Made by a program: the position numbers and the translations under genes
The notes under the pieces: generated by a model
Database searches by the model: none
Told to the model about the DNA's origin: nothing
What the model saw: the letters and a program-made list of their open reading frames with translations, nothing else
In this document: positions 1 through 64,000 of the stretch, one piece after another
Layout of the letters: every line of letters starts with the position of its first letter
How positions within the stretch are numbered: position 1 is the stretch's first letter
NCBI GenBank assembly: GCA_951812755.1
Contig: OX638329.1
Span: 1,473,339 to 1,537,338, forward strand
Direction: 5' to 3'
Length of the DNA stretch: 64,000 bases
From: an uncultured Latescibacterota bacterium
GTDB lineage: Bacteria > Latescibacterota > UBA2968

Positions 1-161
1 GCGAATTCGATAGCCGCACGCAAATTGGCGTCCGGGATGTCCCCACCTTCACCAGATGACAGAGATTTTGAACAACCGTAACTAAAAAACACAAATGCCA
101 AGCCTAAAAAATAAATATTCCAGGCTATGATACGGTCTCCTTTTAAATAATTTTGGGACAA
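1..161 (-). CDS. Leucine-rich-repeat-type lipoprotein, N-terminal part (runs off the left edge)
   Basis: The reading frame opens with a TTG at 159-161, preceded by a strong GGGAGGTG ribosome site. It reads MSQNYLKGDRIIAWN, a hydrophobic stretch (IYFLGLAFVFF), then a lipobox-like SYGC and a Ser/Gly linker. The visible end, DIPDANLRAAIEF, matches the start of the leucine-rich-repeat region in many exported bacterial proteins (usual form IPDPNLRAAIE). This suggests a lipoprotein whose repeat domain lies outside the window. The rival ATG frame over the same DNA (82-264) has no protein-like content. The TTG start is inferred from ribosome-site spacing and from keeping signal peptide and lipobox in one frame. 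Confidence 0.6.
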   Translation of the reverse strand, partial: MSQNYLKGDRIIAWNIYFLGLAFVFFSYGCSKSLSSGEGGDIPDANLRAAIEF

Positions 162-199
162 CTCTTTCACCTCCCTTCATCTGTAGTTGCGTTTGTCCC

Positions 200-1405
200 T
201 CACGCCAAACCCCACATGCGATCAATATCCTCCTGATACGCGCTGACCTTTCCGGATACCACATCGCCCACCTTGACGACCTGTCCGCTTTTCCCAGACT
301 CGTAAATAGCTTCGCTCACAGCCTTGCTCTTAAGCCCCTCTTCGGCGTCAATTTCCACCTCGCGCCCAATACTCAGAGCATCGATAAAATCCCACAATTC
401 AATCGCCATGCCATCCGTCAGACTGTATGGAAACAGGCGATCCTTTTCGACCTGGCTCAGTGAATCGAGAAACATATCTTGCAGTTGGGACACGCTATAA
501 GTCGTGCCATCTATAAAATTGCATTCGCCGCGCGCCTGAGAAGCCGCCGGGTGAAAAATGTCGCTCTCGACAATCGTGCCCTTGCTCCCGGTGAGATTGA
601 GCTGGGTAAATCCCTTACCGGGCGCGCTAATCGTCCACGACCATGTGCCGATCACACCACTTTCAAAATTGAAAATACTGCTCCAAAAATCCTCGCGACT
701 GTCATCGACCAGACCGTCGCCTTTTTTGTGTGGACGCTGTTCCATCTGCTCCACACGCGCATAAACACTATCCACTTCCCCAAACCAGTAGCGCATGGTA
801 TCCACCCAGTGCGCGCCGCTATCCATAACCATTCCGCAACCGCCGAGTTTGCGGTCCACGCGCCAGTGCCAATCGGGATAATTCGCGGGATCCTGCCATC
901 CCGACCTGATGGCGTACCACAATCTGGGTTCGCCGAGCGGACCACCGTTAAACGCCCAGTGAATCGTGCGCTGTCCAACACTGCGGCGACACTGTTCCGC
1001 ATTCGCTGCGATCTTATTGCAGCGTTTGGCTGTATCGATAATTTTTTGCGTGGCTTTAACAGTTATACCAATGGGCTTCTCACACAGAATATTCACACCG
1101 CCTTCGAGCAATTCGCAAGCGAGCACATGATGCAAACCGTGAGGACTGCATATATCGGCACCATCGAGATTGGATTCTGAATTGAGCAGATCCTCAACCG
1201 AGGGATAACTCTTGACTTCCCATCCGGTCTTGCCATTGATCTGATCGGCATAAGCCTGCGCGCGACTAATATCGCTATCAACCGTGGCCACAATGCGAAA
1301 ACGGTCTTCGCCACTGTCAATAAGCTCTCCATACCGCCGAAGATGCCCGCCGGCAATACCGCCACAGCCGACAAGCGCGAGGTTTACGATTTTTCCTCTG
1401 GACAT
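200..1405 (-). CDS. Gfo/Idh/MocA family NAD(P)-dependent oxidoreductase
   Basis: A 401-residue Gfo/Idh/MocA dehydrogenase, a family that oxidises or reduces sugars, inositols and related polyols with NAD(P). The N-terminal Rossmann motif VGCGGIAGGH is at residues 12-21, the family signature CEKPIG follows in the middle, and the C-terminal half has the usual GxGAHWVDTMRYWFG stretch. The start at 1405 is chosen over the frame's earlier ATG at 1447 because an AGGAAGGG ribosome site precedes it and because the upstream sulfatase stop overlaps it by one base (TAATG), which implies translational coupling. No signal peptide, so probably cytoplasmic. Pairing with a sulfatase suggests breakdown of a sulfated sugar; the substrate cannot be told from sequence. 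Confidence 0.88.
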   Translation of the reverse strand: MSRGKIVNLALVGCGGIAGGHLRRYGELIDSGEDRFRIVATVDSDISRAQAYADQINGKTGWEVKSYPSVEDLLNSESNLDGADICSPHGLHHVLACELLEGGVNILCEKPIGITVKATQKIIDTAKRCNKIAANAEQCRRSVGQRTIHWAFNGGPLGEPRLWYAIRSGWQDPANYPDWHWRVDRKLGGCGMVMDSGAHWVDTMRYWFGEVDSVYARVEQMEQRPHKKGDGLVDDSREDFWSSIFNFESGVIGTWSWTISAPGKGFTQLNLTGSKGTIVESDIFHPAASQARGECNFIDGTTYSVSQLQDMFLDSLSQVEKDRLFPYSLTDGMAIELWDFIDALSIGREVEIDAEEGLKSKAVSEAIYESGKSGQVVKVGDVVSGKVSAYQEDIDRMWGLA

Positions 1406-2679
1406 TACCCTTCCTTTCTCTGGTGATATTCTGCTATCGCCTCCCAATAATACGGCGTGGGAATCGGACTTTTGAGCGACGGATCATTTACATCTTCCAT
1501 CCATTGCCACAGGCGCTGGCTCAACGCATTATAAACATCCCGGTATTCGGGTTTATCGGCTACATCGTCAAATTCGTCGGGATCTTTTTCCAGATCGTAG
1601 AGCTGTGCCACCGGTTGTTTGATGCGCGGCCTTGGCGGATCGGTCATATCCACGGGCACATCTATCAGGCGCCGCGGACTGAAATTGCGAATAAATTTGT
1701 AGCGATTGGTGCGAACACTGCGACTATCGCTACCCTGAAAAATGGAAAAGGCAGCATCCCGCGCAGGTTCCGCATCGGAATCTTTGAACACACTGGCAAA
1801 ACTCAAGCCCTCCACATTATCGGGAATAGGATGGTCTATGAGATCCATAAGCGTGGGCAAAAAATCGACATTGCTGAGCAGATGGTCACAGGCCTGTCCA
1901 CCCCGAACACCCCCACTGGGCCAGCGCATAAGCAATGCAACGCCAATACCCGCATCATAACAAAACCACTTCGCCCTGGGAAATTCAATACCGTGATCAA
2001 CCGTAAAGACCAGCAGCGTATCGTCTTCCACACCACTTTCTCTCAATGCATCGGTAATAATCTGAACAGCCTCATCAACGCGACGAATCGCACCTTGTTG
2101 CAGGGCGAGTTCTCGCCGCGACGTCTCGTCGTCAATTAGATAAGGCGGCACATCAATACCCTTGCTATCATCAGGCCCCACATCGCCAAAATCGTGCGGA
2201 CGATGCGTCTCAAAAAAACCGACTTGCGCGTAGAACGGCGTTTTTACATCTGTCTTGAGAAAATCCGCCAAAGCACGGGCAACCACAAGCGCGTTTGCAC
2301 GGCGACCAGTATCATCGCGCTGTGCAAAAGTCGCTTCAAAACCCAAATCCTCAGTATTAGACGCTTCGTGTTGCAAACCAAAAAGAGCCGTATAATATCC
2401 CGCATCGCCCAAAATATGCGAAAGATGTCGCTCCCCCTCATTAAAACACCAATCCCACGGCGAATGCGTCAGCCCAATCAACCCATTGCTCTGCGGATAG
2501 CGCCCCGTAAGCATAGCCCCCCGACTTGGACTACACACCGGACTCGTCGTGAAATAATTGGTAAATTTAAACCCATCTTCGGCAATCGCGTCAATCGCAG
2601 GTGTGTGTACCGCATCGACACCATAACACCCAAAATGCCGCCCTGTATCGTGCGTGGTAATAATTATAATATTCGGCAT
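1405..2679 (-). CDS. Sulfatase, formylglycine-dependent (alkaline phosphatase superfamily)
   Basis: A 424-residue sulfatase. The CSPSR motif at residues 49-53 carries the Cys converted to formylglycine, followed by GAMLTGR. The N-terminal metal-site region is IIITTHDTGRHFGCYG, where families usually have DD; here the first pair is HD. A later DHG (FTVDHGIEF) supplies further metal ligands. The start at 2679 follows a GGAG site; an upstream in-frame ATG at 2715 lacks one. No signal peptide is seen, so either it is cytoplasmic or the start is misjudged. It ends in a one-base overlap with the dehydrogenase downstream, so the two form an operon. The substrate is unknown. Confidence 0.88.
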   Translation of the reverse strand: MPNIIIITTHDTGRHFGCYGVDAVHTPAIDAIAEDGFKFTNYFTTSPVCSPSRGAMLTGRYPQSNGLIGLTHSPWDWCFNEGERHLSHILGDAGYYTALFGLQHEASNTEDLGFEATFAQRDDTGRRANALVVARALADFLKTDVKTPFYAQVGFFETHRPHDFGDVGPDDSKGIDVPPYLIDDETSRRELALQQGAIRRVDEAVQIITDALRESGVEDDTLLVFTVDHGIEFPRAKWFCYDAGIGVALLMRWPSGGVRGGQACDHLLSNVDFLPTLMDLIDHPIPDNVEGLSFASVFKDSDAEPARDAAFSIFQGSDSRSVRTNRYKFIRNFSPRRLIDVPVDMTDPPRPRIKQPVAQLYDLEKDPDEFDDVADKPEYRDVYNALSQRLWQWMEDVNDPSLKSPIPTPYYWEAIAEYHQRKEG

Positions 2680-2811
2680 AAAAATCTCCGGAAACTTGAA
2701 AGGACCACCCAACACCTCCCAAAGCTGGATTACTGGCGTTGTGCTGCGCGTGGCGGCTCAAAACCATGCCGCAATGACGGCTTTGTTGATGAGTGCTATC
2801 ACTTCCCACTT

Positions 2812-3135
2812 CTAACTTTTTTTAAAGTGCTCTATAAAATGACAACGGCTGCAACAAACAATCACATCTTCCACGCCTTCTTTTCCCAGTGTCTTGTAGT
2901 GCAAGTGATGCACATGCAAATGCTCTTTGCTCCCGCACAAAACGCACTGACAATTGTAATGCGCGAGAAACTTCTGCCTTTTAATTTGCCAGGACTTGGA
3001 ACGCATATAGCGGTCATAATCGGGCGGCGGATCAGCGCGAGCCAATTGCGCCAGTAGCCGTTTTCTATCGACCTTGCGAATCCCCTTTGGGCGCGGTGTG
3101 GATTGCAGAATTTTCTTTCGCGTCTGTTCGTTCAT
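2812..3135 (-). CDS. HNH endonuclease-like small protein
   Basis: A 107-residue basic protein. The C-terminal half carries an HNH fold pattern: CVLCG near residue 65, HVHHLHY, then CCSRCHFIEH, giving two CxxC zinc-knuckle pairs around the catalytic His region. The N-terminal half is rich in Lys and Arg (TRKKILQSTPRPKG), suiting nucleic-acid binding. Stand-alone proteins of this kind are common and poorly characterised; some belong to phage or mobile DNA, others are housekeeping. It lies between the sulfatase operon and a copy of the dispersed palindromic repeat, with only a weak ribosome site. Biological role is unknown. Confidence 0.7.
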   Translation of the reverse strand: MNEQTRKKILQSTPRPKGIRKVDRKRLLAQLARADPPPDYDRYMRSKSWQIKRQKFLAHYNCQCVLCGSKEHLHVHHLHYKTLGKEGVEDVIVCCSRCHFIEHFKKS

Positions 3136-3178
3136 ACGCTCATGATAATTAAAAATTGAAAATTAAAAATTAAAAATT

Positions 3179-3332
3179 GATGTTACGCATAGGCACAATA
3201 TAATGAGCCTGTCATTTTGAGCGGAGCGCAGCGGAGTCGAAAAATCTTCTACTGACGCAGGTGGAACAGATGCTTCGGCTCCGTTTCACTCCGCTCAGCA
3301 TGACAAAAACACCAGACCTGCGTAATATTAAT
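3179..3332. repeat. Dispersed palindromic repeat, copy A
   Basis: An intergenic repeat, starting TGATGTTACGCAT and ending near CTGCGTAATATTA (imperfect inverted ends). Inside are inverted arms TGTCATTTTGAGCGGAGCG and CTCCGCTCAGCATGACA. Related copies lie at 5385, 7908, 15109 and 51413. It has no coding capacity and is preceded by AT-rich AATTAAAAATT tandem sequence. Confidence 0.8.
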
Positions 3333-3424
3333 AAACTCGCGTGGGTCGCGTTTTTCTTTGACTGTTCAAAAAGATGTTATATGATATGTCATCAAGTCAT
3401 TTTAACCACTCACAGGAGGAACGA

Positions 3425-4237
3425 ATGGAACTGTGTTATTTTGCAGATGAAATTGACAAAGCCGATTTTGATAAATCTGTGCGCCTGGGCGTAGAAGCGG
3501 GCGCAACGGGAATTGAACTGCGCGGCGGCATCTGGGGCAAACGCGTCCAGGAAATCGACAACGACGAATTGCAGCGCGTCCAGGACGTACTGGCAAAGTA
3601 CAACGTGACCGTTATGTCCGTCGGCTCGCCCGTGGGCAAATGCGCGCACGACAGCGCTGAAGAAAAATCCGAACACCAGCGCATGTTTGACCGCATGATC
3701 GAACTGGCAAAAGCGTTTGATACAACCGTCATCCGCGGATTTTCCCTGTGGAATCCCAATCGACGAAAAGGAGACCGGGCAAATCGACCCGGCGTTGAGA
3801 ATTACCTCGACGTCATCGTGCCATTTCTCGAACCCATTGCCAAAACAGCCGAACGCGAAGGCGTCACCCTATCACTGGAAAATGAAGGCGCGACCATTGC
3901 CGGCAGTTGCGCAGAAGCGAGAATGGTTGCCGACGCCCTGGGCGACACATCGGGATTTAGCTTCTGCTGGGATGTGAACAACGGCATCGGATGTGGTGAA
4001 CAAGCTATCCCCGATGGCTACGAACAGATTAAAGGACGAATCACCCACTTACACGTCAAACCCAATCCCGATAAAGAACTGGATCCCATTCGCGACAGCG
4101 ATATAAAATACGAAGACCTGCTCAAAATGGTCCTATCCGACGGTTATACGGGCAATGTGAGCATTGAACACTGGGGGTCGCCAGAGCTAATGCTAAAAGG
4201 CGTGCGGCAACTGCGCGCTGTATTGGACAACTTGTAA
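3425..4237 (+). CDS. Sugar phosphate isomerase/epimerase family protein (TIM barrel, AP-endonuclease-2 fold)
   Basis: A 270-residue protein of the xylose-isomerase-like TIM-barrel family. Landmarks are EAGATGIELRG near the start, a middle LSLENEGATIAG containing the usual metal-binding Glu, then CWDVNNG, ITHLHVKP and a C-terminal VSIEHWG, which match successive barrel strands with metal ligands. Members isomerise or epimerise keto sugars or inosose. The start at 3425 has an AGGAGG site six bases upstream; the longer frame from 3374 has none. It is followed after one base by an M29-like peptidase and then an amidohydrolase remnant, so it heads a short operon. The exact substrate is unknown. 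Confidence 0.82.
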   Translation: MELCYFADEIDKADFDKSVRLGVEAGATGIELRGGIWGKRVQEIDNDELQRVQDVLAKYNVTVMSVGSPVGKCAHDSAEEKSEHQRMFDRMIELAKAFDTTVIRGFSLWNPNRRKGDRANRPGVENYLDVIVPFLEPIAKTAEREGVTLSLENEGATIAGSCAEARMVADALGDTSGFSFCWDVNNGIGCGEQAIPDGYEQIKGRITHLHVKPNPDKELDPIRDSDIKYEDLLKMVLSDGYTGNVSIEHWGSPELMLKGVRQLRAVLDNL

Positions 4238-4238
4238 A

Positions 4239-5312
4239 ATGGACTTACACAAATTATTCACAGATGTATTTCATCCCGAACCCGATGAAACAATAGCCGT
4301 CATTGCCGATGTGCCGCACGGTGAACTGCGCGATAGCGAGACCTGGCGCGAGCGCAGAGAAATGGCCGCCGAATGGCGTGCGGCCTGGGTATCGCTCGGT
4401 GAACAGATTGGCTTTGACGTCCTGCCTCTCATCACCTTTCCCGCGACCGGTACACACAATGGCAATTTGCCCCTCGACAAAGGCGACCCCATCCCCTTGC
4501 GCGACGGCCTGGCGCGAGCGACAATCGCACTCTCACTCACGCAATTCTCCGCCACGGCACCGCTATCTATGTGGGCGCGTTCACACGATGATTTTCGCGC
4601 GGCGTCATTGCCAGGCGTTGCCCGACGCATGGAAGAAACCGCGCTCTCTGCGGATTATACCGAAGTGGCGCGCCGCTGTCAGATTTTAATGGACTCACTC
4701 TCCGAAGCAGAATACGCACGGGTTATTTTTTCAACCGGCCACAAATGGACGGTTGACCTCCGCTTCCGCGAGGCACACAAAGACGATGGGCAATTGCCCC
4801 GAGAAAAGGCAAACTCGGCCTTTCCCATCATCAACTTGCCGAGTGGGGAAAGTTTCCAGGTACCCTATGAAGGTGAAAGAAAGGGTGAACAGAGTCGCAC
4901 AGAAGGCGAAATACCCGTCAGCGATAACGGCGATGTCATCGTATTTCGGGTCGAGAACAACCGGATAGTAGATGTCGAGGGCAAAACAACACAAGCCGCG
5001 AACTTCAAAGCCTATTTTGACGAAGACCCGATGCGCGGCAACATCGCCGAACTCGCCCTGGGATGTAATCCCAAAGCCGTTGTTTGGGGCAATGTGTTAG
5101 AAGATGAAAAAGCGGGCTTTCACTGGGCTTATGGACGCAGCGAACATCTCGGCGGCACAATTGGGCCAGAACAATTCAAATCCCCCGCACATATTGTTCA
5201 CGAAGACATCGTCTATGCCAAAGACAGCCCGATTCAAGTGGCGTCACTCCTGTTGGTTTCAGCAGACGGGAAAACACGTCAAATCATTCGAGATGGCGCA
5301 TATCTGGTTTGA
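4239..5312 (+). CDS. M29-like aminopeptidase (leucyl aminopeptidase, AmpS/aminopeptidase T type)
   Basis: A 357-residue protein resembling the M29 metallo-aminopeptidases, cytoplasmic two-metal enzymes that remove N-terminal residues. The C-terminal half carries the pattern expected for metal ligands: NIAELALGCNPKA, then FHWAYGRSEHLGG, then AHIVHEDIVY. The N-terminal half is the usual substrate-channel domain (VPHGELRDSETW). Length fits, the family being about 370-410. It begins one base after the isomerase stop and ends 12 bases before the amidohydrolase remnant, so the three were one operon. A small-molecule amidase role rather than peptide trimming is possible given these neighbours. Confidence 0.68.
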   Translation: MDLHKLFTDVFHPEPDETIAVIADVPHGELRDSETWRERREMAAEWRAAWVSLGEQIGFDVLPLITFPATGTHNGNLPLDKGDPIPLRDGLARATIALSLTQFSATAPLSMWARSHDDFRAASLPGVARRMEETALSADYTEVARRCQILMDSLSEAEYARVIFSTGHKWTVDLRFREAHKDDGQLPREKANSAFPIINLPSGESFQVPYEGERKGEQSRTEGEIPVSDNGDVIVFRVENNRIVDVEGKTTQAANFKAYFDEDPMRGNIAELALGCNPKAVVWGNVLEDEKAGFHWAYGRSEHLGGTIGPEQFKSPAHIVHEDIVYAKDSPIQVASLLLVSADGKTRQIIRDGAYLV

Positions 5313-5324
5313 AAGGAGCTTCAC

Positions 5325-5384
5325 ATGTTAATCGACGCGCACAACCATCCGAACTGGCACGGATTCAATGCAGAAAAAATCTTA
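5325..5384 (+). pseudogene. Amidohydrolase (amidohydrolase-2 type), first 20 codons only, cut by repeat element
   Basis: A good AGGAG site and ATG start a frame reading MLIDAHNHPNWHGFNAEKIL. The IDAHNHP motif is the first metal-binding strand of TIM-barrel amidohydrolases (usual form IDAHTHI). Directly after codon 20 the DNA becomes the repeat element at 5385, and no continuation is found beyond the element. The remaining 250 or more codons are missing from this window. Reading on through the element only adds repeat-encoded residues and a stop at 5516. This is a recently broken third gene of the 3425-5312 operon. The missing 3' part may sit beside another copy of the element elsewhere. Confidence 0.72.
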
Positions 5385-5661
5385 GAGACTGTTTTAAAAC
5401 TCGTTTTGCCCCTTCTCGGCGATGCGCTATTGCCCTGTCATTCTGAGCCTTTCGGCTTCGCTCAAGATAAACTCCGCGCAGCGAAGTCGAAGGAGCGGGG
5501 TACAACTGGCCGGTGAACGAGCCTGAAAAGCGGCTCGTTGTACACCATCCTCAGGCCAGTTCATCTAATACTAAAATAGGTGGAAAAGATGCTTCGGCTA
5601 CGCTCAGCATGACAAAACGCCTGACATGCGTAACATCAGGTATTAATTTTAAAACAGCTTC
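5385..5661. mobile_element. MITE-like element, copy B (interrupts amidohydrolase gene)
   Basis: Terminal inverted repeats read GAGACTGTTTTAAAACTC on the left and, as the complement of the right end, GAAGCTGTTTTAAAATT. The core has the TGTCATTCTGAGC arms and an extra hairpin, GGGGTACAACTGGCC, with its partner GGCCAGTTCATCT. Flanks are TTA on the left and TAA on the right, so they do not match each other directly, unlike copy D. It lies at a truncated gene and at a change in strand base skew. It encodes no transposase, so it would move only in trans. Confidence 0.75.
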
Positions 5662-5750
5662 TAAGGGACACTAAGGGACACGAAGAATATGAATAATGTT
5701 TAAGAGAATGCCGCCTCCTTCGTGTTCCTGGTGTTCTTCGTGGATAAACC

Positions 5751-6773
5751 CTAAAGGCGCGTCTGCAATGCATGGATCAGATTATTTGCTGGTTCGCAGG
5801 GTAGTTCTACAGGCCGATGTTCCAGTGCGCTTGTGTAGATTCCCAGAATGATGTTGAAGTCGCGCAAGGCGAGGTCCAGGTTCAGGGGATGGACTTTTGT
5901 GTCGTCTTCAATCCATTGTAGCATGGCATCTGTCATGGCCGCTTGTCCGAGTATGTCTTCGTCAGGGTATTCGTGCGTGCCCCGTTCAATGTGGCCATCG
6001 ATACCTGTTTCCCACGACCACATGGTCCAGTGTACATATCCCCGCGTGCCATAGGCGGCGATCCGCTTGTGAACATTGGTGCGGTCTTCATTTGTTACGC
6101 GGGGGGCATAAGGTCCCGAGATGAGTTGGGCGCGCAGGCCATCGGCATATTCTATCGCTCCGATGCACTGGTCGGGCGCAAAGTGTTTTTTGGGCGTATC
6201 CTCCAGGCCGTCTGTGCCAGAGGCTTGTCCCATTACTTTTATTGGGAGGCCGTCTGGATGAAAGGCGGCAATGGATTGCAAGGCATGCGTGCCTTGATAC
6301 GCCAGGTTCATGCCACAGCTCGCTTCGATAAATCGGATGTCGCCGATTTTTCCTTCCTGTACGATATTTTGCAAATGCTGTCTGCGCGGGTGAAAGTGTA
6401 GCTGGTGATTTATTGCGATTTTGGTTTTCGCGGTTGCCGCAAAGTTTTTGATCGCGCGCCAGTCTTCTCCCTGAATTGCTATGGGTTTTTCCACGAGGAC
6501 AGCGGGTACACCGGCGTCTTCCGCAGCTTCGAATATCTCCAGTCGCACGCTGGGCGGGGTATTTACGTGTACCAGGTCCGGTTGTTCTTTTTCAAACATT
6601 TCCCGATAGTCCAAATACCGCATATCGACGTCAAATGTATTGCCAAATGCGTGCAGACTTTCTGCTGTTCGCGTGGAGATTGCGGCGAGTTTGCCGTGCG
6701 TTACGTGTTGATACGCTTCCGCCAATCCCCGCGCCCGCCCGCCACTTACGCCGATTATTGCACATTTAAGCAT
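5751..6773 (-). CDS. Gfo/Idh/MocA family oxidoreductase
   Basis: A 340-residue member of the Gfo/Idh/MocA dehydrogenases. The N-terminus MLKCAIIGVSGGRARG is a somewhat degenerate Rossmann glycine motif (GVSGGRARG). The signature appears as VEKPIAIQGEDW, followed by NHQLHFHPRRQ, a stretch that lines the active site in this family. The start has a modest AAAGG site. The gene downstream on the same strand is absent because the neighbouring DNA is the repeat element; upstream, 57 bases away, is the alcohol dehydrogenase, probably in one transcript. Likely an NAD(P)-dependent sugar or polyol dehydrogenase; substrate unknown. Confidence 0.85.
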   Translation of the reverse strand: MLKCAIIGVSGGRARGLAEAYQHVTHGKLAAISTRTAESLHAFGNTFDVDMRYLDYREMFEKEQPDLVHVNTPPSVRLEIFEAAEDAGVPAVLVEKPIAIQGEDWRAIKNFAATAKTKIAINHQLHFHPRRQHLQNIVQEGKIGDIRFIEASCGMNLAYQGTHALQSIAAFHPDGLPIKVMGQASGTDGLEDTPKKHFAPDQCIGAIEYADGLRAQLISGPYAPRVTNEDRTNVHKRIAAYGTRGYVHWTMWSWETGIDGHIERGTHEYPDEDILGQAAMTDAMLQWIEDDTKVHPLNLDLALRDFNIILGIYTSALEHRPVELPCEPANNLIHALQTRL

Positions 6774-6830
6774 TTCTCAACCTTTAGCCTTTCTTTGTGT
6801 CTTTGTGTCTTTGTGTGAGATACTCTCACC

Positions 6831-7850
6831 TCATTCCCACGGTTTCAATACGACTTTTGCACACGCGCCTGTGGTTTGTAATTCCCAGGCTTTTTGCACT
6901 TCGTCCAGTGAGAATATATGTGAGATCATCCGATTCAATTTGTCTGTGTTTGCGCGGACGACTTGCATGAGTTTTGGCACGTCTTTTAAGTTGTAATGCC
7001 AGGAGCCGATGAGTGTGATGCCTTTTCGGATCATGTCCTGGCTGATTCGCAAGGGGGTGTCTTCTCCGCATTCGCCCACGAATGCGACTTGTCCGCGTCG
7101 TCTTGAAGCATCGATGCACAGGCGGTGTGCAGATACGGCGCCCGAGCAATCTACGGCAGCATCCACGCCAACGCCATTGGTGAGGTCCATTATTTGTTGC
7201 AGGGCGTTTTCTTCGAGTGGATCGATTGCTTCGTCTGCGCCCAGTTCGAGGGCTTTTTCGCGTCGATAGGGGTTGATATCTACGGCGATTACGCGCGCGC
7301 CCAGGTGTTTGCCATTGATTACGCCTCCAAGTCCTACGGGACCGAGACCGGTGACCATGAATGTGTCATAGGCGTTTACTTGCATGCGCTGTATGGCGCC
7401 AAATGTGGGACCCAGACCACAGCAGGCCATTCCGCCGTGTTCATAAGAGACGTCGTCTGGGATTTTTGGCAGTAACCAGTCGGGTTTTAAAAGGTACTGC
7501 GCCATGGTCGCTCGGCCCTGGTCTCCGCCCGTGAATTCGGCAAAGTTGGCACTTTGCTGGCAGTGGATATAATCGCCGCTGATACACAGGGGACAGATGC
7601 CGCAAGGATATTGGGGCATTACGGCCACGCGGTCGCCGACTGATACGCGCCCGGGTTGGGCGATTTCGACGACTTCACCGGCTGCTTCGTGTCCCAGAGA
7701 GGTGGTTTTTCTGCCGCCTGCAAATCCTTTGTATTCTGTACACATCGGCGCAGCGTGAATTTTTACCAGTACCCAGTTGTCTTTTGGCTTTGGGTCTGGT
7801 ACGTCTATTACGCCGCCTTTGCGTTCACCAAATATTGCAGCTACTTTCAT
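6831..7850 (-). CDS. Zinc-dependent alcohol dehydrogenase (MDR superfamily)
   Basis: A 339-residue medium-chain dehydrogenase. Catalytic-zinc ligands are visible as C37 and the GHE pair H54-E55; the structural zinc site is complete as C83, C86, C89 and C97 (CGICPLCISGDYIHC). The Rossmann motif GLGPVGLGG follows around residue 170. The family covers sorbitol, threonine and other alcohol dehydrogenases. It lies upstream of, and on the same strand as, the dehydrogenase at 5751-6773, consistent with two consecutive oxidations of a polyol or sugar acid. All key residues are present; substrate not assignable from sequence. Confidence 0.88.
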   Translation of the reverse strand: MKVAAIFGERKGGVIDVPDPKPKDNWVLVKIHAAPMCTEYKGFAGGRKTTSLGHEAAGEVVEIAQPGRVSVGDRVAVMPQYPCGICPLCISGDYIHCQQSANFAEFTGGDQGRATMAQYLLKPDWLLPKIPDDVSYEHGGMACCGLGPTFGAIQRMQVNAYDTFMVTGLGPVGLGGVINGKHLGARVIAVDINPYRREKALELGADEAIDPLEENALQQIMDLTNGVGVDAAVDCSGAVSAHRLCIDASRRRGQVAFVGECGEDTPLRISQDMIRKGITLIGSWHYNLKDVPKLMQVVRANTDKLNRMISHIFSLDEVQKAWELQTTGACAKVVLKPWE

Positions 7851-7907
7851 TTTTTACCTCCAAAATAGGGTTGACAAGGGTTCAATTAGGAATTAGGAAT
7901 TAAGAAT

Positions 7908-8083
7908 TGATGTTACGCATCTGCACAATATAATGGGCCTGTCATTTTGAGCGGAGCGCAGCGGAGTCGAAAAATCTATTACTGACGCAGGTGGAACAGA
8001 TGCTTCGGCTCCGTTCCACGGAGTTTATCTTGAGCGAAGTCGAAAGGCTCAGCATGACAAAACCACAGACCTGTGTAACATCA
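7908..8083. repeat. Dispersed palindromic repeat, copy C
   Basis: Starts TGATGTTACGCAT and ends GTGTAACATCA, near-perfect inverted ends. The inner arms TGTCATTTTGAGC and GCTCAGCATGACA are also inverted. A 10-base direct repeat, TTAAGAATTG, abuts the left end and lies two bases outside the right end, a possible target duplication or simply part of the AT-rich spacer. The GAGACTGTTTTAAAA outer ends of copies B and D are absent. Confidence 0.75.
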
Positions 8084-8152
8084 GTTAAGAATTGTCTTCA
8101 GTCTCCAGTGAAGGGTTATAGCAGTTCATTTATTCGCCAGGGGGATATATCT

Positions 8153-9166
8153 ATGGACAAAATCCGAGTTGCATTTATCGGCTGTGGTAATATGTCGTCG
8201 CAATTGCAACGGTGCATACCGCTGGTGCCGGAGTTTGAATTTGTCGCTACTTGCGATCTCGTCGAAGAGAAGGCGAGATCAAATGCGCGCAGGTTCGGTG
8301 CGCTTCGCCATTATACCGATTACAATGAGATGTTCAAACATGAAGATCTCCACGCAGTTGCTGTTGTGGGCAGGCCAGAGGACAAATTGCATCGGGATAT
8401 CGGTATTGCGTGTCTTCAGCGGGGTTATCATATCTATACCGAGAAGCCGCCTGCGACCACTGCTGAAGGCGCGAAGATGCTGGTTGATGCCTCAATTGCT
8501 GCCAGTAAAACGGGGATGGTGGGCACAATGTGGCGGCATGCCCCCGCGCATCAGATTGCCAGGCAGTTGATGGATGATGAAGAGTTCGGTAATGCTTGTC
8601 AATACCATACCCGCTACATGGCGCCAGGTCCCCGGTTACAGGAGATGGGATCGCCTTTTGCCTGGCCCTTTATGCTCGATCAGGTTATCCATCCTACCGA
8701 TTGCATGCGTTTTTTTATGGGGCAGGTCAGCGAGGTTTTTGCGCTGGGTTCTGTTACATCTGGTACGGTGTCGATATCTGTCAACCTGCGTTATGAAAAC
8801 GGTGGCATCGGTACGATGACACTTGGCACGGGTCCGGTTTTGGAAGCGATGGTTTTTGTCAAGGGTACGAATAGTCAAGCAATTCAGGTGTTTGAGACGC
8901 GCAAGTTGCGCCGTTATCGCGTTCCGACATGGCTCGATTCTGGCGGCGGATACGCCGATACACCTACCGAAGAATGGGATCTCAATACGGCGTTTCACAG
9001 CGTTGGTCGTCCCGGCTATCTCGAAGAGATGCAGCATTGGGCGCAGTCGCTGCAAGCCGACATACAGCCGCACTCAAGTCTTGAAGATGCTTATGAGAAT
9101 ATGCGCGTTTTGGAGGCGATTAGCCATAGTGTTGAGACGAGAGAGGTCGTTCAAATTTCCGCATAA
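8153..9166 (+). CDS. Gfo/Idh/MocA family oxidoreductase
   Basis: A 337-residue dehydrogenase starting MDKIRVAFIGCGNMSSQ, with the Rossmann GCGNMSSQ motif at residues 10-17 and the signature YTEKPPATTAEGAK. In the middle, WRHAPAHQIARQL and VIHPTDCMRFF match the substrate-binding half of the family. The start at 8153 has a GGGGGA site; the frame extends upstream through repeat copy C, which is not coding. It is followed after 21 bases by a second member of the same family, at 9188, and the two look co-transcribed. Cytoplasmic, NAD(P)-dependent; substrate unknown. Confidence 0.86.
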   Translation: MDKIRVAFIGCGNMSSQLQRCIPLVPEFEFVATCDLVEEKARSNARRFGALRHYTDYNEMFKHEDLHAVAVVGRPEDKLHRDIGIACLQRGYHIYTEKPPATTAEGAKMLVDASIAASKTGMVGTMWRHAPAHQIARQLMDDEEFGNACQYHTRYMAPGPRLQEMGSPFAWPFMLDQVIHPTDCMRFFMGQVSEVFALGSVTSGTVSISVNLRYENGGIGTMTLGTGPVLEAMVFVKGTNSQAIQVFETRKLRRYRVPTWLDSGGGYADTPTEEWDLNTAFHSVGRPGYLEEMQHWAQSLQADIQPHSSLEDAYENMRVLEAISHSVETREVVQISA

Positions 9167-9187
9167 TTTGTAATAGAGGAATTTTCT

Positions 9188-10267
9188 ATGAATAAACCCA
9201 TTCGCATGGCCGTGGTCGGTGTTGGGCGCATTGGCGTTTTTCACGCCCGGCATGTTCAGGAACTCGCCCGGGAGACGGGTGTGTGTGAACTCGTCGCTGT
9301 GTCCGATACTTATGGCGATACGGCCAGTCGCGTTGCAGTAGAGATGCAGGCAGATCAGGCGACTGAGATTCACGCATTTAACGATGTGTCTGATCTCGCG
9401 GCGTCGAATTTGATCGACGCCGCGCTTGTTGCATCGCGTACAGAAGATCACGAACGCGATGCGCGATTGCTTATTGACGCGGGTTGTCGCGTGCTTTTAG
9501 AGAAGCCGCTGACCCATTCGCTCGCGTCTGCCGAGGCTTTTGTTGCCGATTTGAATCGGGATCCCAGCAGGAAAAATGCACTGATGCTGGCTTTTATGCG
9601 CCGGTTTGACGCTCCGTTGCTGAGGGCAAAAGCATTATTGGAACAAAACGCTATCGGTAATGTGTTCAAAATTGTCTCGGTGCTGGAAGACCCAATTCCA
9701 CCACCCGTTGGTTATAATAGCGCGGGTTTGCTCAGCGATATGGCTGTTCACAATTGCGACGAGATTCTCTGGTTGCTCGGCGGTCCTTTGCCCGAATATG
9801 TCGCTGCGTTTGGGTCCAATCTTTACAATAGTACTATCAGTTCTGTCAAAGAGGATTACGACGATGCTTTTTTGCAGATGTGGTTTCCCGGTCGTTTAAT
9901 TGGTCAGGTTATGGTCAGTCGCAATCACGTTGCGGGATATCGCAACACGACCTGGATTTATGGCGATGGTGGGGTGATTCACGTCGGTCATTTTCAGGAG
10001 GATCCGCACAGGGTTGAGGTGGAGGCTTATGGTCGCGATGGTGTGATTCATAAGGAGTCCATCCTTTTGCGCGATTACGGTCCCGATGTGCCCGTGTTTA
10101 TTACCCGATTTGGCGAGTCGTATAAGAATGAGCTCGAGTACTTTATTACGCAGTGTATCAATGATGCGCCATTTAGCGTTACGCACGAAGACGGTCTCAG
10201 TGCGATGCGCGTCGCCATTGCCGGGGGCGAGGCGATATGTCCCAGAGAAGACGCGAGAAAGGTGTGA
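9188..10267 (+). CDS. Gfo/Idh/MocA family oxidoreductase, inositol 2-dehydrogenase-like
   Basis: A 359-residue dehydrogenase. MAVVGVGRIGVFHARH gives a canonical GxGxxG (residues 11-16), and LLEKPLTHSLASAEAF is the family signature. MLAFMRRFDAPLLRAK and GLLSDMAVHNCDEILWLLGG closely resemble inositol 2-dehydrogenases (IolG), where the Asp-His pair acts in catalysis. The start has a GAGG site. It is the second gene of a pair with 8153-9166 and converges on a dioxygenase 7 bases away. Inositol or a stereoisomer is a reasonable guess, but other iol genes are not seen here. Confidence 0.86.
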   Translation: MNKPIRMAVVGVGRIGVFHARHVQELARETGVCELVAVSDTYGDTASRVAVEMQADQATEIHAFNDVSDLAASNLIDAALVASRTEDHERDARLLIDAGCRVLLEKPLTHSLASAEAFVADLNRDPSRKNALMLAFMRRFDAPLLRAKALLEQNAIGNVFKIVSVLEDPIPPPVGYNSAGLLSDMAVHNCDEILWLLGGPLPEYVAAFGSNLYNSTISSVKEDYDDAFLQMWFPGRLIGQVMVSRNHVAGYRNTTWIYGDGGVIHVGHFQEDPHRVEVEAYGRDGVIHKESILLRDYGPDVPVFITRFGESYKNELEYFITQCINDAPFSVTHEDGLSAMRVAIAGGEAICPREDARKV

Positions 10268-10274
10268 CATACGT

Positions 10275-11135
10275 CTAACACGTCACGTCCTTGCCTTCGC
10301 TGCCATAGACGGCGAGGCGTTCTTCTGAGGAGATCGTCTCGATGGAACCGGGTATGTAATGCAGTTGCAGGGCGCGGCGACGTCGGTCTGTTCGATTCTC
10401 CGGAGAGCCGTGGTGCAATCGCCCGTGCCAGAGCAATACGCCTCCGGGTTGCAGGGCTACTGCGGTGATGCGGTTGCGGGCGACGTCGGTGTCGCATATT
10501 TGCCAGTCGCGTCTTTTGAAATGTACAACGGGACCTTCCCGATGGCTTTGGGGGATGACGTGCATACACCCGTTTTCGGGATCCGCGGGATCGAGGGCGA
10601 CCCACGCGCTGACGATGCAGGTGTGCATGGGCAGGTCAAAGTAAGCGTGATCCTGGTGCCAGGGTTTTTCGCGTCCAATGCCGGGCGGTTTTAACATGGC
10701 CTGGTTGGCGAATAATTTGGGGGGTTCACCCATGATGCGGGTCAAGATATTCAGGAGATGAGGGTCTTCGCCAAATGCGTCCAGACGCGGATCATATCCG
10801 ACAAATCGGGTGAGTTTTCGCACGAGTAGTTCGCGGGCATGACCCGCTGATCGTTTGACTTGTTGGGCGCGCCCGCGCTCGAATTGTACGCCCCGGAACT
10901 CGCGATTTTGCCCTGCGATTAATTCTTTTACTGCGGCCATGCCGTCGTTGATCTGTGCGCTGGAATACGCGCTCTGTATTGGCAAAAAGCCCTGTGCGTG
11001 AAATTGTGCGATGTGTTCATCGCTCACGTTTTCAAAGCCGTCAACACATTCGGCTATGCGGGCGTGTTTGTAGAGCGCGGGGTCGTATTCGCCAGGCTCG
11101 TACGTGTCTTGTAAGATTTCTGTTTCTTCACTCAC
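10275..11135 (-). CDS. Phytanoyl-CoA dioxygenase (PhyH) family protein
   Basis: A 286-residue Fe(II)/2-oxoglutarate oxygenase. The iron facial triad is visible as H160-x-D162 (KPWHQDHAYF) and a distal His at 242 (LHHGSPENRT), with the Arg cluster at 251-254 for 2-oxoglutarate. The segment VALDPADPENGCMHVIPQSH is typical of the family. The start is GTG, with AGGAGG six bases upstream, and lies only 23 bases from the divergent dioxygenase start at 11159. Bacterial members hydroxylate many small molecules, so phytanoyl-CoA is unlikely to be the substrate. Presumably cytoplasmic. Confidence 0.88.
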   Translation of the reverse strand: MSEETEILQDTYEPGEYDPALYKHARIAECVDGFENVSDEHIAQFHAQGFLPIQSAYSSAQINDGMAAVKELIAGQNREFRGVQFERGRAQQVKRSAGHARELLVRKLTRFVGYDPRLDAFGEDPHLLNILTRIMGEPPKLFANQAMLKPPGIGREKPWHQDHAYFDLPMHTCIVSAWVALDPADPENGCMHVIPQSHREGPVVHFKRRDWQICDTDVARNRITAVALQPGGVLLWHGRLHHGSPENRTDRRRRALQLHYIPGSIETISSEERLAVYGSEGKDVTC

Positions 11136-11158
11136 AATAACCTCCTTTGGAGATCCTT
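11136..11158. promoter_or_regulatory. Palindrome giving ribosome-binding sites on both strands
   Basis: The 23-base gap between two divergent start codons contains CTCCTTTGGAG at 11142-11152. Read on the minus strand it gives AGGAGG for the GTG start at 11135; read on the plus strand it gives GGAG for the ATG at 11159. There is no room for two promoters, so each transcript must start inside the opposite gene. Confidence 0.7.
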
Positions 11159-11935
11159 ATGCTCGATCTCGAACTTATTGAACCGTCAGAAGTTGACCGC
11201 GCTGCCTCTGTTTTTCATCGCGATGGGCTTGCCGTTGTGACGGATGCGCTGACCGATGAAGAGTTTGCCTTTCTCGTGGATGGCGCGCATCGCGTTGTTG
11301 CGGAACAGACGAGCGCGATTCCGCTGGAGAAGGCGAACAGGGGTTTTGCGCGTTATTCGTTTGGTTCGCAGATCCATCACCCCGAATGGGCGATGCTGGT
11401 TGATCTGCCTACTATTCTACCTATTATTGAAGCTATTTTCAATAGTAATCAGTTTGTGTGCAGTGGTGCTGGCGGTGATTATTCGCTGCCGGGTGCAGAA
11501 ATCCAGAAACTTCATCGCGATATGTCCGATATGATCAATGATCCCGAGCAGCGGGTGACGATTTTGGATGTTCCCGTGCCGTTTATTGTGGTCAATTTTC
11601 CGATGATTGATTTTAGTGTGGAAAATGGGGCTACGCGATTTATTCGCGGTACCCATCGCTCGCGCCAGCCGGTTCCCAGTTTGGAAGAGGAACCCGATTG
11701 GATGAGGCATTCCGTGGCTTGTGCGCCGAGTAAGTCGGCCATTGTTCGAGATGTGCGTTGCTGGCACGGGGGTACGGCCAATACGTCCCGGGATGTGCGT
11801 ATTATGACGAGTGTGGGCTATTACGCGCCCTGGTTTCGCCGACCCGGACGAGATGGCGAGATGCCCCGCGCGATTTACGATTTTCTGTCAGAGCGCGGTA
11901 AAGTGCTGTGCCGGTCTATTGTGGCGTTGGAATAA
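11159..11935 (+). CDS. Phytanoyl-CoA dioxygenase (PhyH) family protein
   Basis: A 258-residue Fe(II)/2-oxoglutarate-type oxygenase. VFHRDGLAVVTDALTDEEFA is the usual N-terminal strand. KLHRDMSDM supplies the His-x-Asp pair, and FIRGTHRSRQ plus VRCWHGGTANTSRDVR supply the later His and the Arg. It is divergent from, and clearly distinct in sequence from, the dioxygenase at 10275-11135. The ATG at 11159 is favoured over the TTG at 11147 because GGAG sits six bases before it. Probably part of the surrounding catabolic gene set; substrate unknown. Confidence 0.83.
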   Translation: MLDLELIEPSEVDRAASVFHRDGLAVVTDALTDEEFAFLVDGAHRVVAEQTSAIPLEKANRGFARYSFGSQIHHPEWAMLVDLPTILPIIEAIFNSNQFVCSGAGGDYSLPGAEIQKLHRDMSDMINDPEQRVTILDVPVPFIVVNFPMIDFSVENGATRFIRGTHRSRQPVPSLEEEPDWMRHSVACAPSKSAIVRDVRCWHGGTANTSRDVRIMTSVGYYAPWFRRPGRDGEMPRAIYDFLSERGKVLCRSIVALE

Positions 11936-12002
11936 ATTGATCGACAAGCGGAATCGAGAAATGCATTAATTCTATCCTTCAATTAACCCCATCACCGAAG
12001 TC

Positions 12003-12042
12003 GTCATCGCGGCATGGTTTTAGCCGCGATCCAGAAGGTTTT
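12003..12042. repeat. 40-bp hairpin repeat (GCGGCATGG type)
   Basis: GTCATCGCGGCATGG and the following TAGCCGCGATCCAGAAGG make a small hairpin (CGCGGC with GCCGCG). The same 40 bases with one mismatch recur at 49912-49951. It lies 30 bases upstream of the gene starting at 12071. Confidence 0.7.
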
Positions 12043-12070
12043 AGCGAATTTTTTTGAAAGATCACTAACT

Positions 12071-13108
12071 ATGAAACTGGTCGTTCTTTCCTATAGTCAC
12101 CACGGGCGAGGTATGGCGCGTACGGCGCACGGTCTCGGTTATGATATTGTCGGTGTTATGGATGGCGATGCAGGTCCCCGGCAACAGTTGGCAGAGGAGT
12201 TCCAGTGCCGTGGATTTGAGACGGCAGGTGCGTGTCTCGATGCGTGCCAGCCAGATGCGGCGCTTGTCGCGGGAAAACACGTTGAGATGCCGTCTCATGT
12301 GCAAGCATGTGTGGATCGCCGCGTTCCCTATCTTCTGGATAAGCCGTTTGCCGATTGTGCAGATCGCTTGCGTCCCGCGGCGGAGGCTTCGGAGAAGTAC
12401 GGTGTGTTTAGTGCGCTGGTGCTGCCCAATCGCGCGAGCCGAATTGTCCGTGTGGTGGAAGATATGGTGGCAGATGGCAGTTTGGGCGATCTCGTGTTGT
12501 ATAATAGCAGGTTGAATAACGGTCCTCCGTCCCGCTATGATTCGACGCCGTCAGCGTGGCACAATGATCCGGGTATTTCCGGTGGCGGTTGCTGGGCTGT
12601 CGAGGCGGCGCATGGGATTGATACGTTTTTGCAATTTGTTGGTGATCGGCGTATTACTGTGGTTGGTGCGGTTATGTCCAATGCGATGTACAGCCGGGGT
12701 GTGGAGGATAGTGGTGTTGGTGTGTTGCGGACGGATGACGGTATTACCGGGATTGTTGAGTCCGGTTATACTTATCCGTCGGGTGCGCGCAGTGGGGATC
12801 ATTTTTTTCGATTTATTGGTACAAAGGCTTCGGTTTTTGAGCAGTACGGTCGCAATGGCGAGCCTTTGATTGAGGTTCATACAACTGAGGGTGTCCAGTT
12901 TAGCGAGGATATTTCGCACGGCGAGCGCATGCAGCGCGTGATGGGCACGGCTCTCGATGCGATCTGTGAGGGCAATGCGTTCGAGCCGACGATTGTTGAT
13001 GCGGTGCGTATTCTCGAGATTCAAGATGCGGTTTATGCCCACGCGCGACAAGGTGTGATGACGCATGGTCCGCATCCAATGGGGGCGACGCTATCGCAGA
13101 ATCTGTGA
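12071..13108 (+). CDS. Gfo/Idh/MocA family oxidoreductase
   Basis: A 345-residue protein starting MKLVVLSYSHHGRGMARTAHG. The Rossmann loop is atypical (SYSHHGRGMA in place of GxGxxG), but the fold markers follow: VAGKHVEMPSHVQACVDRRVP, the signature variant LLDKPFADCADR, and GGGCWAVEAAHGIDTFLQF. The missing glycines could mean weak or altered cofactor use. The ATG at 12071 is used since the earlier frame start lies in a repeat; the ribosome site is weak (GAAAG). It follows the dioxygenase at 11935 on the same strand after a 135-base gap. Confidence 0.78.
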   Translation: MKLVVLSYSHHGRGMARTAHGLGYDIVGVMDGDAGPRQQLAEEFQCRGFETAGACLDACQPDAALVAGKHVEMPSHVQACVDRRVPYLLDKPFADCADRLRPAAEASEKYGVFSALVLPNRASRIVRVVEDMVADGSLGDLVLYNSRLNNGPPSRYDSTPSAWHNDPGISGGGCWAVEAAHGIDTFLQFVGDRRITVVGAVMSNAMYSRGVEDSGVGVLRTDDGITGIVESGYTYPSGARSGDHFFRFIGTKASVFEQYGRNGEPLIEVHTTEGVQFSEDISHGERMQRVMGTALDAICEGNAFEPTIVDAVRILEIQDAVYAHARQGVMTHGPHPMGATLSQNL

Positions 13109-13241
13109 AAGCATTAGCCCTCCCGCGTGCAGCATGGGGTCATTGCGCGTTTATATTGCGAAACTGCGTAGCAGTTCATAGGGGTGGCGGGGATAATTCT
13201 TAATTCTTAATTCCTAATTCTTAATTCCCAAGGAGAGTACT

Positions 13242-13958
13242 ATGTCCAAAACGGCTGTTATTTCAGGGGTCGGCTCTGGTTTAGGTGCCGCGTTGGTGAG
13301 GAAGTTTGCAAGCGAAGGCTATCAGGTAGGGTTGCTGGCCCGGTCCCCTGATTATATCCAGGGATTAGCCGAAGAACTGCTGCAAGAAGGTGTGAAGGCT
13401 CTGGCTGTACCCACGGATATCACCGATCCCCAGCAGGTGATCCAGAGTTTTGCCCGGGTGCGCGAGGAACTGGGTCCGGTTGATGTTCTGATCAACCACG
13501 CTGGCAATGCCGCATGGAAAGGGTTCCACGAACTGACTCCAGATGAGTTTGAACTATCCTGGCGCGTGTGTGCCTATGGATCCTTTCTATGCGCCAAAGA
13601 AGTGGTCGGCGATATGCTGTCTGCGGGCAGCGGCGCCATCCTTTTCACCGGAGCCACTTCGTCCATTCGAGGACGAGCAGGTGCGCTTGCCTTCAGCAGT
13701 GCCAAGTTTGCGGTGCGCGGTTTGGCCTGGGCGTTGGCCCGAGAGCTGTGGCCCGAAGGCATTCATGTGGCTCACGTTATCATAGACGGGGTGCTGGATA
13801 CCCCCTTATTGCACGAGCGAGGGGATGTCGAGGAGAGCGAACCTCTCATGAATATCGACGCCGTGGCCGATGCCTATTGGCGTCTGGTGCAACAAGACAA
13901 AGGTGCCTGGGGTTTCGAGATTGATTTGCGGCCCCACGATGAGGGGTTCTTTGAGTGA
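13242..13958 (+). CDS. SDR family oxidoreductase with Phe in place of the catalytic Tyr
   Basis: A 238-residue short-chain dehydrogenase-like protein. The N-terminal cofactor motif is SGVGSGLG (instead of TGxxxGxG), with INHAGNAAW in the middle. At the active site the normal YxxxK reads FSSAKFAVRG: Phe replaces the catalytic Tyr and the Lys is kept. This pattern is known from an atypical classical SDR subgroup, so it is a lineage feature rather than a fresh mutation. Activity, if any, must differ from ordinary SDRs. AGGAG precedes the ATG. It sits alone between a dehydrogenase and a convergent cyclodeaminase-like gene. Confidence 0.82.
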   Translation: MSKTAVISGVGSGLGAALVRKFASEGYQVGLLARSPDYIQGLAEELLQEGVKALAVPTDITDPQQVIQSFARVREELGPVDVLINHAGNAAWKGFHELTPDEFELSWRVCAYGSFLCAKEVVGDMLSAGSGAILFTGATSSIRGRAGALAFSSAKFAVRGLAWALARELWPEGIHVAHVIIDGVLDTPLLHERGDVEESEPLMNIDAVADAYWRLVQQDKGAWGFEIDLRPHDEGFFE

Positions 13959-14029
13959 GGTCAACTGTGTGAATGTCGTAAGTTATGTCGCAAGATTGTC
14001 GCAAGTTCAGTTTTCAACTCATCGTCCGA

Positions 14030-15091
14030 TCACAGACGGATCCAATCCGCCAGGTTCTCGTGCTGGAAGATCATGGTTTCCTGGATGCTCGACATCCGTC
14101 CCTTTCCCGCTTCTCTGGCTCGTTGGTACATTGCATAAGCAATAGCCACATCGACGTATGCCAGACCGACTGCGTTGAAGTAGGCCCGTTCTTCGGGGGT
14201 CTCCCTTCCTTCTTTTGCGCCGGAGACGACTTCGACGAGGTCCGCGTAAATGTCCTCGTCCGAGAGTTGTCCGTCTTTATACATACGACTGAGAGTTTGC
14301 GTTCTGTGCTTCACGGTTTCCCAATCGTCGCACACAATTTTATCGCATTGTCTCGCCACGTCATACTCGTCCTCCCAACCGCCGATATGGCTGTAGAAAG
14401 TGCCGGGCTTTATCCATGCCGCCTTGAGAAGCGGGGCTTGCGCGCTCGTGGCTGTGACGAGAATATCGGCGCCCTCTATGGCCCGCTGTGCGTTTGTATG
14501 GGCGGCGGAAAAACGCATGTCGCGAAAGAGTGTCGCCATTTCGTCGATGAACTGCTGTTCTTCGTGGTCATACTTGGCAGAAACCCGGCACTCCTCAAGG
14601 CCTGGAAACACCGTTTTCATGGCGATTAAGTGCATCTTGGCCTGCTCTCCTGCTCCAATAAAAGCAATGCTCCTGGAATCCGGTCTTGCGAAATGTTTGG
14701 CGGCAATGCCACCCATCGCGCCCACGCGCATATTCGAACACAGGGTGCCGTCCATAAAGGCAATGGGGTAGCCTTTCTCGATCTCGGATAGGATGAAGAC
14801 CGCAGAGAGGTTCTGCTGGCCGTATTTCTCGGGATTGAACGGGAATACGGATACCCACTTAGCCCCGCATATCTTTTCAGGCAAGAGGGTTGCCGGCAGG
14901 CAGTTAATGCGTTCCTGGGTGTCTTCATTGAAGATCTGAACTACTTTTTCTGGAAACAGGATGTCATTTTTTTCGAAGGCGAGCATGGCGTTTTCCGCCG
15001 CGCTCATGGCAAGCCGTATGTCCAGGCATCCGGCTTGTAGGAGGTCTTCTTGCGAGAGAAAGAGACATTCGATGCGATGCTTATCCGTCAT
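14030..15091 (-). CDS. Ornithine cyclodeaminase / mu-crystallin family protein
   Basis: A 353-residue protein with the NAD-binding motif AFIGAGEQAKMHL and GAMGGIAAKHFAR, typical of ornithine cyclodeaminase relatives, which include ketimine reductases, alanine dehydrogenases and the so-called tyramine oxidase subunit B. Ahead of these, EKICGAKWVSVFPFN matches the substrate-binding strand with its Lys. The start has AAGGAGAA. It is downstream of, and on the same strand as, the 15.3-19.4 kb gene set, but separated from it by repeat copy D. With those neighbours it suggests amino-acid or amine chemistry. Confidence 0.83.
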   Translation of the reverse strand: MTDKHRIECLFLSQEDLLQAGCLDIRLAMSAAENAMLAFEKNDILFPEKVVQIFNEDTQERINCLPATLLPEKICGAKWVSVFPFNPEKYGQQNLSAVFILSEIEKGYPIAFMDGTLCSNMRVGAMGGIAAKHFARPDSRSIAFIGAGEQAKMHLIAMKTVFPGLEECRVSAKYDHEEQQFIDEMATLFRDMRFSAAHTNAQRAIEGADILVTATSAQAPLLKAAWIKPGTFYSHIGGWEDEYDVARQCDKIVCDDWETVKHRTQTLSRMYKDGQLSDEDIYADLVEVVSGAKEGRETPEERAYFNAVGLAYVDVAIAYAMYQRAREAGKGRMSSIQETMIFQHENLADWIRL

Positions 15092-15108
15092 GGGTTCTCC
15101 TTTTCTAA

Positions 15109-15292
15109 GAGACTGTTTTAAAACTCATTTTGCCCCTTCTCAGCTATGCGCTATTGCCCTGTCATTCTGAGCGGAGCGCAGCGGAGTCGAAGAATCTCTT
15201 ACCAACTCAGGTGGAAAAGATGCTTCGGCTACGCTCAGAATGACAAAACGCCGGACATGCGTAACATCAGGTATTAATTTTAAAACAGCTTC
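15109..15292. mobile_element. MITE-like element, copy D (most complete; at the stop codon of the next gene)
   Basis: 184 bases with terminal inverted repeats GAGACTGTTTTAAAACTC and, as complement of the right end, GAAGCTGTTTTAAAATT, flanked by TAA on both sides, the likely 3-base target duplication. The core arms TGTCATTCTGAGCGGAGCG and CTACGCTCAGAATGACA can pair. The stop codon (TAG) of the dehydrogenase gene straddles its right edge, so the insertion sits exactly between two co-directional genes. Confidence 0.8.
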
Positions 15293-16332
15293 TAAAGATT
15301 GACCCGCGCATTTCCTGCGTGATGCGAGTCCAGTATGCCGAGCATGATTTGAAGTGTTTTTCTGGCTTCGCGTGCGGGTGAGACGAGTGTGCCGCCGTTT
15401 TCCAGGACGTGGATGAGTTCTGAGACTGCGCCAATTTGTCGGATCGCTATATACGGCTCCACGGGAACAGTTGCATGCGACCACCAGCGCGGCTCTTGTT
15501 GTGTAATGACCTCGAATTTTTGATCTGAGATTTCAATCCGTCCATTTTCACACGTCAGAGAAAATTTCGATCCGTTAAATGCCATTTTGTGGCAGTTGTA
15601 AAATGCGCGTACGCCATTGTCAAAATGGATGTACGCAGAGGCATAAGGATCGGTTGCCGGGTCGTGCCCGCCATCGCCTTTGTATTCGGTGAAGTGTTCG
15701 AATCCGGGTTCCAGTTCGCCGACCAACCATTCGGGGTTTGCTTCGGCAAAAAAGCACATCATGTCGATCATGTGCGTGCCGTTTCGGAACATCATGGCGC
15801 GGGTTCCAAATTGGTCGCAGACTATGGTTCGCAAACGGCCCATTTCGCCGGACCGGATCATTTCTCGCGCTTGTAGATAGCTCGGATACCAGCGGCGCGT
15901 GTGTTCAATTGAGAGCAGGACGTTATTTGCTTCTGCGGCTCCGATCATGCTGTCGGCATCGTCCATGGTCGTTGCAATGGGTTTTTCACACAGGATCGCC
16001 TGTGCGGATCCTTCGGCGGCGGCTACTGTGATATCGGCGTGTGCGTGATCAGATGTCGCGACACTGACGAGGTCGGGCTGCTCTTTGTCCAGCATTTCCT
16101 TGAAATCTGTGTATGTGTTCATATCGGGCCAGACGTCGCCCCATCGCTCAGAGAAGTCATCCAGTGCGTCCTGGCGCAGGTCGCATACGCCGACGACTTC
16201 TGTTTGAGCGTGTTTGTGATATGCCGATGCGTGCGATGGCGGCATGGCGCCAAAGACAGGTCCTCTCGTTTCATGCGGGCGGCTGGCGCCAATGCCTGTC
16301 AATCCTACGATTACAGCGCGGTACGTGTTCAT
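15292..16332 (-). CDS. Gfo/Idh/MocA family oxidoreductase
   Basis: A 346-residue dehydrogenase starting MNTYRAVIVGLTGIGA, with LCEKPIATTMDDADSM as the signature, IEHTRRWYPSYLQAR and GTHMIDMMCFF in the C-terminal half. The start at 16332 has AGGAGG; an upstream in-frame ATG at 16362 overlaps the previous gene and lacks a site. The ribosome site overlaps the stop of that gene (TAGGAGG), so they are coupled. The last codons are NL followed by a TAG shared with the edge of element copy D, so the native C-terminus may have been slightly altered by the insertion. Confidence 0.86.
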   Translation of the reverse strand: MNTYRAVIVGLTGIGASRPHETRGPVFGAMPPSHASAYHKHAQTEVVGVCDLRQDALDDFSERWGDVWPDMNTYTDFKEMLDKEQPDLVSVATSDHAHADITVAAAEGSAQAILCEKPIATTMDDADSMIGAAEANNVLLSIEHTRRWYPSYLQAREMIRSGEMGRLRTIVCDQFGTRAMMFRNGTHMIDMMCFFAEANPEWLVGELEPGFEHFTEYKGDGGHDPATDPYASAYIHFDNGVRAFYNCHKMAFNGSKFSLTCENGRIEISDQKFEVITQQEPRWWSHATVPVEPYIAIRQIGAVSELIHVLENGGTLVSPAREARKTLQIMLGILDSHHAGNARVNL

Positions 16333-16342
16333 CTTATACCTC

Positions 16343-17392
16343 CTAATCCAGTAAACGGTCAACTACATGATCTTCTGCGTCAATTAAAGGATGTTGTTCA
16401 TTTTGCAAGGGCAAGGTGACGGGTTCGCCTGTATGTGCGGCTTGATAGGCGGCTGTCGTGAGCAGGGCAACGGATAGTCCCTCTTCTGCACTGGTGACGG
16501 GTGTCGCGTCTTGTTCGATGCAGTCGATGAGATGCGCCACACCTGCTGCCATACCCGCCGCTCTGGGCGGTGGCGTATCGACGAGCTTTCCATTGACGGA
16601 ATATCCCAGGCGATCTACCTGAACCCACGCGCCTTCGCCCGTGATGTTGACGCAGTCGAATGTGGCATCTTTGCTTCGCGCCTTTGATCTTCCCGCGGTG
16701 AGTGTTGCCGTAAAATCGGGATATTCACACCAGAGCGTGGCGATGTCTTCTGTGCCAAATTGCGCGTATTCCTCAAAGTAGAGATTTTGCACTTGACAAC
16801 TTACCCTGTTGGGCATGCCAAAAAACCAGAGCAGAGCATCCACTGTATGGCTACCCAGGTTCATCAATTCACCCCCACCATTTTGCACGGCTGGCGTCGG
16901 ATAGCTCACATAAGCCATGAGGTCGCCAAAAAATTGTTTTACGCTGTTGTGGGCATACGCGGAAATACGTCCGTATTCGCCCCGGTCAAAGGCTTCTTTG
17001 AGTCTTATCATCGTGGGTGAAAATCGGGAGGGGTAGGTCAGCAGTACTTTGTTTGATGCGCCGGCGACAGTATCGACTATTTCTCTGGCTTCAACAACGG
17101 TTCGCGCGATGGCTTTATCGACCAGTACGTGTTTGCCGCAGGCGAGCGCTTTTTTGATCAGGGTGCGTTTGAGATAAAAGTCCGTGCAGATGGAGACGAT
17201 ATCTACGTTCGGGTCTTCCAGAACGGCGTCGTAGTTTCGCGCGACCTCGAGGCCATAAAGTTGAGATAGTGCCTCGGCTTTGCTTTTGTGGTGCTCTGCC
17301 GCTGCGACGATTTTGCAGTCCTCTCGTTCATGCCAGATCGGGCCGTAGGTATTCTGATGCGCCCGATTGCCAATTAGTCCAATGCGATACAT
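16343..17392 (-). CDS. Gfo/Idh/MocA family oxidoreductase
   Basis: A 349-residue protein with N-terminus MYRIGLIGNRAHQNTYG, where the usual GxGxxG is replaced by GNRAHQ. The signature region reads VLVDKAIARTVVEA (Lys kept, EKP altered to DKA), then LLTYPSRFSPTMIRLKEA and ELMNLGSHTVDALLWFFG. The atypical cofactor loop resembles that of a few other members in this window. It starts three bases after the nitrilase stop, with GGAGG inside that gene's end, so it is co-translated with its neighbours. Substrate unknown. Confidence 0.82.
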   Translation of the reverse strand: MYRIGLIGNRAHQNTYGPIWHEREDCKIVAAAEHHKSKAEALSQLYGLEVARNYDAVLEDPNVDIVSICTDFYLKRTLIKKALACGKHVLVDKAIARTVVEAREIVDTVAGASNKVLLTYPSRFSPTMIRLKEAFDRGEYGRISAYAHNSVKQFFGDLMAYVSYPTPAVQNGGGELMNLGSHTVDALLWFFGMPNRVSCQVQNLYFEEYAQFGTEDIATLWCEYPDFTATLTAGRSKARSKDATFDCVNITGEGAWVQVDRLGYSVNGKLVDTPPPRAAGMAAGVAHLIDCIEQDATPVTSAEEGLSVALLTTAAYQAAHTGEPVTLPLQNEQHPLIDAEDHVVDRLLD

Positions 17393-17395
17393 GGG

Positions 17396-18211
17396 TTATT
17401 TTCCTCCGTAAGATGGCGATACAAATTCGGGCTGCTGCGACCAGTGATCAATTTTTCCCATGATGCCATAGAGTTCGGGACGCCGGTCGCTCAGATGGTT
17501 TTCATCCGATGCGTCCTTTAGATCGACTTCGTGGATTAGTACATCTGGTATGTTGGATTGCAATTTTGCCGCCACTTTGCCGCGCGGATCTGTGATCAGG
17601 GCTACGTTGGGATGCGTGAAGCACACGAACATCTGATTTTCATAGGATCGCGTGCGCATCCACCATTCATTTTCTTCATGCCACATGCCGTAGGTTGGCA
17701 TGAGACAGATTTTCGCGCCTTTGAGCCGCAATGTGCGAATCGATTCGGGCCATCGGCGGTCCGCACAAATGACTATGCCCACTGTGCCAACGTCGAGGTC
17801 GAATACGGACAGGTCATCGCCGCGTACAAAACGGTGGTCGTGCGATTGTAAATGCGTTTTGTAATATGTTCCGACAATTTTTCCGGTGCGGTTCACCAAT
17901 ATAGCGGCATTGTAAAAATATCCCGCGCGTTTTTCAGTGTATCCAAAAACAATATGGGTGCGCGATGCGCGTGCCATCTCGCATACTTGTCGGATGTACG
18001 CGCTCTGATCGACGTTCTGAGCGACTTCGGCAAAGCGCTCTGCGGTCCAATTTTTCTCTGTTACTGCGTATCCATCCAGGAAACATTCCGGGGTTATGAA
18101 TACGTCTGTATCTTTTCCATGTGTTTCAAATTGTTTTTCAAATATCGCCCAATTCTTTGCGACATCCCACTTTTTTGGCATGGCTTTTAGCATTCCAATT
18201 TTGATTTGCAT
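17396..18211 (-). CDS. Carbon-nitrogen hydrolase (nitrilase superfamily)
   Basis: A 271-residue single-domain nitrilase-superfamily protein. The catalytic triad is visible: Glu in ITPECFLDGY, Lys in YYKTHLQSHD, and Cys in IGIVICADRRWPESIR. Family enzymes hydrolyse non-peptide C-N bonds (amides, N-carbamoyl amines, nitriles). It is embedded in a tight operon: it begins one base after the trans-sulfuration gene (TAACATG) and ends 3 bases before the next start. This suggests an amide or carbamoyl intermediate in the same pathway. Cytoplasmic. N-carbamoyl-amino-acid amidase is a plausible but unproven assignment. Confidence 0.85.
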   Translation of the reverse strand: MQIKIGMLKAMPKKWDVAKNWAIFEKQFETHGKDTDVFITPECFLDGYAVTEKNWTAERFAEVAQNVDQSAYIRQVCEMARASRTHIVFGYTEKRAGYFYNAAILVNRTGKIVGTYYKTHLQSHDHRFVRGDDLSVFDLDVGTVGIVICADRRWPESIRTLRLKGAKICLMPTYGMWHEENEWWMRTRSYENQMFVCFTHPNVALITDPRGKVAAKLQSNIPDVLIHEVDLKDASDENHLSDRRPELYGIMGKIDHWSQQPEFVSPSYGGK

Positions 18212-18212
18212 G

Positions 18213-19370
18213 TTATTTCTCCTCCTCTACGCCTCTCAGAGCCTGCTCAAAATCCGCGCATAAGTCCTCTGCGGCCTCAATGCCGACTGCCACGCGAATC
18301 AGTCGTTCGGAGATTCCCGCATCGCGTCGTTCCTCTTCGGTGAGTCCGGAGTGCGATGTTTGTACGGGGCGGGTGATCAGTGTTTCGATACCGCCCAGGC
18401 TGGGCGCGGAGATTGGCAATTGTAGTTTCGATATTACCGCATCAGCTATGCGGCTGTCGCCGGCCATTTCAAAGCTCAATACGCCGCCGCATCCGTTAAA
18501 TAGTGTTTTTGCACAGTTGTGTTGTGGATGGGTGGATAAGCCCGGGTAATTTACGCATTCTACGGCGGGATGTTTCTCGAGGAAAGCAGCCAGTGCGTGT
18601 GCGTTTTCGTTTTGTTTTTCCACGCGCAGGGCGAGTGTTTTCATGCCGCGCAATAAGAGAAAGCAGGCGTGTGGGTCCAGGCAGCCGCCCATGATATTCA
18701 GACGATGCACAATGCGGGTGATTAGTTCGCGTGATCCAATTGCGCAGCCGGCTACGATATCCGAATGTCCGTTCAGGTATTTTGTGCAGCTATGCAAGGA
18801 GAGGTCAAAGCCTATGTCTAAGGGGCGAAAGTTCACGGGCGAGGCAAAGGTGTTGTCGATCATGGAGATGAGGTTATGGGATTGGGCAAAGGCGACGACG
18901 GATGGGAGTTCGGCGACTTCCAGCAGGGGGTTGCTCATGGTTTCGACATAGATGGCGCGGGTTTCTGGGCGTACCAATTTTTTCCATTCATCTGGCGCGT
19001 TTCCCGATACGAAATCCACGTCGATCCCAAAGTCGGCGATGTCGCGTGCCAAAAAAACGCGCGTTCCGCCGTAGAGACAATTTTGTGCAAGGAGGTGGTC
19101 GCCTTTTTTTAGTACGGTTAATAGGGCGGTGGTTATCGCTGCCATGCCCGATGCGGTGACTACGGCGGCTTCTCCACCCGCAATTTGCGCCAATTTTTCA
19201 TGAAGTACGGTGTGATTGGGCGTGTTGTTCAGGCGAAGATATTTTGTGTCGTGGTAATTGTCTTCATTGCTGTATGCAAATGTGGCACTCTGAAATACGG
19301 GTAGAGCGACTGCCCCTTCGTATTTTTTTTCTTCTTCTCCTGCATGGATCAATTGTGTTTCAAGGTTCAT
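18213..19370 (-). CDS. Trans-sulfuration family PLP enzyme (cystathionine gamma-synthase/lyase type)
   Basis: A 385-residue Cys/Met-metabolism PLP enzyme. Signature elements in order: YLRLNNTPNHTVLHEKLA, AAVVTASGMAAIT (PLP phosphate binding), YVETMSNPLLEV, ISMIDNTFASP, and the PLP lysine in LHSCTKYLNGHSD. The family covers cystathionine synthase and lyase, methionine gamma-lyase and O-acetylhomoserine sulfhydrylase; the residues seen do not separate these. First gene of the operon running down to 15292, and possibly on to the cyclodeaminase-like gene at 14030. Given the nitrilase and dehydrogenases it may act in catabolism or a specialised pathway rather than methionine synthesis. Confidence 0.87.
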   Translation of the reverse strand: MNLETQLIHAGEEEKKYEGAVALPVFQSATFAYSNEDNYHDTKYLRLNNTPNHTVLHEKLAQIAGGEAAVVTASGMAAITTALLTVLKKGDHLLAQNCLYGGTRVFLARDIADFGIDVDFVSGNAPDEWKKLVRPETRAIYVETMSNPLLEVAELPSVVAFAQSHNLISMIDNTFASPVNFRPLDIGFDLSLHSCTKYLNGHSDIVAGCAIGSRELITRIVHRLNIMGGCLDPHACFLLLRGMKTLALRVEKQNENAHALAAFLEKHPAVECVNYPGLSTHPQHNCAKTLFNGCGGVLSFEMAGDSRIADAVISKLQLPISAPSLGGIETLITRPVQTSHSGLTEEERRDAGISERLIRVAVGIEAAEDLCADFEQALRGVEEEK

Positions 19371-19491
19371 GAGTGGTTCCTCATTTTTAAATTTTTAATT
19401 CGCTCTTTGCTCTATGATTATACATTCTGGCGTTGGGGGCAACCCAAAACACTATTGCCACTCGCTCTCTGGAATAATAACCCGTTTCCGC

Positions 19492-19520
19492 TTGACAGTA
19501 TTTGGCAGTTTTGATACCTT
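19492..19520 (+). promoter_or_regulatory. Sigma70-type promoter for tRNA-Arg
   Basis: TTGACA at 19492-19497, a 17-base spacer, then TACCTT at 19515-19520, about 55 bases before the tRNA. The -35 matches consensus exactly; the -10 is weak. The same arrangement precedes tRNA-Glu. Confidence 0.5.
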
Positions 19521-19574
19521 TTTTTGCCTTACAGCGTTATGATGTATCGCAAATATACTAAGTACCTGATTTTA

Positions 19575-19651
19575 GCGGACGTAGCTCAACTGGATAGAGC
19601 ACCTGACTACGGATCAGACGGTTCCGGGTTCGAATCCTGGCGTCCGCACCA
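19575..19651 (+). tRNA. tRNA-Arg (anticodon ACG)
   Basis: Complete cloverleaf: acceptor GCGGACG pairs with CGTCCGC, D arm GCTCAACTGGATAGAGC, anticodon loop CTACGGA with U33 followed by ACG, and a TTCGAAT T-loop. The discriminator is A and the 3' CCA is encoded. A Rho-independent terminator follows 9 bases later, so it is a single-gene transcript. Confidence 0.97.
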
Positions 19652-19660
19652 GATCAAGAG

Positions 19661-19694
19661 AAAGGGTTGCATCGCAACGGTGTAACCCTTTTTT
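19661..19694 (+). terminator. Rho-independent terminator after tRNA-Arg
   Basis: AAAGGGTTGCA pairs with TGTAACCCTTT (11 pairs including one G-T), with a 9-base loop, ending in a run of T. It closes the tRNA transcript before the serine hydrolase gene. Confidence 0.85.
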
Positions 19695-19721
19695 ATTTGC
19701 ATAATAAAGGAGAGTATTTAT

Positions 19722-20972
19722 ATGACGCGCTTTCTAAAACGTAGCCTGTTTGCTCTGCTGGCTGCTTTTCTGTCTTTCCATCCGATTTTTGCGACTGAGA
19801 TTCCCCAGGGAGATCCCGCAGAGATGGGGTTTTCTGCAGAAGGTCTTGCGAAGATTCAACCGGCAATGCAGGCGCTTGTGGATTCTGGGAAGTTTGCAGG
19901 TGTTTTGACGCTGATCGCCCGAAAAGGCAAAATTGTGCATTTCGAGACTGCGGGTTTGCGCGATAGGAAATCGAATAAGCCGATGACTGAGGATACGCTT
20001 TTTCGCATTTATTCTATGACCAAACCGGTTACCAGTGTTGCGATTATGATGCTTTACGAAGAGGGCAAGCTGAAGATGGACGATCCGGTGTCTAAGTTTA
20101 TTCCCGAATTTGCCGAGACAAAGGTCTATACGGGTGGTGGGACCGAGAATCCAGTTCTGGCGCCGCTCAAACGTGAGATAATGATTGCGGATTTGTTGTC
20201 GCATACATCTGGTTTGACGTATGGCATTTTTGGGCAGACATCCGTGGATACGCTTTATCGGATTGCGAATCTGTATTCGTTCAATTCAAATGTCAAATAT
20301 GCGCAGAAGGTGGCACAACTTCCCTTGCGTTTTCAGCCTGGGAGTCGATGGCTTTATAGCGTAGCGACTGATATCCTCGGCAGTGTGGTTGAGGTTGCTT
20401 CTGGTATGTCTTTGGGGGAGTTTTTCTCACAGCGTATTTTTGTGCCTTTAGAGATGGTCGATACGAGTTTTTATGTGCCGGAGGAAAAGCGCGATCGCAT
20501 GGCTACACTGTATGGGAAGGACGATGAGGGTAATTTGGAGGCGCGTAGTCTTCGGAGCAATACGCGGCGCGATGCACGGGAGTCCGGTGGCGGCGGGTTG
20601 GTGGGTACGGCTCGGGATTATCTCCGTTTTTCCCAGATGTTGCTCAATGGGGGCGAGTTGTACGGTACGCGTATTTTGAAGCCGGAGACGATTCAGCTGA
20701 TGACGGCTAATCATCTACCGGAAATAGCACGTTACCGACATCGCCAGCGCAAGAGCGATGGTTTTGGCTATGGTTTTTCTGTGATTGTAGATGAGACGGA
20801 GACTGCGTGGGAGGATAGAAATGGGACGTATTACTGGTCGGGTATTGCCAAAACGCATTTCTGGATTGATCCGCAGAATGAGATGATTTCTATGGTGTGG
20901 ACCCAGTTGCGCGGATCGGGCAATATTACGCGGCCTTTCCAGCCTCTGGTTTACAAGGCGCTTGTTGAGTAG
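19722..20972 (+). CDS. Exported serine hydrolase, beta-lactamase class C family
   Basis: A 416-residue protein with a signal peptide (MTRFLKRSLFALLAAFLSF, cleavage likely after ...PIFA). The catalytic SxxK is S98-M-T-K101 in YSMTKPVTS. The second motif appears as WLYSVATDIL (Tyr kept, Asn replaced by Val), as in the esterase-like EstB branch of the family. The third region is SGIAKTHFWIDP. The altered YxN favours an esterase or D-aminopeptidase-like activity over antibiotic hydrolysis. AAGGAG precedes the ATG. It lies alone between two tRNA genes and probably acts in the periplasm. Confidence 0.87.
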   Translation: MTRFLKRSLFALLAAFLSFHPIFATEIPQGDPAEMGFSAEGLAKIQPAMQALVDSGKFAGVLTLIARKGKIVHFETAGLRDRKSNKPMTEDTLFRIYSMTKPVTSVAIMMLYEEGKLKMDDPVSKFIPEFAETKVYTGGGTENPVLAPLKREIMIADLLSHTSGLTYGIFGQTSVDTLYRIANLYSFNSNVKYAQKVAQLPLRFQPGSRWLYSVATDILGSVVEVASGMSLGEFFSQRIFVPLEMVDTSFYVPEEKRDRMATLYGKDDEGNLEARSLRSNTRRDARESGGGGLVGTARDYLRFSQMLLNGGELYGTRILKPETIQLMTANHLPEIARYRHRQRKSDGFGYGFSVIVDETETAWEDRNGTYYWSGIAKTHFWIDPQNEMISMVWTQLRGSGNITRPFQPLVYKALVE

Positions 20973-20978
20973 GGAGGC

Positions 20979-21007
20979 TTGACAAAACTATCGAACTTTA
21001 TTAGGTT
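20979..21007 (+). promoter_or_regulatory. Sigma70-type promoter for tRNA-Glu
   Basis: TTGACA at 20979-20984, a 17-base spacer and TAGGTT at 21002-21007, about 20 bases before the tRNA gene. It starts 6 bases after the hydrolase stop codon. Confidence 0.5.
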
Positions 21008-21026
21008 GTCGCCATCTGTTGTGAGT

Positions 21027-21102
21027 GACCCCGTCGTTCAGTGGCCTAGGACACCAGACTCTCACTCTGGAGACGGGGGTTCGACTCCCCTCGGGGTCAC
21101 CA
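21027..21102 (+). tRNA. tRNA-Glu (anticodon CTC)
   Basis: Acceptor GACCCCG pairs with CGGGGTC, and the anticodon stem CCAGA/TCTGG carries the loop CTCTCAC with anticodon CTC. The T arm is GGGGGTTCGACTCCCC, and CCA is encoded. The DNA immediately downstream holds the Panacea-domain pair and an AT-richer patch, so this tRNA end is a possible integration site, although no duplicated tRNA 3' end was seen. Confidence 0.97.
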
Positions 21103-21126
21103 AAATATATTGTTTTTCAGATATCA

Positions 21127-21161
21127 AAAAGGTCGTGGGGATTTATTCCTCACGACCTTTT
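21127..21161 (+). terminator. Rho-independent terminator after tRNA-Glu
   Basis: AAAAGGTCGTGGGGA pairs with TCCTCACGACCTTTT around a TTTAT loop, followed by a broken T tract. The stem begins and ends in A/T runs, so it may also stop transcripts from the minus-strand gene ending at 21198. Confidence 0.85.
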
Positions 21162-21197
21162 GTTGTTGATTTTTGTAAACTTTTCAGATCAACCCTG

Positions 21198-21599
21198 CTA
21201 CTTTCCTCCATTTAATACCGAGGCGCGCGGTGCGGTATTTGTCTTGGGAAACAAGTAATTCGCGACAACAATGAAGATGCCGAGGATATTGATAGTCGTG
21301 CCACCGATCAATGTCATCAGAACGTTGTCTGAGATACTGAATCCTGTCTTATCCGAGAACCCTTGCAGTCCAACTACGGCCAAGATAGCCAAGATCCATC
21401 CGACGACGAGCCAGAAACTTCTATTAGCGTACTTCTTTCGCTCAGTAATGTCTTGTTCTAACTGACGATTGACTAATTCGTTATATGCTCTTTTCAAAGC
21501 TTCGTTTGCTTCAGAAGTCTCTGGATCGGGATTTTTCGCCGGTACTTGCGATGGCGGCTTAATGTTTACTCTCAAGGCAGAATCAGTAGTATCGTCCAT
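21198..21599 (-). CDS. Small two-helix membrane protein next to Panacea gene; candidate toxin
   Basis: A 133-residue protein of unknown family. Residues 1-60 are hydrophilic and charged, with a likely helical stretch (TSEANEALKRAYNELVNRQLEQDITERKK). Two membrane helices follow at about 61-79 (SFWLVVGWILAILAVVG) and 93-116 (LMTLIGGTTINILGIFIVVAN), joined by a short loop, with a short polar tail. Its start lies 3 bases after the stop of the Panacea-domain gene, with only a weak ribosome site, implying coupling. Panacea antitoxins are known to pair with varied toxins, including small membrane proteins, so a membrane-damaging toxin is inferred. A phage-type or accessory membrane protein is the alternative. 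Confidence 0.6.
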   Translation of the reverse strand: MDDTTDSALRVNIKPPSQVPAKNPDPETSEANEALKRAYNELVNRQLEQDITERKKYANRSFWLVVGWILAILAVVGLQGFSDKTGFSISDNVLMTLIGGTTINILGIFIVVANYLFPKTNTAPRASVLNGGK

Positions 21600-21602
21600 C
21601 TA

Positions 21603-22109
21603 TTACTCGTTTGGAGAATTCGTATAGTAATGTTGAATGATGGAGTCATCTATTACTGCTTTGTCCCGAGCACCTTTATTTTTGTTATACCAAACCTGGT
21701 GCCATGGCGATTTTTTAGTATGTGTCAGGTTCGCAAGCTGTATGCCAGTATATCCTCCATAGACTTCCCACACTTCATCAAGGAATTTTCTGGTGTCTTT
21801 ATCATCGGCATCCACTTCAGGAATATCTTCAATAATATCGCGAGGATCCTGACCCATCCTGTGAATCATTGTCCCTCGACTTGTGATTGGGTTGTTCCCA
21901 TAATACTTGAATACATCATATACCGGGCTAATGACCGGTCCCCATCGCCGAGCCTCTACACGCTCCGATATAAGCGGTTCCTTATAGAGTGCCAGATGCC
22001 ATCCATGGGCGATAAAAACGAGTTTCTGAAGCTTTAGCGGCGTTAAGTACTGGTCTTCAGCTTTGGCAAGATCGAGAAAGTAGTTTGCAATTGCGATTGA
22101 TGGGTGCAC
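21603..22109 (-). CDS. Panacea-domain protein (DUF4065 / SocA-like), candidate antitoxin
   Basis: A 168-residue protein. IANYFLDLAKAEDQYLTPLKLQKLVFIAHGWHLALYKEPLI is the N-terminal core of the Panacea (DUF4065) domain; EARRWGPVISPVYDVFKYYG and LANLTHTKKSPWHQVW are its later conserved stretches. Published work shows this domain acts as a neutraliser of many unrelated toxins. The start is GTG with GGGGGA upstream. It is the first gene of a two-gene operon with the membrane protein downstream, the usual antitoxin-toxin order. The region is AT-richer than the core genes and lies beside tRNA-Glu, consistent with acquisition by transfer. Confidence 0.85.
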   Translation of the reverse strand: MHPSIAIANYFLDLAKAEDQYLTPLKLQKLVFIAHGWHLALYKEPLISERVEARRWGPVISPVYDVFKYYGNNPITSRGTMIHRMGQDPRDIIEDIPEVDADDKDTRKFLDEVWEVYGGYTGIQLANLTHTKKSPWHQVWYNKNKGARDKAVIDDSIIQHYYTNSPNE

Positions 22110-22220
22110 TTGATTCCCCCTTTCCTATATGGTTACGGCAGACGACAGATATGATTATGAATAGCGTATAGAGGTTGCCTGTACGAGTCATTTCACACTT
22201 CAAGGCCGTGTGGGGCTGAT

Positions 22221-22240
22221 TTATGCACACCCCTCATATA
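22221..22240. repeat. 20-bp direct repeat, left copy
   Basis: TTATGCACACCCCTCATATA occurs here and again, identical, at 24922-24941. The two copies bracket the LD-carboxypeptidase and the broken CoiA-like gene, a 2.7-kb segment. They could be attachment-like sites or a duplicated intergenic motif. Confidence 0.75.
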
Positions 22241-22307
22241 ATTCCCAAATTTTAACTCGTTTGTCAATATTGTTTTCGCCTACAGCCCCCGCAGAGCCGA
22301 TAGTGCT

Positions 22308-23312
22308 TCAGACAACCGCCGCCTCATCTATGGAAAAGAGATTTTGTTCAGAGTCAAGCGTCGCTTTGATGCCATTTGGAAGAATCATTTGAGGACTCGT
22401 GTGCCCGATATCTACTTGTGTGAGGATGGGAAAATCAAATGCCGCTGTATAATAACCGATCAATGATTGAAGTAACTCTTCCTGGGCTTGAGATAGGTTG
22501 TTCATTTTTCCTATGATCAAACCAGAAATTTCCCTGAAAAGACCAATCTGCTGGCATTGTGCAAGGGCTTCCTCGGCATACATAAGAACCGTGTTTCCCA
22601 TATTGGCTTCTTCCAGATAAAGAATTTTACCGTGGAATGAAGGCCAAAATGGAGTACTGGCCAATACCGGCAGGGTATGGAGATTGCCACCTATAAGAGG
22701 TCCTTGCGCTTTACCATCTTTGAGCCAATGCCAACCAGAATTATTTTTCATCTTGCGCGGGCTGTTTTCACTGGGCGCATCATCTGTCCAGGTCTCCGGT
22801 GCCTCCAATAAGCCCGGGGCGGTTGGCGTAAACAGGACATCTTTTAAACTTTCGAGTGTATAACTCAAGGGTTTCGGAAATTCGCTAAGACCGTTGAGCA
22901 GGGTTGGACCGTGGAAAGTGACCATATTGAGACGTGCGTAGATGCCGAGTAGCAGGGCTGTATTCGCGCTGTATCCCATCAATATCTTAGGGGAACGCGC
23001 AATTAAATCCCAGTCGAGCAAGGGAAGGAGTGCGTTGGTACCAGCTCCTCCTGAGAGACAAAAAATCGCTTTGATATCCGGGTCAGCAAATAGGTCGTGG
23101 AGATCATCGACACGCAATTCGGGGGCTGGATTCAAATGTTCGCGTTGATGGAGTGCATTATTCGCTAATTGAACTTTCAAACCGAGATCTTCAATGGCTG
23201 TCTGGGCACGGGAAAGCCAATTGTTAGTAAAAGAAAAAAATGAGGCAGCGGGCGAGGCAATCCCCACAGTATCACCCGGTTTTAATCTCGGTGGTTTGAT
23301 TGTGTTCTTCAT
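22308..23312 (-). CDS. LD-carboxypeptidase family protein (peptidase S66; LdcA/MccF type)
   Basis: A 334-residue serine peptidase of family S66, whose members trim the tetrapeptide of recycled peptidoglycan (LdcA) or inactivate microcin C (MccF). The nucleophile region is LMGYSANTALLL, with Ser115. Later YLEEANMGN supplies the Glu, and IGHTSPQMILPNG supplies the His. The N-terminus PPRLKPGDTVGIASPAA is characteristic. There is no signal peptide, so it acts in the cytoplasm. It lies between the two 20-bp direct repeats. MccF-like self-protection is possible, but no microcin genes are seen nearby. Confidence 0.87.
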   Translation of the reverse strand: MKNTIKPPRLKPGDTVGIASPAASFFSFTNNWLSRAQTAIEDLGLKVQLANNALHQREHLNPAPELRVDDLHDLFADPDIKAIFCLSGGAGTNALLPLLDWDLIARSPKILMGYSANTALLLGIYARLNMVTFHGPTLLNGLSEFPKPLSYTLESLKDVLFTPTAPGLLEAPETWTDDAPSENSPRKMKNNSGWHWLKDGKAQGPLIGGNLHTLPVLASTPFWPSFHGKILYLEEANMGNTVLMYAEEALAQCQQIGLFREISGLIIGKMNNLSQAQEELLQSLIGYYTAAFDFPILTQVDIGHTSPQMILPNGIKATLDSEQNLFSIDEAAVV

Positions 23313-23622
23313 ACTCTGATATCTCTATTCACACAACGCCAATCGCCATGGAGTTTGTCCATCAATTTGGAGCGATAGCTGGATAGGGCAACTCTGCCAT
23401 TTATCTGATGGAGAACTTCAGCTACGAGGAAATATCGGGCCGCGGTCCATTCTATGTTTCTGGTTTTATTTCCAATTTCTTACACACTGTGTAATAAATC
23501 TGGTCCGTTGGCAGAGATATTCACAGGGATTTTGGCATGGTGAAAAAATAAAGGAATTATATACAAAAGGGTCAGGCGAATGGCTCAATGATGTGGTAAC
23601 AGTCTGAAATAGAAATCATGAA
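23313..23622. other. Intergenic, no gene recognised
   Basis: About 310 bases of AT-rich DNA between the S66 peptidase and the broken CoiA-like gene. No convincing reading frame, tRNA or clear terminator was seen. It should hold the promoter of the peptidase gene, but no clear consensus was found. Confidence 0.5.
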
Positions 23623-24633
23623 TTAAACGAATAAGCCTGTTTGTCCTTCGCTTTGTTCTTGTTTGCTTTCTGCGTCAGTAAACCATAACCACTCGCTATT
23701 TTTTATCAAATGCAATATACTAAGACCCTGACCATTAAGACCCCGACTAATTCCATAAAAATCTTCCGTATCAACTTCGAGAACATAATATCCCTTTTTT
23801 TGTACTTTCAATTTGAATTTATCATCCTTTTTATTTTTGTGTCTGACCTCGATTATTAACTGGTCGAGTTTCTTAGATTCAGTTTCGATTTTTTGGAAAA
23901 TTTCGTTCTTCCAAAAATATGGATGTGTCTCTCTAACAGTTGCAGGTTTACGCTTGAAATGATCTTCATACAGGTGCTTAATGGGATACATAATTTTAGT
24001 GTACGTCGTCATTCTATCCAACATTTTATCTGATGATTTTCCTTTAGACGGAGACGCGAATGTGTCTCTTAATTCCTTTGAATAATATTCGCCACTCCAT
24101 GTCAAATATCGGCAAAAATCCAGAACGCGGTTAGCGTCAAGGCTGTTGGCGTCGCCTCTGTAAAAATCTGGATTCCAGTAATATGAATGTTCAACGGGTT
24201 CACCTCCGAAGTCATACAAAAATGATTCTCTGTTAATATATTTGCTAACATCGTACGAATACGAGAACTCTCCCAGAACGCGAATATCGAACTCGTTTAT
24301 CTCTCCTTTTGAGTTGTCGTAAAATTCAGTTTCGCATTTGTATGCTAAAAACTCGCACGGATTTTTTAATACTGGATGGGGAGGTAATGGAAATATATTG
24401 GACGGTACTGCTTCTTCGATTCACAATTTAACTGTTTTATGAATGCGCGATTCTGGATAACAAAAACTTTTTGAAGCATGTACAAAATGCGGGAACAAGG
24501 CATCTTTTTTTAGAATAAGTGGTTTGTCACAATTTACACAGATAAAACCATTTTTTTCGCGTGATATAACTCCTTCGTCACTTGCCTCAACGAGTTTTCC
24601 TTTCCATATTGCATGGTAAATAGAATTAGACAT
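23623..24633 (-). pseudogene. CoiA-like protein gene interrupted by a single in-frame TGA
   Basis: Two open stretches lie in the same frame: 70 codons from ATG 24633 to TGA 24421-24423, then at least 265 open codons continuing without a shift to 23623. The first part reads FICVNCDKPLILKKD, FPHFVHA, CYPESRIHKTVKL, matching the N-terminal zinc and His region of CoiA-like nuclease-type proteins (competence-linked in Gram-positives). After the TGA the frame reads IEEAVPSNIFPLPPH and continues to ...EGQTGLFV. A TGG-to-TGA change (Trp) would explain it. TGA is an ordinary stop elsewhere in the window. A TTG at 24219 could restart a shorter product. CoiA relatedness is moderate; the interruption is certain in this sequence. 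Confidence 0.7.
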
Positions 24634-24996
24634 AAAAATTCTCCTTAATGAACTATCAGATAAAGCGATTCGTTAAAGCTATAGCTCAACGCACAGCGCG
24701 TGAGTCCGTCTCGCAGCAGACATCCATTGTCCATCCAAACTCGAAAGGCTACCTTCTTTTTTGTTTGCATACAAACGGTTTGCGCTGTGCAAGCCTCCCG
24801 GCGTTTGAGGGCGGCATTTTTTGCTTACTTTTTTTTGCTGTTGAAAAAAAGTAAGTCGCCGACGGCATAAAAAGAAAAATAGTAAAAAAACTCTATACGT
24901 CGTTGCACCACAACACGAGAATTATGCACACCCCTCATATATTTAGTGCCTGAAAATGATACACTATGTGTATGTTTTGTGCAATAGGATTGCAGA
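24634..24996. other. Intergenic with hairpins and right 20-bp direct repeat
   Basis: No credible gene; a 68-codon frame at 24648-24854 has low-complexity content. Features seen: a 12-pair hairpin, CTTACTTTTTTT at 24824 with AAAAAAAGTAAG ending 24855; a 9-base inverted pair, GCACAGCGC at 24691 and GCGCTGTGC at 24782; and the right copy of the 20-bp direct repeat at 24922-24941. Confidence 0.55.
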
Positions 24997-25635
24997 ATGA
25001 ATAAAAGAATTGACGTCAAACCCATGGTGATCGGTATTTCGGGAGGGTCTGCCGCGGGCAAAACGACCTTTACGGATATACTATCTGATAGGCTCGCAGA
25101 TTTTGGACCTGTCGTGCTCAATCAGGACAGCTATTTCCGCGATTGGTCAGCGCTGCCAGAAGACGAGCGCGAGATTAAGCGGACGTCAAACCATCCGCGG
25201 GCTGTGTTGTGGAAGCATCTGATCGCGCATGTTAAATGTTTGCGCGAAGGACAGGCGATTGAAGTACCACCGCCCGGTACACGCGCTTTTCGGCGAGGCA
25301 ATGATCCCCAAAAGATCGCGCCTGATAGACTAATTATTGTGGAGGGACACTTGATTTTTTCGCAAGAGGCTCTGCGGTCTTTGCTGGATATCAAGCTGTT
25401 TTTGGATGTGGATACACACGAACGGGTGCTCAGGCGTATGTTGCGCAATACAGGGAGTGGGATGTCACTGAAAGATGCTGTGGCATGGTATCGCCGGGAT
25501 GTCGTGCCCAATTATCGCATCTATACTGAGCCGACAAGTGCGTACGCGGATTTGATTGTGCCGTTTGAAGGAGATGTGCAAGTAGCTGTAGATGTGGTGG
25601 CAAATGGCGTGGAAAGGATGATTCACCATAGATAG
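24997..25635 (+). CDS. Uridine kinase-like P-loop protein
   Basis: A 212-residue protein with Walker A GGSAAGKTT at residues 16-24, followed by LNQDSYFRDW, which aligns with the DxDDFY-type nucleoside-binding region of uridine and phosphoribulokinase-like kinases. LIIVEGHLIFSQEALRSLLDIKLFLDVD and the RRMLRN Arg cluster match the lid region. Uridine kinase phosphorylates uridine and cytidine in pyrimidine salvage. The start at 24997 has a weak AGGA site; a start at the internal Met (MVIGISGG) is possible. It is the first gene after the accessory patch, 55 bases after the right direct repeat. Confidence 0.75.
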   Translation: MNKRIDVKPMVIGISGGSAAGKTTFTDILSDRLADFGPVVLNQDSYFRDWSALPEDEREIKRTSNHPRAVLWKHLIAHVKCLREGQAIEVPPPGTRAFRRGNDPQKIAPDRLIIVEGHLIFSQEALRSLLDIKLFLDVDTHERVLRRMLRNTGSGMSLKDAVAWYRRDVVPNYRIYTEPTSAYADLIVPFEGDVQVAVDVVANGVERMIHHR

Positions 25636-25716
25636 CAATATGGCTTGCCTCGCGTGTGTTCAGGTCGTAAATTTGTCTGTGCATACATTACGAGTCAACG
25701 AAAGGAGATGATCGCT

Positions 25717-26544
25717 ATGACTGTTCAATCCGATTGGGCTGTTCTCTCAGATGAACAGCGCCAGTTTTTTGACGACAATGGGTATCTCATGATTGAAGAC
25801 GCGCTACCGCCCGATGTTGTTGCCGAACTCAACGCGGCGGCGGATGAGATTTACGACCGGGAAAAGGCTGAGGGTCGCCTGGAGAAAACTGGCAAGCTCA
25901 ATTTGCGGAACTGCATTGTGCATCACGATGCTTTTCTTCAGTTGCTCGACTGGCCGACTACGGCTCCCCTGGCGTGGCAGATTCTCAACTGGAATATCCA
26001 GATGATTACCTCGCACCTCATTGTTTTGCCCTCTGGCCCAGAGCCTCCGGAAGAGGTAAAGCGCAAGGGTGGGTATCACCGCGATGGCGGTTCGTCTTCT
26101 CGGGAGATGACCGAACCCCATCCGCGCATTTTGCTCAAAATTGCCTATGCCATCAGCGACCAGACAGATCCCGCATCAGGGGCGACGCAACTCGTGCCCG
26201 GGAGCAATCGGCTATTTGGCAGGCCTGCGATTGATCCGGCGACGGGGCATCCGAGGGGGGCGATCAATATGAATGTCAAGGCGGGTTCGGCATTCATTTT
26301 TGAACAGCGCACCTATCACGGTATTGGCAGAAATTGGTCGGGTTTTCCGCGCAAGACCATTTTTATGGGCTATGCGTATCGCTGGGTCAAGCCTATGGAT
26401 TATATCAATATGCCCGATGAACTCGTTGCCCGCGCAAATCCCATTCAAAAACAACTCCTGGGCGCGGTCTCCGATCCGCTGAGTTTTTATATTCCGCAAG
26501 CACAAGATGTGCCTCTCAAAGAGCTTGTGGAAAATGGTGTTTGA
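25717..26544 (+). CDS. Phytanoyl-CoA dioxygenase (PhyH) family protein
   Basis: A 275-residue Fe(II)/2-oxoglutarate oxygenase. The facial triad begins with H121-x-D123 (GGYHRDGGSSS) and the distal His is in EQRTYHGIGRNWSG, with following Arg and Lys. IAYAISDQTDPASGATQLVPGSNR is the typical strand between them. The ATG at 25717 is chosen since AAAGGAG lies nine bases before it; an upstream in-frame ATG at 25708 abuts the site and one at 25645 is too early. It belongs to the same family as the two genes at 10.3-11.9 kb but is not close in sequence. Substrate unknown. Confidence 0.87.
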   Translation: MTVQSDWAVLSDEQRQFFDDNGYLMIEDALPPDVVAELNAAADEIYDREKAEGRLEKTGKLNLRNCIVHHDAFLQLLDWPTTAPLAWQILNWNIQMITSHLIVLPSGPEPPEEVKRKGGYHRDGGSSSREMTEPHPRILLKIAYAISDQTDPASGATQLVPGSNRLFGRPAIDPATGHPRGAINMNVKAGSAFIFEQRTYHGIGRNWSGFPRKTIFMGYAYRWVKPMDYINMPDELVARANPIQKQLLGAVSDPLSFYIPQAQDVPLKELVENGV

Positions 26545-26565
26545 TGGGCGAAAAATTTTTCGCCC

Positions 26566-28272
26566 CTACTCGTCTGTAACACACCCCTCGGAAGCCGTTT
26601 TTACGTTTTTGATGTATTTGTAAAGGGTGCCGCGGTTGGCTTTGTACGGCGGTTGGGTCCAGGTTGCACGGCGTTTTTCGAGTTCTTCGGCAGAGACATC
26701 CATGTTGATCTCTCCTTTTTGACTGTCGATGGTGACCTGGTCGCCGGTTTGGACGAGGGCGATGGGGCCGCCTTCGATGGCTTCGGGAACGACGTGGCCG
26801 ATGAGAAAGCCGTGCGATCCGCCCGAAAAACGTCCATCGGTAATCAGCGCCACATCCTGTACCAGTCCTGCGCCGGCCAATGCGGACGTGGGGGTGAGCA
26901 TTTCCGGCATGCCGGGTCCGCCTTTGGGACCTTCGTAGCGGATAATGATGACATTGCCTTTTTCGATCTTGCCCTGTTCGAGGGCGGCGAGCATGTCTTC
27001 CTCGCAGTCGAATACATTGGCCGCACCTTTGAAAACCTCGCCTTCTTTGCCTGTGATTTTTCCGACTGAACCTTCCGGTGCCAAATTCCCACGCAAAATT
27101 TGTAAGTGTCCCGTTGGTTTGATGGGGTCATTAAAGGGGCTTACGATGTCTTGCTGTCCTTCTCCCGTGCCATAAGGGGGAAGGCCTTTTATATCGGCGA
27201 GATTTTCGGCAATTGTTTTGCCCGTTACGGTCATCTGGTCGCCGTCAATGAGGTCGGCGTCGAGGAGGAGTTTCATCATTGCGGGTGTTCCGCCGATGTC
27301 GTGAAGCTCTTCCATGACGTAACGGCCGGAGGGTTTGAGGTCACACAGGAGGGGTGTTTCGTTGGATATTTGCTGAAATTCATCGATGTTGAGGTCTATG
27401 TCATAAGCTCTGGCAATGGCGAGCAGATGGAGCACGAGGTTGGTGGATCCGCCCGTGACGATGGCGAGGCGGATGGCGTTGAGAAAGGATTGCTTGGTGA
27501 CGATGTCGCGCGGTTTGAGGTCGGCTTCGAGCAGGGCGCGAACAGCGTGACCGGCGTGGATACATTCGGCGTGTTTGTCGGGGTCTTCGGCGGGTGTGCA
27601 CGAAGAATAGGGCAGGGAGAGGCCCATGCACTCGATGGCGCTGGCCATGGTATTGGCGGTGTACATGCCGCCGCAAGCACCGGCACCCGGACAGGCGTGT
27701 TCGACAATTTCCTGGCGTTCGGTATCGCTGAGCGAGTCTGTGAGAAATTCGCCGTAGCTTTGAAAGGCAGAGATGATGTCGAGTTTGCGTTCTTCACCTT
27801 GAATGGTGGCGCAACCGGGCTTTATTGTGCCGCCGTAGATCATCAAGGCAGGACGGTTGAGGCGGCCCATTGCCATGACGACGCCGGGCATGTTTTTGTC
27901 GCAGCCGGGCAATGCGATCAGGCCATCGTACCACTGCGCTCCCATGAGGGTTTCGATAGAGTCCGCTATGAGATCGCGGGATTGGAGGGAATAGGACATG
28001 CCATCTGTGCCCATGGATATGCCGTCGGATACGCCGATGGTGTTGAAGCGCATGCCAACGCACTCGGCTTCGGTGACGCCTTTTTTGGTTTCGGCGGCGA
28101 GGTCGTTGAGGTGCATGTTGCAGGGGTTGCCTTCGTACCAGACCGAGGCGATGCCGACCTGTGCTTTGTCCATGTCGGCGCGCGTCAGTCCCGTGGCATA
28201 GAGCATGGCCTGCGATCCGCCCTGGGATTTTTTTTGGGTGATTTGTGAGCTGTATTTATTCAGTTTTGCCAT
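26566..28272 (-). CDS. ilvD: Dihydroxy-acid dehydratase
   Basis: A 568-residue Fe-S dehydratase that makes 2-oxoisovalerate and 2-oxo-3-methylvalerate in valine, isoleucine and leucine synthesis. The three cluster cysteines are visible: C51 in EGNPCNMHL, one in [10 protein letters not shown], and one in [15 protein letters not shown]. The C-terminal [19 protein letters not shown] is the conserved Mg/substrate loop. Length matches the roughly 560-residue IlvD type. The ATG at 28272 has AAGGAA; the frame extends upstream without a site. No other branched-chain genes are adjacent. Sugar-acid dehydratases share the fold, but the motif set fits IlvD best. Confidence 0.92.
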
Positions 28273-28462
28273 TGAAGAGTTCCTTTTAATAAGAAGTAAG
28301 AAGTAACAAGGAAGAAGTAAGAAGGCCGCCCAATACCGCCACACCGGAGTTGATCTCTGCCTGTTAGCCTTTTAATCGGTGGTTGCTTTTACGCATTGTC
28401 TTATTTTTCCGAGGTTGTAATTTAACCGATTTGTGGGAGATGTGTCAACAAGGGTGTGAAAT

Positions 28463-28993
28463 ATGGCTGACTATGTGTTGCAGGATTATTTGCGCGTGGG
28501 ACTGGATCTGGTGTTTGTGGGGTTTAATCCGAGCTTAAGATCTGCGGAAATAGGGTATTATTATGCCGGGCGCGGCAATCAGTTTTGGCCGTTTTTGTAC
28601 GAGGTCGGGTTGACAGATCGATTGTTGGAGCCGCGGGAAGATGCGACTATTTTGGATTATAATATCGGGCTGACAGATATTGTGAAGGGGCGAGCGACGC
28701 GGGGGATTGGAGATCTGACGGATAGTGATTATGTGTCGGGTTTTGAATTGTTGAGGGAAAAAATGCGGAGGTATCGACCGCGGGTGATTTGTTTTAATGG
28801 GAAGAGCGGATATGCTAAGGTGATGGGTGGGAAGCGAGATTACGGTTTGCAAGATGAGTTATTGGAAGGCGCGAAGCTGTTTCTCGCACCGTCAACGAGT
28901 GGTGCGCTGCCCATGCCGAGGGTTGAGAAATTGCGGTATTACCGAGAGTTGAAGTCTTTTGTTGATGTTTGTGTCCAACCTGTGAAGGAGTGA
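28463..28993 (+). CDS. mug: Mismatch-specific uracil/thymine DNA glycosylase (Mug/TDG family)
   Basis: A 176-residue base-excision repair glycosylase that removes uracil or thymine opposite guanine. Family motifs are GFNPSLRSAEIG (motif 1, with Asn as the water-activating residue), GRGNQFWPFLYEVG, YNIGLTDIV and the C-terminal APSTSGALPMPR, where the loop inserts into DNA. Length fits Mug proteins (about 165-190). It ends 2 bases before the sulfatase start, with AAGGAG overlapping its end, so the two genes are co-transcribed despite unrelated functions. Divergent from ilvD. Confidence 0.88.
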   Translation: MADYVLQDYLRVGLDLVFVGFNPSLRSAEIGYYYAGRGNQFWPFLYEVGLTDRLLEPREDATILDYNIGLTDIVKGRATRGIGDLTDSDYVSGFELLREKMRRYRPRVICFNGKSGYAKVMGGKRDYGLQDELLEGAKLFLAPSTSGALPMPRVEKLRYYRELKSFVDVCVQPVKE

Positions 28994-28995
28994 AG

Positions 28996-30414
28996 ATGAA
29001 GCGACCGAATATTTTGTTTGTGATGACCGATGACCACACGCCGCGCGAGATGAGCAGTTATGGCAATCCGATTTTGCATACGCCCAATCTGGATCGCGTT
29101 GGGAATGAGGGTACGCGGTTTAACAATTGTTTTTCGACTAACGCATTGTGCGCGCCTGCGCGGGGTACGGTGCTGACGGGCTGTTTTTCACATGTCCACG
29201 GTATTCGGGGAAATTCCGAGAGGGCCGATGCGATTGAGAATCTGGATCCGAATGTGCCGACGTTTCCCGAATTGCTTCGCGCCGCGGGATACAAGACTGC
29301 GTTGTTTGGCAAGTATCATATCCGGCAGGATCCGCGTGGGTTTGATACGTGGTGTATTCATCCCGGGCAGGGCGTGTATTTTGATCCGACGTATATCGAT
29401 AATGGGAAGGAAGTCGTAAAGGAGGGGTATGCTACAGATATAACGACGGATATGGCACTTGAATTTTTGAAGGGGTTGGATGGTGAGCAGCCCTTTTGTC
29501 TGGTGTATCAGTTTAAGGCGCCGCATCGACCGTTTACGCCAGCACCCCGGCACGCGCATCTTTTTGAGGATATTGAGATTCCTCAGCCGGAGACATATCG
29601 CGATGATTTTGCGACGCGAAAAATTGCGGCTCTGGCAGAAGATATGAAGTTTGATATTAGTCTGGCGCCCGATTATGACGATATACCCGAGGGCTTGAGT
29701 GACGAGGAAAAGAAGGATTGGATTTACCAGCGTTTTATGAAGGATCGGTATCGCACGATTTACGGGGTGGATGAGAACCTGGGGCGGGTGCTGGATTATC
29801 TGGATGAGACGGATCAGGCTGACGATACGCTGGTGATTTACACGTCGGATCACGGGTATTTTTTGGGTGATTACGGATGGTACGACAAGCGGTTTATGTA
29901 CGAGCCGTCGATTCGCATTCCGCTGGTGGTGCGTTATCCAAATGGGGGTATAAGCGGGAATGTGACCGATGCGTTGGTAATGAATGTGGATTTCGCGCCG
30001 ACGATTCTGGATTTTGCGGGTGTCGAGATTCCCGAAGGCGTGCAGGGCGAGAGTTTGCGTCCACTGCTCCAGGGGACAGAACCCGATGATTGGCGCAGGT
30101 CTGTTTATTACGCCTATTTTGAAGATTCGTGGGTGTTGCACGGCAAGGGGGCAGAGGCGATGTCAGAGCCGTCGTTTCAGTATTTTACGCCGCACCGTAT
30201 TGGCCCGCACCGCGGCGTGCGTACAGACCGCTACAAGCTGATTGAATATTATGCCGAGGGCGATTACTGGGAGTTGTTCGATTTGCAAGAAGATCCCAAT
30301 GAATTGCGGAATGTGTATGAAGACGCCGCGTATGCAGATCTGGTGATGGATTTAAAGGCTGAGTTGCGGAGGTTGCAGGTGCGGTATGGGGATTTGGAGG
30401 AAGACAGTCGTTAG
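28996..30414 (+). CDS. Sulfatase, formylglycine-dependent
   Basis: A 472-residue sulfatase. MKRPNILFVMTDDHTPREMSSYG contains the metal-binding TDDH pair, CAPAR at residues 52-56 carries the Cys to be converted to formylglycine, and YTSDHGYFLGDYGWYDKRF holds later metal and sulfate ligands. KYHIRQDPRGFDTW resembles choline-sulfatase and other cytoplasmic branches. No signal peptide. The ATG at 28996 is preferred over 28969 because AAGGAG lies 7 bases before it, overlapping the glycosylase stop. It differs clearly from the sulfatase at 1405. The substrate cannot be told. Confidence 0.9.
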   Translation: MKRPNILFVMTDDHTPREMSSYGNPILHTPNLDRVGNEGTRFNNCFSTNALCAPARGTVLTGCFSHVHGIRGNSERADAIENLDPNVPTFPELLRAAGYKTALFGKYHIRQDPRGFDTWCIHPGQGVYFDPTYIDNGKEVVKEGYATDITTDMALEFLKGLDGEQPFCLVYQFKAPHRPFTPAPRHAHLFEDIEIPQPETYRDDFATRKIAALAEDMKFDISLAPDYDDIPEGLSDEEKKDWIYQRFMKDRYRTIYGVDENLGRVLDYLDETDQADDTLVIYTSDHGYFLGDYGWYDKRFMYEPSIRIPLVVRYPNGGISGNVTDALVMNVDFAPTILDFAGVEIPEGVQGESLRPLLQGTEPDDWRRSVYYAYFEDSWVLHGKGAEAMSEPSFQYFTPHRIGPHRGVRTDRYKLIEYYAEGDYWELFDLQEDPNELRNVYEDAAYADLVMDLKAELRRLQVRYGDLEEDSR

Positions 30415-30460
30415 GAGTAGGAGATTTTTGCACGATAGCTCTTGATATGAAGTTCAAAAA

Positions 30461-30481
30461 GATATATACTTTGATATATAC
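30461..30481. promoter_or_regulatory. Possible VapBC operator
   Basis: GATATATAC occurs twice (30461 and 30473), spaced 12 bases apart centre to centre, about 35 bases upstream of the antitoxin start. AT-rich repeats like this are common autoregulatory sites of toxin-antitoxin operons. There is no further support. Confidence 0.35.
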
Positions 30482-30516
30482 CAAATGTGTCGGATTATTT
30501 TAATTAGGAGATAGAT

Positions 30517-30747
30517 ATGAAAACGGCGAAACTATTTGCAAATGGAAGAAGTCAGGCTGTTCGCTTGCCAAAGGAATTTCGGTTTGAGGGTTCCGAAGTC
30601 TATATCAGGCGATTGGGAAAGATGGTTGTTCTTTTGCCTCGGGATGATCCCTGGGCACCCCTTATTGAAAGTTTGGATATGTTCAGCGATGATTTCATGG
30701 CAGAACGCAATCAGCCTGTGGAACAACAAACGCGAGATAATTTGTGA
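30517..30747 (+). CDS. vapB: VapB-type antitoxin (AbrB/SpoVT-like swapped-hairpin)
   Basis: A 76-residue antitoxin. The N-terminal MKTAKLFANGRSQAVRLPKEFRF is the AbrB-like DNA-binding hairpin of VapB proteins (pattern NGxSQAVRLPKEF). The C-terminal DDPWAPLIESLDMFSDDFM would wrap the toxin. TAGGAG precedes the ATG. Its stop overlaps the toxin start by one base (TGATG), giving coupled translation. Known VapB proteins bind their own promoter together with VapC; a repeated GATATATAC lies upstream. Confidence 0.92.
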   Translation: MKTAKLFANGRSQAVRLPKEFRFEGSEVYIRRLGKMVVLLPRDDPWAPLIESLDMFSDDFMAERNQPVEQQTRDNL

Positions 30748-31148
30748 TGCGTTATATGCTCGATACTGATATCTGTATCTATATAATGAAAAAAAAGCCC
30801 GTCCAGATTATTCAGAAATTTCGGATGATGGATGTAGCAGATATTGGAATTTCTTCTATCACTTTGAGTGAATTGGAATACGGCGTTGAAAAGAGTAGAA
30901 ATAGAGAACGAAATCGGTTTGCATTGACCCATTTTCTGGCCCCGCTTCAAATTGTATCTTATAATGTTCGGGCTGCACAGAAATACGGTTTTATCCGCAG
31001 TCATTTGGAAAAGCAGGGCCAACCAATCGGACCGTTAGATACTTTGATCGCTGCACATGCGCTATCTTTGGATTGTATCTTTGTCACCAATAACGCAAGT
31101 GAATTCAAGCGCGTTCCAAATTTAACTGTAGAAAACTGGATGGCCTAA
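30747..31148 (+). CDS. vapC: VapC-type PIN-domain toxin ribonuclease
   Basis: A 133-residue PIN-domain protein. Acidic metal ligands are in place: D6 (MLDTDICIY), E42 (TLSELEYG) and D98 (GPLDTLIAAHA). The final motif reads TNNASEF, where many VapC proteins have TRNxxDF. Length and arrangement are standard for VapBC type II systems, in which the toxin cleaves tRNA or rRNA. The ATG overlaps the antitoxin stop. All catalytic residues are present, so the toxin is likely active. It converges on lpdA, with only 12 bases between the stops. Confidence 0.93.
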   Translation: MRYMLDTDICIYIMKKKPVQIIQKFRMMDVADIGISSITLSELEYGVEKSRNRERNRFALTHFLAPLQIVSYNVRAAQKYGFIRSHLEKQGQPIGPLDTLIAAHALSLDCIFVTNNASEFKRVPNLTVENWMA

Positions 31149-31160
31149 ATTGCGTTGTTT

Positions 31161-32573
31161 TTATTTTTTTGGCATGTAAACATCGGTCGCGGAGCCGAGG
31201 TGGATTTCTGAGGCAATGCCGATGGATTCGGCGAGTGAGGGGTGGGGGTGAATGGTGTGGGCAATGTCTTCGGCGACGGCAGCCATTTCAATGGCGAACG
31301 CGCCTTCGGCGATGAGGTCGCCCGCGTTTGGTCCCACGATGCCCATGCCGAGTACGCGCTGGGTATAGGGATCGACAATGAGCTTGGTTTGGCCTTCGAT
31401 GCGCCCAATTGCATGCGCTTTGCCCAGAGCGGCCCAGGGGAAGCGTACGATATCGACTTTTCGGTTTTGTTCGCGGGCGTCGGTTTCGGTCAGGCCCACC
31501 CATGCAATTTCGGGATCGGTGTACACAACTGAGGGAATGAGTGCGTCAAAAGACGCGGGTTCACCGGCGAGAACTTCGGCGGCGATTTTGCCTTCGTGCG
31601 CGGCTTTGTGGGCAAGGCCGGGACCTGGAATAGCATCGCCGATTGCAAAGAGACGGGGATCGTTTGTTCGCATCTGCGAATCGACTTCGATGAACCCGTG
31701 GTCATTGGGTTCTATGTCCGTGTTTTCAAGGCCGATATTATCTGTATTCGGGCGTCGGCCAATGCAGAGGAGGACGCGGTCGAATATTTCGGATGTTTTT
31801 GCTCCTTCGCCTTCCCAGTGTACTTCAATACCGGTATTGACTTCTTCGATATGCGTGACGCGCGTGCGGGTGTGTATGGCGCTGAATGCCTGACGCAATC
31901 GGGTTTCGAGGGGTTTGATCAGATCGGGATCGGTGCCGGGCAAGAGGGTGTCGGTCATTTCGACGACTGTGACGGTGCTTCCCAATGCGGCGTAAACACT
32001 GCCGAGTTCGAGTCCGATGATGCCTCCGCCAACAACGAGAAGGCTTTTGGGTATTTCGTCGAGATCGAGCGCTGTTGTCGAGTCCAAAATGCGCGGTGTG
32101 TCGAGCGCGAAAATTGGGAGGGAAATAGGGCGTGACCCCGTGGCGATGATGGCGTGTTCAAATTCTACGCGGTCGATATCTCCATCACCTGAGATAGATG
32201 CGCTTTGCGAATTCTCAAATTGCGCGTAGCCCGTCAGGTGGGTGACTTTGCGCTGGCGCACCAGACCGGATAGACCGGTCGAGAGGCGGGTGATGATGTT
32301 GTCTTTCCAGCCTCGAAGGGCGTCCAGATCGATTTTGGGATCGCCAAAGGTGAGGCCATAAGTTCTTGCTTCACTGGCTTCGGTGATGAGTTCGGCAACG
32401 TGGAGCAGGGCTTTGGATGGGATGCACCCGCGCAATAAGCAGGTGCCACCGAGGCTGTCGTCGGCATTGACGAGAGTAACTTGCAGACCCAGGTCAGCAG
32501 CGCGAAAGGCCGCTGTATATCCGCCGGGACCGCCGCCTATGACGAGGAGATCGGTTTTGTGCGTTTCGGCCAT
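31161..32573 (-). CDS. lpdA: Dihydrolipoyl dehydrogenase (E3)
   Basis: A 470-residue flavoprotein that reoxidises dihydrolipoamide in 2-oxoacid dehydrogenase complexes. FAD motif VIGGGPGGYTAA at residues 11-22, redox disulphide C45-C50 in GGTCLLRGCIPSK, NAD motif VVGGGIIGLELG in the middle, and the active-site HPHPSLAES near the C-terminus. It lies 14 bases downstream of the E2 gene and is the last gene of the pyruvate dehydrogenase cluster. Cytoplasmic. All catalytic residues are intact. Confidence 0.94.
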   Translation of the reverse strand: MAETHKTDLLVIGGGPGGYTAAFRAADLGLQVTLVNADDSLGGTCLLRGCIPSKALLHVAELITEASEARTYGLTFGDPKIDLDALRGWKDNIITRLSTGLSGLVRQRKVTHLTGYAQFENSQSASISGDGDIDRVEFEHAIIATGSRPISLPIFALDTPRILDSTTALDLDEIPKSLLVVGGGIIGLELGSVYAALGSTVTVVEMTDTLLPGTDPDLIKPLETRLRQAFSAIHTRTRVTHIEEVNTGIEVHWEGEGAKTSEIFDRVLLCIGRRPNTDNIGLENTDIEPNDHGFIEVDSQMRTNDPRLFAIGDAIPGPGLAHKAAHEGKIAAEVLAGEPASFDALIPSVVYTDPEIAWVGLTETDAREQNRKVDIVRFPWAALGKAHAIGRIEGQTKLIVDPYTQRVLGMGIVGPNAGDLIAEGAFAIEMAAVAEDIAHTIHPHPSLAESIGIASEIHLGSATDVYMPKK

Positions 32574-32587
32574 GTGATTTCTCCAGT

Positions 32588-33847
32588 TTATCCGCCCATG
32601 AGCATGAGTTCTGGGTTTTCGAGCGCATCGACGATTTTTCGCATAAATCGCGCACCGTCGGCGCCGTCAATAACGCAGTGATCATAAGACAGTGCCAGGG
32701 GCATGATGAGGCGAGGTTCGATGCGCCCTTCGCGCACGGTGGCTTCTTCTCTGGCGCGTCCAAGTCCCATAATTGCAACTTCGGGGTGATTGACAATGGG
32801 GGTAAATTCGCCCACGCCCAGGCTGCCCAGGTTGGTGACGGTGAATGTGCCGCCTTGTAATTCGTCGAGGCCAATTTTGTTGGTGCGTGCGCGGTTGCTG
32901 ATGTCGCCGAGTTCGAGAGCCAGTTCCAGGATGTCTTTGCGATCGACGTCTTTGATGACGGGAACGAGTAAGCCGCGCTCGGTGTCAACGGCGATGCCGA
33001 GGTTATAGTAGTGTTTGAGAATAATCTCATTGGCTCCGGCATCGAGGCTGGCGTTGAATTGCGGAAAGGTCTTGAGCGCGGTGATGATTGCTTTTAGCGC
33101 GAGGACGGTCGGCGTCAGTTTGGCCCCCGATGCTTCGGTTTTGGCTTTGTTGCGCTGCCGAAATGCTTCGAGATCTGTGACATCTGCGCGATCAAATTGA
33201 GTGACATGAGCCACCTGTTGCCAGGCCTGGCTCATATTTTTTGCAATAATCTGCCGAACTCTGCTGAGGGGTTGGCGTTCGATGTTGCCCCATCTCGAGA
33301 AGTCGGGTAATTCGACAGGTGCTGTTGGTGCGATACCACCTGTTTGCCGATCGCGCACAGCGGCTTTGACATCGTCTTGTGAGATGCGTCCGCCGGGTCC
33401 TGAGCCAGCGACCTGTGTGAGATCTACGCCGAGTTCTCGCGCGAGCCGCCGCGTGGATGGGGCTGCGGGAATGGGGTCGCCGTTGGATGTGGGGGCAGGT
33501 GGCCTGGAAGGTGTTGGTGCGGGAGCTTTGGCGGTGGGTACGGGTTCTTCTTTTGATGCAGGAGCTGGTGCTTCGGCTTCCGGCTCAGGGGCTGTCGGGA
33601 CGGATTGTTCGCCTTCTTCAACGGAGATCAGCAAGCTGCCCACGGGCACGCGGTCTCCGGCACTGATGTGTATTTTTGTGACGGTGCCAGCAACACTGCT
33701 GGGTACTTCAACGAGGGCTTTGTCGGTTTCGAGTTCGACTACGCTCTGATCGATTTCAACGGTGTCGCCCTCGGCAACAAGTACGCCGACAACATCGCCA
33801 GCTTCCACACCTTCGCCGAGATCGGGAAGTTTAAATTCGGTTGCCAC
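32588..33847 (-). CDS. aceF: Dihydrolipoamide acetyltransferase (pyruvate dehydrogenase E2)
   Basis: A 419-residue E2. One N-terminal lipoyl domain (VELETDKALVEVPSS, lipoyl Lys43), a Pro/Ala-rich linker of about 50 residues, a peripheral-subunit-binding domain (STRRLARELGVDLTQV then GRISQDDVKAAV), a second linker, and the catalytic domain ending LALSYDHCVIDGADGARFM with the active-site His. It has a single lipoyl domain, where enteric AceF has three. The substrate is assigned as pyruvate from the homodimeric E1 gene upstream; the NYN gene lies between E1 and E2. Confidence 0.92.
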   Translation of the reverse strand: MATEFKLPDLGEGVEAGDVVGVLVAEGDTVEIDQSVVELETDKALVEVPSSVAGTVTKIHISAGDRVPVGSLLISVEEGEQSVPTAPEPEAEAPAPASKEEPVPTAKAPAPTPSRPPAPTSNGDPIPAAPSTRRLARELGVDLTQVAGSGPGGRISQDDVKAAVRDRQTGGIAPTAPVELPDFSRWGNIERQPLSRVRQIIAKNMSQAWQQVAHVTQFDRADVTDLEAFRQRNKAKTEASGAKLTPTVLALKAIITALKTFPQFNASLDAGANEIILKHYYNLGIAVDTERGLLVPVIKDVDRKDILELALELGDISNRARTNKIGLDELQGGTFTVTNLGSLGVGEFTPIVNHPEVAIMGLGRAREEATVREGRIEPRLIMPLALSYDHCVIDGADGARFMRKIVDALENPELMLMGG

Positions 33848-33965
33848 GAGATTTCCTTTCTACGCAACGAGGTATAGACATAAGGAATATAAAATGTAAG
33901 AATATTACCACTTTATGTCATTGCATTCTTGCGTGCCAAATTTCGATTCGCTAAAAGTTCTTTTT

Positions 33966-34586
33966 TTAACGCCACTTTGAGGGCTTGCTAAGGATATACC
34001 CATCGGTTTTGGTAATCTGATCTGGTAACTGACTGTCACTGAGTTTCTTGCGGCCTATAGTAAACCACGCAGTTGCCATCTGCTGTAACTGGAAAGAACT
34101 GCGTTCTGGCGGGAAGGCAACAATTATCCGTTTTTTTGAGTAACGTTGGCAAATAGAACTTATTGGGCCTGCCAAGTCACTATCGCCAGAGATGATGATT
34201 GCCGTATCGAAAGCATCATCCTGCGCGTCGCTGAGCAACTCAACGGCAATATTCACATCTGTCATTTTTTCCTCATAGGTCTGCCAGGTCGCGCCGCATT
34301 GCGAGCAGGTTCTATTTTTTGAGAGGTAGTAGCCGTAATGAATGTGCAGGTCTGGAAGCGTAGCCAGTGCTTCCAGGTAGGTATTCTGCCGCCTCTTTTT
34401 TTGCGGGTCGTCGGTCTGGTGCAGAATCTTAGCGGTAAAATACCTGACCGCTACCAAACGCTGGCCGGGGATCAGCAGTTTCTCAGCCAGACGACGAAGG
34501 TTAAGCCAGTAGTACCGCCGCCAGCCTTTGGATCTGAGGCCGTAGTAGAGATTGAACCCATCAATGTACACCGAGACTCGCTGCAT
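33966..34586 (-). CDS. NYN-domain protein (PIN-like/LabA-type nuclease) inside the pdh cluster
   Basis: A 206-residue NYN-domain protein. VYIDGFNLYYGL gives the first Asp (D9) and the family Asn, EEKMTDVNIAVELL the middle acidic cluster, and IIISGDSDLAGPI the third, with SSICQRYSKKRIIVAFPP after it. These match the PIN-like active site of NYN RNases (LabA, MARF1 relatives). A central CSQCGATW supplies one CxxC pair. AGGAGAGG precedes the ATG at 34586. It has its own upstream spacer with a perfect TATAAT on its strand and is on the same strand as the E1, E2 and E3 genes. Target RNA unknown. Confidence 0.84.
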   Translation of the reverse strand: MQRVSVYIDGFNLYYGLRSKGWRRYYWLNLRRLAEKLLIPGQRLVAVRYFTAKILHQTDDPQKKRRQNTYLEALATLPDLHIHYGYYLSKNRTCSQCGATWQTYEEKMTDVNIAVELLSDAQDDAFDTAIIISGDSDLAGPISSICQRYSKKRIIVAFPPERSSFQLQQMATAWFTIGRKKLSDSQLPDQITKTDGYILSKPSKWR

Positions 34587-34626
34587 CAATGGCCTCTCCT
34601 GCCTGAGAAAAAAAGTGAAACAAATA

Positions 34627-34655
34627 TTGACTTATTATATTACGTTGAGTATTAT
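34627..34655 (+). promoter_or_regulatory. Strong consensus promoter reading away from the NYN gene
   Basis: TTGACT at 34627-34632, a 17-base spacer, TATTAT at 34650-34655. On the minus strand a TATAAT lies at 34634-34639, inside this promoter, so the + transcript and the NYN gene have overlapping divergent promoters. No + strand gene follows until 39422, but a terminator lies 37 bases downstream. Confidence 0.6.
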
Positions 34656-34661
34656 TATTAC

Positions 34662-34719
34662 ACCACCTCAACGAGTAGTATCGTTGGGCCGACGCCCCGT
34701 AAGGGGCGTTTCTTTTTTT
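34662..34719 (+). ncRNA. Candidate small RNA of about 58 nt
   Basis: A predicted transcript from about 34662 (7 bases after the -10) to the T run at 34719. It would hold a first hairpin, CAACGA-GTAGTA-TCGTTG at 34669-34686, and a terminator hairpin, ACGCCCC-GTAA-GGGGCGT at 34692-34709, followed by TTTCTTTTTTT. No start codon with a ribosome site lies within. It could be a free sRNA, a decoy or a guide for the adjacent NYN nuclease, or an unrelated terminator. Promoter, structure and terminator are seen; existence of the RNA is inferred. Confidence 0.45.
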
Positions 34720-34853
34720 GTACTGCCATTTGTCTTGATAGGATATTCAGGCACCGATCCTACCTTCACTGCCTCACTTCTGTCACGCTGTGTCCACCGT
34801 TCACTTGCTGTGTTCATGGATGTGAACCTCTATTGAACAAGTATGTCCAGAAA

Positions 34854-37559
34854 CTAATAGTACGTCGTGACCGGGCCTGCCGATACGGGATCGATTTTCT
34901 CGGGATCTATTCCGAGTTCGTCGATGGCTGTGGCGACCTGTTCGCGTTTGATTTTGCCCTGTTTTGCCAGGGCGTAAAGCGCGGCCACAGCAATGCATTC
35001 GGCGTCAACTTCAAAATGCCGGCGCAGAGCCTGGCGCGTGTCGCTGCGCCCAAATCCATCTGTGCCGAGCACCGTCATGTCTTCGGGTGCCCAGGGGCGG
35101 ATCATTTCGGGCAGGGATTTCATGTAATCGGATGCGGCGACGATCGGGCCATCGGTTTTTTCGAGCACTTTGACGATATACGGCTTTTTCTTGCGCCGCG
35201 TTGGGTGTAGCATGTTCCACCGCTCGGTCTCAAGCGCGTCCCGTCGCAATTCTTTGTATGAGGTGACGCTCCACACATCGGCGGAAATATTGTATTCGGC
35301 GGCGAGGATTTCTTGCGCGCGCAGGGTTTCGCGAAGGATGGATGCACTGCCAAAGAGCTGAACTTTGTGCTGGCCCTGTTGCATTTCGTGCGTCTTGAGC
35401 GGATAAATGCCTTTGACAATGCCTTCTTCAACGCCTTTGGGCATGGGGGGGTGTTCGTAGTTTTCATTGCCCAGGGTCATATAATAATAAACATCTTCCT
35501 GTTCCTGGTACATGCGCCGAATGCCGTCCTGGATGATGATGGCTATTTCGTAAGCATAAGCCGGATCATAGGCGATACAGTTGGGAACGGATGAGGCCAG
35601 AATGTGGCTGTGTCCGTCTTCGTGCTGAAGGCCTTCGCCGTTGAGCGTGGTGCGCCCGGCTGTTCCGCCCAATAAAAAGCCCTTGCAGCGGATATCGCCG
35701 GCCAGCCACATGAGGTCGCCCACGCGCTGGAAACCGAACATGGAATAATAGATGTAGAATGGGATGGTGTTGACGCCGTGCGTGGCATAAGCTGTGCCAG
35801 CGCATATAAATGAGGACATGGCACCGGCTTCGTTGATGCCTTCTTCGAGAATTTGGCCGTCTTGCGCTTCTCGATAGTAGCTGATGTTGCCCGCGTCAAC
35901 GGGTTCGTATATCTGCCCCATGTGCGAGTAGATGCCGAGTTGCCGAAAGAGGGAATCCATACCAAAGGTGCGGGCTTCGTCCGGGATGATGGGGACGAGC
36001 AGTTTGCCGATGTCTTTGTCGCGGGCGAGTTTGGCAAATAGGCGCGCAAAAGCCATTGTTGTAGAGGCCTGGCGGTCGCCTGTGCCTTTGAGGGCTTCGT
36101 CGAATACGTCGCGCGAGGGTGCTTGAATGGGTTTGGCACGCACGCTTCGGCTGGGCAAATATCCACCGAGTTCGTTTCGGCGTTGTAGCAGATACTGCAT
36201 TTCGGGGCTGTCGTCGGGGGGACGATAAAAGGGTGCTTTGCCCACTTCGCTGTCGGAGATGGGGATGTCAAAGCGCCGCTTGAATTCTCGCATCTCGTCT
36301 TCTTCGAGCTTTTTTTGCTGGTGGGTCATGTTGCGGCCTTCGCCAGCTTCGCCCAGGCCATAGCCCTTGATGGTTTTGGCCAGGATGACTGTTGGTGCGC
36401 CTTTGTGTTCCACAGCGGCTTTGAAGGCGGCGTACACCTTTTCGGGATCGTGACCTCCGCGACGCAATTTTTGAAGTTGTTCATCCGAGAGGTGTTCGAC
36501 TATTTTGAGCAGGTCGGGATGGGTGCCAAAAAAGTCGCGGCGGATGTATTCGCCGGATTCGACGGTGTATTTCTGGTATTGACCATCAACGACTTCTTCC
36601 ATGCGTTCCTGAAGCAGGCCCTGGGTATCTTTTTCGAGTAGTGCGTCCCAATCGTCTCCCCATATTACTTTGATGACATTCCAGCCAGCGCCGCGAAAGA
36701 CTTGTTCGAGTTCTTGAATGATTTTGCTATTGCCGCGCACGGGACCGTCGAGGCGTTGCAGGTTGCAGTTGATCACAAAGATGAGGTTGTCGAGTTGTTC
36801 GCGGGTTGCCAGACTAATGGCGCCGAGGGTTTCGGGTTCGTCTGTTTCGCCGTCGCCAACAAAGACCCAGACTTTGGAATCGCGAGTCGATTTGAGGCCG
36901 CGGTCTTCGAGGTAGCGGTTGAAGCGGGCCTGGTAGATGCCCATGAGTGGGCCAAGTCCCATTGAGACCGTGGGGAATTGCCAGAAGTCGGGCATGAGGT
37001 AGGGGTGTGGATAGGAAGACAGGCCGCCGGGATTGCGGAGTTCTCGGCGGAAGTTTTCGAGGTGTTCGGTGCTCAATCGCCCTTCGAGAAATGCGCGGGC
37101 ATACATGCCGGGAGAGGCATGACCTTGAAAGAAGACCTGATCTCCGGAGAAATCGCCATTGGGTGCTTTGAAGAAGTGATTTTGACCTACTTCATACAAC
37201 GTAGCAGCCGATGCAAAGGTGGAGATGTGACCGCCAATGCCATCGGCTTCTTTGTTGGCGCGGGTAACCATTGCCATGGCATTCCAGCGCACGAGACTTT
37301 TGATGCGGCGCTCAATTTCTCGGTCGCCCGGATAGGGCAGTTGTTTGTCGCGCGGGATGGTGTTGACATAAGGTGTATGGGATGCGAAGGGAATGTCAAC
37401 GCTCAGACTTTGCTGGGCTTCTTGTTCGAGGCGGTCGAGCAAATAGCGCACGCGGTCGGGGCCGCCGTTTTGCAGAACATAAGCCAGAGATTCGATCCAT
37501 TCTTCGGTTTCGATGGGATCGGTATCGCGAAATGTACCTGATGCGACAGTATCGGCCAT
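34854..37559 (-). CDS. aceE: Pyruvate dehydrogenase E1 component, homodimeric
   Basis: A 901-residue thiamine-diphosphate E1 of the single-chain (AceE) type, which decarboxylates pyruvate and acetylates the lipoyl arm of E2. The ThDP/Mg motif is VFVGDGETDEPETLGA ending in NCNLQRLDGPVRGN. The N-terminal region (EWIESLAYVLQNGGPDRVRYLL) and NADGIGGHISTFASAA-like stretch (EADGIGGHISTFASAATLYE) are typical of AceE. Length is close to the usual 885-890. It is the first gene of the cluster. An imperfect palindrome about 195 bases upstream could be its operator. Confidence 0.95.
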   Translation of the reverse strand: MADTVASGTFRDTDPIETEEWIESLAYVLQNGGPDRVRYLLDRLEQEAQQSLSVDIPFASHTPYVNTIPRDKQLPYPGDREIERRIKSLVRWNAMAMVTRANKEADGIGGHISTFASAATLYEVGQNHFFKAPNGDFSGDQVFFQGHASPGMYARAFLEGRLSTEHLENFRRELRNPGGLSSYPHPYLMPDFWQFPTVSMGLGPLMGIYQARFNRYLEDRGLKSTRDSKVWVFVGDGETDEPETLGAISLATREQLDNLIFVINCNLQRLDGPVRGNSKIIQELEQVFRGAGWNVIKVIWGDDWDALLEKDTQGLLQERMEEVVDGQYQKYTVESGEYIRRDFFGTHPDLLKIVEHLSDEQLQKLRRGGHDPEKVYAAFKAAVEHKGAPTVILAKTIKGYGLGEAGEGRNMTHQQKKLEEDEMREFKRRFDIPISDSEVGKAPFYRPPDDSPEMQYLLQRRNELGGYLPSRSVRAKPIQAPSRDVFDEALKGTGDRQASTTMAFARLFAKLARDKDIGKLLVPIIPDEARTFGMDSLFRQLGIYSHMGQIYEPVDAGNISYYREAQDGQILEEGINEAGAMSSFICAGTAYATHGVNTIPFYIYYSMFGFQRVGDLMWLAGDIRCKGFLLGGTAGRTTLNGEGLQHEDGHSHILASSVPNCIAYDPAYAYEIAIIIQDGIRRMYQEQEDVYYYMTLGNENYEHPPMPKGVEEGIVKGIYPLKTHEMQQGQHKVQLFGSASILRETLRAQEILAAEYNISADVWSVTSYKELRRDALETERWNMLHPTRRKKKPYIVKVLEKTDGPIVAASDYMKSLPEMIRPWAPEDMTVLGTDGFGRSDTRQALRRHFEVDAECIAVAALYALAKQGKIKREQVATAIDELGIDPEKIDPVSAGPVTTYY

Positions 37560-37858
37560 GGTAAAACCTCTTTGTTCTGGAGTGCAATGACAGGTATTGA
37601 TAATAATATACGCGCGTATCCAAATGTCTCTTCTGTGCGTGAAATTTACGAGGGATAATGAATTTTGTCAAATGTACAGAATATTTCTGCGCGAAGGAAA
37701 GGCAATTTTTAAGAGGATGGATTTATATAAAATGTTGTTAATTATTAAAATAATGTATTTAGTTGACCGGTTGGTAAAATACTGAAAAAAAATGCAAAAC
37801 AAAACTACGAGGGATCTCGGAGATGGGCTTATAGGAGAGGCAAGCCTATCGATAGATG
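37560..37858. other. Intergenic upstream of aceE; imperfect palindrome at 37755-37782
   Basis: About 300 bases with no gene. GTATTT at 37755 and AAATAC ending 37782 flank a centre containing GACCGGTTGG, giving an imperfect 28-base palindrome around ACCGGT that might bind a GntR-type regulator of the pyruvate dehydrogenase genes. The rest is AT-rich and unremarkable. Confidence 0.35.
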
Positions 37859-38251
37859 TCAGGCGTCTGGTACTTGTTGTCCCCGATGGCAGGTCTGGCA
37901 GGTGACCTGGGTGAATTGTCCTTCTTTGAAGTCTTTGAGGATTTCGCCATTGATTTTTTGTGTCATGGTAATCATGAGGCGCGCGATGTCTTTGCGGGGG
38001 TTTTCATCTGATGCGAAGTCGTAAGTGGATAGGGATTGGCCTTCTTCTCCTTTGTGGCAATCGTGACAGCGCACGCCCAGTGCTTTGCTAAAATCTTTCA
38101 TGTACTGCATGAGTTGCGCTTTTTTGATGTCTTTGGGCAGGACTTTTAAGTTGGTGTAGGTGTCGGGAATTTGGGCGAAAGATGCGGTGACGATGAGAGA
38201 GATGAGGGAGCTGAGTGTGAGAACGAGTGCGATGAATAGCGAGCGGTTCAT
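37859..38251 (-). CDS. Exported c-type cytochrome, two CxxCH motifs (reaction-centre cytochrome type)
   Basis: A 130-residue protein with a signal peptide (residues 1-26, ending ASFA). It has two heme-binding motifs, C62-HDCH and C118-QTCH. The stretch NLKVLPKDIKKAQLMQYMKDFSKALGVRC resembles the heme-binding unit of photosynthetic reaction-centre cytochrome subunits, a fold also found in many non-phototrophs. No photosynthesis gene is seen, so a periplasmic electron-transfer or sensing role is likelier. It lies 15 bases downstream of the FAH-family gene and has GGAGG at its start. Confidence 0.86.
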   Translation of the reverse strand: MNRSLFIALVLTLSSLISLIVTASFAQIPDTYTNLKVLPKDIKKAQLMQYMKDFSKALGVRCHDCHKGEEGQSLSTYDFASDENPRKDIARLMITMTQKINGEILKDFKEGQFTQVTCQTCHRGQQVPDA

Positions 38252-38266
38252 GGTGCCTCCTTTTAT

Positions 38267-39295
38267 TTATCTGTGATTATCCAGCCATTGTAGTTGATCT
38301 GTGGATGGAAAGGCGACGATGGGGTTTTCGAGCGGGCCAATGCCTTCAAAGGTCATGCATACGCGGTCGCCTTCGCGCAAGCCACTTTCGAGATCGTCGT
38401 CGGAAAAAACAATGGGTGTGCCCCAGTAGAGAATTTGCAGGGTGTCGGGTTCAAGAGGTAAGCGAGAAAAGAGCGATCGTTCGAGGTGAAAGAGGCCGTC
38501 GGGCATGTTGAGATGGTTTTGTCCGGTATGTCCTTCTTTGTAGGCTATGCGTGCATTGTTGCGAATCACTTCGCAAGAGACGGCCACGCTGCTGTCGTCA
38601 TAAGCGGAGTCGGTGACCATCAGCGGACCGAGGCTGGCACAGCCGTGGGACCAGTTTTTGGCCTGGGGTAAGTTGAGGGGGTTTTCGGCTTCGATGCCGT
38701 TGTCGGTGTAATCGTTGCCGCCGGTATATCCCAGGCGTTCAATTTGACCTGTGGTGTTGAGGCCGTAAATGGTTACGAGTTCTGTTTCGGGTACCAGGCG
38801 CTGGGTGTTGTGCGGGTGGGATATAGGGCCGCCGTGTCCGACGAGGGCAGCGGTGTCGTTTTTGGCAAAGAGTTCGGGAGTGCCGCCCTGCGCGCATTCC
38901 CGGTATTTTTGATCATAGACGTTGACGGCGTCACCCGTGGCCTGTTTGGCTTCTATTTCGCGCAATTTCGCGCTGTCTTCATGGGTGACCCCCGCCAACC
39001 AGATACGCAATTTGTGCGGTGCATCTGTTGGTGCTGTGACCGGGCTGATGAGGTGCGGTTGGTCGGGGTCGGCCGTGTTGTTCAAGAGGTCGTGGAGTGA
39101 GAGGCGGGGCGCATTGCGGGTATTGATTGACTCTACTGTGATTTCAATGCCATTTTTGTTGCCTCCGTGGCGGTAATAGAGGTCGTGAAGCGAAGCCGGG
39201 TGTGGGGCGCACGCCGTGAGGTCAAAGACATCGTCGTCTTTGACAAGCCCCAGGTGAGATCCTTGTTCGGGTTGTGCGAATTGCAATAGTTGCAT
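38267..39295 (-). CDS. Fumarylacetoacetate hydrolase (FAH) family protein, AraD1-like
   Basis: A 342-residue protein with FAH-family features. The N-terminal domain opens LLQFAQPEQGSHLGLV. The segment ERLGYTGGNDYTDNGIEAENPLNLPQAKNW resembles the metal-binding core of FAH enzymes of the 2-keto-3-deoxy-arabinonate dehydratase (AraD1) branch, and LYWGTPIVFSDDDLESGLREGDRV closes the fold. Members hydrolyse or dehydrate 2-keto acids with Mg. Given the sugar-oxidising dehydrogenases in the window, a sugar-acid dehydratase is a fair guess. The cytochrome downstream is on the same strand. Confidence 0.78.
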   Translation of the reverse strand: MQLLQFAQPEQGSHLGLVKDDDVFDLTACAPHPASLHDLYYRHGGNKNGIEITVESINTRNAPRLSLHDLLNNTADPDQPHLISPVTAPTDAPHKLRIWLAGVTHEDSAKLREIEAKQATGDAVNVYDQKYRECAQGGTPELFAKNDTAALVGHGGPISHPHNTQRLVPETELVTIYGLNTTGQIERLGYTGGNDYTDNGIEAENPLNLPQAKNWSHGCASLGPLMVTDSAYDDSSVAVSCEVIRNNARIAYKEGHTGQNHLNMPDGLFHLERSLFSRLPLEPDTLQILYWGTPIVFSDDDLESGLREGDRVCMTFEGIGPLENPIVAFPSTDQLQWLDNHR

Positions 39296-39421
39296 AGTTG
39301 CCTCGGTGATTGTGGGATGGGAAACAAGAATAGTTATAATCGGAACGCCTGTAAAGCAGATTTATCATTCGCGGTTGCGCGATTTTTTTTGCATATTGAA
39401 GGATAAAAGGAGGCGGGTCTT

Positions 39422-40201
39422 ATGGCTATAGCACTGATTACGGGCGCGTCGAGTGGTATTGGTCTGGAACTGGCGCGGGTGTTTGCGGCTGATGGGGTTG
39501 ATGTGATTTTGTCGGCGCGGTCCGAGGATAAGTTGCATGCTCTGGCAGGAGAAGTGCGGGAGAAATACGGTGTGAAGGCCAGGGTAATTGTGGCCGATTT
39601 GTCGGTGCCGGGCGAGGCTGAGAAGGTTTATGATCGGGTTGTGGAAATGGGATGGAATGTGGATTATCTGGTGAATAATGCCGGGTTTGGGGTCTATGGT
39701 TTTTATGCGGAGACAGATTGGTTGGCCGAAGCGGATATGTTGCAGGTCAATATTGTCGCTTTGACGCATTTGACCAAGTTGTTTTTGCCTGGTTTGATTG
39801 ATAGGGGTCGGGGAAGAATTTTGAATGTGGCTTCGACTGCGGCGTTTCAACCGGGTCCGAGGATGGCTGTGTATTTTGCGACAAAGGCGTATGTGTTGTC
39901 GTTTTCAGATGCGATTGCCAATGAGTTAAAGGGTACGGGTGTGAGCGTGACAGCGCTGTGTCCAGGGGCAACGGAGACGGGATTTCAAGATGCTGCGGGT
40001 GCAACGGGTTCGCGTTTGTTCGATATGCGCGGATTGCCCACGGGTGCCGATGTGGCAAAATATGGGTACAGGGCTATGCAAAAGGGAAAGCGCGTGGCTA
40101 TTCACGGGTTGATCAGTAAGATGCTGGCTTTTACTGTGCGCTTATTACCCCGACGGATTGTGGCCGCAACGACGAGAGCGTTGATTGCGAGAAGTGGTTA
40201 A
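39422..40201 (+). CDS. SDR family NAD(P)-dependent oxidoreductase
   Basis: A 259-residue classical short-chain dehydrogenase. TGASSGIGLELA at residues 7-18 binds the cofactor, LVNNAGFGVYG follows, and the catalytic STAAF... then YFATKAYVLSFSDA gives Ser, Tyr and Lys. The C-terminal part (AALITRALIARSG-like, here AATTRALIARSG) is extended, as in the DltE/YqjQ-type SDRs. AAAGGAGG precedes the ATG. Its TAA stop overlaps the opposite-strand HflX stop in a shared TTAA. Substrate unknown. Confidence 0.88.
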   Translation: MAIALITGASSGIGLELARVFAADGVDVILSARSEDKLHALAGEVREKYGVKARVIVADLSVPGEAEKVYDRVVEMGWNVDYLVNNAGFGVYGFYAETDWLAEADMLQVNIVALTHLTKLFLPGLIDRGRGRILNVASTAAFQPGPRMAVYFATKAYVLSFSDAIANELKGTGVSVTALCPGATETGFQDAAGATGSRLFDMRGLPTGADVAKYGYRAMQKGKRVAIHGLISKMLAFTVRLLPRRIVAATTRALIARSG

Positions 40202-41490
40202 GCGAGTGCATCTGCCTGTGTGCGGCTCTCAGATAGGAAGCGGTCCAGTTGCAGGCGCTCTGCATGGTTGGAATTGAGGCGAACGCGCAGGTGTACGTCG
40301 TTGCCCTCATAATCCCGGGTCAGTATTTCGCTGTGGGCGTAAAGTTGCGAGAGGAGTTTGCCTTCACTTTGTGGCACATGAAGTTTGAGGGTGATAGCAT
40401 CGGCAGCCACAAAATCGCATATCCGATTTTTGACCGCGTCGAGATCAGCGGCGTCGAGCGCAGAAATTGCAAGCGCATTGGAATTTTTTGCGCAGCGTTT
40501 TGCAATTTCTTTTTGTCGTTCAGAATCTGCGAGGTCCATTTTGTTATAGACAATCAGGATGGGTTTGTCATCAATTTTGAGTTTTGTGAGGACTTCGCTG
40601 ACTGTGATCATTTGCATTTTGTATTGCGAATGGCTGGCATCAACAACGTGAAGGAGCAGGTCTGCCTGTACGGCTTCTTGTAATGTGGCGCGAAAGCATG
40701 CAAAGAGGTGGTGCGGTAAGCGGTTGATAAAGCCGACGGTGTCGGTGAGCAAGATGGGGCGATGGCTGTGTACATCGACGCTGCGCGTGGTGTTGGTCAA
40801 AGTGGCAAAAAGCTGATTTTCGACCAGAACATTTTCACCTGAAAGCCCGCGCATAAGCGTGGATTTGCCCGCGTTGGTATAGCCAACGAGCACAACGTTA
40901 AAATTATGGCTGCGTCCTTTGCGGCTGGTGTCCATTTGACGTCTCACCCGTTTGAGGCTGTCGTAGAGGGACTTTCCGCGCTGTTCGATCCATCTGCGGG
41001 TGGTTTCGGTGTGCGTTTCACCCGATCCGAGGCCTGCGCGACGTTCTGCGTGGGGATTAAATTGGCGAATGCGTGGGCGCAAATAACGCAGGTGGGCCAT
41101 TTGTACTTGAATTTGCGCGGTGCGTGTGCGTGCGTGTAAAGCAAAAATATCGAGAATGAGCAGGCTGCGATCGAGGATGCGTACCCCAATATCGGTTTCG
41201 AGGTTGCGCATTTGCGAGGGCGAAAGGTCATTGTCAAAGATGATCGCGTCGATATTTCTCTTTTGGGCCATTTCTCGAAGTTCGTCGATTTTGCCCGAAC
41301 CGATATAGGTGGCTGGATCGGGTTTGTCGCGATTTTGCAATGTGCGATCAATTACCTCAAAGGTGGCGGTGATGGCCAGGTGCGCGAGTTCTTCGAGAGA
41401 TTCTCTGGCACTGCGTGTGGAGATACCGCGTTGCGCCACCCCAACGAGAATGGCACGTCGTATGCCCTGTGCGTCAAAGATATGGTCCAT
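40198..41490 (-). CDS. hflX: GTPase HflX
   Basis: A 430-residue ribosome-associated GTPase that splits stalled or hibernating ribosomes after stress. The N-terminal HflX domain includes LARTRTAQIQVQMA-like residues (ALHARTRTAQIQVQMAHL), then ERRAGLGSGETHTETTRRWI. The G domain has G1 GYTNAGKST, G2 near FATLTNTTR, G3 DTVGFI and G4 NKMD. Length and motif order are standard. It shares a 4-base convergent stop overlap with the SDR gene. The ribosome site is GGAGG. Confidence 0.94.
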   Translation of the reverse strand: MDHIFDAQGIRRAILVGVAQRGISTRSARESLEELAHLAITATFEVIDRTLQNRDKPDPATYIGSGKIDELREMAQKRNIDAIIFDNDLSPSQMRNLETDIGVRILDRSLLILDIFALHARTRTAQIQVQMAHLRYLRPRIRQFNPHAERRAGLGSGETHTETTRRWIEQRGKSLYDSLKRVRRQMDTSRKGRSHNFNVVLVGYTNAGKSTLMRGLSGENVLVENQLFATLTNTTRSVDVHSHRPILLTDTVGFINRLPHHLFACFRATLQEAVQADLLLHVVDASHSQYKMQMITVSEVLTKLKIDDKPILIVYNKMDLADSERQKEIAKRCAKNSNALAISALDAADLDAVKNRICDFVAADAITLKLHVPQSEGKLLSQLYAHSEILTRDYEGNDVHLRVRLNSNHAERLQLDRFLSESRTQADALA

Positions 41491-41537
41491 GTTGCCTCCT
41501 GAGTTTTTAGTTCATATCCTTATGATAAGGTGAAGAT

Positions 41538-42068
41538 ATGTTGATGCAAAGCGAAATCGCCGGTATGGGACGGCGTCTGTTGGCAACGGTGTTGGATTTT
41601 GTGATTTTGCACCTTGCTTTGACGGTGGTCCTGCGCAATATGCTACTACCGCCTGCGGGCGTGAGTATAGTGGGTTTTATTTTTCTTGTGATGTATTCCG
41701 CAATATTTTTGGGGCTTATGGGCCAGACGCCTGGCAAGATGTTGTTGAGATTGCGCGTGATTGATGCCCATGGTGGCGGGTTGAATTATGTGCAGACGTT
41801 TCAGCGTGCAGTGGTGAAGTGGGCACCGGTTTTTGTGCTGTTTATTGTGATGGCTCTGTTGACGCCAGAGGAGTTGTATCAGCTTCCCGCAGATGGAGAG
41901 GGGATTGAGATAGTGGAGGTGGAGGCGGAGTCAGATCTAACTTTATCGACCGCGATGGTGATCGGCACGGTGGGCTGGTTGGTGTTGGTTTACGCGGCGC
42001 GCCGCCATCCCGATGGGCAGGGGATTCACGACCGCGTGGCAGAGACGTATGTGATTAGAACGGGGTGA
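41538..42068 (+). CDS. RDD-family membrane protein
   Basis: A 176-residue integral membrane protein. GMGRRLLATVLDFVIL is the N-terminal RDD motif (Arg then Asp pattern) leading into helix 1 (about 14-34). Helix 2 covers 42-62, GQTPGKMLLRLRVIDA is the conserved cytoplasmic loop, helix 3 is near 92-106 and helix 4 near 141-157. The C-terminal GIHDRVAETYVI is the last family motif. An acidic loop (EGIEIVEVEAESD) lies between helices 3 and 4. RDD proteins are often linked to ion or small-molecule transport; function here is unknown. Confidence 0.85.
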   Translation: MLMQSEIAGMGRRLLATVLDFVILHLALTVVLRNMLLPPAGVSIVGFIFLVMYSAIFLGLMGQTPGKMLLRLRVIDAHGGGLNYVQTFQRAVVKWAPVFVLFIVMALLTPEELYQLPADGEGIEIVEVEAESDLTLSTAMVIGTVGWLVLVYAARRHPDGQGIHDRVAETYVIRTG

Positions 42069-42071
42069 AAG

Positions 42072-44378
42072 TTACCGGGTGCCAGGAATAAAAAAGACAG
42101 CATCTTTTTTTGTGCTCTGACCGGTGTTTTTGTCTGTGATTGTGAGTTTGAGGGTGTAGCGTCCGGACGCGAGATTGGTGAGGGGCATTTCGAGATAGGT
42201 GTTTTCGTCGGGGTTTGTACCGACTTGATCAAAGCTGAGGCCAACGGCCTCGGTATTTTTTTTGCCCAATTTGGCGAGGAGAGATACGAGCGCGAAACCG
42301 GTTTCCTGGCGTTTTTGCACTTCGTAGGAGATGGTGTAGCGCGTCTGCCCAAATTCGTCGCGTTTGAGGTTGTAGATTTCAAAGTAAACGTACATGGACA
42401 TGCCGGGGACAAAGGTTGCCGAGGGTTGCGGCTGAATGTAGAGGTCGCCGCGCACAAAGGATGTGTCGGGTGCGCGATCGGCTTCGACGATGCGGGAGGC
42501 GACCTGGATGTCGCTCATCATCAGACGGCTTTTGTCGTGATAGGTCGGAAAGTGAAGATTGGGCTGGCGATACGCGCCAATGCGGTTGGTATTTTGACGC
42601 CATGCTTCAACGGCCAGTTCATATTCGCCGGGTTCGGCGATGTGGCGCACGCTGCTGAGGGCTTGTAAACCGCGACCGCGATGGTCGTCTGTGATGTCGA
42701 TGGCCAATGCGCTTTTGGTGTTCTGAAAATCGAGTGCGCGAGGGTAGAGAAGCGCGGTGCGACGCTCGACGACCACAGTGGTATCGGGGTCTGTGAGGAG
42801 GGCCACATTGTCTAAAGGCAGGCCAAATATGACCTGCAATTCGGTTTTGTTCTCCGGTCCCCGAAAGGTGAGGGTGTCGAAGTAAAAGTCGAGGGGTTCG
42901 AGCGTTTCTATGCTGTACAATTCGGGTTCTATTGCCGCGAGCGATTGGGCGAGAGTGGCGGGGTTAAATTCGTTGAGGCGCTGAATCACGCTCATGTACG
43001 AGCGCCCGGAGGACTCGGCATTGGCGAGATCTTCTTCGGTTAGCGATGGGACGGGGGCAAAATCGTAGTTCCCACCCAAAAATTCATCGGTAAATGTAAA
43101 TTCTGCGCCCTGTCCGAGGTTTTTGTATAGCCATACTTCCCAGGGTACAGAGGTCCAGCCACTGGTCGTTGTAACGGGACGGTAGTCGGTAAAGCCCATA
43201 TCGCCTACGCGACCTGTGCTGCCTTGCTCCATGGTGCGAATCGGATAGACGGGACCGACAAAGTTGGCCTCAATGCCCGCATCGCCGTAAATAGCATACG
43301 CTCTTTGTTCTTGAATGCGCTGTACATCGAGTGGGACAATGGCATTGAGTTTTCGGGAGGTGGAGATATAGTCGGGTTCGCCATATCGGATGTAGATTTC
43401 TCCTCGGCGATCCCAGGGCCACTTTTTGCCAAAGTGGGTTCGCGCATGCCATACCCTGCGATAGTGCTCCGCCCGGCGCAGTGCGCCCCCTGAGGTTTTA
43501 AAGGGATCTTTTTGCAACCAGAAGCGTGTGAGAAAACGCTCGCGTTGTGTTTTGTCGTCTGAGGCCGACGCGAGTCGGTAAGCGCGGGCTTCGGCTTTTG
43601 AGCCGATATAAGAGATGTCGTCAAAGAGGGGCTGTTCCTCTTTCGGCAGGGTCTCGATATAGCGTTGAAATGCCGTTAGCGCGCCTTCGTGGTCGCGTCT
43701 TTGAATGAGGGCCTGGGCGAGCAATGGCAGTGCGCGGGGGTCTTCTCGCATGCGAGATGTGATGTCTTCGAGGTCGCGGTATTCTTTGGCTTCGTATAGC
43801 GCGTAGGCAAATTGGTACGCGGTTTCGTGATCTTCGGGGTTGCGTTCGAGGTATTTTTTGTAGTAGTAAAGTGCGACCTGATGCGCGCTACCTTCTTCGC
43901 GATGCGCGCGAGCGAGCAGGAGATAGGGAGAAGACAGGTCGGGAAATCGCGCAATGGTTTGCGAGGCTGCTTTTCGCGCGTGGCTTCCCGTATTTTCAAG
44001 TGCGAGCAGGGTTTTGATGAGGCGGTTGTGGGCGTCGGCATCTGTGGTGTCGATGGCGACTGCTTTTTCATAGTGTGACAGCGCGCGGTCGGGTTTGTTG
44101 CGCAGGTTTTGGTAAACGCGACCCAGGCCCGTGTGGGCAATTGCGAGGTTGGGGCGCAAAGCGAGCGCATTTTGAAAGGCTGCTTCGGCGCTGTCGGCTT
44201 CTTCAAGGCGCAAATAGAGCAGACCCAGGCGCGCATAGCTCGCCGATGAATCAGACGCGGTAGCCAGATCTGCTTTCAACCGGTTGATGACGTCGTGGAG
44301 GTCGCGGTTTTGCGCGAATCCCGTGCTTGCAAAACTGATGAGGAGCAAATAAATGGTTGAGTAGAGGACTTTGTGCAT
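42072..44378 (-). CDS. Exported TPR protein with GWxTD domain
   Basis: A 768-residue protein with a signal peptide (residues 1-22, ...FASTGFA). Residues about 25-260 are tetratricopeptide repeats (YARLGLLYLRLEEADSAEAAFQNAL, AHTGLGRVYQNL). A GWxTD-type domain follows: RFLTRFWLQKDP, EHYRRVWHARTHFGKKWPWDRRGEIYIRYGEPDYIS; the name motif itself reads WPWDRRG. The C-terminal 350 residues look like beta-rich segments (YVYFEIYNLKRDEFGQTRY, LASGRYTLKLTITD). GWxTD proteins occur mainly in Acidobacteria, Gemmatimonadota and FCB lineages; function unknown, probably cell-envelope. Confidence 0.83.
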   Translation of the reverse strand: MHKVLYSTIYLLLISFASTGFAQNRDLHDVINRLKADLATASDSSASYARLGLLYLRLEEADSAEAAFQNALALRPNLAIAHTGLGRVYQNLRNKPDRALSHYEKAVAIDTTDADAHNRLIKTLLALENTGSHARKAASQTIARFPDLSSPYLLLARAHREEGSAHQVALYYYKKYLERNPEDHETAYQFAYALYEAKEYRDLEDITSRMREDPRALPLLAQALIQRRDHEGALTAFQRYIETLPKEEQPLFDDISYIGSKAEARAYRLASASDDKTQRERFLTRFWLQKDPFKTSGGALRRAEHYRRVWHARTHFGKKWPWDRRGEIYIRYGEPDYISTSRKLNAIVPLDVQRIQEQRAYAIYGDAGIEANFVGPVYPIRTMEQGSTGRVGDMGFTDYRPVTTTSGWTSVPWEVWLYKNLGQGAEFTFTDEFLGGNYDFAPVPSLTEEDLANAESSGRSYMSVIQRLNEFNPATLAQSLAAIEPELYSIETLEPLDFYFDTLTFRGPENKTELQVIFGLPLDNVALLTDPDTTVVVERRTALLYPRALDFQNTKSALAIDITDDHRGRGLQALSSVRHIAEPGEYELAVEAWRQNTNRIGAYRQPNLHFPTYHDKSRLMMSDIQVASRIVEADRAPDTSFVRGDLYIQPQPSATFVPGMSMYVYFEIYNLKRDEFGQTRYTISYEVQKRQETGFALVSLLAKLGKKNTEAVGLSFDQVGTNPDENTYLEMPLTNLASGRYTLKLTITDKNTGQSTKKDAVFFIPGTR

Positions 44379-44520
44379 GGATAATCCTTTGAGTGTCGCG
44401 GCAGTTTTTACACGCCTGTTTGGATTTTTGGTTTCTTTTAAACGTTAAACACTTTTGCCAAATTTCTCAATGACTTTTGCGACTTATGAGGCTGTAAAGG
44501 TATAAATATATCTAATTTTC

Positions 44521-44549
44521 TTGACTTAGTTGAAGGGGCGTTTTATTTT
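44521..44549 (+). promoter_or_regulatory. Promoter for PTS IIA gene
   Basis: TTGACT at 44521, a 17-base spacer and TATTTT at 44544-44549, about 75 bases upstream of the start codon at 44625. Confidence 0.45.
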
Positions 44550-44624
44550 CCGTCTAAAAGGGATGTGTGCGGATAGGCGTGCAGACAGGGATGTCTATGC
44601 TCTCACTCGAATGAAAGGGCATTT

Positions 44625-45086
44625 ATGACGTTGATGGAGATTCTGTCGGGCAAATCGGTCATTATCGGGCTTAAGGGGCAAAACAAGCGGGAAATTCTCG
44701 AAGAGCTTGTTAATGAACTCGAAGTAGGCGATAAAATTACGGACCGAGATAAGGTACTCCAGGCGGTTTTGGACCGCGAAGATATTATGAGTACGGGGAT
44801 CGGACACGGTATTGCCATTCCCCATGGGAAGTCGGAATATGCCACGACGCTGGGTGGTGTGTTGGGCATCAAGTCAGAAGGTATCAATTTTAATGCTTTA
44901 GATGGTAAAAAGACCTACATTTTTTTTCTTTTGGTCTCGCCTCTAAATGTATCGGGGCCACATATTAAAGCCTTAGCGCGTATCTCAAGGGTACTCAAAG
45001 GAGAGGATTTTAGACAGCGTTTGATTGGCATTCGCAATAGCGAGGAGGCTCTGGCAATTATTGAGGTAGAAGATAAGAAATACTAA
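44625..45086 (+). CDS. PTS EIIA-type protein (fructose/nitrogen-regulatory PtsN family)
   Basis: A 153-residue PTS IIA domain. The phosphorylated His is H67 in GIAIPHGKSEYA, and DREDIMSTGIGHGIAIPH is the family block. No membrane or IIB/IIC domain is attached. Such stand-alone IIA-Ntr proteins carry phosphate in a regulatory chain that controls potassium transport and stress responses in proteobacteria; in this lineage the role is unproven. The start has AAGGG, and a promoter lies upstream. It is followed after 69 bases by the BatA-like gene. Confidence 0.88.
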   Translation: MTLMEILSGKSVIIGLKGQNKREILEELVNELEVGDKITDRDKVLQAVLDREDIMSTGIGHGIAIPHGKSEYATTLGGVLGIKSEGINFNALDGKKTYIFFLLVSPLNVSGPHIKALARISRVLKGEDFRQRLIGIRNSEEALAIIEVEDKKY

Positions 45087-45155
45087 TAAATTTCATAAGA
45101 TTTGATCCTGTGCCTGCTTTTCTGCAAAGCGGGTTTTTTTGTTTGAGTTTTTTTC

Positions 45156-47216
45156 ATGTTCGGTCTTTCATTTACAAATCCGATGTTGCTATACGGTTTG
45201 TGGGCGGCACTGTTGCCACTTGTGATTCATTTGCTGAATCGGCGCCGTACGGTAACGGTGTCGTTTTCAAATGTAGCGCTTTTGCAGAAGCTCCAGCACG
45301 ACCGTATGCGGCGGCTAAAGTTAAAGCATCTCGCGTTGCTCATTTTGCGAACCCTGCTCATTATTTTGTTGGTGCTGGCTTTTGCGCGTCCGACTTTGAG
45401 CGGGGGCAGTAGGCAGGTGGGCGATGCGGGTACGTCGGCGTTTATTTTGCTCGATCGTTCGTTGAGCATGCAATACCGCACAGCAGAAGGCACATTATTT
45501 GAGCGCGCGCTCCGCAGGGTGCAGGCGTTGTTGTCCCTGTTTGATGAGCGCGACGATGTGCGTATGGCACTGATCGATAAAGGTGTTGAGGAGGTCGATG
45601 TGGTTTCGCCAGAGCGGTTGCGGCTGCTTATGGATGCGCTGCAACCCGGATTTGGCAGTACAGATTTTGAGGCGGGATTGCAATTGGCTTTGTCGCATTT
45701 GTCCAGGTCACAGATGCCCAATCGCGAGTTGTATTTTGTAACGGATCGCGCGTATAATGGATGGACGAATTTGCCCGATACACTGTCTGATTTGGACGAT
45801 GTATCGGTGTACATCATTTCCGAGCGGCCTTCGCAAGTTGCCAATATCGGCATTGGGCAGATCAATACCACTTCCCCCGAGGTCGGGCGTTCAACCGCAT
45901 TGGGAATCGAACTGATCAATTATGGCGAAGCAAATCGAGGCGATGTGCCTGTGCAGATATTTTTGGATGGTCGGCGCATTGGCCAGGATATTGCCCATGT
46001 ACCTGCGGGTGGGCGTCGCAAATTGCATACGTCGTTTGTGCCCAAAACAGGGGGGGATGTTGCCCTGCGCGTGGAAATAGGAAAGGACGATCTCGATGCA
46101 GATAACACGCGCGTGACGGTGTTGCGCGTTCCAGAGCGCGTTCGCATTTTGCTGGTGAGCCAGGCGTCCCACGAGTCTTATTATCTCGCAGAGGCTTTGT
46201 CCGTTGTCTCAAGCGAGGTGGTGCATGTTAAACCCGAGCGCGTATCAGATCAGGTATTAGAAGGTGTTGATGTGGTTTTTTTGTGCAATGTCGCGCGGCT
46301 TTCTACAGGTGCAATTGCCGCTTTGCAAAATCGGATATCGCGCGGGGTTGGTCTGGCTATTTTTTTGGGGGATCAGATTGACGTCCGATATTATAATGAG
46401 CATGTGTTGCCCGCGCTTTTTCCCGCTAAATTGCTCGGTACGCGGGGCGCGTTGTCGGGTGCTTATCAGGCTTTGCAGACGGTTTTGCCCGATCATCCCA
46501 TGCTATCGGGCTTGGAACTCAAAGGGGCATTTCAAAGTCCGCGTTTTTTCGTTTCTTATCGGGTTTTGCCCGCGCAAAATGCACAACCTGTGTTGTCTTT
46601 TGCTTCGGGGGCACCCGCGCTTATCGAGTCTCGCAAGGGCAATGGGCGCGTCGTGCTGTTCGCGTCTTCGGTGAGCGCGAGTTTGGGATGGAATGATGCG
46701 CCGCTTTCCGGTTTTTTTGTTCCATTTGTGCATCGCCTGAGCGGATATCTGGCGTCCGGGGCGTTTGGCCAATCTGACTATCGCGTCGGTCAGGTCGTGT
46801 ACAGAGATATCCGGCGGGAAAATGCTTCTGAAGCTGTTTTGCAAGCGCCGGGTGGAGAACCCAGAACAATTTGGCCTCAACAACGAGGCTTGCAATCAGT
46901 GTGGCCGGTTGGCGTGGTAGATACGCCAGGGCTGTGGGAGATTTTTGCGCGCGAGCGCGTCTCTGATCGCTTTGCCGTTCAGACTGATGAGCGCGAACCC
47001 GATTTGACCCCGGTTCCGATGGCGCGCCTCGAGGCTCTGTTTGGTAAAGATCGCTTGCGCGTGGTGGATGGCGAGGTGGATTTGAAGGAGGCGATCCTTT
47101 CCCAAAGGCACGGCCAGGAGCTTTGGCGATGGGTGTTGTTGGCAGCCTTGATGGCGGTGGGCGCAGAGATGCTCATTGCGCAGTCTGCGCGCACGAGCCG
47201 CAGGACGCAACCTTGA
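45156..47216 (+). CDS. BatA-like membrane protein with von Willebrand factor A domain
   Basis: A 686-residue protein. The first 80 residues match the aerotolerance (BatA) N-terminal region: FTNPMLLYGLWAALLPLVIHLLNRRR, VSFSNVALLQKL, then a second helix LALLILRTLLIILLVLAFARP. A VWA domain follows, with the metal-site motif DRSLS in FILLDRSLSMQYRT. A long beta-rich region and a glutamine-amidotransferase-like segment (VDVVFLCNVARLSTGAIAALQNRISRGVGLAIFLGDQ) come next, and a C-terminal helix (LLAALMAVGAEMLIA) anchors the end. No clear ribosome site precedes the ATG. Usually an envelope-stress or chaperone-associated protein. Confidence 0.85.
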   Translation: MFGLSFTNPMLLYGLWAALLPLVIHLLNRRRTVTVSFSNVALLQKLQHDRMRRLKLKHLALLILRTLLIILLVLAFARPTLSGGSRQVGDAGTSAFILLDRSLSMQYRTAEGTLFERALRRVQALLSLFDERDDVRMALIDKGVEEVDVVSPERLRLLMDALQPGFGSTDFEAGLQLALSHLSRSQMPNRELYFVTDRAYNGWTNLPDTLSDLDDVSVYIISERPSQVANIGIGQINTTSPEVGRSTALGIELINYGEANRGDVPVQIFLDGRRIGQDIAHVPAGGRRKLHTSFVPKTGGDVALRVEIGKDDLDADNTRVTVLRVPERVRILLVSQASHESYYLAEALSVVSSEVVHVKPERVSDQVLEGVDVVFLCNVARLSTGAIAALQNRISRGVGLAIFLGDQIDVRYYNEHVLPALFPAKLLGTRGALSGAYQALQTVLPDHPMLSGLELKGAFQSPRFFVSYRVLPAQNAQPVLSFASGAPALIESRKGNGRVVLFASSVSASLGWNDAPLSGFFVPFVHRLSGYLASGAFGQSDYRVGQVVYRDIRRENASEAVLQAPGGEPRTIWPQQRGLQSVWPVGVVDTPGLWEIFARERVSDRFAVQTDEREPDLTPVPMARLEALFGKDRLRVVDGEVDLKEAILSQRHGQELWRWVLLAALMAVGAEMLIAQSARTSRRTQP

Positions 47217-47301
47217 CTTTTGTAATTGGTGCGCGTATTTTTTGATTTTCGCGCAGGGCGGACACCGCCCCTACTTCATTTGACTGACAAAGGATGTTTT
47301 G

Positions 47302-49746
<2,445 letters not shown>

Positions 49747-49978
49747 GAAGAGGGAAAATTAAGCCGTAGGAGCGGCATCCCTGCCGCGATTGGGGCTGGT
49801 GAGAAGGGTGAAGGATGAAGGATGAAGGATGAACAACCGTAGGGGCGAGGCATGCCTCGCCCGTCATCGCGGCAAAGGTTTGTAGGGGACGGTTCCTGTG
49901 CCGTCCCGTGTGTCATCGCGGCATGGTGTAAGCCGCGATCCAGAAGGTTTTGAAAGGCGGTGTGAAGTGAGGTGGGCT
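49747..49978. repeat. Cluster of small hairpin repeats between topA and the AlbA-type gene
   Basis: Contains GTAGGAGCGGCATCCCTGCC at 49766-49785 (the 25-base unit recurs at 58026), three tandem copies of GAAGGAT around 49810-49833, a palindrome GGGCGAGGCATGCCTCGCCC at 49842-49861, a GGGACGG/CCGTCCC hairpin, and the 40-base hairpin repeat at 49912-49951 that also occurs at 12003. It seems to be a landing place for short dispersed repeats. No gene seen. Confidence 0.7.
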
Positions 49979-51160
49979 ATGGAATGGGATGACATTGCGC
50001 GGCGCATCAAAGCGGGCGAGGATGGCAGTACGGAATTTAAACGCGACCTGAGAGAGTTCTCGGGAATCGGCCGGGCGATTTGCGCCTTTGCCAACGCGGA
50101 AGGTGGGCTGATTATCCTGGGGGTTGATGACCAGGGAACGATTGTCGGGGTGAGAGAGGACCCAGATGCGGTACAAGAACGGCTGACGAGTTTTCTGCAT
50201 TCGGGCTGTAGTGCGCCGGTTTCTGCGCGCTGTGGGCGGTACAATGATCCGAATGGATGGGTGCATTGGATCGAGGTGCCTCGCCAGCGGGGGTTTGAGC
50301 CGCTTCACTATCGAGGGCGCGTCTGGATTCGGCGCGAACGCAGCAGCGTGGAACCATCTTCGACCGAACTCCAGGAGTTGTATAATACCTTCGGTTTTGT
50401 TCTGACGGAAGAGCAGGTTATTCCGTCCGCGAGGATGGATGACATTGACTTCGACACGTTTCGGTCCTTCCTGCGTACGCAGGGTCTCGAGACAGAGGAG
50501 GAACCACAGCCTGCAATTGCCGATGATCTGTGCAATAGACGCATCCTGTTAGAGTTCGACAATGCTTTACGTCCTACAGTCTATGGATTGATGGCATTTG
50601 GCAAAGAGCCGCAGGCGCATCCGCAGACAACGAACTTTTTTGTCGAGTGTGTAGCCTATCTGGGCGAGGATCGGGCATCGGATGTAATTCTCACCGGCGA
50701 GGGGAAGGGACGTCTTGAAGAGCAAATACGCCGGTCGGTCGGATGGGTTCGAGGTTTGGGATGGAAGGAGAGCTATCAGGGCATTGATCGAGAGGAGACA
50801 CCGCTCATTCCCGAGAAGGCACTGCGCGAGGCAATCGTCAATGCCGTTGTTCACCGGGACTACGCGATTACAGGATCGAAGGTGCTGCTCGAAGTATTCC
50901 GCGATCGCATTGATGTGACCAGTCCGGGGACGCTTCCAAATCACATGAGTGTCGAGAATGTTCGCTCGGGCGGCAATCCCCGGTCCCGCAATGAGTTGAT
51001 GGCAAATGCCATTCTCGTCGCACGCTTGATGGAACAGCGAGGACGCGGATGGCCCGTGATGCGGAGAGAGATGCGGGAATTTAATGGTACTGAGCCAGAA
51101 ATCGTGCAAGACGAGGGTGGGAAGTTTGTGCGGGTGACGTTTCGCAAAGGGGTAGGATGA
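49979..51160 (+). CDS. AlbA_2 (Schlafen-type) domain protein with C-terminal helix-turn-helix-like region
   Basis: A 393-residue protein. The N-terminal AlbA_2 domain reads EDGSTEFKRDLREFSGIGRAICAFANAEGGLIILGVDDQG, followed by the HYRGRVWIRRERSS segment of the family. The C-terminal half has KALREAIVNAVVHRDYAITGSKVLLEVFRDRIDVTSPG, typical of the ATP-binding C-terminal domain (HATPase_c_4) of these regulators. Such proteins are often labelled transcriptional regulators or helix-turn-helix ATPases, and some sit in defence or mobile contexts. The ATG at 49979 has GAGGTG; the longer frame from 49898 runs through repeats. Confidence 0.83.
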   Translation: MEWDDIARRIKAGEDGSTEFKRDLREFSGIGRAICAFANAEGGLIILGVDDQGTIVGVREDPDAVQERLTSFLHSGCSAPVSARCGRYNDPNGWVHWIEVPRQRGFEPLHYRGRVWIRRERSSVEPSSTELQELYNTFGFVLTEEQVIPSARMDDIDFDTFRSFLRTQGLETEEEPQPAIADDLCNRRILLEFDNALRPTVYGLMAFGKEPQAHPQTTNFFVECVAYLGEDRASDVILTGEGKGRLEEQIRRSVGWVRGLGWKESYQGIDREETPLIPEKALREAIVNAVVHRDYAITGSKVLLEVFRDRIDVTSPGTLPNHMSVENVRSGGNPRSRNELMANAILVARLMEQRGRGWPVMRREMREFNGTEPEIVQDEGGKFVRVTFRKGVG

Positions 51161-51170
51161 AGGGGCAGGC

Positions 51171-51425
51171 AGGGTAACAAAAGGCTCTCCCGCTGAAAAA
51201 GCTGGCCTAAAAGCCTGGGACCGCATTGTCAGTATCAACGGGGAAAATGACTGGGAATCTGCTAAAGATTTCAAAAAACTTCTGGAAAAAAATTCTTCCG
51301 AAAAATATTTCAATCACCATCACGGTTTGGCTATTTTGGGGGTAGAGAGAGATAACCGGTTTCTTTCAATTCGGATCAGCATGGTTCAAATTTTAGACTC
51401 CAACATCATTCAGAGACTGTTTTAA
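51171..51425 (+). pseudogene. PDZ-domain remnant ending in the repeat element
   Basis: A frame without a start codon reads VTKGSPAEKAGLKAWDRIVS then INGENDWESAKDFKKLLEKN and continues to SIRISMVQILDSNIIQ. The GSPAEKAGLKAWDRIVSING stretch is a clear PDZ carboxylate-binding signature. The frame is open from just after a stop at 51053 and closes with codons supplied by the terminal repeat of element copy E (QRLF, stop at 51425). No protease or other domain remains. It is a fragment of a larger gene, lost on its 5' side near the AlbA-type gene and cut on its 3' side by the element. Confidence 0.7.
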
Positions 51426-51654
51426 AACTCATTTTGCCCCTTCTCAGCTATGCGCTATTGCCCTGTCATTCTGAGCGGAGCGCAGCGGAGTCGAAGGAGC
51501 GGGGTACAACTGGCCGCTTCTCAGGCCAGTTCATCTGCTGCCCGAACAATATGCATAGGTAAAAGATGCTTCGTCAGCCTATCGGGTGTTGGGCGCAGGA
51601 GATTCATTGCGCCCGCCTCAGCATGACAAAAACGCGAGACATGCGTAACGTCAG
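51413..51654. mobile_element. MITE-like element, copy E (right end degraded)
   Basis: Left end GAGACTGTTTTAAAACTC is intact, followed by the TGTCATTCTGAGCGG arm and, as in copy B, the GGGGTACAACTGGCC hairpin insert. The right side ends ATGCGTAACGTCAG without the TTTTAAAACAGCTTC terminus, so it is truncated or diverged. It lies between the PDZ remnant and the Xer recombinase start. Confidence 0.7.
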
Positions 51655-51674
51655 TTATTATTTAGAGCACTCCC

Positions 51675-52562
51675 ATGAAAACATCCATTACCCAATTCCT
51701 CACCCATCTATCGCGGCAGCGGCGATTGTCCGATCATACGTGTGCGGCATATAACACGGACCTGGATCAGTTCGCCGCTTTTTTGCATGGGCGTCAGTTG
51801 GATCGCGTGGAACAGATCGATCGGAATGTGGTACGGGATTTTTTGGGATTTTTGCACAATAAGGGATTTGGCCGGCGGTCTGTTGCCCGAAAGCTGGCGG
51901 CGGTGCGAACGTTTTTGAGTTATTTGTGCAATGTGGGCGATTTGGATCGGAATCCAGCGCTCGATGTGCGCCCGCCCAGGCAGGATAAGATCTTGCCCGT
52001 TTATCTGGATGTTGACGAGGTTGCCCGCGCGATGTCCCTGCCGTCGCCCAATACGGTGTTGGGATTGCGCGATCGGGCGATATTGGAGTTGTTTTATAGC
52101 GCGGGGATTCGATTGCGCGAGCTTGCGGGTCTCAAAATTGAGGCTGTGGATCTGGCAGATAAACTGGTGCGGGTTGTGGGCAAGGGCAACAATGAGCGAT
52201 TGGTTCCTTTTGGGGAACCGGCCCGGGTCGCATTGGTGGCTTATTTGATGCGGCGGGAGGAATTGATTTCTGAACAGACGGCTGATCGACGGCATTTGTT
52301 TTTGGCGCGGTCCGGGCGTCCGCTGAGTCCCAGTGGTATTCAAGGTCGCGTTGCCCGGTATCTAAGCAAAGCGACTGGACGCGCTTTGTCTCCCCATGCA
52401 TTGCGCCACGCTTATGCAACCCATCTGCTGGATGCGGGCGCAGATCTCAATGCGGTGAAGGAATTGCTCGGCCATGCCAGCCTTTCAACCACACAGGTTT
52501 ATACGCATGTGAGTGTTGAACGGTTAAAAAGAGCCTATCGACAAGCGCATCCACGGGCGTGA
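51675..52562 (+). CDS. Tyrosine recombinase XerC/XerD type
   Basis: A 295-residue tyrosine recombinase of Xer size. An N-terminal SAM-like core-binding domain (TQFLTHLSRQRRLSDHTCAAY) is followed by the catalytic domain with all key residues: R148 (GIRLRELAGL), K170 (VGKGNNERLVP), H241 and R244 (SPHALRHAYATH), H267 (LLGHASLS) and Y276 (TTQVYTH). Xer proteins resolve chromosome dimers at dif. The sequence does not separate XerC from XerD. Its start lies 20 bases after element copy E with a weak ribosome site, so its expression may have been changed by the insertion. No dif-like site was recognised nearby. Confidence 0.9.
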   Translation: MKTSITQFLTHLSRQRRLSDHTCAAYNTDLDQFAAFLHGRQLDRVEQIDRNVVRDFLGFLHNKGFGRRSVARKLAAVRTFLSYLCNVGDLDRNPALDVRPPRQDKILPVYLDVDEVARAMSLPSPNTVLGLRDRAILELFYSAGIRLRELAGLKIEAVDLADKLVRVVGKGNNERLVPFGEPARVALVAYLMRREELISEQTADRRHLFLARSGRPLSPSGIQGRVARYLSKATGRALSPHALRHAYATHLLDAGADLNAVKELLGHASLSTTQVYTHVSVERLKRAYRQAHPRA

Positions 52563-52634
52563 AAGGCAATTAAAAATTAAAAATTAGGGAGCGATGTACA
52601 ACTGCGATAGCAGTTCATTGGGAATGAACACAGA

Positions 52635-52653
52635 ACAGACGATAGATTACAGA
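52635..52653. repeat. 19-bp direct repeat, left of toxin-antitoxin module
   Basis: ACAGACGATAGATTACAGA occurs here and identically at 53269-53287, immediately on either side of the two-gene PemK-type module. It may be a trace of module insertion. Confidence 0.75.
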
Positions 52654-52666
52654 AGGAGTGATCCCT

Positions 52667-52918
52667 ATGCTCACAACAATTGAAGGGATGTATCGCGGTG
52701 GTAAAATTGAACTTTCGGAAACACCCCGGGATGTGTGTGAAGAAACCCCCGTCATTGTAACATTTCTGCCAACACATTCTATCGATTTACAGAAACGAGG
52801 TATTGACAAAGCGCAAGCTGCAGATTTGCGTGAACGCCTTGCGACCTTTGCCGAAGACTGGGAAAGCCCTGAAATGAGTATTTATGACAACTACGACGCA
52901 GCCAAATCCAACCTATAA
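52667..52918 (+). CDS. Putative antitoxin of PemK/MazF-type module (DUF104-like N-terminus)
   Basis: An 83-residue protein. MLTTIEGMYRGGKIELSETP is a short beta-hairpin start seen in small antitoxins of the DUF104/AF2212 type, and the acidic C-terminal part (ERLATFAEDWESPEMSIYDNYD) would bind the toxin. AAGGAG lies 8 bases before the ATG at 52667; a GTG at 52658 overlaps that site. It overlaps the toxin gene by 35 bases. Assigned as antitoxin from size, order and partner; the fold call is moderate. Confidence 0.72.
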   Translation: MLTTIEGMYRGGKIELSETPRDVCEETPVIVTFLPTHSIDLQKRGIDKAQAADLRERLATFAEDWESPEMSIYDNYDAAKSNL

Positions 52919-53252
52919 ACGCGGTGATGTCATTTTAGTGCTCTTTCCAGATTCTAACTTGCTTACAGCCAAGCCACGTCCGGGGTTAATCGTTCAATCT
53001 GACGATCTTCAAACCGGCTTATCGCAAGTGATCGTGGCGATGATCACCAGCAAGATGTTTCGCGCCAATCATTCGAGCCGTGTTACCATTTTACTTTCTA
53101 CCCCCGAAGGACAACAATCGGGACTACTCACGGACTCGGTAGTAATGACTGATAACCTCGCCACAATTGCTGAATCGGCAATTGATCGCGTTATTGGTAC
53201 CCTTCCAATGACCGAAATTGATGTGGCTCTACGACATACGTTGAATCTATAA
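52884..53252 (+). CDS. PemK/MazF-family toxin (endoribonuclease)
   Basis: A 122-residue protein of the PemK/MazF fold. YKRGDVILVLFPDSN is the first strand and substrate loop, KPRPGLIVQSDDLQ the conserved (K/R)PRPx(L/V)V motif, and VAMITSKMFRANHSSRV the following TS motif seen in MazF. The C-terminal LATIAESAIDRVIGTLP matches the last helix region. MazF toxins cut mRNA or tRNA at short sequences. The gene overlaps the antitoxin and is flanked by 19-bp direct repeats with it. All visible motif residues are intact. Confidence 0.86.
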   Translation: MTTTTQPNPTYKRGDVILVLFPDSNLLTAKPRPGLIVQSDDLQTGLSQVIVAMITSKMFRANHSSRVTILLSTPEGQQSGLLTDSVVMTDNLATIAESAIDRVIGTLPMTEIDVALRHTLNL

Positions 53253-53265
53253 GTGCAAAGTGCAG

Positions 53266-54930
53266 ATGACAGACGATAGATTACAGATAAGTGAGGGCTT
53301 TTTTTTTCTTTTATGCACTCTCTGTTTTTTAATAGCCTGTGCGCGGCAGATGCCTCCGCCGGGGGGACCGCTCGATAAAACACCGCCGAGGGTGATTGAC
53401 ACAGTGCCCGCAGATGATTCTGTGCGAGTCGGGTTGGATACGCCGATTCGCATTCGCTTTTCTGAGGGGATGGATCGCAGGTCGGTCGAGCGGGCGTTAT
53501 TTATTTCGCCGCAGAGTGCTCGGGAACTCGATTTCCGATGGCGTGGGGATGCGTTGGAGATTCGATTGCCCGATGGCTTGCAAGCCGACCGAACATATCT
53601 GGTCACGGTGGGGCAGGAGAGCGCGGATGAGTGGCGCAACCGCATGCGGTCTTCTTATAGTTTTGGATTTGCGACGGGGGATCGCTTAAATCGCGGGGAA
53701 CTCAATGGGCGGGTGTTGAAGTCTAAGGAGGAGAGGGGACAGGTTTTTGTTTGGGCTTATGATCTGTCTGTGGTGACGGCACCCGATCCGGGAAGAGATC
53801 TCCCCACTTATGTGACGCAGCCCGATGAAACGGGTCATTTTGTATTGCCGCGTTTGGGCTCTGGGAATTATCGGATATTTGCTTTTGGCGATCAGAATAA
53901 TGATCGCACGTATTCATCTGGGGACTTATTGGCTCTTCCGCCGGGCGATGTGATGCTCACCGATGAGGGGCGCGTTCGTCTGGGCGATCTCAAACTCGCG
54001 GTGCGAGATACGTCAGCACCTGCGCTCGTTGCTGCACGCACCCCCGATCAACAGCATATTTTGATGCGATTTGATGAACCTGTGCGCGTTTGGGGCGTTG
54101 AAATAACCGACCTGTCGGTGTTGGAGATATATCAAGATCCCGTTGACTCGAGCGGGGTGGGGTTGATTACCGGACTGCAAACGCAGGGTGTGGAATACAG
54201 GATGCGGGTTGATATTGTAGATCGGTGGGGTAATCGCGATACCACAGACGCAACCGTGCGAGGTGATGGTACGCGCGATCGACGCGCGCCAGAGGTGCTG
54301 GCAATCGCACCGGCGGAGAATGCCGAAAATGTTTTGCCAACGGCTGTGATTCGCATGTTGTTTTCCGATGCGATGCGCTTAGATCCCGTGTCCGATTTGT
54401 GGGTGGCATCGGATTCGACGGTTGTTCCCCGGGGACATTTTGAATGGGTTGCGCCCAATCATCTCGTGTTTACGTCGGATGGTCTGTGGACGAGTGGTGA
54501 GACGGTCAGACTCATTGGAAATCGCGAAAGGCTATTGGATATTGGTGGCAATGTCCTCACTGAACCGATTTCATTTGTTTTTTCTGTGATGGATACCGCG
54601 GCACTGGGGCGCGTTTCTGGGAAGACGTCTTCTTCCGATGTGGTGATATGGGTGGAGGGATTGGCACATGAGTTTTTCCGGGAACAGATTTTGCGGGATA
54701 CGACGTTTAGTTTGACGAATTTGCTTCCGGGGACGTATCGCATTTCTGGATTTTTAGATCGCGATCGCAATGGTCAGTGGATGTCTGGACAAATCCATCC
54801 GTTTTTGCCCGCAGAGCCTCTGGTCGCGCGTGCCGATACTGTGGAGGTGCGGGCGCGGTGGGAGACGGAGGTCGGAAAGTTGGAATCCAAAATCTGGTGG
54901 ATGTTGCCAGCCAGTGAGGAGAGTCCGTGA
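53266..54930 (+). CDS. Lipoprotein with Ig-like (SbsA/BIG_5) domains
   Basis: About 554 residues. After a short start comes GFFFLLCTLCFLIACA, a lipoprotein signal with Cys at the lipobox, then CARQMPPPGGPLDKTPPRVI, typical of FCB envelope lipoproteins of this type. PADDSVRVGLDTPIRIRFSEGMD and ENAENVLPTAVIRMLFSDAMR are two SbsA-like Ig domains; carboxypeptidase-regulatory-like segments (ETGHFVLPRLGSGNYRIFAFGD, LLPGTYRISGFLDRDRNGQW) lie between and after. The start is uncertain: ATG 53266 falls just before the right 19-bp repeat, so the toxin-antitoxin insertion may have replaced the native 5' end. It overlaps the next gene by one base. Confidence 0.82.
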   Translation: MTDDRLQISEGFFFLLCTLCFLIACARQMPPPGGPLDKTPPRVIDTVPADDSVRVGLDTPIRIRFSEGMDRRSVERALFISPQSARELDFRWRGDALEIRLPDGLQADRTYLVTVGQESADEWRNRMRSSYSFGFATGDRLNRGELNGRVLKSKEERGQVFVWAYDLSVVTAPDPGRDLPTYVTQPDETGHFVLPRLGSGNYRIFAFGDQNNDRTYSSGDLLALPPGDVMLTDEGRVRLGDLKLAVRDTSAPALVAARTPDQQHILMRFDEPVRVWGVEITDLSVLEIYQDPVDSSGVGLITGLQTQGVEYRMRVDIVDRWGNRDTTDATVRGDGTRDRRAPEVLAIAPAENAENVLPTAVIRMLFSDAMRLDPVSDLWVASDSTVVPRGHFEWVAPNHLVFTSDGLWTSGETVRLIGNRERLLDIGGNVLTEPISFVFSVMDTAALGRVSGKTSSSDVVIWVEGLAHEFFREQILRDTTFSLTNLLPGTYRISGFLDRDRNGQWMSGQIHPFLPAEPLVARADTVEVRARWETEVGKLESKIWWMLPASEESP

Positions 54931-55319
54931 TGTTCTTTTGGAAATATCGAGATCAGTTGCCTCAGGTGGGTATTGTTATTGGTCTTTTGGTATTGATGTG
55001 TGTGTTGTTTATTTATCAGTTTACATATCGCACACCCGAAGACGCAGAACGAGAACGCGCCCGTATTATGTTGCAACGCATTGCGGCTCTACAACACGCA
55101 TATCGCGCAGAATATGGCACTTATTTGCCTATTGATGAAAAAAATAACGGTCGTATTTTACAACTCAATAACGCGCCCGGACGATTTCGCTATCGGGTGA
55201 CCGTCTCAGAGGATGGTTTCGTGGCGTATGCGGAAGCGGATTTTGATCGAGATGGCAAAGCCGAGGTCTGGGTGGTGGATGCAAGGGAATCGGAACCGGT
55301 ACTCAAACATGGGGATTAG
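54930..55319 (+). CDS. Type IV pilin/pseudopilin-like membrane protein
   Basis: A 129-residue protein with one N-terminal membrane helix (VGIVIGLLVLMCVLFIYQF, about 13-31), then RARIMLQRIAALQHAYRAEYGTYLP, which closely resembles the helix-to-loop region of minor pilins (L..i..aq..Y..ehG.Y). The classic prepilin peptidase site (GFTLIEL) is missing, so processing is doubtful. The C-terminal half is beta-rich (GRFRYRVTVSEDGFVAYAEADFDRDGKAEVWVVD). The start overlaps the lipoprotein stop (TGATG) and its stop overlaps the start of the metalloprotease, so the three genes form a tight operon. Confidence 0.68.
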   Translation: MFFWKYRDQLPQVGIVIGLLVLMCVLFIYQFTYRTPEDAERERARIMLQRIAALQHAYRAEYGTYLPIDEKNNGRILQLNNAPGRFRYRVTVSEDGFVAYAEADFDRDGKAEVWVVDARESEPVLKHGD

Positions 55320-57825
55320 TATTGTGAAAAAAATTTGCGTTGTTGGCCTTCTGCTCGTTCTGTGGGTTGGTGTAGAGGGGTATGTAATTCTTACAGAACA
55401 AAATTCTCGTGGACGTATTGTGACAAATCGCTGGTCACCTTCTCGGGCTGGGGCTGGTATTCCCTTTGTGGTCAATGCCGGGAGTTTTCCCTTTCCCGAG
55501 GCCGATGTAGTGAGGATTGCACAGCGTGGGTTTAACGACTGGGGCGCGGTGCCATCGGCATTTATCACATTCGAATCTGAAGGTACAGCACAGCTTGAAG
55601 CATCGGGTAATGATAATCGCAATGTAATCATTTACGATGCGACAGGAGAGATTATAGGAGCACCCGAGGGCACGGGCGTCATTGCATTTGCCCGGATCAA
55701 CAATAACGACGACGGTTTTATTACGGATGTGGATATTGTTTTTAATGGGCGGGATTGGAAGTTTTCGATTGAGGAGAATAACACGCCTGAAGATCTGGTT
55801 GATCTTCAGGGTGTGATGACGCATGAAATTGGCCATCTTTTGGGGCTGGACCATAGTCCTCTGGTAGGAGAACCCGAAGAGCGTCCTACGATGTATCCCT
55901 ATAATACGGCCTCGGCGCCGCGTGAGGAGCGTTCTCTGGAACCCGATGATTTCGCCGGGATAACGGCGATATACCCGGTGGAAGGGCTAACCGGTGGTGT
56001 GCGTGGGCAGGTCTTGAGTGCGGATGGATCCGCATTTGGCGTGCATGTGGTGGCTTATCAGGCGGGAACCGAGACGTTTGTCGCGAGTTCTCTGTCGGGG
56101 ACGGCTGGCGACCAAAAGGGAGCCAATGGCGATGGTCGGTATGAAATTCTCGGTTTGCCCCCAGGCGATTACCACATTGCGATTGAGCCACACCATCGCG
56201 CAATTTCTGCTGATAATTTTGGTGGTATTTTTCAGACGTTATATGAGGAAAGATTGGACAAAGAGTACTATAACAATGCGTTTTTGCAGACCGGTGCTCA
56301 GATTATACGCGTTGAAATCGATCGCGTGATAGAAAATATCGATTTCGCGATTGGGCCTTCTGTGGCGGGCGCGCCTTTTATTCGGGAGACTATTTTTCCG
56401 GCCAATACGCCCGATCCCAATGGTCCCTATCGCTTTTCGGCAAGAGTGACTGATGATAACGGGGTGGCAAATGTCGAATTGCGTTATCGGATCAATGGTG
56501 GGGGCGAGCAGGTGTTGCCTATGACCCCCACGGGTGACGATATTTTTGCCGCTGAACTCGACGGACAGAGTGTGGGATCGAAGGTTGAATATCGGGTGAT
56601 CGCGCGAGATGGCGATGGCAATGAAACGCCTTCACCGCCACCTGAATTGCCCATGTTGCAATTCGATGTGATATCCCTTTCTGGATCGCCCATACTTTTT
56701 GTTGCATTGCGAGATGCAGATGTCGTGGCCGCTATCGATATGGGACCAGGCGAAGAGGTGGCGCGTATTCCCACTGGCGCGGTGCCCTTAAGTGTTTTGA
56801 TGACGCCAGATCAGCGCTATTTGTTTGTCGCCAATACAGGAGGGAGTGAAGGCACATCTGAGAATCGGGTCACGGTTATCGAGACCGCTACTCATCAGGT
56901 GGCGGCGAATATTAAAGTTGACACTGCGCCGTTGGATCTCGCGGTGAGCGCAGGTGGGCAACTGGTCTATGTCACCAATTCACAGTCTAATAGTATTTCG
57001 GTTATCGAGGTGGCGAGTTTGACTGTGCGTTCTCGCATTCGGGTGCCAGTTATACGCGGTCCTTATGGCGTGGCAATTCACCCAAATGGATCACGGCTTT
57101 ATGTCACAGATATTGACGGCAATCAAGTGCTGGTTGTCGATACCGCACGCAGGGCAACGGTTGGGCGCATTGATGTGATTGAGGAACCTCGATCACTGGT
57201 TATATCTGCGGATGGAAAGCGGTTGTATGTGTCGGGGGGGGACTTCGGTGACGATGGCGGTGGCGGTATTGCGGTGATTGATACCGAGTCGGAGTCTGTG
57301 GTGACAACGATTCGTATAGATGCCGGGATATTTCGCCTCGCTTTATCGCCAGATGGTTCGCGGTTATACGGGACAGACCGCTCGAATGCCCAATTGGTCG
57401 TCGTCGATGTGGCGCAAAATCGCGTTGTGAATACTGTACAGGTTTTGCCTGAAGGTGAAGAGACGCGCGATTTGTTTGTGTCGCGCGACGGGTCGCAGGT
57501 GTATGTGGCGAACCAGAATTCAGATGATCTGGTTATTTTTGATGCGGAGTCGCTGCAGATTCTGAGAACGCTGAGTTTTGAGGATGGACCGCGCGGTATC
57601 GCGGTGCGCTCTCAGCCAGCTGTGTTTCTGCCTTTGAAGGAGATAGCCGCTCAAGCGGATTTCGATGGTAGTGGGGAGATCGACTTTGGCGATTTTCTCC
57701 TGTTTGTTGCTGCTTTTAGTTCTGAGAGTCCCGATGCGCGTTTTGATTTAAATGGGGATGGGCAGGTCAATTTCGGCGATTTTATTTTGTTTACCAGTGT
57801 TTTCGGAAGAACGGTAAGTGCGTGA
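55309..57825 (+). CDS. Exported multi-domain matrixin-like metalloprotease with beta-propeller and dockerin-like end
   Basis: About 838 residues. A signal peptide (KKICVVGLLLVLWVGVEG) is followed by a zincin domain with HEIGHLLGLDH, the HExxHxxGxxH zinc site of matrixins. A carboxypeptidase-regulatory-like domain (GGVRGQVLSADGSAFGVHVV) comes next, then an Ig-like segment, a seven-blade YVTN-type propeller (GGQLVYVTNSQSNSISVIEV repeated), and two dockerin-like calcium repeats at the C-terminus (DFDGSGEIDFGDFLLFVAAF, DLNGDGQVNFGDFILFTSVF). It starts at ATG 55309, overlapping the previous gene, or at GTG 55324. Secreted and probably surface-associated; the repeats may serve as a sorting or anchoring tail. 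Confidence 0.87.
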   Translation: MGISIVKKICVVGLLLVLWVGVEGYVILTEQNSRGRIVTNRWSPSRAGAGIPFVVNAGSFPFPEADVVRIAQRGFNDWGAVPSAFITFESEGTAQLEASGNDNRNVIIYDATGEIIGAPEGTGVIAFARINNNDDGFITDVDIVFNGRDWKFSIEENNTPEDLVDLQGVMTHEIGHLLGLDHSPLVGEPEERPTMYPYNTASAPREERSLEPDDFAGITAIYPVEGLTGGVRGQVLSADGSAFGVHVVAYQAGTETFVASSLSGTAGDQKGANGDGRYEILGLPPGDYHIAIEPHHRAISADNFGGIFQTLYEERLDKEYYNNAFLQTGAQIIRVEIDRVIENIDFAIGPSVAGAPFIRETIFPANTPDPNGPYRFSARVTDDNGVANVELRYRINGGGEQVLPMTPTGDDIFAAELDGQSVGSKVEYRVIARDGDGNETPSPPPELPMLQFDVISLSGSPILFVALRDADVVAAIDMGPGEEVARIPTGAVPLSVLMTPDQRYLFVANTGGSEGTSENRVTVIETATHQVAANIKVDTAPLDLAVSAGGQLVYVTNSQSNSISVIEVASLTVRSRIRVPVIRGPYGVAIHPNGSRLYVTDIDGNQVLVVDTARRATVGRIDVIEEPRSLVISADGKRLYVSGGDFGDDGGGGIAVIDTESESVVTTIRIDAGIFRLALSPDGSRLYGTDRSNAQLVVVDVAQNRVVNTVQVLPEGEETRDLFVSRDGSQVYVANQNSDDLVIFDAESLQILRTLSFEDGPRGIAVRSQPAVFLPLKEIAAQADFDGSGEIDFGDFLLFVAAFSSESPDARFDLNGDGQVNFGDFILFTSVFGRTVSA

Positions 57826-57850
57826 TATGCGATAATCCCAAAGAAAGAAA

Positions 57851-57881
57851 AAAAGCTCTGGATTTCCAGAGCTTTTTTTTG
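57851..57881 (+). terminator. Rho-independent terminator of the metalloprotease operon
   Basis: AAAAAGCTCTGG pairs with CCAGAGCTTTTT around an ATTT loop and runs into eight T. It ends the 53.3-57.8 kb operon. Confidence 0.92.
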
Positions 57882-58137
57882 TTTTTACCCTCAAATTGTA
57901 GTGTATATTGTAATGACGTGTGACTTTTGTAACTATTTAGGTCATTTGAATGATTAGCCACGAGCGGGGTACAACTGGCCGTCTCTCAGGCCAGTTCAAA
58001 TGCACAAAAATCACAACAGGATGCTGTAGGAGCGGCATCCCTGCCGCGATCAAGGTCGGGAAAAGGATTTCCCTCCTACGCGACCACAAGAACCTAAATA
58101 ATTACTGACTTTTTAGCTTTTTTATAAGGAGGAAGTG
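57882..58137. repeat. Intergenic with two dispersed hairpin repeats
   Basis: GAGCGGGGTACAACTGGCC at about 57963 with GGCCAGTTC completes the hairpin that is also found inside element copies B and E, here on its own. GTAGGAGCGGCATCCCTGCC at 58026-58045 is the first part of the 25-base unit also at 49766. No gene; a ribosome site for the NHL gene lies at the right end. Confidence 0.65.
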
Positions 58138-59001
58138 ATGACGTTTGGACAAGGTGATTATGTCTATACGGTGCAGGAAAATTGGTGGACGTTGCCCGAA
58201 GGCTGGTCGTTTGGATGGGTACCGGCGGTGGCTGTTGATTCGCAGGATCGCGTTTATGTGTACAGCCGTAGCGAGCACCCGATGGTGATATTTGATCGCG
58301 AAGGCAATTTTTTGTCTTCGTGGGGCGAAGATGTGTTAAAGGACGCGCACGGCATTTATATCGATGCGGAGGATAACGTCTATTGTGTGGAGCGCAACAC
58401 GCATTGTTTGCGAAAGTTTAGCTGTGATGGCGAGTTGTTGATGACGGTGGGGACGCCCGACCGGGAAGGCGATGAGGGCGAGCCGTTTCGGTTGCCAACC
58501 GATGTCGCGTTTGATTCTCAGGGGTTTATGTATGTGTCCGATGGGTATGGCAATGCGAGAATGCACAAGTTTACACCCGATGGCGAGTTGATCAAGTCCT
58601 GGGGTGAACCGGGTACTGGGCCGGGGCAATTTGATCTGGTGCATTCTGTGCGGGTCGATAAAGATGACCGTTTGTGGGTGGCGGACCGGAGCAATAATCG
58701 CATCCAATTTTTCGATACTGAGGGCAATTTCCAGGGGGAGTGGACGGGCTTACACCAACCCGATACCGTTTATATTGATGACGATGATGGCGTAGTTTAT
58801 ATCGCGGAACTGGACCAGCGGGTGAGTATCTGGACGGTTGATGGCGAGAAATTGTCTGAGTGGGGGCGCGGTGTTGAAAGCGATATCCCGGGGGAGTTCA
58901 AAAAGTGTCCGCACGGTATCTGGCTGGATTCACACGGCGATTTGTACGTGGGGGAAGTGCAGACAGATGCCCGATTGCAAAAGTTTATCCGGGAAAGATA
59001 A
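58138..59001 (+). CDS. NHL-repeat six-bladed beta-propeller protein
   Basis: A 287-residue protein made of NHL-type propeller repeats: VPAVAVDSQDRVYVYSRSEHPMVIFDREGNFLSSWG, DAHGIYIDAEDNVYCVERNTHCLRKFSCDGELL and similar units. There is no signal peptide, unusual for a family that is often exported. Related proteins include the lyase PAL (peptidyl-alpha-hydroxyglycine alpha-amidating lyase), but its zinc and catalytic residues cannot be confirmed here. AAGGAGG lies just before the ATG at 58138. It is followed by UbiA after 13 bases, probably in the same transcript. Function unknown. Confidence 0.84.
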   Translation: MTFGQGDYVYTVQENWWTLPEGWSFGWVPAVAVDSQDRVYVYSRSEHPMVIFDREGNFLSSWGEDVLKDAHGIYIDAEDNVYCVERNTHCLRKFSCDGELLMTVGTPDREGDEGEPFRLPTDVAFDSQGFMYVSDGYGNARMHKFTPDGELIKSWGEPGTGPGQFDLVHSVRVDKDDRLWVADRSNNRIQFFDTEGNFQGEWTGLHQPDTVYIDDDDGVVYIAELDQRVSIWTVDGEKLSEWGRGVESDIPGEFKKCPHGIWLDSHGDLYVGEVQTDARLQKFIRER

Positions 59002-59014
59002 GAGGCGTACAGAG

Positions 59015-59872
59015 ATGGTTGGGGGTATTGTCACTTATGGCCGGATGATTAAATTCGGTCACAGTATTTTTGCTTTGCCATTCGCGCTTTCGGGTGCGGC
59101 ATTGGCGGCGGCTGGACACGGGATTTCGTCCGAACAGGTGTTCTGGATTGTGGTGGCGATGGTAGGCGCGAGAAGTGCGGCCATGGGTTTTAATCGGCTT
59201 GTGGATCGGAAAATGGATGCGGCCAATCCGCGCACATCTAATCGCGAGTTGCCCCAGGGGATTATTTCTGCGGGTGCTGTGAAAGTGTTTGTGTGCGTTT
59301 TTTCTGCGCTACTCGTTTTTGCGGCTTATAAGTTAAATCCACTGTGTTTGATGCTGTCGCCCGTGGCATTGGGCATTGTGTTTTTTTATTCTTATACGAA
59401 GCGATTTACGTGGGCTACACAGCTTTTTCTCGGTTTGGCATTGTCGGTCGCGCCAGTGGGGGCGTGGATTGCGGTGACGGGACAATTGGATGCGGAAATT
59501 TTGTTGCTCGGCGGCGCTGTGTTGATGTGGGTCGCGGGGTTTGACGTGATTTACGCCTGTCAGGATGCCGAGTTTGATCGACAGTTTGGCGTGTATTCGA
59601 TTCCGCAGAAATTTGGAATTGGTCCCGCGTTGTGGATGGCGCGAATATTTCATCTGATTGCTTTTGGTTTGATGGTGTGCGTGGGGCAGGTGTTTGAACT
59701 GGGGATGATTTATGTAGCTGGCGTGGTGTGCGTGTGCGGTTTGCTGATTTACGAGCATTATTTGGTGAGACACCGGGATTTGTCAAAAGCGGGCATGGCG
59801 TCTTTGACGATGAATGGTGTGGTTAGTGTGGTGTATTTTGCGGGGACGCTGGCCGATTTGTTGTTGTCGTAA
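59015..59872 (+). CDS. UbiA-family prenyltransferase (4-hydroxybenzoate polyprenyltransferase-like)
   Basis: A 285-residue membrane prenyltransferase with about eight helices. The two Mg-diphosphate motifs are visible: NRLVDRKMDAANPRTSNRELP and DVIYACQDAEFDRQFGVYSIP. It attaches a polyprenyl chain to an aromatic ring in quinone synthesis. It is directly followed by UbiX, which makes the prenylated flavin used by UbiD-type decarboxylases. Together they fit ubiquinone synthesis or, more likely in this lineage, a menaquinone route through futalosine; other quinone genes are not in the window. The ATG at 59015 has a modest GAGG site. Confidence 0.88.
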   Translation: MVGGIVTYGRMIKFGHSIFALPFALSGAALAAAGHGISSEQVFWIVVAMVGARSAAMGFNRLVDRKMDAANPRTSNRELPQGIISAGAVKVFVCVFSALLVFAAYKLNPLCLMLSPVALGIVFFYSYTKRFTWATQLFLGLALSVAPVGAWIAVTGQLDAEILLLGGAVLMWVAGFDVIYACQDAEFDRQFGVYSIPQKFGIGPALWMARIFHLIAFGLMVCVGQVFELGMIYVAGVVCVCGLLIYEHYLVRHRDLSKAGMASLTMNGVVSVVYFAGTLADLLLS

Positions 59873-59899
59873 TCCGCTGTATCTGGGGTTCTGTTTGCT

Positions 59900-60493
59900 A
59901 TGAAACGAATTACGGTTGCAATTACCGGGGCAAGTGGGGCTATTTATGCGTTGCGCACATTGCGCGCATTGCTGATGCGCGAGGTTGAGGTGGATGTGGT
60001 GATATCCGAATTTGGCTGGATGCTGCTGCGAGACGAGGCGGGCTTTGGAGGCAAACAGCGAGATTTTGGCGGGTTTATTCGGGAACTTTACGGTGTTTCG
60101 GTGGATAATATGGCACTGCATCCGCTTAAGAATCTCGCTGCAACGCTGGCAAGTGGTTCGGCGCGGTCAGATGGCATGGTGGTGGTGCCGTGTTCGATGA
60201 AAACACTGGCGAGCATCGCGCATGGATTATCGCGCAATTTGATTGAGCGCGCCGCTGATGTCACGTTGAAAGAACACCGTAAGCTCATTATTGTGCCGCG
60301 CGAAACGCCCATGAATTTGATTCAACTGCGCAATATGGTGGCGGTGGCCGAAGCGGGTGCTGTTGTGGTTCCGGCGATGCCGGCATTTTATCAAAAGCCG
60401 GAGACGTTTGACGATTTAGCGGATTTTGTCGTTGGCCGAATTTTGAGTTTATTGGGCATCGAGCACGATTTATATCCGGCGTGGGAGGGGTAA
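59900..60493 (+). CDS. ubiX: Flavin prenyltransferase UbiX
   Basis: A 197-residue UbiX/Pad1-type enzyme that prenylates FMN to form the cofactor of UbiD decarboxylases. ITVAITGASGAIYALRTL is the FMN-binding start, MVVVPCSMKTLASIAHGLSRNLIERAADVTLKEHRKLIIVPRETP is the conserved core with the dimethylallyl-phosphate-binding Arg and Lys residues, and VVVPAMPAFYQKPETFDDLADFVVGRILSLLGI is the C-terminal signature. Length is standard. Probably in an operon with UbiA, 27 bases upstream. No ubiD is seen in the window. Confidence 0.94.
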   Translation: MKRITVAITGASGAIYALRTLRALLMREVEVDVVISEFGWMLLRDEAGFGGKQRDFGGFIRELYGVSVDNMALHPLKNLAATLASGSARSDGMVVVPCSMKTLASIAHGLSRNLIERAADVTLKEHRKLIIVPRETPMNLIQLRNMVAVAEAGAVVVPAMPAFYQKPETFDDLADFVVGRILSLLGIEHDLYPAWEG

Positions 60494-60503
60494 AGGTGGG
60501 AGG

Positions 60504-62633
60504 CTAAAAGCCGACTGCTGATTGCTGGTAGTTTTTTTCCGTAAAGTGTGCCCAGCCTTTCCAGCGATCAATACCCGTCAGGCGCAGGTCAATTTCGTCG
60601 CCGACCTCTACGGGATAACCCGGGTAGATGACTGTTTTAAAGGGGTGGTCGAGGAGTTCGACGAGGACACCGCGCATTTTGTGGTAGAGAACAACGGCGC
60701 GAAATTCCCTACCGAGTTGATTTTCCCATGATTGAAGCATCAATTTGCGGGTATGGCGGTGAACCAGATCGTCGATAAGATCCTGCGTTTCCCACATGCG
60801 ATAGCGCAGGGTATTGAGGTCGTCAACCGAGTAAAGGTATTGCTCCGCTCGAAGATAATGATCGATCTGGCGTTGCATTACCAGGTCGGTGTATTGGGTG
60901 GTGGGTTGGGTGATGGGACAATAATGCGAAATGCCATAGCCGTGATGTGTTTCTGGTGTTGTGTCGAGGTCGATGTTCGGGGTTTGGCGGCGAAGTTCGT
61001 GGCGGCGGACGATGGGGTGAGGGATTTGTATGATGGACTCGATATTTTCAATGGGATCGCGCACTTCGTAAATCGCGGGGATATTTTTATTATCGCACCA
61101 CCGACCAACAGCTATGCCAGCGAGCAGGGATAGTTCACGGGCAATGCGAAGGGCGTGGTTTGAGGGTGATTGTTCCTCAAGGTCGAGACTGGTCGTTTGA
61201 CGCTTTTTTTGGAGGCGCGTGGATAATTGCGAGAAGAATTGTATGGCGCGATGCTGCGGGTGAGTGGAGTCGTTCAGTGCTCGATCGATGTTTTCAGTTG
61301 AAAGGTCTGCTTTATTAATTGCGGTGGTTTGCGCGATACAATAATCTTTGAGGTGCCCATCCCGATTCACGCGCCAGAAGATGCTGAGTGCTGGATGCGC
61401 TTTGTCGCTTTGGAATTGGCCCAGGTCAGGTAGCATGGGAATGGGCTGATCGGGAAAGGGGATGTGTGCCATGCGCTCGGCAGCGTCGCGGTCGATGTGT
61501 GAATCTTTGGGAATGAGTGCGCCGATATCTGGAATATGTACGCCAAACTCTGCGCCTCCAAAGAGCCTGCGACGGAATGAGACGGCAATGTTCGGGTGAT
61601 CGGGCGGATGTATCGCAAAGACGGATTGTTTTTTGCGGTTGCCACAAGTGGGCGCGAGTGTTTCTGCCTGGCGGATGGCGAGGTCTGAAAATGCGGTTGG
61701 AATTTCGGCGCGGAGCAGGTCGAGGTTTTGATCGCGTTTCCAGACCTTTTTTTGTATGAGCAATTCGACTGCGGATTTTTGGCGGTTTTTTTTGGTTTTG
61801 CAAATTTCAGAGATCAATGCCTGAGCGTGAGTTGCGTGTTGGGATTCGCTGCCCCACAATGCGTATTGTCGGATCTGTTCCAGATAGGTTTGCTGGCGTT
61901 GGGTCAGGGTATGTTCTGCAATGGATTCGGCATTGTTTGCCATGGCGTGGATAAATTCTTCGCGTTCTTCATCCCGATCTTTTCTGCGGCTGCTGTGTTG
62001 ACGGCGGAAGTATGCCTGATCAACCGTATAGGGCGAATACGAGTTGGAAGATTGAGGTTGAAAATAAGGACAGGCATGGTGCAGGTGAAGATAGAGGGCG
62101 ATCCACTGTGTGGCATCGATTTTTGTGTTGTAGAAGAGGTCGGCGATTTCTGAAAGTGGAAGCGGGGTTGCAGATTCAACGGCGATTTCCCAGACGTCTT
62201 TGAGGTTTATTTTTTGGCTCAAAGCGCGGACGGCCATTGTGTAAGTTTTGAGTGGTACATCGGTTGATGAGGTTCCGGTGAGATAAACGAGGTTGGTGTG
62301 GTGAAAGCGGAGGCGCCGGCCATCTTCTGATAAGACTGTGATTTCAGAAATTTTGCGGGATAAGACGGCTTGACATATTCCCAGGAGCAGACGCTTTCGA
62401 AAGCGAAACAGGACAATTTCATCCTGGACAGGTGTGCCGGGTAGTCTGCTTTTTGTATGGGGCGCATCCTGGGAAATCGGTATTCCATCTTCATCCAGAC
62501 GGCCCGTGTAGCGCTCGTTGGGTTGGTTTTTGTGTTCATTTCGGATGATCAGACCGTAGATGCGTTTGACCAGGCTGGCGTAGAAGTAGAGATAGCGATT
62601 GGAAATTGTGATTTCGCGTTTGGGTTTTTGCAT
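60504..62633 (-). CDS. RNase II/R (RNB) family protein lacking the catalytic aspartates
   Basis: A 709-residue RNB-family protein. Fold markers of the catalytic domain are clear: EFGVHIPDIGALIPKDSHID followed by RDAAERMAHIPFPDQPIPMLP, later QPTTQYTDLVMQRQI (canonical SPIRRYADLVVHRQL) and a C-terminal S1-like segment. At the active site, where RNase II has IDxxxxxDxDDA, this protein reads AIHPPDHPNIAV at residues 340-351, so the four Mg-binding Asp are replaced or missing. RNA binding without 3'-5' exonuclease activity is inferred. Converges on ubiX with 10 bases between stops. GAGG precedes the ATG. Confidence 0.78.
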   Translation of the reverse strand: MQKPKREITISNRYLYFYASLVKRIYGLIIRNEHKNQPNERYTGRLDEDGIPISQDAPHTKSRLPGTPVQDEIVLFRFRKRLLLGICQAVLSRKISEITVLSEDGRRLRFHHTNLVYLTGTSSTDVPLKTYTMAVRALSQKINLKDVWEIAVESATPLPLSEIADLFYNTKIDATQWIALYLHLHHACPYFQPQSSNSYSPYTVDQAYFRRQHSSRRKDRDEEREEFIHAMANNAESIAEHTLTQRQQTYLEQIRQYALWGSESQHATHAQALISEICKTKKNRQKSAVELLIQKKVWKRDQNLDLLRAEIPTAFSDLAIRQAETLAPTCGNRKKQSVFAIHPPDHPNIAVSFRRRLFGGAEFGVHIPDIGALIPKDSHIDRDAAERMAHIPFPDQPIPMLPDLGQFQSDKAHPALSIFWRVNRDGHLKDYCIAQTTAINKADLSTENIDRALNDSTHPQHRAIQFFSQLSTRLQKKRQTTSLDLEEQSPSNHALRIARELSLLAGIAVGRWCDNKNIPAIYEVRDPIENIESIIQIPHPIVRRHELRRQTPNIDLDTTPETHHGYGISHYCPITQPTTQYTDLVMQRQIDHYLRAEQYLYSVDDLNTLRYRMWETQDLIDDLVHRHTRKLMLQSWENQLGREFRAVVLYHKMRGVLVELLDHPFKTVIYPGYPVEVGDEIDLRLTGIDRWKGWAHFTEKNYQQSAVGF

Positions 62634-62664
62634 GGTTTTGCCTCGTCTCTGTTGCCCATTAGTA

Positions 62665-62693
62665 AAAAGCCCCGGTGAGTGACCGGGGCTTTT
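62665..62693 (-). terminator. Terminator downstream of the DUF1501 gene
   Basis: AAAAGCCCCGGT pairs with ACCGGGGCTTTT around a 5-base loop (62677-62681). On the minus strand the T run follows the stem, 24 bases after the stop of the DUF1501 gene. It lies upstream of the RNB-family gene. Confidence 0.9.
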
Positions 62694-62717
62694 ATGGTTT
62701 CAGACGATGCTGAATGC

Positions 62718-64000
62718 TTAACGGTTTCGGTAGGCATCGACAAATCTCAGGAAATCGCTAAAACCAACTTTGCCATCGCCGTCTAAGTCGAATTTGGACT
62801 CGTTGCTGCCGAAAGCCTGTGTAAATTCGAGAAAGTCGTTAAAGTCGAGTTTGCCGTCGGCATTAAAGTCAACTTTGGCGAGATCGAGGGGTGGCGGTCT
62901 GAGAATGGGAACGTGAGACGTATTGGATGAAAAGATGCTTGAGACAACATCTCCTGGTACGTCAAACCACTGGTTGAGCACCGAGGCATAGACATGGCGG
63001 AAATCGTGATCGTAGTAAAAGTCACCGCGTCTGTCAACCTGCCCAAAGTTGGGTTGCGGACCTGCAATGCCCGCATTGACCGAAGGGCCAAAGAAGAACA
63101 TGGGCGCTGATGTGCCGTGATCGGTACCTGCGCTGCCGTTTTCTTTTGTTCGACGACCAAATTCCGAAATGCTCATGCCGAGCACGCGGTCTTGTAACTG
63201 GTGTTGCCGCAGGTCCTGCACAAAAGCCGTGACTGCTCCGTTGAGATATCCCATCAGGGTGTTGTGGCGGTTGAGCTGATTGGAATGTGTGTCGTATCCG
63301 CCTTGTGAGACCAGATACACTTTGGATTTCAAGCCACCAGCGATCAATCGCGCGACCAGACTGAGCTGGTTGGCGAGCGAGTTATTGGCGGGATATTCAA
63401 CCCTGTTCGCGCCTTTAGCTGCGGCATCCTGGACTTGTGAGGAGTATTGCAGGGATTCAAAATTGATGCGGCGGATAAAGTCGAGTTCAAATCCAGCAGG
63501 TGTGGGGATTTTACCGTCTTCGATAATTTTGTTACCCCGTTCTACGAGATAGACAAATTGTCTGGGGTTGCGCAGAGCAATGCCCATGGCGCCGTTTTTG
63601 CCCAACAGGGCAAGGGAAAGTACGGGGCCGATGTCAACTGCGAGCGGATGTTCTGGCAGGGTGTCTGGAAAGCCCGGGGTCTGGGACTCAAAATAGCGTC
63701 CCAGCCAACCGTCACTTAGAAATTCGTTAGAATCCGATGCGGTCATCCAGATGTCGGTCGAGCGGAAGTGCGATCGGTTGGGATTGGGATATCCCACGCC
63801 CTGCATGACCATCAACTGCCCTTCGTCATAGAGTTCTTTGAATCCTGTGAGTTGGGGATGCAGGCCCTGTGTTGGGGTGAGTCTGAGGGCTTCTTGTTTT
63901 GTGATGTGGATTTTTGGACGGGCCTGATAATAGGCATCGTTTTCAAAATTGACCAGGGTGTTGAGGCCGTCGTTACCGCCATTGAGGCGAATAATAACGA
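62718..64000 (-). CDS. DUF1501 protein with dockerin-like C-terminal repeats (5' end outside window)
   Basis: At least 427 residues, open to the right edge; the visible start reads VIIRLNGGNDGLNTLVNFEN, the N-terminal DUF1501 motif, with probably under 100 residues missing. Later LVSQGGYDTHSNQ, VLGMSISEFGRRTKENGSAGTDHGTSAPMFFFG are conserved DUF1501 blocks of an alkaline-phosphatase-like fold. Two EF-hand-like repeats close the protein: DFNADGKLDFNDFLEFTQAF and DLDGDGKVGFSDFLRFVDAY, very like those of the metalloprotease at 55309. Members are usually exported by Tat. Function unknown. An apparent ATG at 63815 is internal. Confidence 0.86.
   Translation of the reverse strand, partial: VIIRLNGGNDGLNTLVNFENDAYYQARPKIHITKQEALRLTPTQGLHPQLTGFKELYDEGQLMVMQGVGYPNPNRSHFRSTDIWMTASDSNEFLSDGWLGRYFESQTPGFPDTLPEHPLAVDIGPVLSLALLGKNGAMGIALRNPRQFVYLVERGNKIIEDGKIPTPAGFELDFIRRINFESLQYSSQVQDAAAKGANRVEYPANNSLANQLSLVARLIAGGLKSKVYLVSQGGYDTHSNQLNRHNTLMGYLNGAVTAFVQDLRQHQLQDRVLGMSISEFGRRTKENGSAGTDHGTSAPMFFFGPSVNAGIAGPQPNFGQVDRRGDFYYDHDFRHVYASVLNQWFDVPGDVVSSIFSSNTSHVPILRPPPLDLAKVDFNADGKLDFNDFLEFTQAFGSNESKFDLDGDGKVGFSDFLRFVDAYRNR

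Follow-up and report, generated by a model that had tools for sequence, protein, structure and literature searches.

Reciprocal junctions and a skew switch point to a 570-kb chromosomal inversion in an uncultured Latescibacterota bacterium

The site at which the base skew switches and an amidohydrolase gene breaks off is almost certainly an endpoint of a 570-kb chromosomal inversion (1.4787-2.0497 Mb) relative to the sister species. It lies in the window, i.e. the whole stretch of 64,000 nucleotides analysed here, covering positions 1,473,339-1,537,338 of a 6.53-Mb chromosome that is contained in one contig and is 99.6% complete. The original prediction named an inversion breakpoint as one explanation of the site, and this is now supported at near-base resolution by nine sister species together with a reciprocal far end at 2.0497 Mb. 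Events of this kind are known, and the present case is unusually clear. The features of both junctions are collected in Table 1.

Table 1. Features at the two junctions, given as window positions unless marked as chromosome positions.
Feature	Position	Strand	Remarks
M29-type peptidase gene, complete	4239..5312	+	Pfam PF02073, 1.7e-8; 92-94% identical in 9 sister species
Amidohydrolase start, first 20 codons (PF04909)	5325..5384	+	
Left flank of the element, TTA	5382..5384		Native amidohydrolase sequence; G003 and G005 read ATC TTA AAA
MITE-like element copy B, 277 bp, terminal inverted repeats	5385..5661	+	
Right flank of the element, TAA	5662..5664		Differs from left flank
Spacer, 86 bp	5665..5750		
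Segment read as inverted, left end	5384..5751		Sister-species adjacencies; skew change point 5,696-5,708
Gfo/Idh/MocA oxidoreductase	5751..6773	-	
Amidohydrolase, intact, 286 aa	chromosome 2,048,498-2,049,359	-	
Inverted duplicate of the peptidase tail, 231 bp	chromosome about 2,049,480-2,049,715		96% identical to left copy
Segment read as inverted, far end	chromosome 2,049,716-2,049,892		

Nine genomes from the same genus (G001-G007, G009 and G010) were used as the sister-species set. The peptidase relatives with 92-94% identity come from Candidatus Latescibacterota MAGs, of which one carries the label Gemmatimonadota. In all nine genomes the peptidase is directly followed by an intact 286-aa amidohydrolase, and the Gfo/Idh oxidoreductase directly adjoins an epimerase (9/9). 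In the genome studied here the peptidase is separated by a 12-nt gap from an amidohydrolase that is cut after 20 codons and, as predicted, ends where the element begins. The accompanying claim that no remainder follows is true locally and fails for the chromosome, where the whole gene is found 570 kb away from the peptidase, and the Gfo/Idh gene has been parted from the epimerase. Thus, neighbours have been reciprocally exchanged at two sites compared with the relatives, which is the mark of a chromosomal inversion, and we conclude that the segment 1.4787-2.0497 Mb is inverted because both exchanges match the prediction from a single inversion. Sister contigs track this chromosome over 1.405-1.4787 Mb, jump to its position 2.0494 Mb and then descend to 1.97 Mb. 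G009, which is the nearest relative by identity, shows the sister-species order at each of the two junction sites, and therefore the inversion is derived in the present genome. A more distant genome (G008, 79% identity) has no peptidase gene and no Gfo/Idh-epimerase adjacency. Two repeats were seen in passing: a stretch just left of the window (chromosome 1,472,382-1,473,201) matches G010 in many registers and probably consists of tandem repeats, and window positions 3154-3289 and 7884-8019 form a 136-bp repeat pair of 91% identity.

The skew switch itself, predicted at about 5.4-5.7 kb in genes of both directions, was confirmed. GC skew and AT skew are -0.139 and +0.084 in the 40 kb to the left of the site, and +0.132 and -0.132 in the 40 kb to the right. 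Genes on both strands switch sign here, the GC skew of plus/minus strand genes being -0.074/-0.170 on the left and +0.199/+0.126 on the right. A cumulative plot had been proposed as a check, and over the 464 kb analysed it has its AT-skew maximum at window position 5,708 and its GC-skew minimum at 4,840, while the combined GC/AT-skew change point is at 5,696. The skew contrast at the site is the largest among 381 positions in these 464 kb and lies above all block permutations (p = 5e-5). Smooth skew, which would have contradicted the prediction, was found at the homologous left site of the relatives only, where skew is smooth and negative in the four of four that have enough sequence.

Skew changes sign at both ends of the inverted segment, the relatives having been examined at the left one. 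To the left of the site a tract of opposite polarity reaches back about 290 kb to about 1.18 Mb; to the right, the tract keeps its own polarity until 2.0495 Mb and is followed by opposite polarity until about 2.244 Mb (about 190 kb). Weak or mixed stretches occur inside these tracts. Synteny with four relatives breaks at about 1,180,300 and at 2,243,000-2,244,000, coinciding with skew changes. Given the two flanking tracts of opposite skew, there was probably a second inversion outside the first, about 1.06 Mb long, which we infer from skew and synteny breaks and not from matched junctions; in G008, a relative assembled as a single contig, rearrangement is too extensive for the ancestral order of the outer borders to be read. 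Elsewhere on the chromosome, a 20-kb stretch (900,001-920,000) has an AT skew of -0.333 and a GC content of 0.598, well off the genome average.

At the far junction (2.0484-2.0499 Mb, minus strand) the order is amidohydrolase, about 120 nt of intergenic sequence, the terminal 231 bp of the peptidase gene, an IS fragment of 168 bp and the epimerase, which starts at 2.0499 Mb. Full copies of this IS encode a DDE_Tnp_1_4 transposase (PF13701), which we take to be of IS1380 type. The fragment is probably older, since it is only 90% identical to these copies. The original prediction had proposed to look for the missing 3' part of the amidohydrolase next to another copy of the element; it was indeed found at the other breakpoint, but its neighbour there is the IS fragment and not the element. 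No MITE copy was found in 2.0494-2.0499 Mb, an IS match is absent from the left junction, and the spacer adjoining copy B has no second full match anywhere in the genome. The only sequence shared by the two junctions is the peptidase tail (231 bp) plus the start of the amidohydrolase (60 bp), present in inverted orientation as a short duplicate of about 290 bp.

The ancestry of this duplicate is discordant. Of 231 sites, 9 differ between the two peptidase tails, and the sister species show both states at every one of them. New mutations would be expected to do so at about 0.8 of nine sites under a uniform model to 1.3 under third-position weighting, and nine matches never occurred in 3,000 simulations. 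Furthermore, an intergenic insert nearly the same as the one in G009 is present in the right copy and absent from the left copy, as it is from five other species. Consequently, the copies have not simply diverged after one duplication, and judging from these sequences one of them was probably imported or overwritten. On both sides, windows otherwise group mostly with G009; in windowed identity near the far end, the G009 affinity is regained within about 2 kb, a signal that lies within the noise. The amidohydrolase tree is poorly resolved. Among the species, two different inserts, each about 100 bp long or longer, segregate at this intergenic spot, five species having the short form.

The element at the left junction has terminal inverted repeats, no coding capacity and a target duplication, as is characteristic of a MITE. 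In the sequence read there are 43 intact copies, mostly falling into length classes of 184, 219, 253, 255 and 277 bp, and another site of the family lies in the window at about 15109-15292. Four copies have 277 bp, of which one pair is identical; copy B is 98.9% identical to the 277-bp copy at 6,096,846, and most sibling copies of the family are 95-100% identical. No element ends were found in 356 kb of the relatives, compared with 28 in 2.05 Mb of this genome; the family therefore seems to have expanded after the split and seems young. The copies at 3,499,451 and 6,222,475 have their terminal repeats swapped with respect to the internal part, which looks as though it had turned round.

The 3-bp TNA flanks match in 36 of the 43 intact copies. 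The predicted mismatch at copy B was confirmed, TTA being native to the amidohydrolase and TAA falling within the CTAAGGGACA repeat, so that copy B joins two unrelated targets. Such flanks fit a hybrid formed by recombination of two copies, as predicted, or a deletion adjacent to the element. As a sign of recombination the mismatch is nevertheless weak, and we rejected it as proof, because seven of the 43 copies have mismatched flanks. Six of these seven differ at the centre base only, which favours copy-to-copy recombination over mutation (binomial about 0.007).

The mechanism that we prefer, with about an even chance of being right, is homologous recombination with an imported block, followed by trimming through the MITE. 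An extra block of peptidase tail and amidohydrolase would have arrived from another lineage and become attached, by one of its ends, to an IS copy lying between the epimerase and Gfo/Idh, where it could act as an inverted repeat of the native block. Homologous recombination between the imported and the native block would then have turned the segment round, with one intact amidohydrolase remaining at the far end. Later, a young MITE would have hit the redundant left amidohydrolase copy, and an element-linked deletion would have trimmed that copy to the stub of 20 codons with mismatched flanks. This mechanism is supported by the reciprocal junctions and the skew changes, by a duplicate that the two ends share in inverted orientation with no MITE at the far one, by the nine differences all being sister-species states with a G009-like insert in the far copy, and by the probably older IS fragment. 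Against it, the ectopic block as it was before the inversion is seen in no genome, and a left-hand remainder of a second amidohydrolase is missing. The MITE probably came late to the junction, as supported by the young family and the near-identity of copy B to its sibling, and probably did not cause the skew switch, which is carried by the inversion itself and not by copy B. The more specific reading, that a fragment from a neighbouring lineage, inverted beside an IS, created the repeat for the 570-kb flip, so that transfer reshaped the architecture with no gene gained, is held only tentatively.

The duplicate of about 290 bp also fits an inversion by staggered breaks with simultaneous duplication (DDAI), and the mismatched flanks also fit MITE recombination, and these routes and the imported-block route are not firmly separated by the data. 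Under DDAI, one copy would have been replaced afterwards, with the MITE insertion and the deletion coming later still; we regard this sequence of events as rather unlikely. It would account for one breakpoint region being present at both ends as an inverted duplicate (231 bp + 60 bp) and for the junction to the IS without evident homology, and the mechanism is documented in other bacteria. The duplicates would be sister sequences of the same event, whereas here all nine differences are polymorphic among sister species and the insert haplotypes differ; a later allelic replacement of one copy is needed and may account for the discordance. The original prediction held that recombination between two copies of the element explains the skew switch, the truncated gene and the mismatched flanks together. 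That would leave an element at both ends, and a simple inversion of this kind was rejected, as the far junction has none. In a longer version, a copy in the amidohydrolase and one on the Gfo/Idh side would have recombined and inverted the segment, and foreign DNA would later have restored the amidohydrolase and removed the far MITE. The element sitting exactly where the amidohydrolase homology ends, the TTA/TAA flanks of copy B and the excess of centre-base mismatches speak for this version, and the later import that it requires makes it doubtful. The restoration would have occurred by homology-facilitated illegitimate recombination, a process that has been described in other bacteria (PMC3240628).

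An assembly misjoin or a mixture of strains was also considered, as the breakpoint lies at a repeated element and the sister genomes are MAGs. We judge this very improbable: the chromosome is a single complete contig, there are two reciprocal junctions that have no repeat in common except the duplicate, and skew changes sign exactly at both. In particular, the predicted misjoin at the repeat was rejected, as the far junction carries no copy of the element and only the duplicated gene ends are shared. A replication origin at the site would give a sharp change from negative to positive skew like the one seen, and its probability is nevertheless close to nil. The single dnaA match in the chromosome is at 379 kb, near a change of AT-skew sign between 320 and 400 kb, which places the window in mid-replichore; on this ground and by the smooth skew of the sister species at the homologous site, an origin was rejected.

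The site thus documents an inversion cleanly and almost to the base in a lineage that is uncultured: both junctions are described, nine sister species give the ancestral state, and the order of events is tentatively reconstructed. A skew switch spotted by eye can place an inversion endpoint within a few hundred bases, and a gene that appears truncated at such an endpoint may be intact at the opposite end. A specialist is likely to be interested only in the discordant ancestry of the duplicated ends. If the imported-fragment reading is true, horizontal transfer has reshaped the architecture of a chromosome without bringing in a new gene.

Compared with known systems, the element resembles the IS5/IS1031-like MITEs, to which we presume it belongs by the rule of the 3-bp TNA duplication: it is short and non-coding, and has terminal inverted repeats and mostly matching duplications. 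DDAI is reported for Helicobacter pylori, Thiomonas and Thermus in PMC8963470, where Furuta 2011 and Arsene-Ploetze 2010 are cited. The present case shares with it the inverted copies of one breakpoint region at both ends, and differs in that the copies are not sisters by sequence and that an IS fragment and a MITE are found at the junctions. With inversions by recombination between inverted repeats it has in common the flipped segment, the reciprocal junctions and the change of skew sign at both ends; the repeat, however, is here a gene-end duplicate of discordant ancestry instead of an IS or an rRNA operon.

Follow-up and report, generated by a model that had tools for sequence, protein, structure and literature searches.

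A covarying two-hairpin RNA kept beside HEC-09-family NYN nuclease genes: a possible type III-like toxin-antitoxin or defence module

The window analysed here (the whole stretch of 64,000 nt, from genome G000, a single 6.5 Mb contig which its relatives show to be a Latescibacterota MAG) carries a NYN nuclease gene between the genes for the E1 and E2 components of pyruvate dehydrogenase (pdh). By the list of open reading frames all of these lie on the minus strand, in the order E1, NYN, E2, E3, and Pfam also identifies E1, E2 and E3. The spacer between E1 and NYN measures 264 nt and the gap between NYN and E2 118 nt, so that the gene order, the strands and a spacer of about 260 bases are as the first-pass annotation had claimed. 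The plus-strand promoter, hairpin and terminator which it had placed opposite to NYN were found by scan and folding at the positions given below, and the TATAAT of the NYN strand within the promoter of the RNA could be seen by eye.

32588–33847, minus strand: pdh E2 (ORF and Pfam), flanking the unit and not part of it
33966–34589, minus strand: NYN nuclease gene, 206–207 aa, HEC-09 family (ORF, Pfam, PADLOC, predicted structure)
34627–34655, plus strand: sigma-70-type promoter of the RNA, TTGACT-17-TATTAT (promoter scan)
34634–34639, minus strand: possible −10 of NYN, TATAAT, inside the spacer of the RNA promoter (by eye)
34662–34720, plus strand: small two-hairpin RNA, predicted at about 58–59 nt (match to model R1, fold, second copy in the genome)
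34667–34688, plus strand: hairpin 1, 8 bp, consensus stem-GAUAGYAUC-stem (strong covariation, fold)
34691–34719, plus strand: hairpin 2 (GACGCCCC..GGGGCGUU) and U tract, together an intrinsic terminator (scan, covariation, fold)
34721–34853, no strand assigned: spacer from the RNA to E1, its first part resembling sequence next to the RNA in G004 and G005 (by eye)
34854–37559, minus strand: pdh E1 (ORF and Pfam), flanking the unit and not part of it

The NYN gene more likely starts at the ATG at 34586 than at the TTG at 34589. Its product possesses the Pfam NYN domain PF01936 (6e-13, above the gathering score) and matches the PADLOC model HEC-09 with an E value of 6e-92, residues 2–207 aligning to positions 1–203 of 203; HEC-09 matches this protein and three other members end to end (1e-79 to 3e-101). 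D9, N12, E106, K107, D110, D135 and D137 are invariant in 54 NYN sequences, and we take the conserved acidic residues to be catalytic. The AlphaFold2 model of the protein (pLDDT 95.4, pTM 0.90) suggests that the closest solved folds are VPA0982 (2qip, 9.5e-11) and then the NYN domain of MARF1 (5yaa, 5.8e-5); NYN folds lead, and no ToxN structure is among the best 50 fold matches listed. The distribution of the family is patchy, taking in small plasmids and defence islands.

On the plus strand the terminator scan identified a stem at 34691–34710 followed by TCTTTTTTTG. The predicted RNA as a whole (34662–34720) forms two hairpins with a folding energy of −26.1 kcal/mol (z −4.2), a stability matched by none of 200 shuffles. 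The covariance model R1, whose construction is given below, covers 34658–34720 with 61 bits (3.5e-16), the window being one of its 23 training rows. A second NYN copy, sharing 74% amino-acid identity, is present at 26.3 kb in the same genome. A DNA search of this genome showed the same 58 nt RNA stretch to be 91% identical beside the second copy, and the DNA between RNA and NYN gave no match between the two. Because the RNA stretch is so similar at both copies and the spacer is without a match, we consider it more than a chance hairpin. Rfam, searched at E up to 5, returned nothing in 33800–34900 and two sub-threshold matches elsewhere in the stretch; at ten further loci it returned tRNAs only. 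Membership of a known Rfam family was rejected, as none covers the RNA.

A NYN homologue (E up to 1e-20) was found in 13 of 60 relatives, and at all eight loci that were read the RNA lies upstream of and opposite to NYN, in differing genomic settings. A genome collection was then scanned with eight NYN proteins as queries, and the best 80 loci of a longer list were kept. A strict pattern scan for the RNA missed many copies and was replaced by a looser detector and then by a covariance model. The alignment A3 contains 23 RNAs, from the window, 21 genome loci and one viral contig, with a consensus of roughly ACA-C-stem-GAUAGYAUC-stem-CCGACGCC..GGCGUUUCUUUU. Eleven of its 17 pairs show two-sided change. 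The alignment scores 0.495 for covariation, where shuffles give 0.189 (none of 500 as high) and slid partners 0.11–0.17; the sequence of stem 1 turns over freely while its pairing is kept. Since the rows were picked by a detector which seeks hairpins, the percentage of paired positions in A3 is biased upward. In a control outside A3 that was anchored on nothing but the terminator sequence, 29 of 34 loci had a stem of 7 bp or more immediately ahead of the anchor, against 1.9% of shuffles, 25 loci lacking a terminator anchor being excluded from the count.

R1 was trained on the 23 copies of A3 and finds the RNA across phyla. Covariance searching beside other NYN genes had been proposed together with the original observation, on the view that absence of conservation would tell against it; the RNA proved to be conserved. 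Of the 59 held-out NYN loci (the others among the best 80, some of them closely related to training rows), R1 matched 52 with an E value no higher than 0.01. It missed L050, L067, L073, L085, L090, L092 and L098. L073 is truncated by the end of its contig with the 5′ half of the RNA visible, the NYN N-terminus of L067 is broken, and L085, L090, L092 and L098 have a different hairpin RNA and terminator on the NYN strand (L098 by eye). At L050 no RNA was detectable.

Forty whole genomes, adding up to about 152 Mb by listed sizes, served to assess linkage; they hold loci L023–L068 and were chosen for having NYN. With an E cut-off of 1e-4, R1 gave 53 matches spread over 39 of the 40 genomes. A NYN gene or a piece of one lies no more than 3 kb from 49 of these matches; the other four, one of them weak, have no NYN nearby. 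Seen from the nuclease, the RNA lies no more than 3 kb from 41 of 43 close NYN genes (HEC-09 profile matches at E up to 1e-60), and for 40 of these no more than 300 nt away; it is kept beside NYN genes in this set also. The two close NYN genes without a match are those of G088 (L050) and G091:C267 (L065), the latter gene being interrupted by an in-frame stop and R1 matching only weakly there, at 19.4 bits. The RNA lies upstream on the opposite strand in 35 cases, upstream on the same strand in three and downstream on the opposite strand in three. About four RNA copies with a 105-nt period stand downstream of NYN at L023, and L027, L028, L030 and L074 have two copies each. On a tree of 74 NYN proteins, many branches of which are weakly supported, the layouts need six changes against a shuffled mean of 26.9. 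On these sequence comparisons the RNA belongs with this NYN family, and as it may be found on either strand and upstream or downstream of NYN it is more than just a leader or antisense transcript.

The variety of positions bears on the idea that the RNA is NYN's own substrate or sensor, cut or bound by NYN in an autoregulatory switch which controls NYN expression through a terminator or attenuator and is devoid of toxin function. In distant relatives, described below, a terminator on the NYN strand does immediately precede the start of the gene, and in the window the RNA promoter overlaps the possible −10 of NYN, both of which speak for such a switch. Against this, where the RNA is upstream and opposite (35 of 43) or downstream (three) its terminator cannot control NYN, and a patchy gene found on small plasmids and in defence islands is unlike a housekeeping RNase. 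We regard such a switch as quite unlikely.

The RNA copies also bring their own lineage-appropriate promoters. In a list compiled by hand from detector and R1 matches, tandem copies included, a sigma-70 match (TTGACA-type) of at least 9/12 occurs just upstream of 42 of 53 RNA copies (10.6% of shuffles), and one of at least 10/12 upstream of 33 of the 53 (1.5% of shuffles). Among Bacteroidota and Chlorobi, 15 of 23 copies are preceded by TAnnTTTG (5.6% of shuffles), presumably the Bacteroidetes −7 element. Such promoters would be odd if the hairpins did no more than mark one end of a mobile element or, as a passive terminator, travel with the gene. The varied insertion sites of the unit and the existence of solo copies would suit that explanation, but the RNA moves independently of NYN side and strand, there are few RNA copies per genome, and no matching second end follows the NYN stop in the flanks of the loci read by eye. 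We give this explanation very little weight.

Neighbouring divergent RNAs can be antisense RNAs, and in a type I-like arrangement the RNA would pair with the NYN mRNA and repress it. A first duplex test favoured cognate pairs; it was discarded because its targets might have included the complement of the RNA itself, and the signal was gone once non-overlapping regions were used. With such RNA and NYN start regions the 44 loci showed no cognate preference (mean rank 0.46, KS p 0.41). Stem 1 is, moreover, free to change its sequence as long as pairing is maintained. Antisense control of NYN is disfavoured by these sequence tests, and we hold it to be highly improbable.

The site between E1 and E2 is itself informative. 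E2 is present in all 11 genomes of the genus, and a comparison of pdh order in related genomes, as had been advised, found E1 and E2 directly adjacent in seven of the 11, E1 ending about 25 nt before E2. RNA and NYN stand before E2 in the window, G005 and G008, and RNA alone does so in G004, where the RNA and its promoter are kept and NYN is gone. G004, which has lost NYN, and G005, which retains it, also have HmaC and HmaB in the E1–E2 gap, and the gap of G008 encodes a protein matching the PADLOC Orf5 and HEC-06 models, the E1–E2 gap of these three genus genomes thus containing defence genes. Based upon the gap contents of these relatives, the insertion would be a defence-type island, cut down in the window to RNA and NYN. 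The first part of the spacer 34721–34853 is probably a remnant of the larger island. The window NYN has pdh genes as neighbours and no Hma there; HmaA is found beside a copy on a Thermus plasmid. The pdh context of the unit is, judging from these gene orders, incidental, and a role in pyruvate dehydrogenase was considered and rejected. Two further features were observed at these sites. In G008 (L211), in addition to the HEC-06/Orf5-like gene, fragments of transposase-like ORFs were recognised by eye immediately before E1, and in the window a VapBC-like pair, a MazE-like antitoxin and a PIN toxin, lies on the plus strand just past the end of E3 (30517–31148).

RNAs without an intact nuclease were sought in 64 Latescibacterota genomes, counting matches at E up to 1e-8 and taking 11 low-scoring ones (per-genome E 7e-4 to 1e-2) as chance. 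The RNA lies within 300 nt of all nine close NYN genes, and only nine of the 18 RNAs have an intact NYN within 300 nt (ten within 3 kb). That RNAs outlast the nuclease, and that an intact close NYN is hardly ever free of RNA, is what one would predict for an antidote. At L183 a C-terminal NYN fragment adjoins the RNA and at L190 a NYN fragment lies about 1.4 kb off. The remnant-free orphans include RNAs near ilvD (L187), transporter genes (L188, L189) and other genes, the ORFs being read by eye, and some orphan RNAs adjoin other defence genes. At L188 and L189, in G015 and G017, the orphan apparently occupies a common site, next to a shared 676-aa ORF and with no NYN remnant; as two genomes share it, a solo RNA may be kept over time. 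The orphans at L184 and L186 (G005, G006), likewise free of a NYN remnant, lie by what looks by eye like a McrBC-like pair, for which the profile matches were weak ones to REase_II only.

The orphans could also come from decay of a cooperative system. The main rival of restraint by RNA is that the RNA is a positive cofactor which activates, positions or guides NYN as an RNP effector. RNA and NYN co-occur almost obligately, loop and linker are conserved more than pairing requires, and the RNA gene is movable and at times arrayed, all of which a cofactor would account for. A3, however, has no variable guide segment, and the persistence of solo RNAs once NYN is lost would not be expected of a cofactor that had become useless. 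Same-strand relatives, furthermore, have a terminator between RNA and nuclease, like known antitoxin operons as described in the accessible parts of PMC5086642. A cofactor role thus seems to us unlikely.

Those same-strand relatives are found among more distant NYN genes. Fifty loci were picked, of which two were dropped for a short upstream region; the remaining 48 include near-copies. Two adjacent hairpins and a terminator occur within 160 nt upstream on the same strand in 32 of the 48 against 30 of 960 shuffles, by a detector which was not blind, having been devised after 13 of those upstream regions were read. In a separate alignment of ten of these RNAs, ten of 17 pairs show two-sided change and the score is 0.571 against 0.264 for shuffles, of which none in 500 reached the observed value, although pair types are no more numerous than in shuffles. 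R1 matches there are weak at most (17 and 13 bits), and the distant RNAs are for that reason not established as belonging to R1's family.

Plasmid records with NYN homologues number 44 with the window protein as query and 423 with that of L115. On the E. coli plasmid pRHB09-C15_4 (L207, 2963–3079) 33-nt hairpin repeats and a terminator stand directly before NYN, the array comprising 2.6 copies at 96% and one diverged copy. The NYN protein of this plasmid recurs at 99% identity or more in 17 plasmid records. Small E. coli and Klebsiella plasmids (L247–L250) have a long, strongly folded leader and a terminator before a more distant NYN, with a divergent HTH gene beside them in three of the four stretches. 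L252 and other plasmid records from Pseudomonas and Xanthomonas label NYN-like genes nicB or 6-hydroxy-3-succinoylpyridine hydroxylase, possibly a misnaming.

Our preferred reading, to which we assign a probability of about 0.6, is that NYN and the RNA form a mobile two-part module, type III-like toxin-antitoxin or abortive-defence, in which the RNA restrains the nuclease. The NYN protein would be a PIN-like RNase, harmful to the cell or phage-stopping when free. The two-hairpin RNA, running from its own strong promoter to its own terminator, would bind NYN and hold it inactive, and a drop in RNA supply, when a phage shuts down transcription in the host or when the DNA is lost, would free the nuclease. 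We propose restraint, and release upon loss of the RNA, as they are known for ToxIN (PMC5086642) and AvcID (PMC10511110); transcription of the RNA, its direct binding to the protein, inhibition, toxicity and the trigger are what we infer. The gene, the covarying RNA, its promoter, the linkage to NYN, the freedom of position and strand, the persistence of the RNA and the settings in defence islands and on small plasmids are shown here. A regulatory or toxin-RNA pair had been suggested in the first-pass annotation, and conservation beside NYN, covariation and the outlasting of the nuclease by the RNA support such a pair, in which inhibition would be the presumed step. Counting against the preferred reading, the RNA of the window clade is divergent, single-copy and outside the toxin operon. 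The same holds for the two close NYN genes lacking an RNA match, for the alternative origin of orphan RNAs by decay and for the correlation of HEC-09 with phage susceptibility given below. As to a wider proposal, we see about even odds that a broad NYN superfamily, from very small enterobacterial plasmids to the chromosomes of Latescibacterota, is under cognate small RNAs, with the antitoxin RNA of the HEC-09 branch having become free-standing, self-promoted, on either strand and side, arrayed, or solo as a possible anti-addiction factor. RNA control of NYN across the superfamily would, if true, define a new class of system, defensive or toxin-antitoxin, under the control of RNA.

Among known systems the closest by protein is HEC-09 (PADLOC PDLC04163, a Hma-embedded candidate defence gene), which the window protein matches over its full length. 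HEC-09 is currently listed as a single-protein defence candidate and its PADLOC model is protein only; a putative RNA partner is added here. Among the open-access papers searched, none was found that describes an RNA with HEC-09 or a NYN type III system. If the RNA is an obligate partner, assays which move the HEC-09 protein alone would miss the system or find toxicity. The accessible parts of PMC12447246 report HEC-09 as correlated with phage susceptibility, not resistance, in Pseudomonas, which points away from anti-phage activity. Protein-only finders are blind to such RNAs, as the DefensePredictor authors state of their own tool in the accessible parts of PMC13092281.

The likeness to VPA0982 (2qip) and MARF1 (5yaa) comes from a fold search on the predicted model, and we know of no RNA partner of this kind for either. 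In type I systems the RNA is complementary to the toxin mRNA, and no cognate preference was seen at the 44 loci.

With the type III systems ToxIN, CptIN and TenpIN, as the accessible parts of PMC5086642 describe them, the unit shares an endonuclease and a short structured RNA with an intrinsic terminator, and the distant NYN relatives also share the order RNA, terminator, gene, one of them with a 33-nt repeat array. Unlike these systems it would have a NYN/PIN-like rather than a ToxN fold, to judge by the predicted structure. The window RNA is divergent with its own promoter, and not upstream on the same strand under one promoter, a layout which is met in the distant relatives and in three of the 43 close NYN genes. 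It is present in single copy without tandem repeats, whereas L023 and L207 have arrays, and its terminator points away from NYN, whereas in the distant relatives the terminator lies between RNA and NYN. AvcID, whose type III toxin is a deaminase, indicates that type III toxins need not be ToxN-like (PMC10511110, accessible parts). The resemblance to AvcID would lie in an RNA antitoxin with a toxin of unrelated fold; the enzyme is another one and so, from the parts of PMC10511110 seen, is the RNA. If the preferred reading is true, a PIN-like nuclease would be added to the few enzymes that small RNAs are known to hold in check, and the pairing of RNA and NYN gives a clear prediction which can be tested in standard laboratory strains of E. 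coli.
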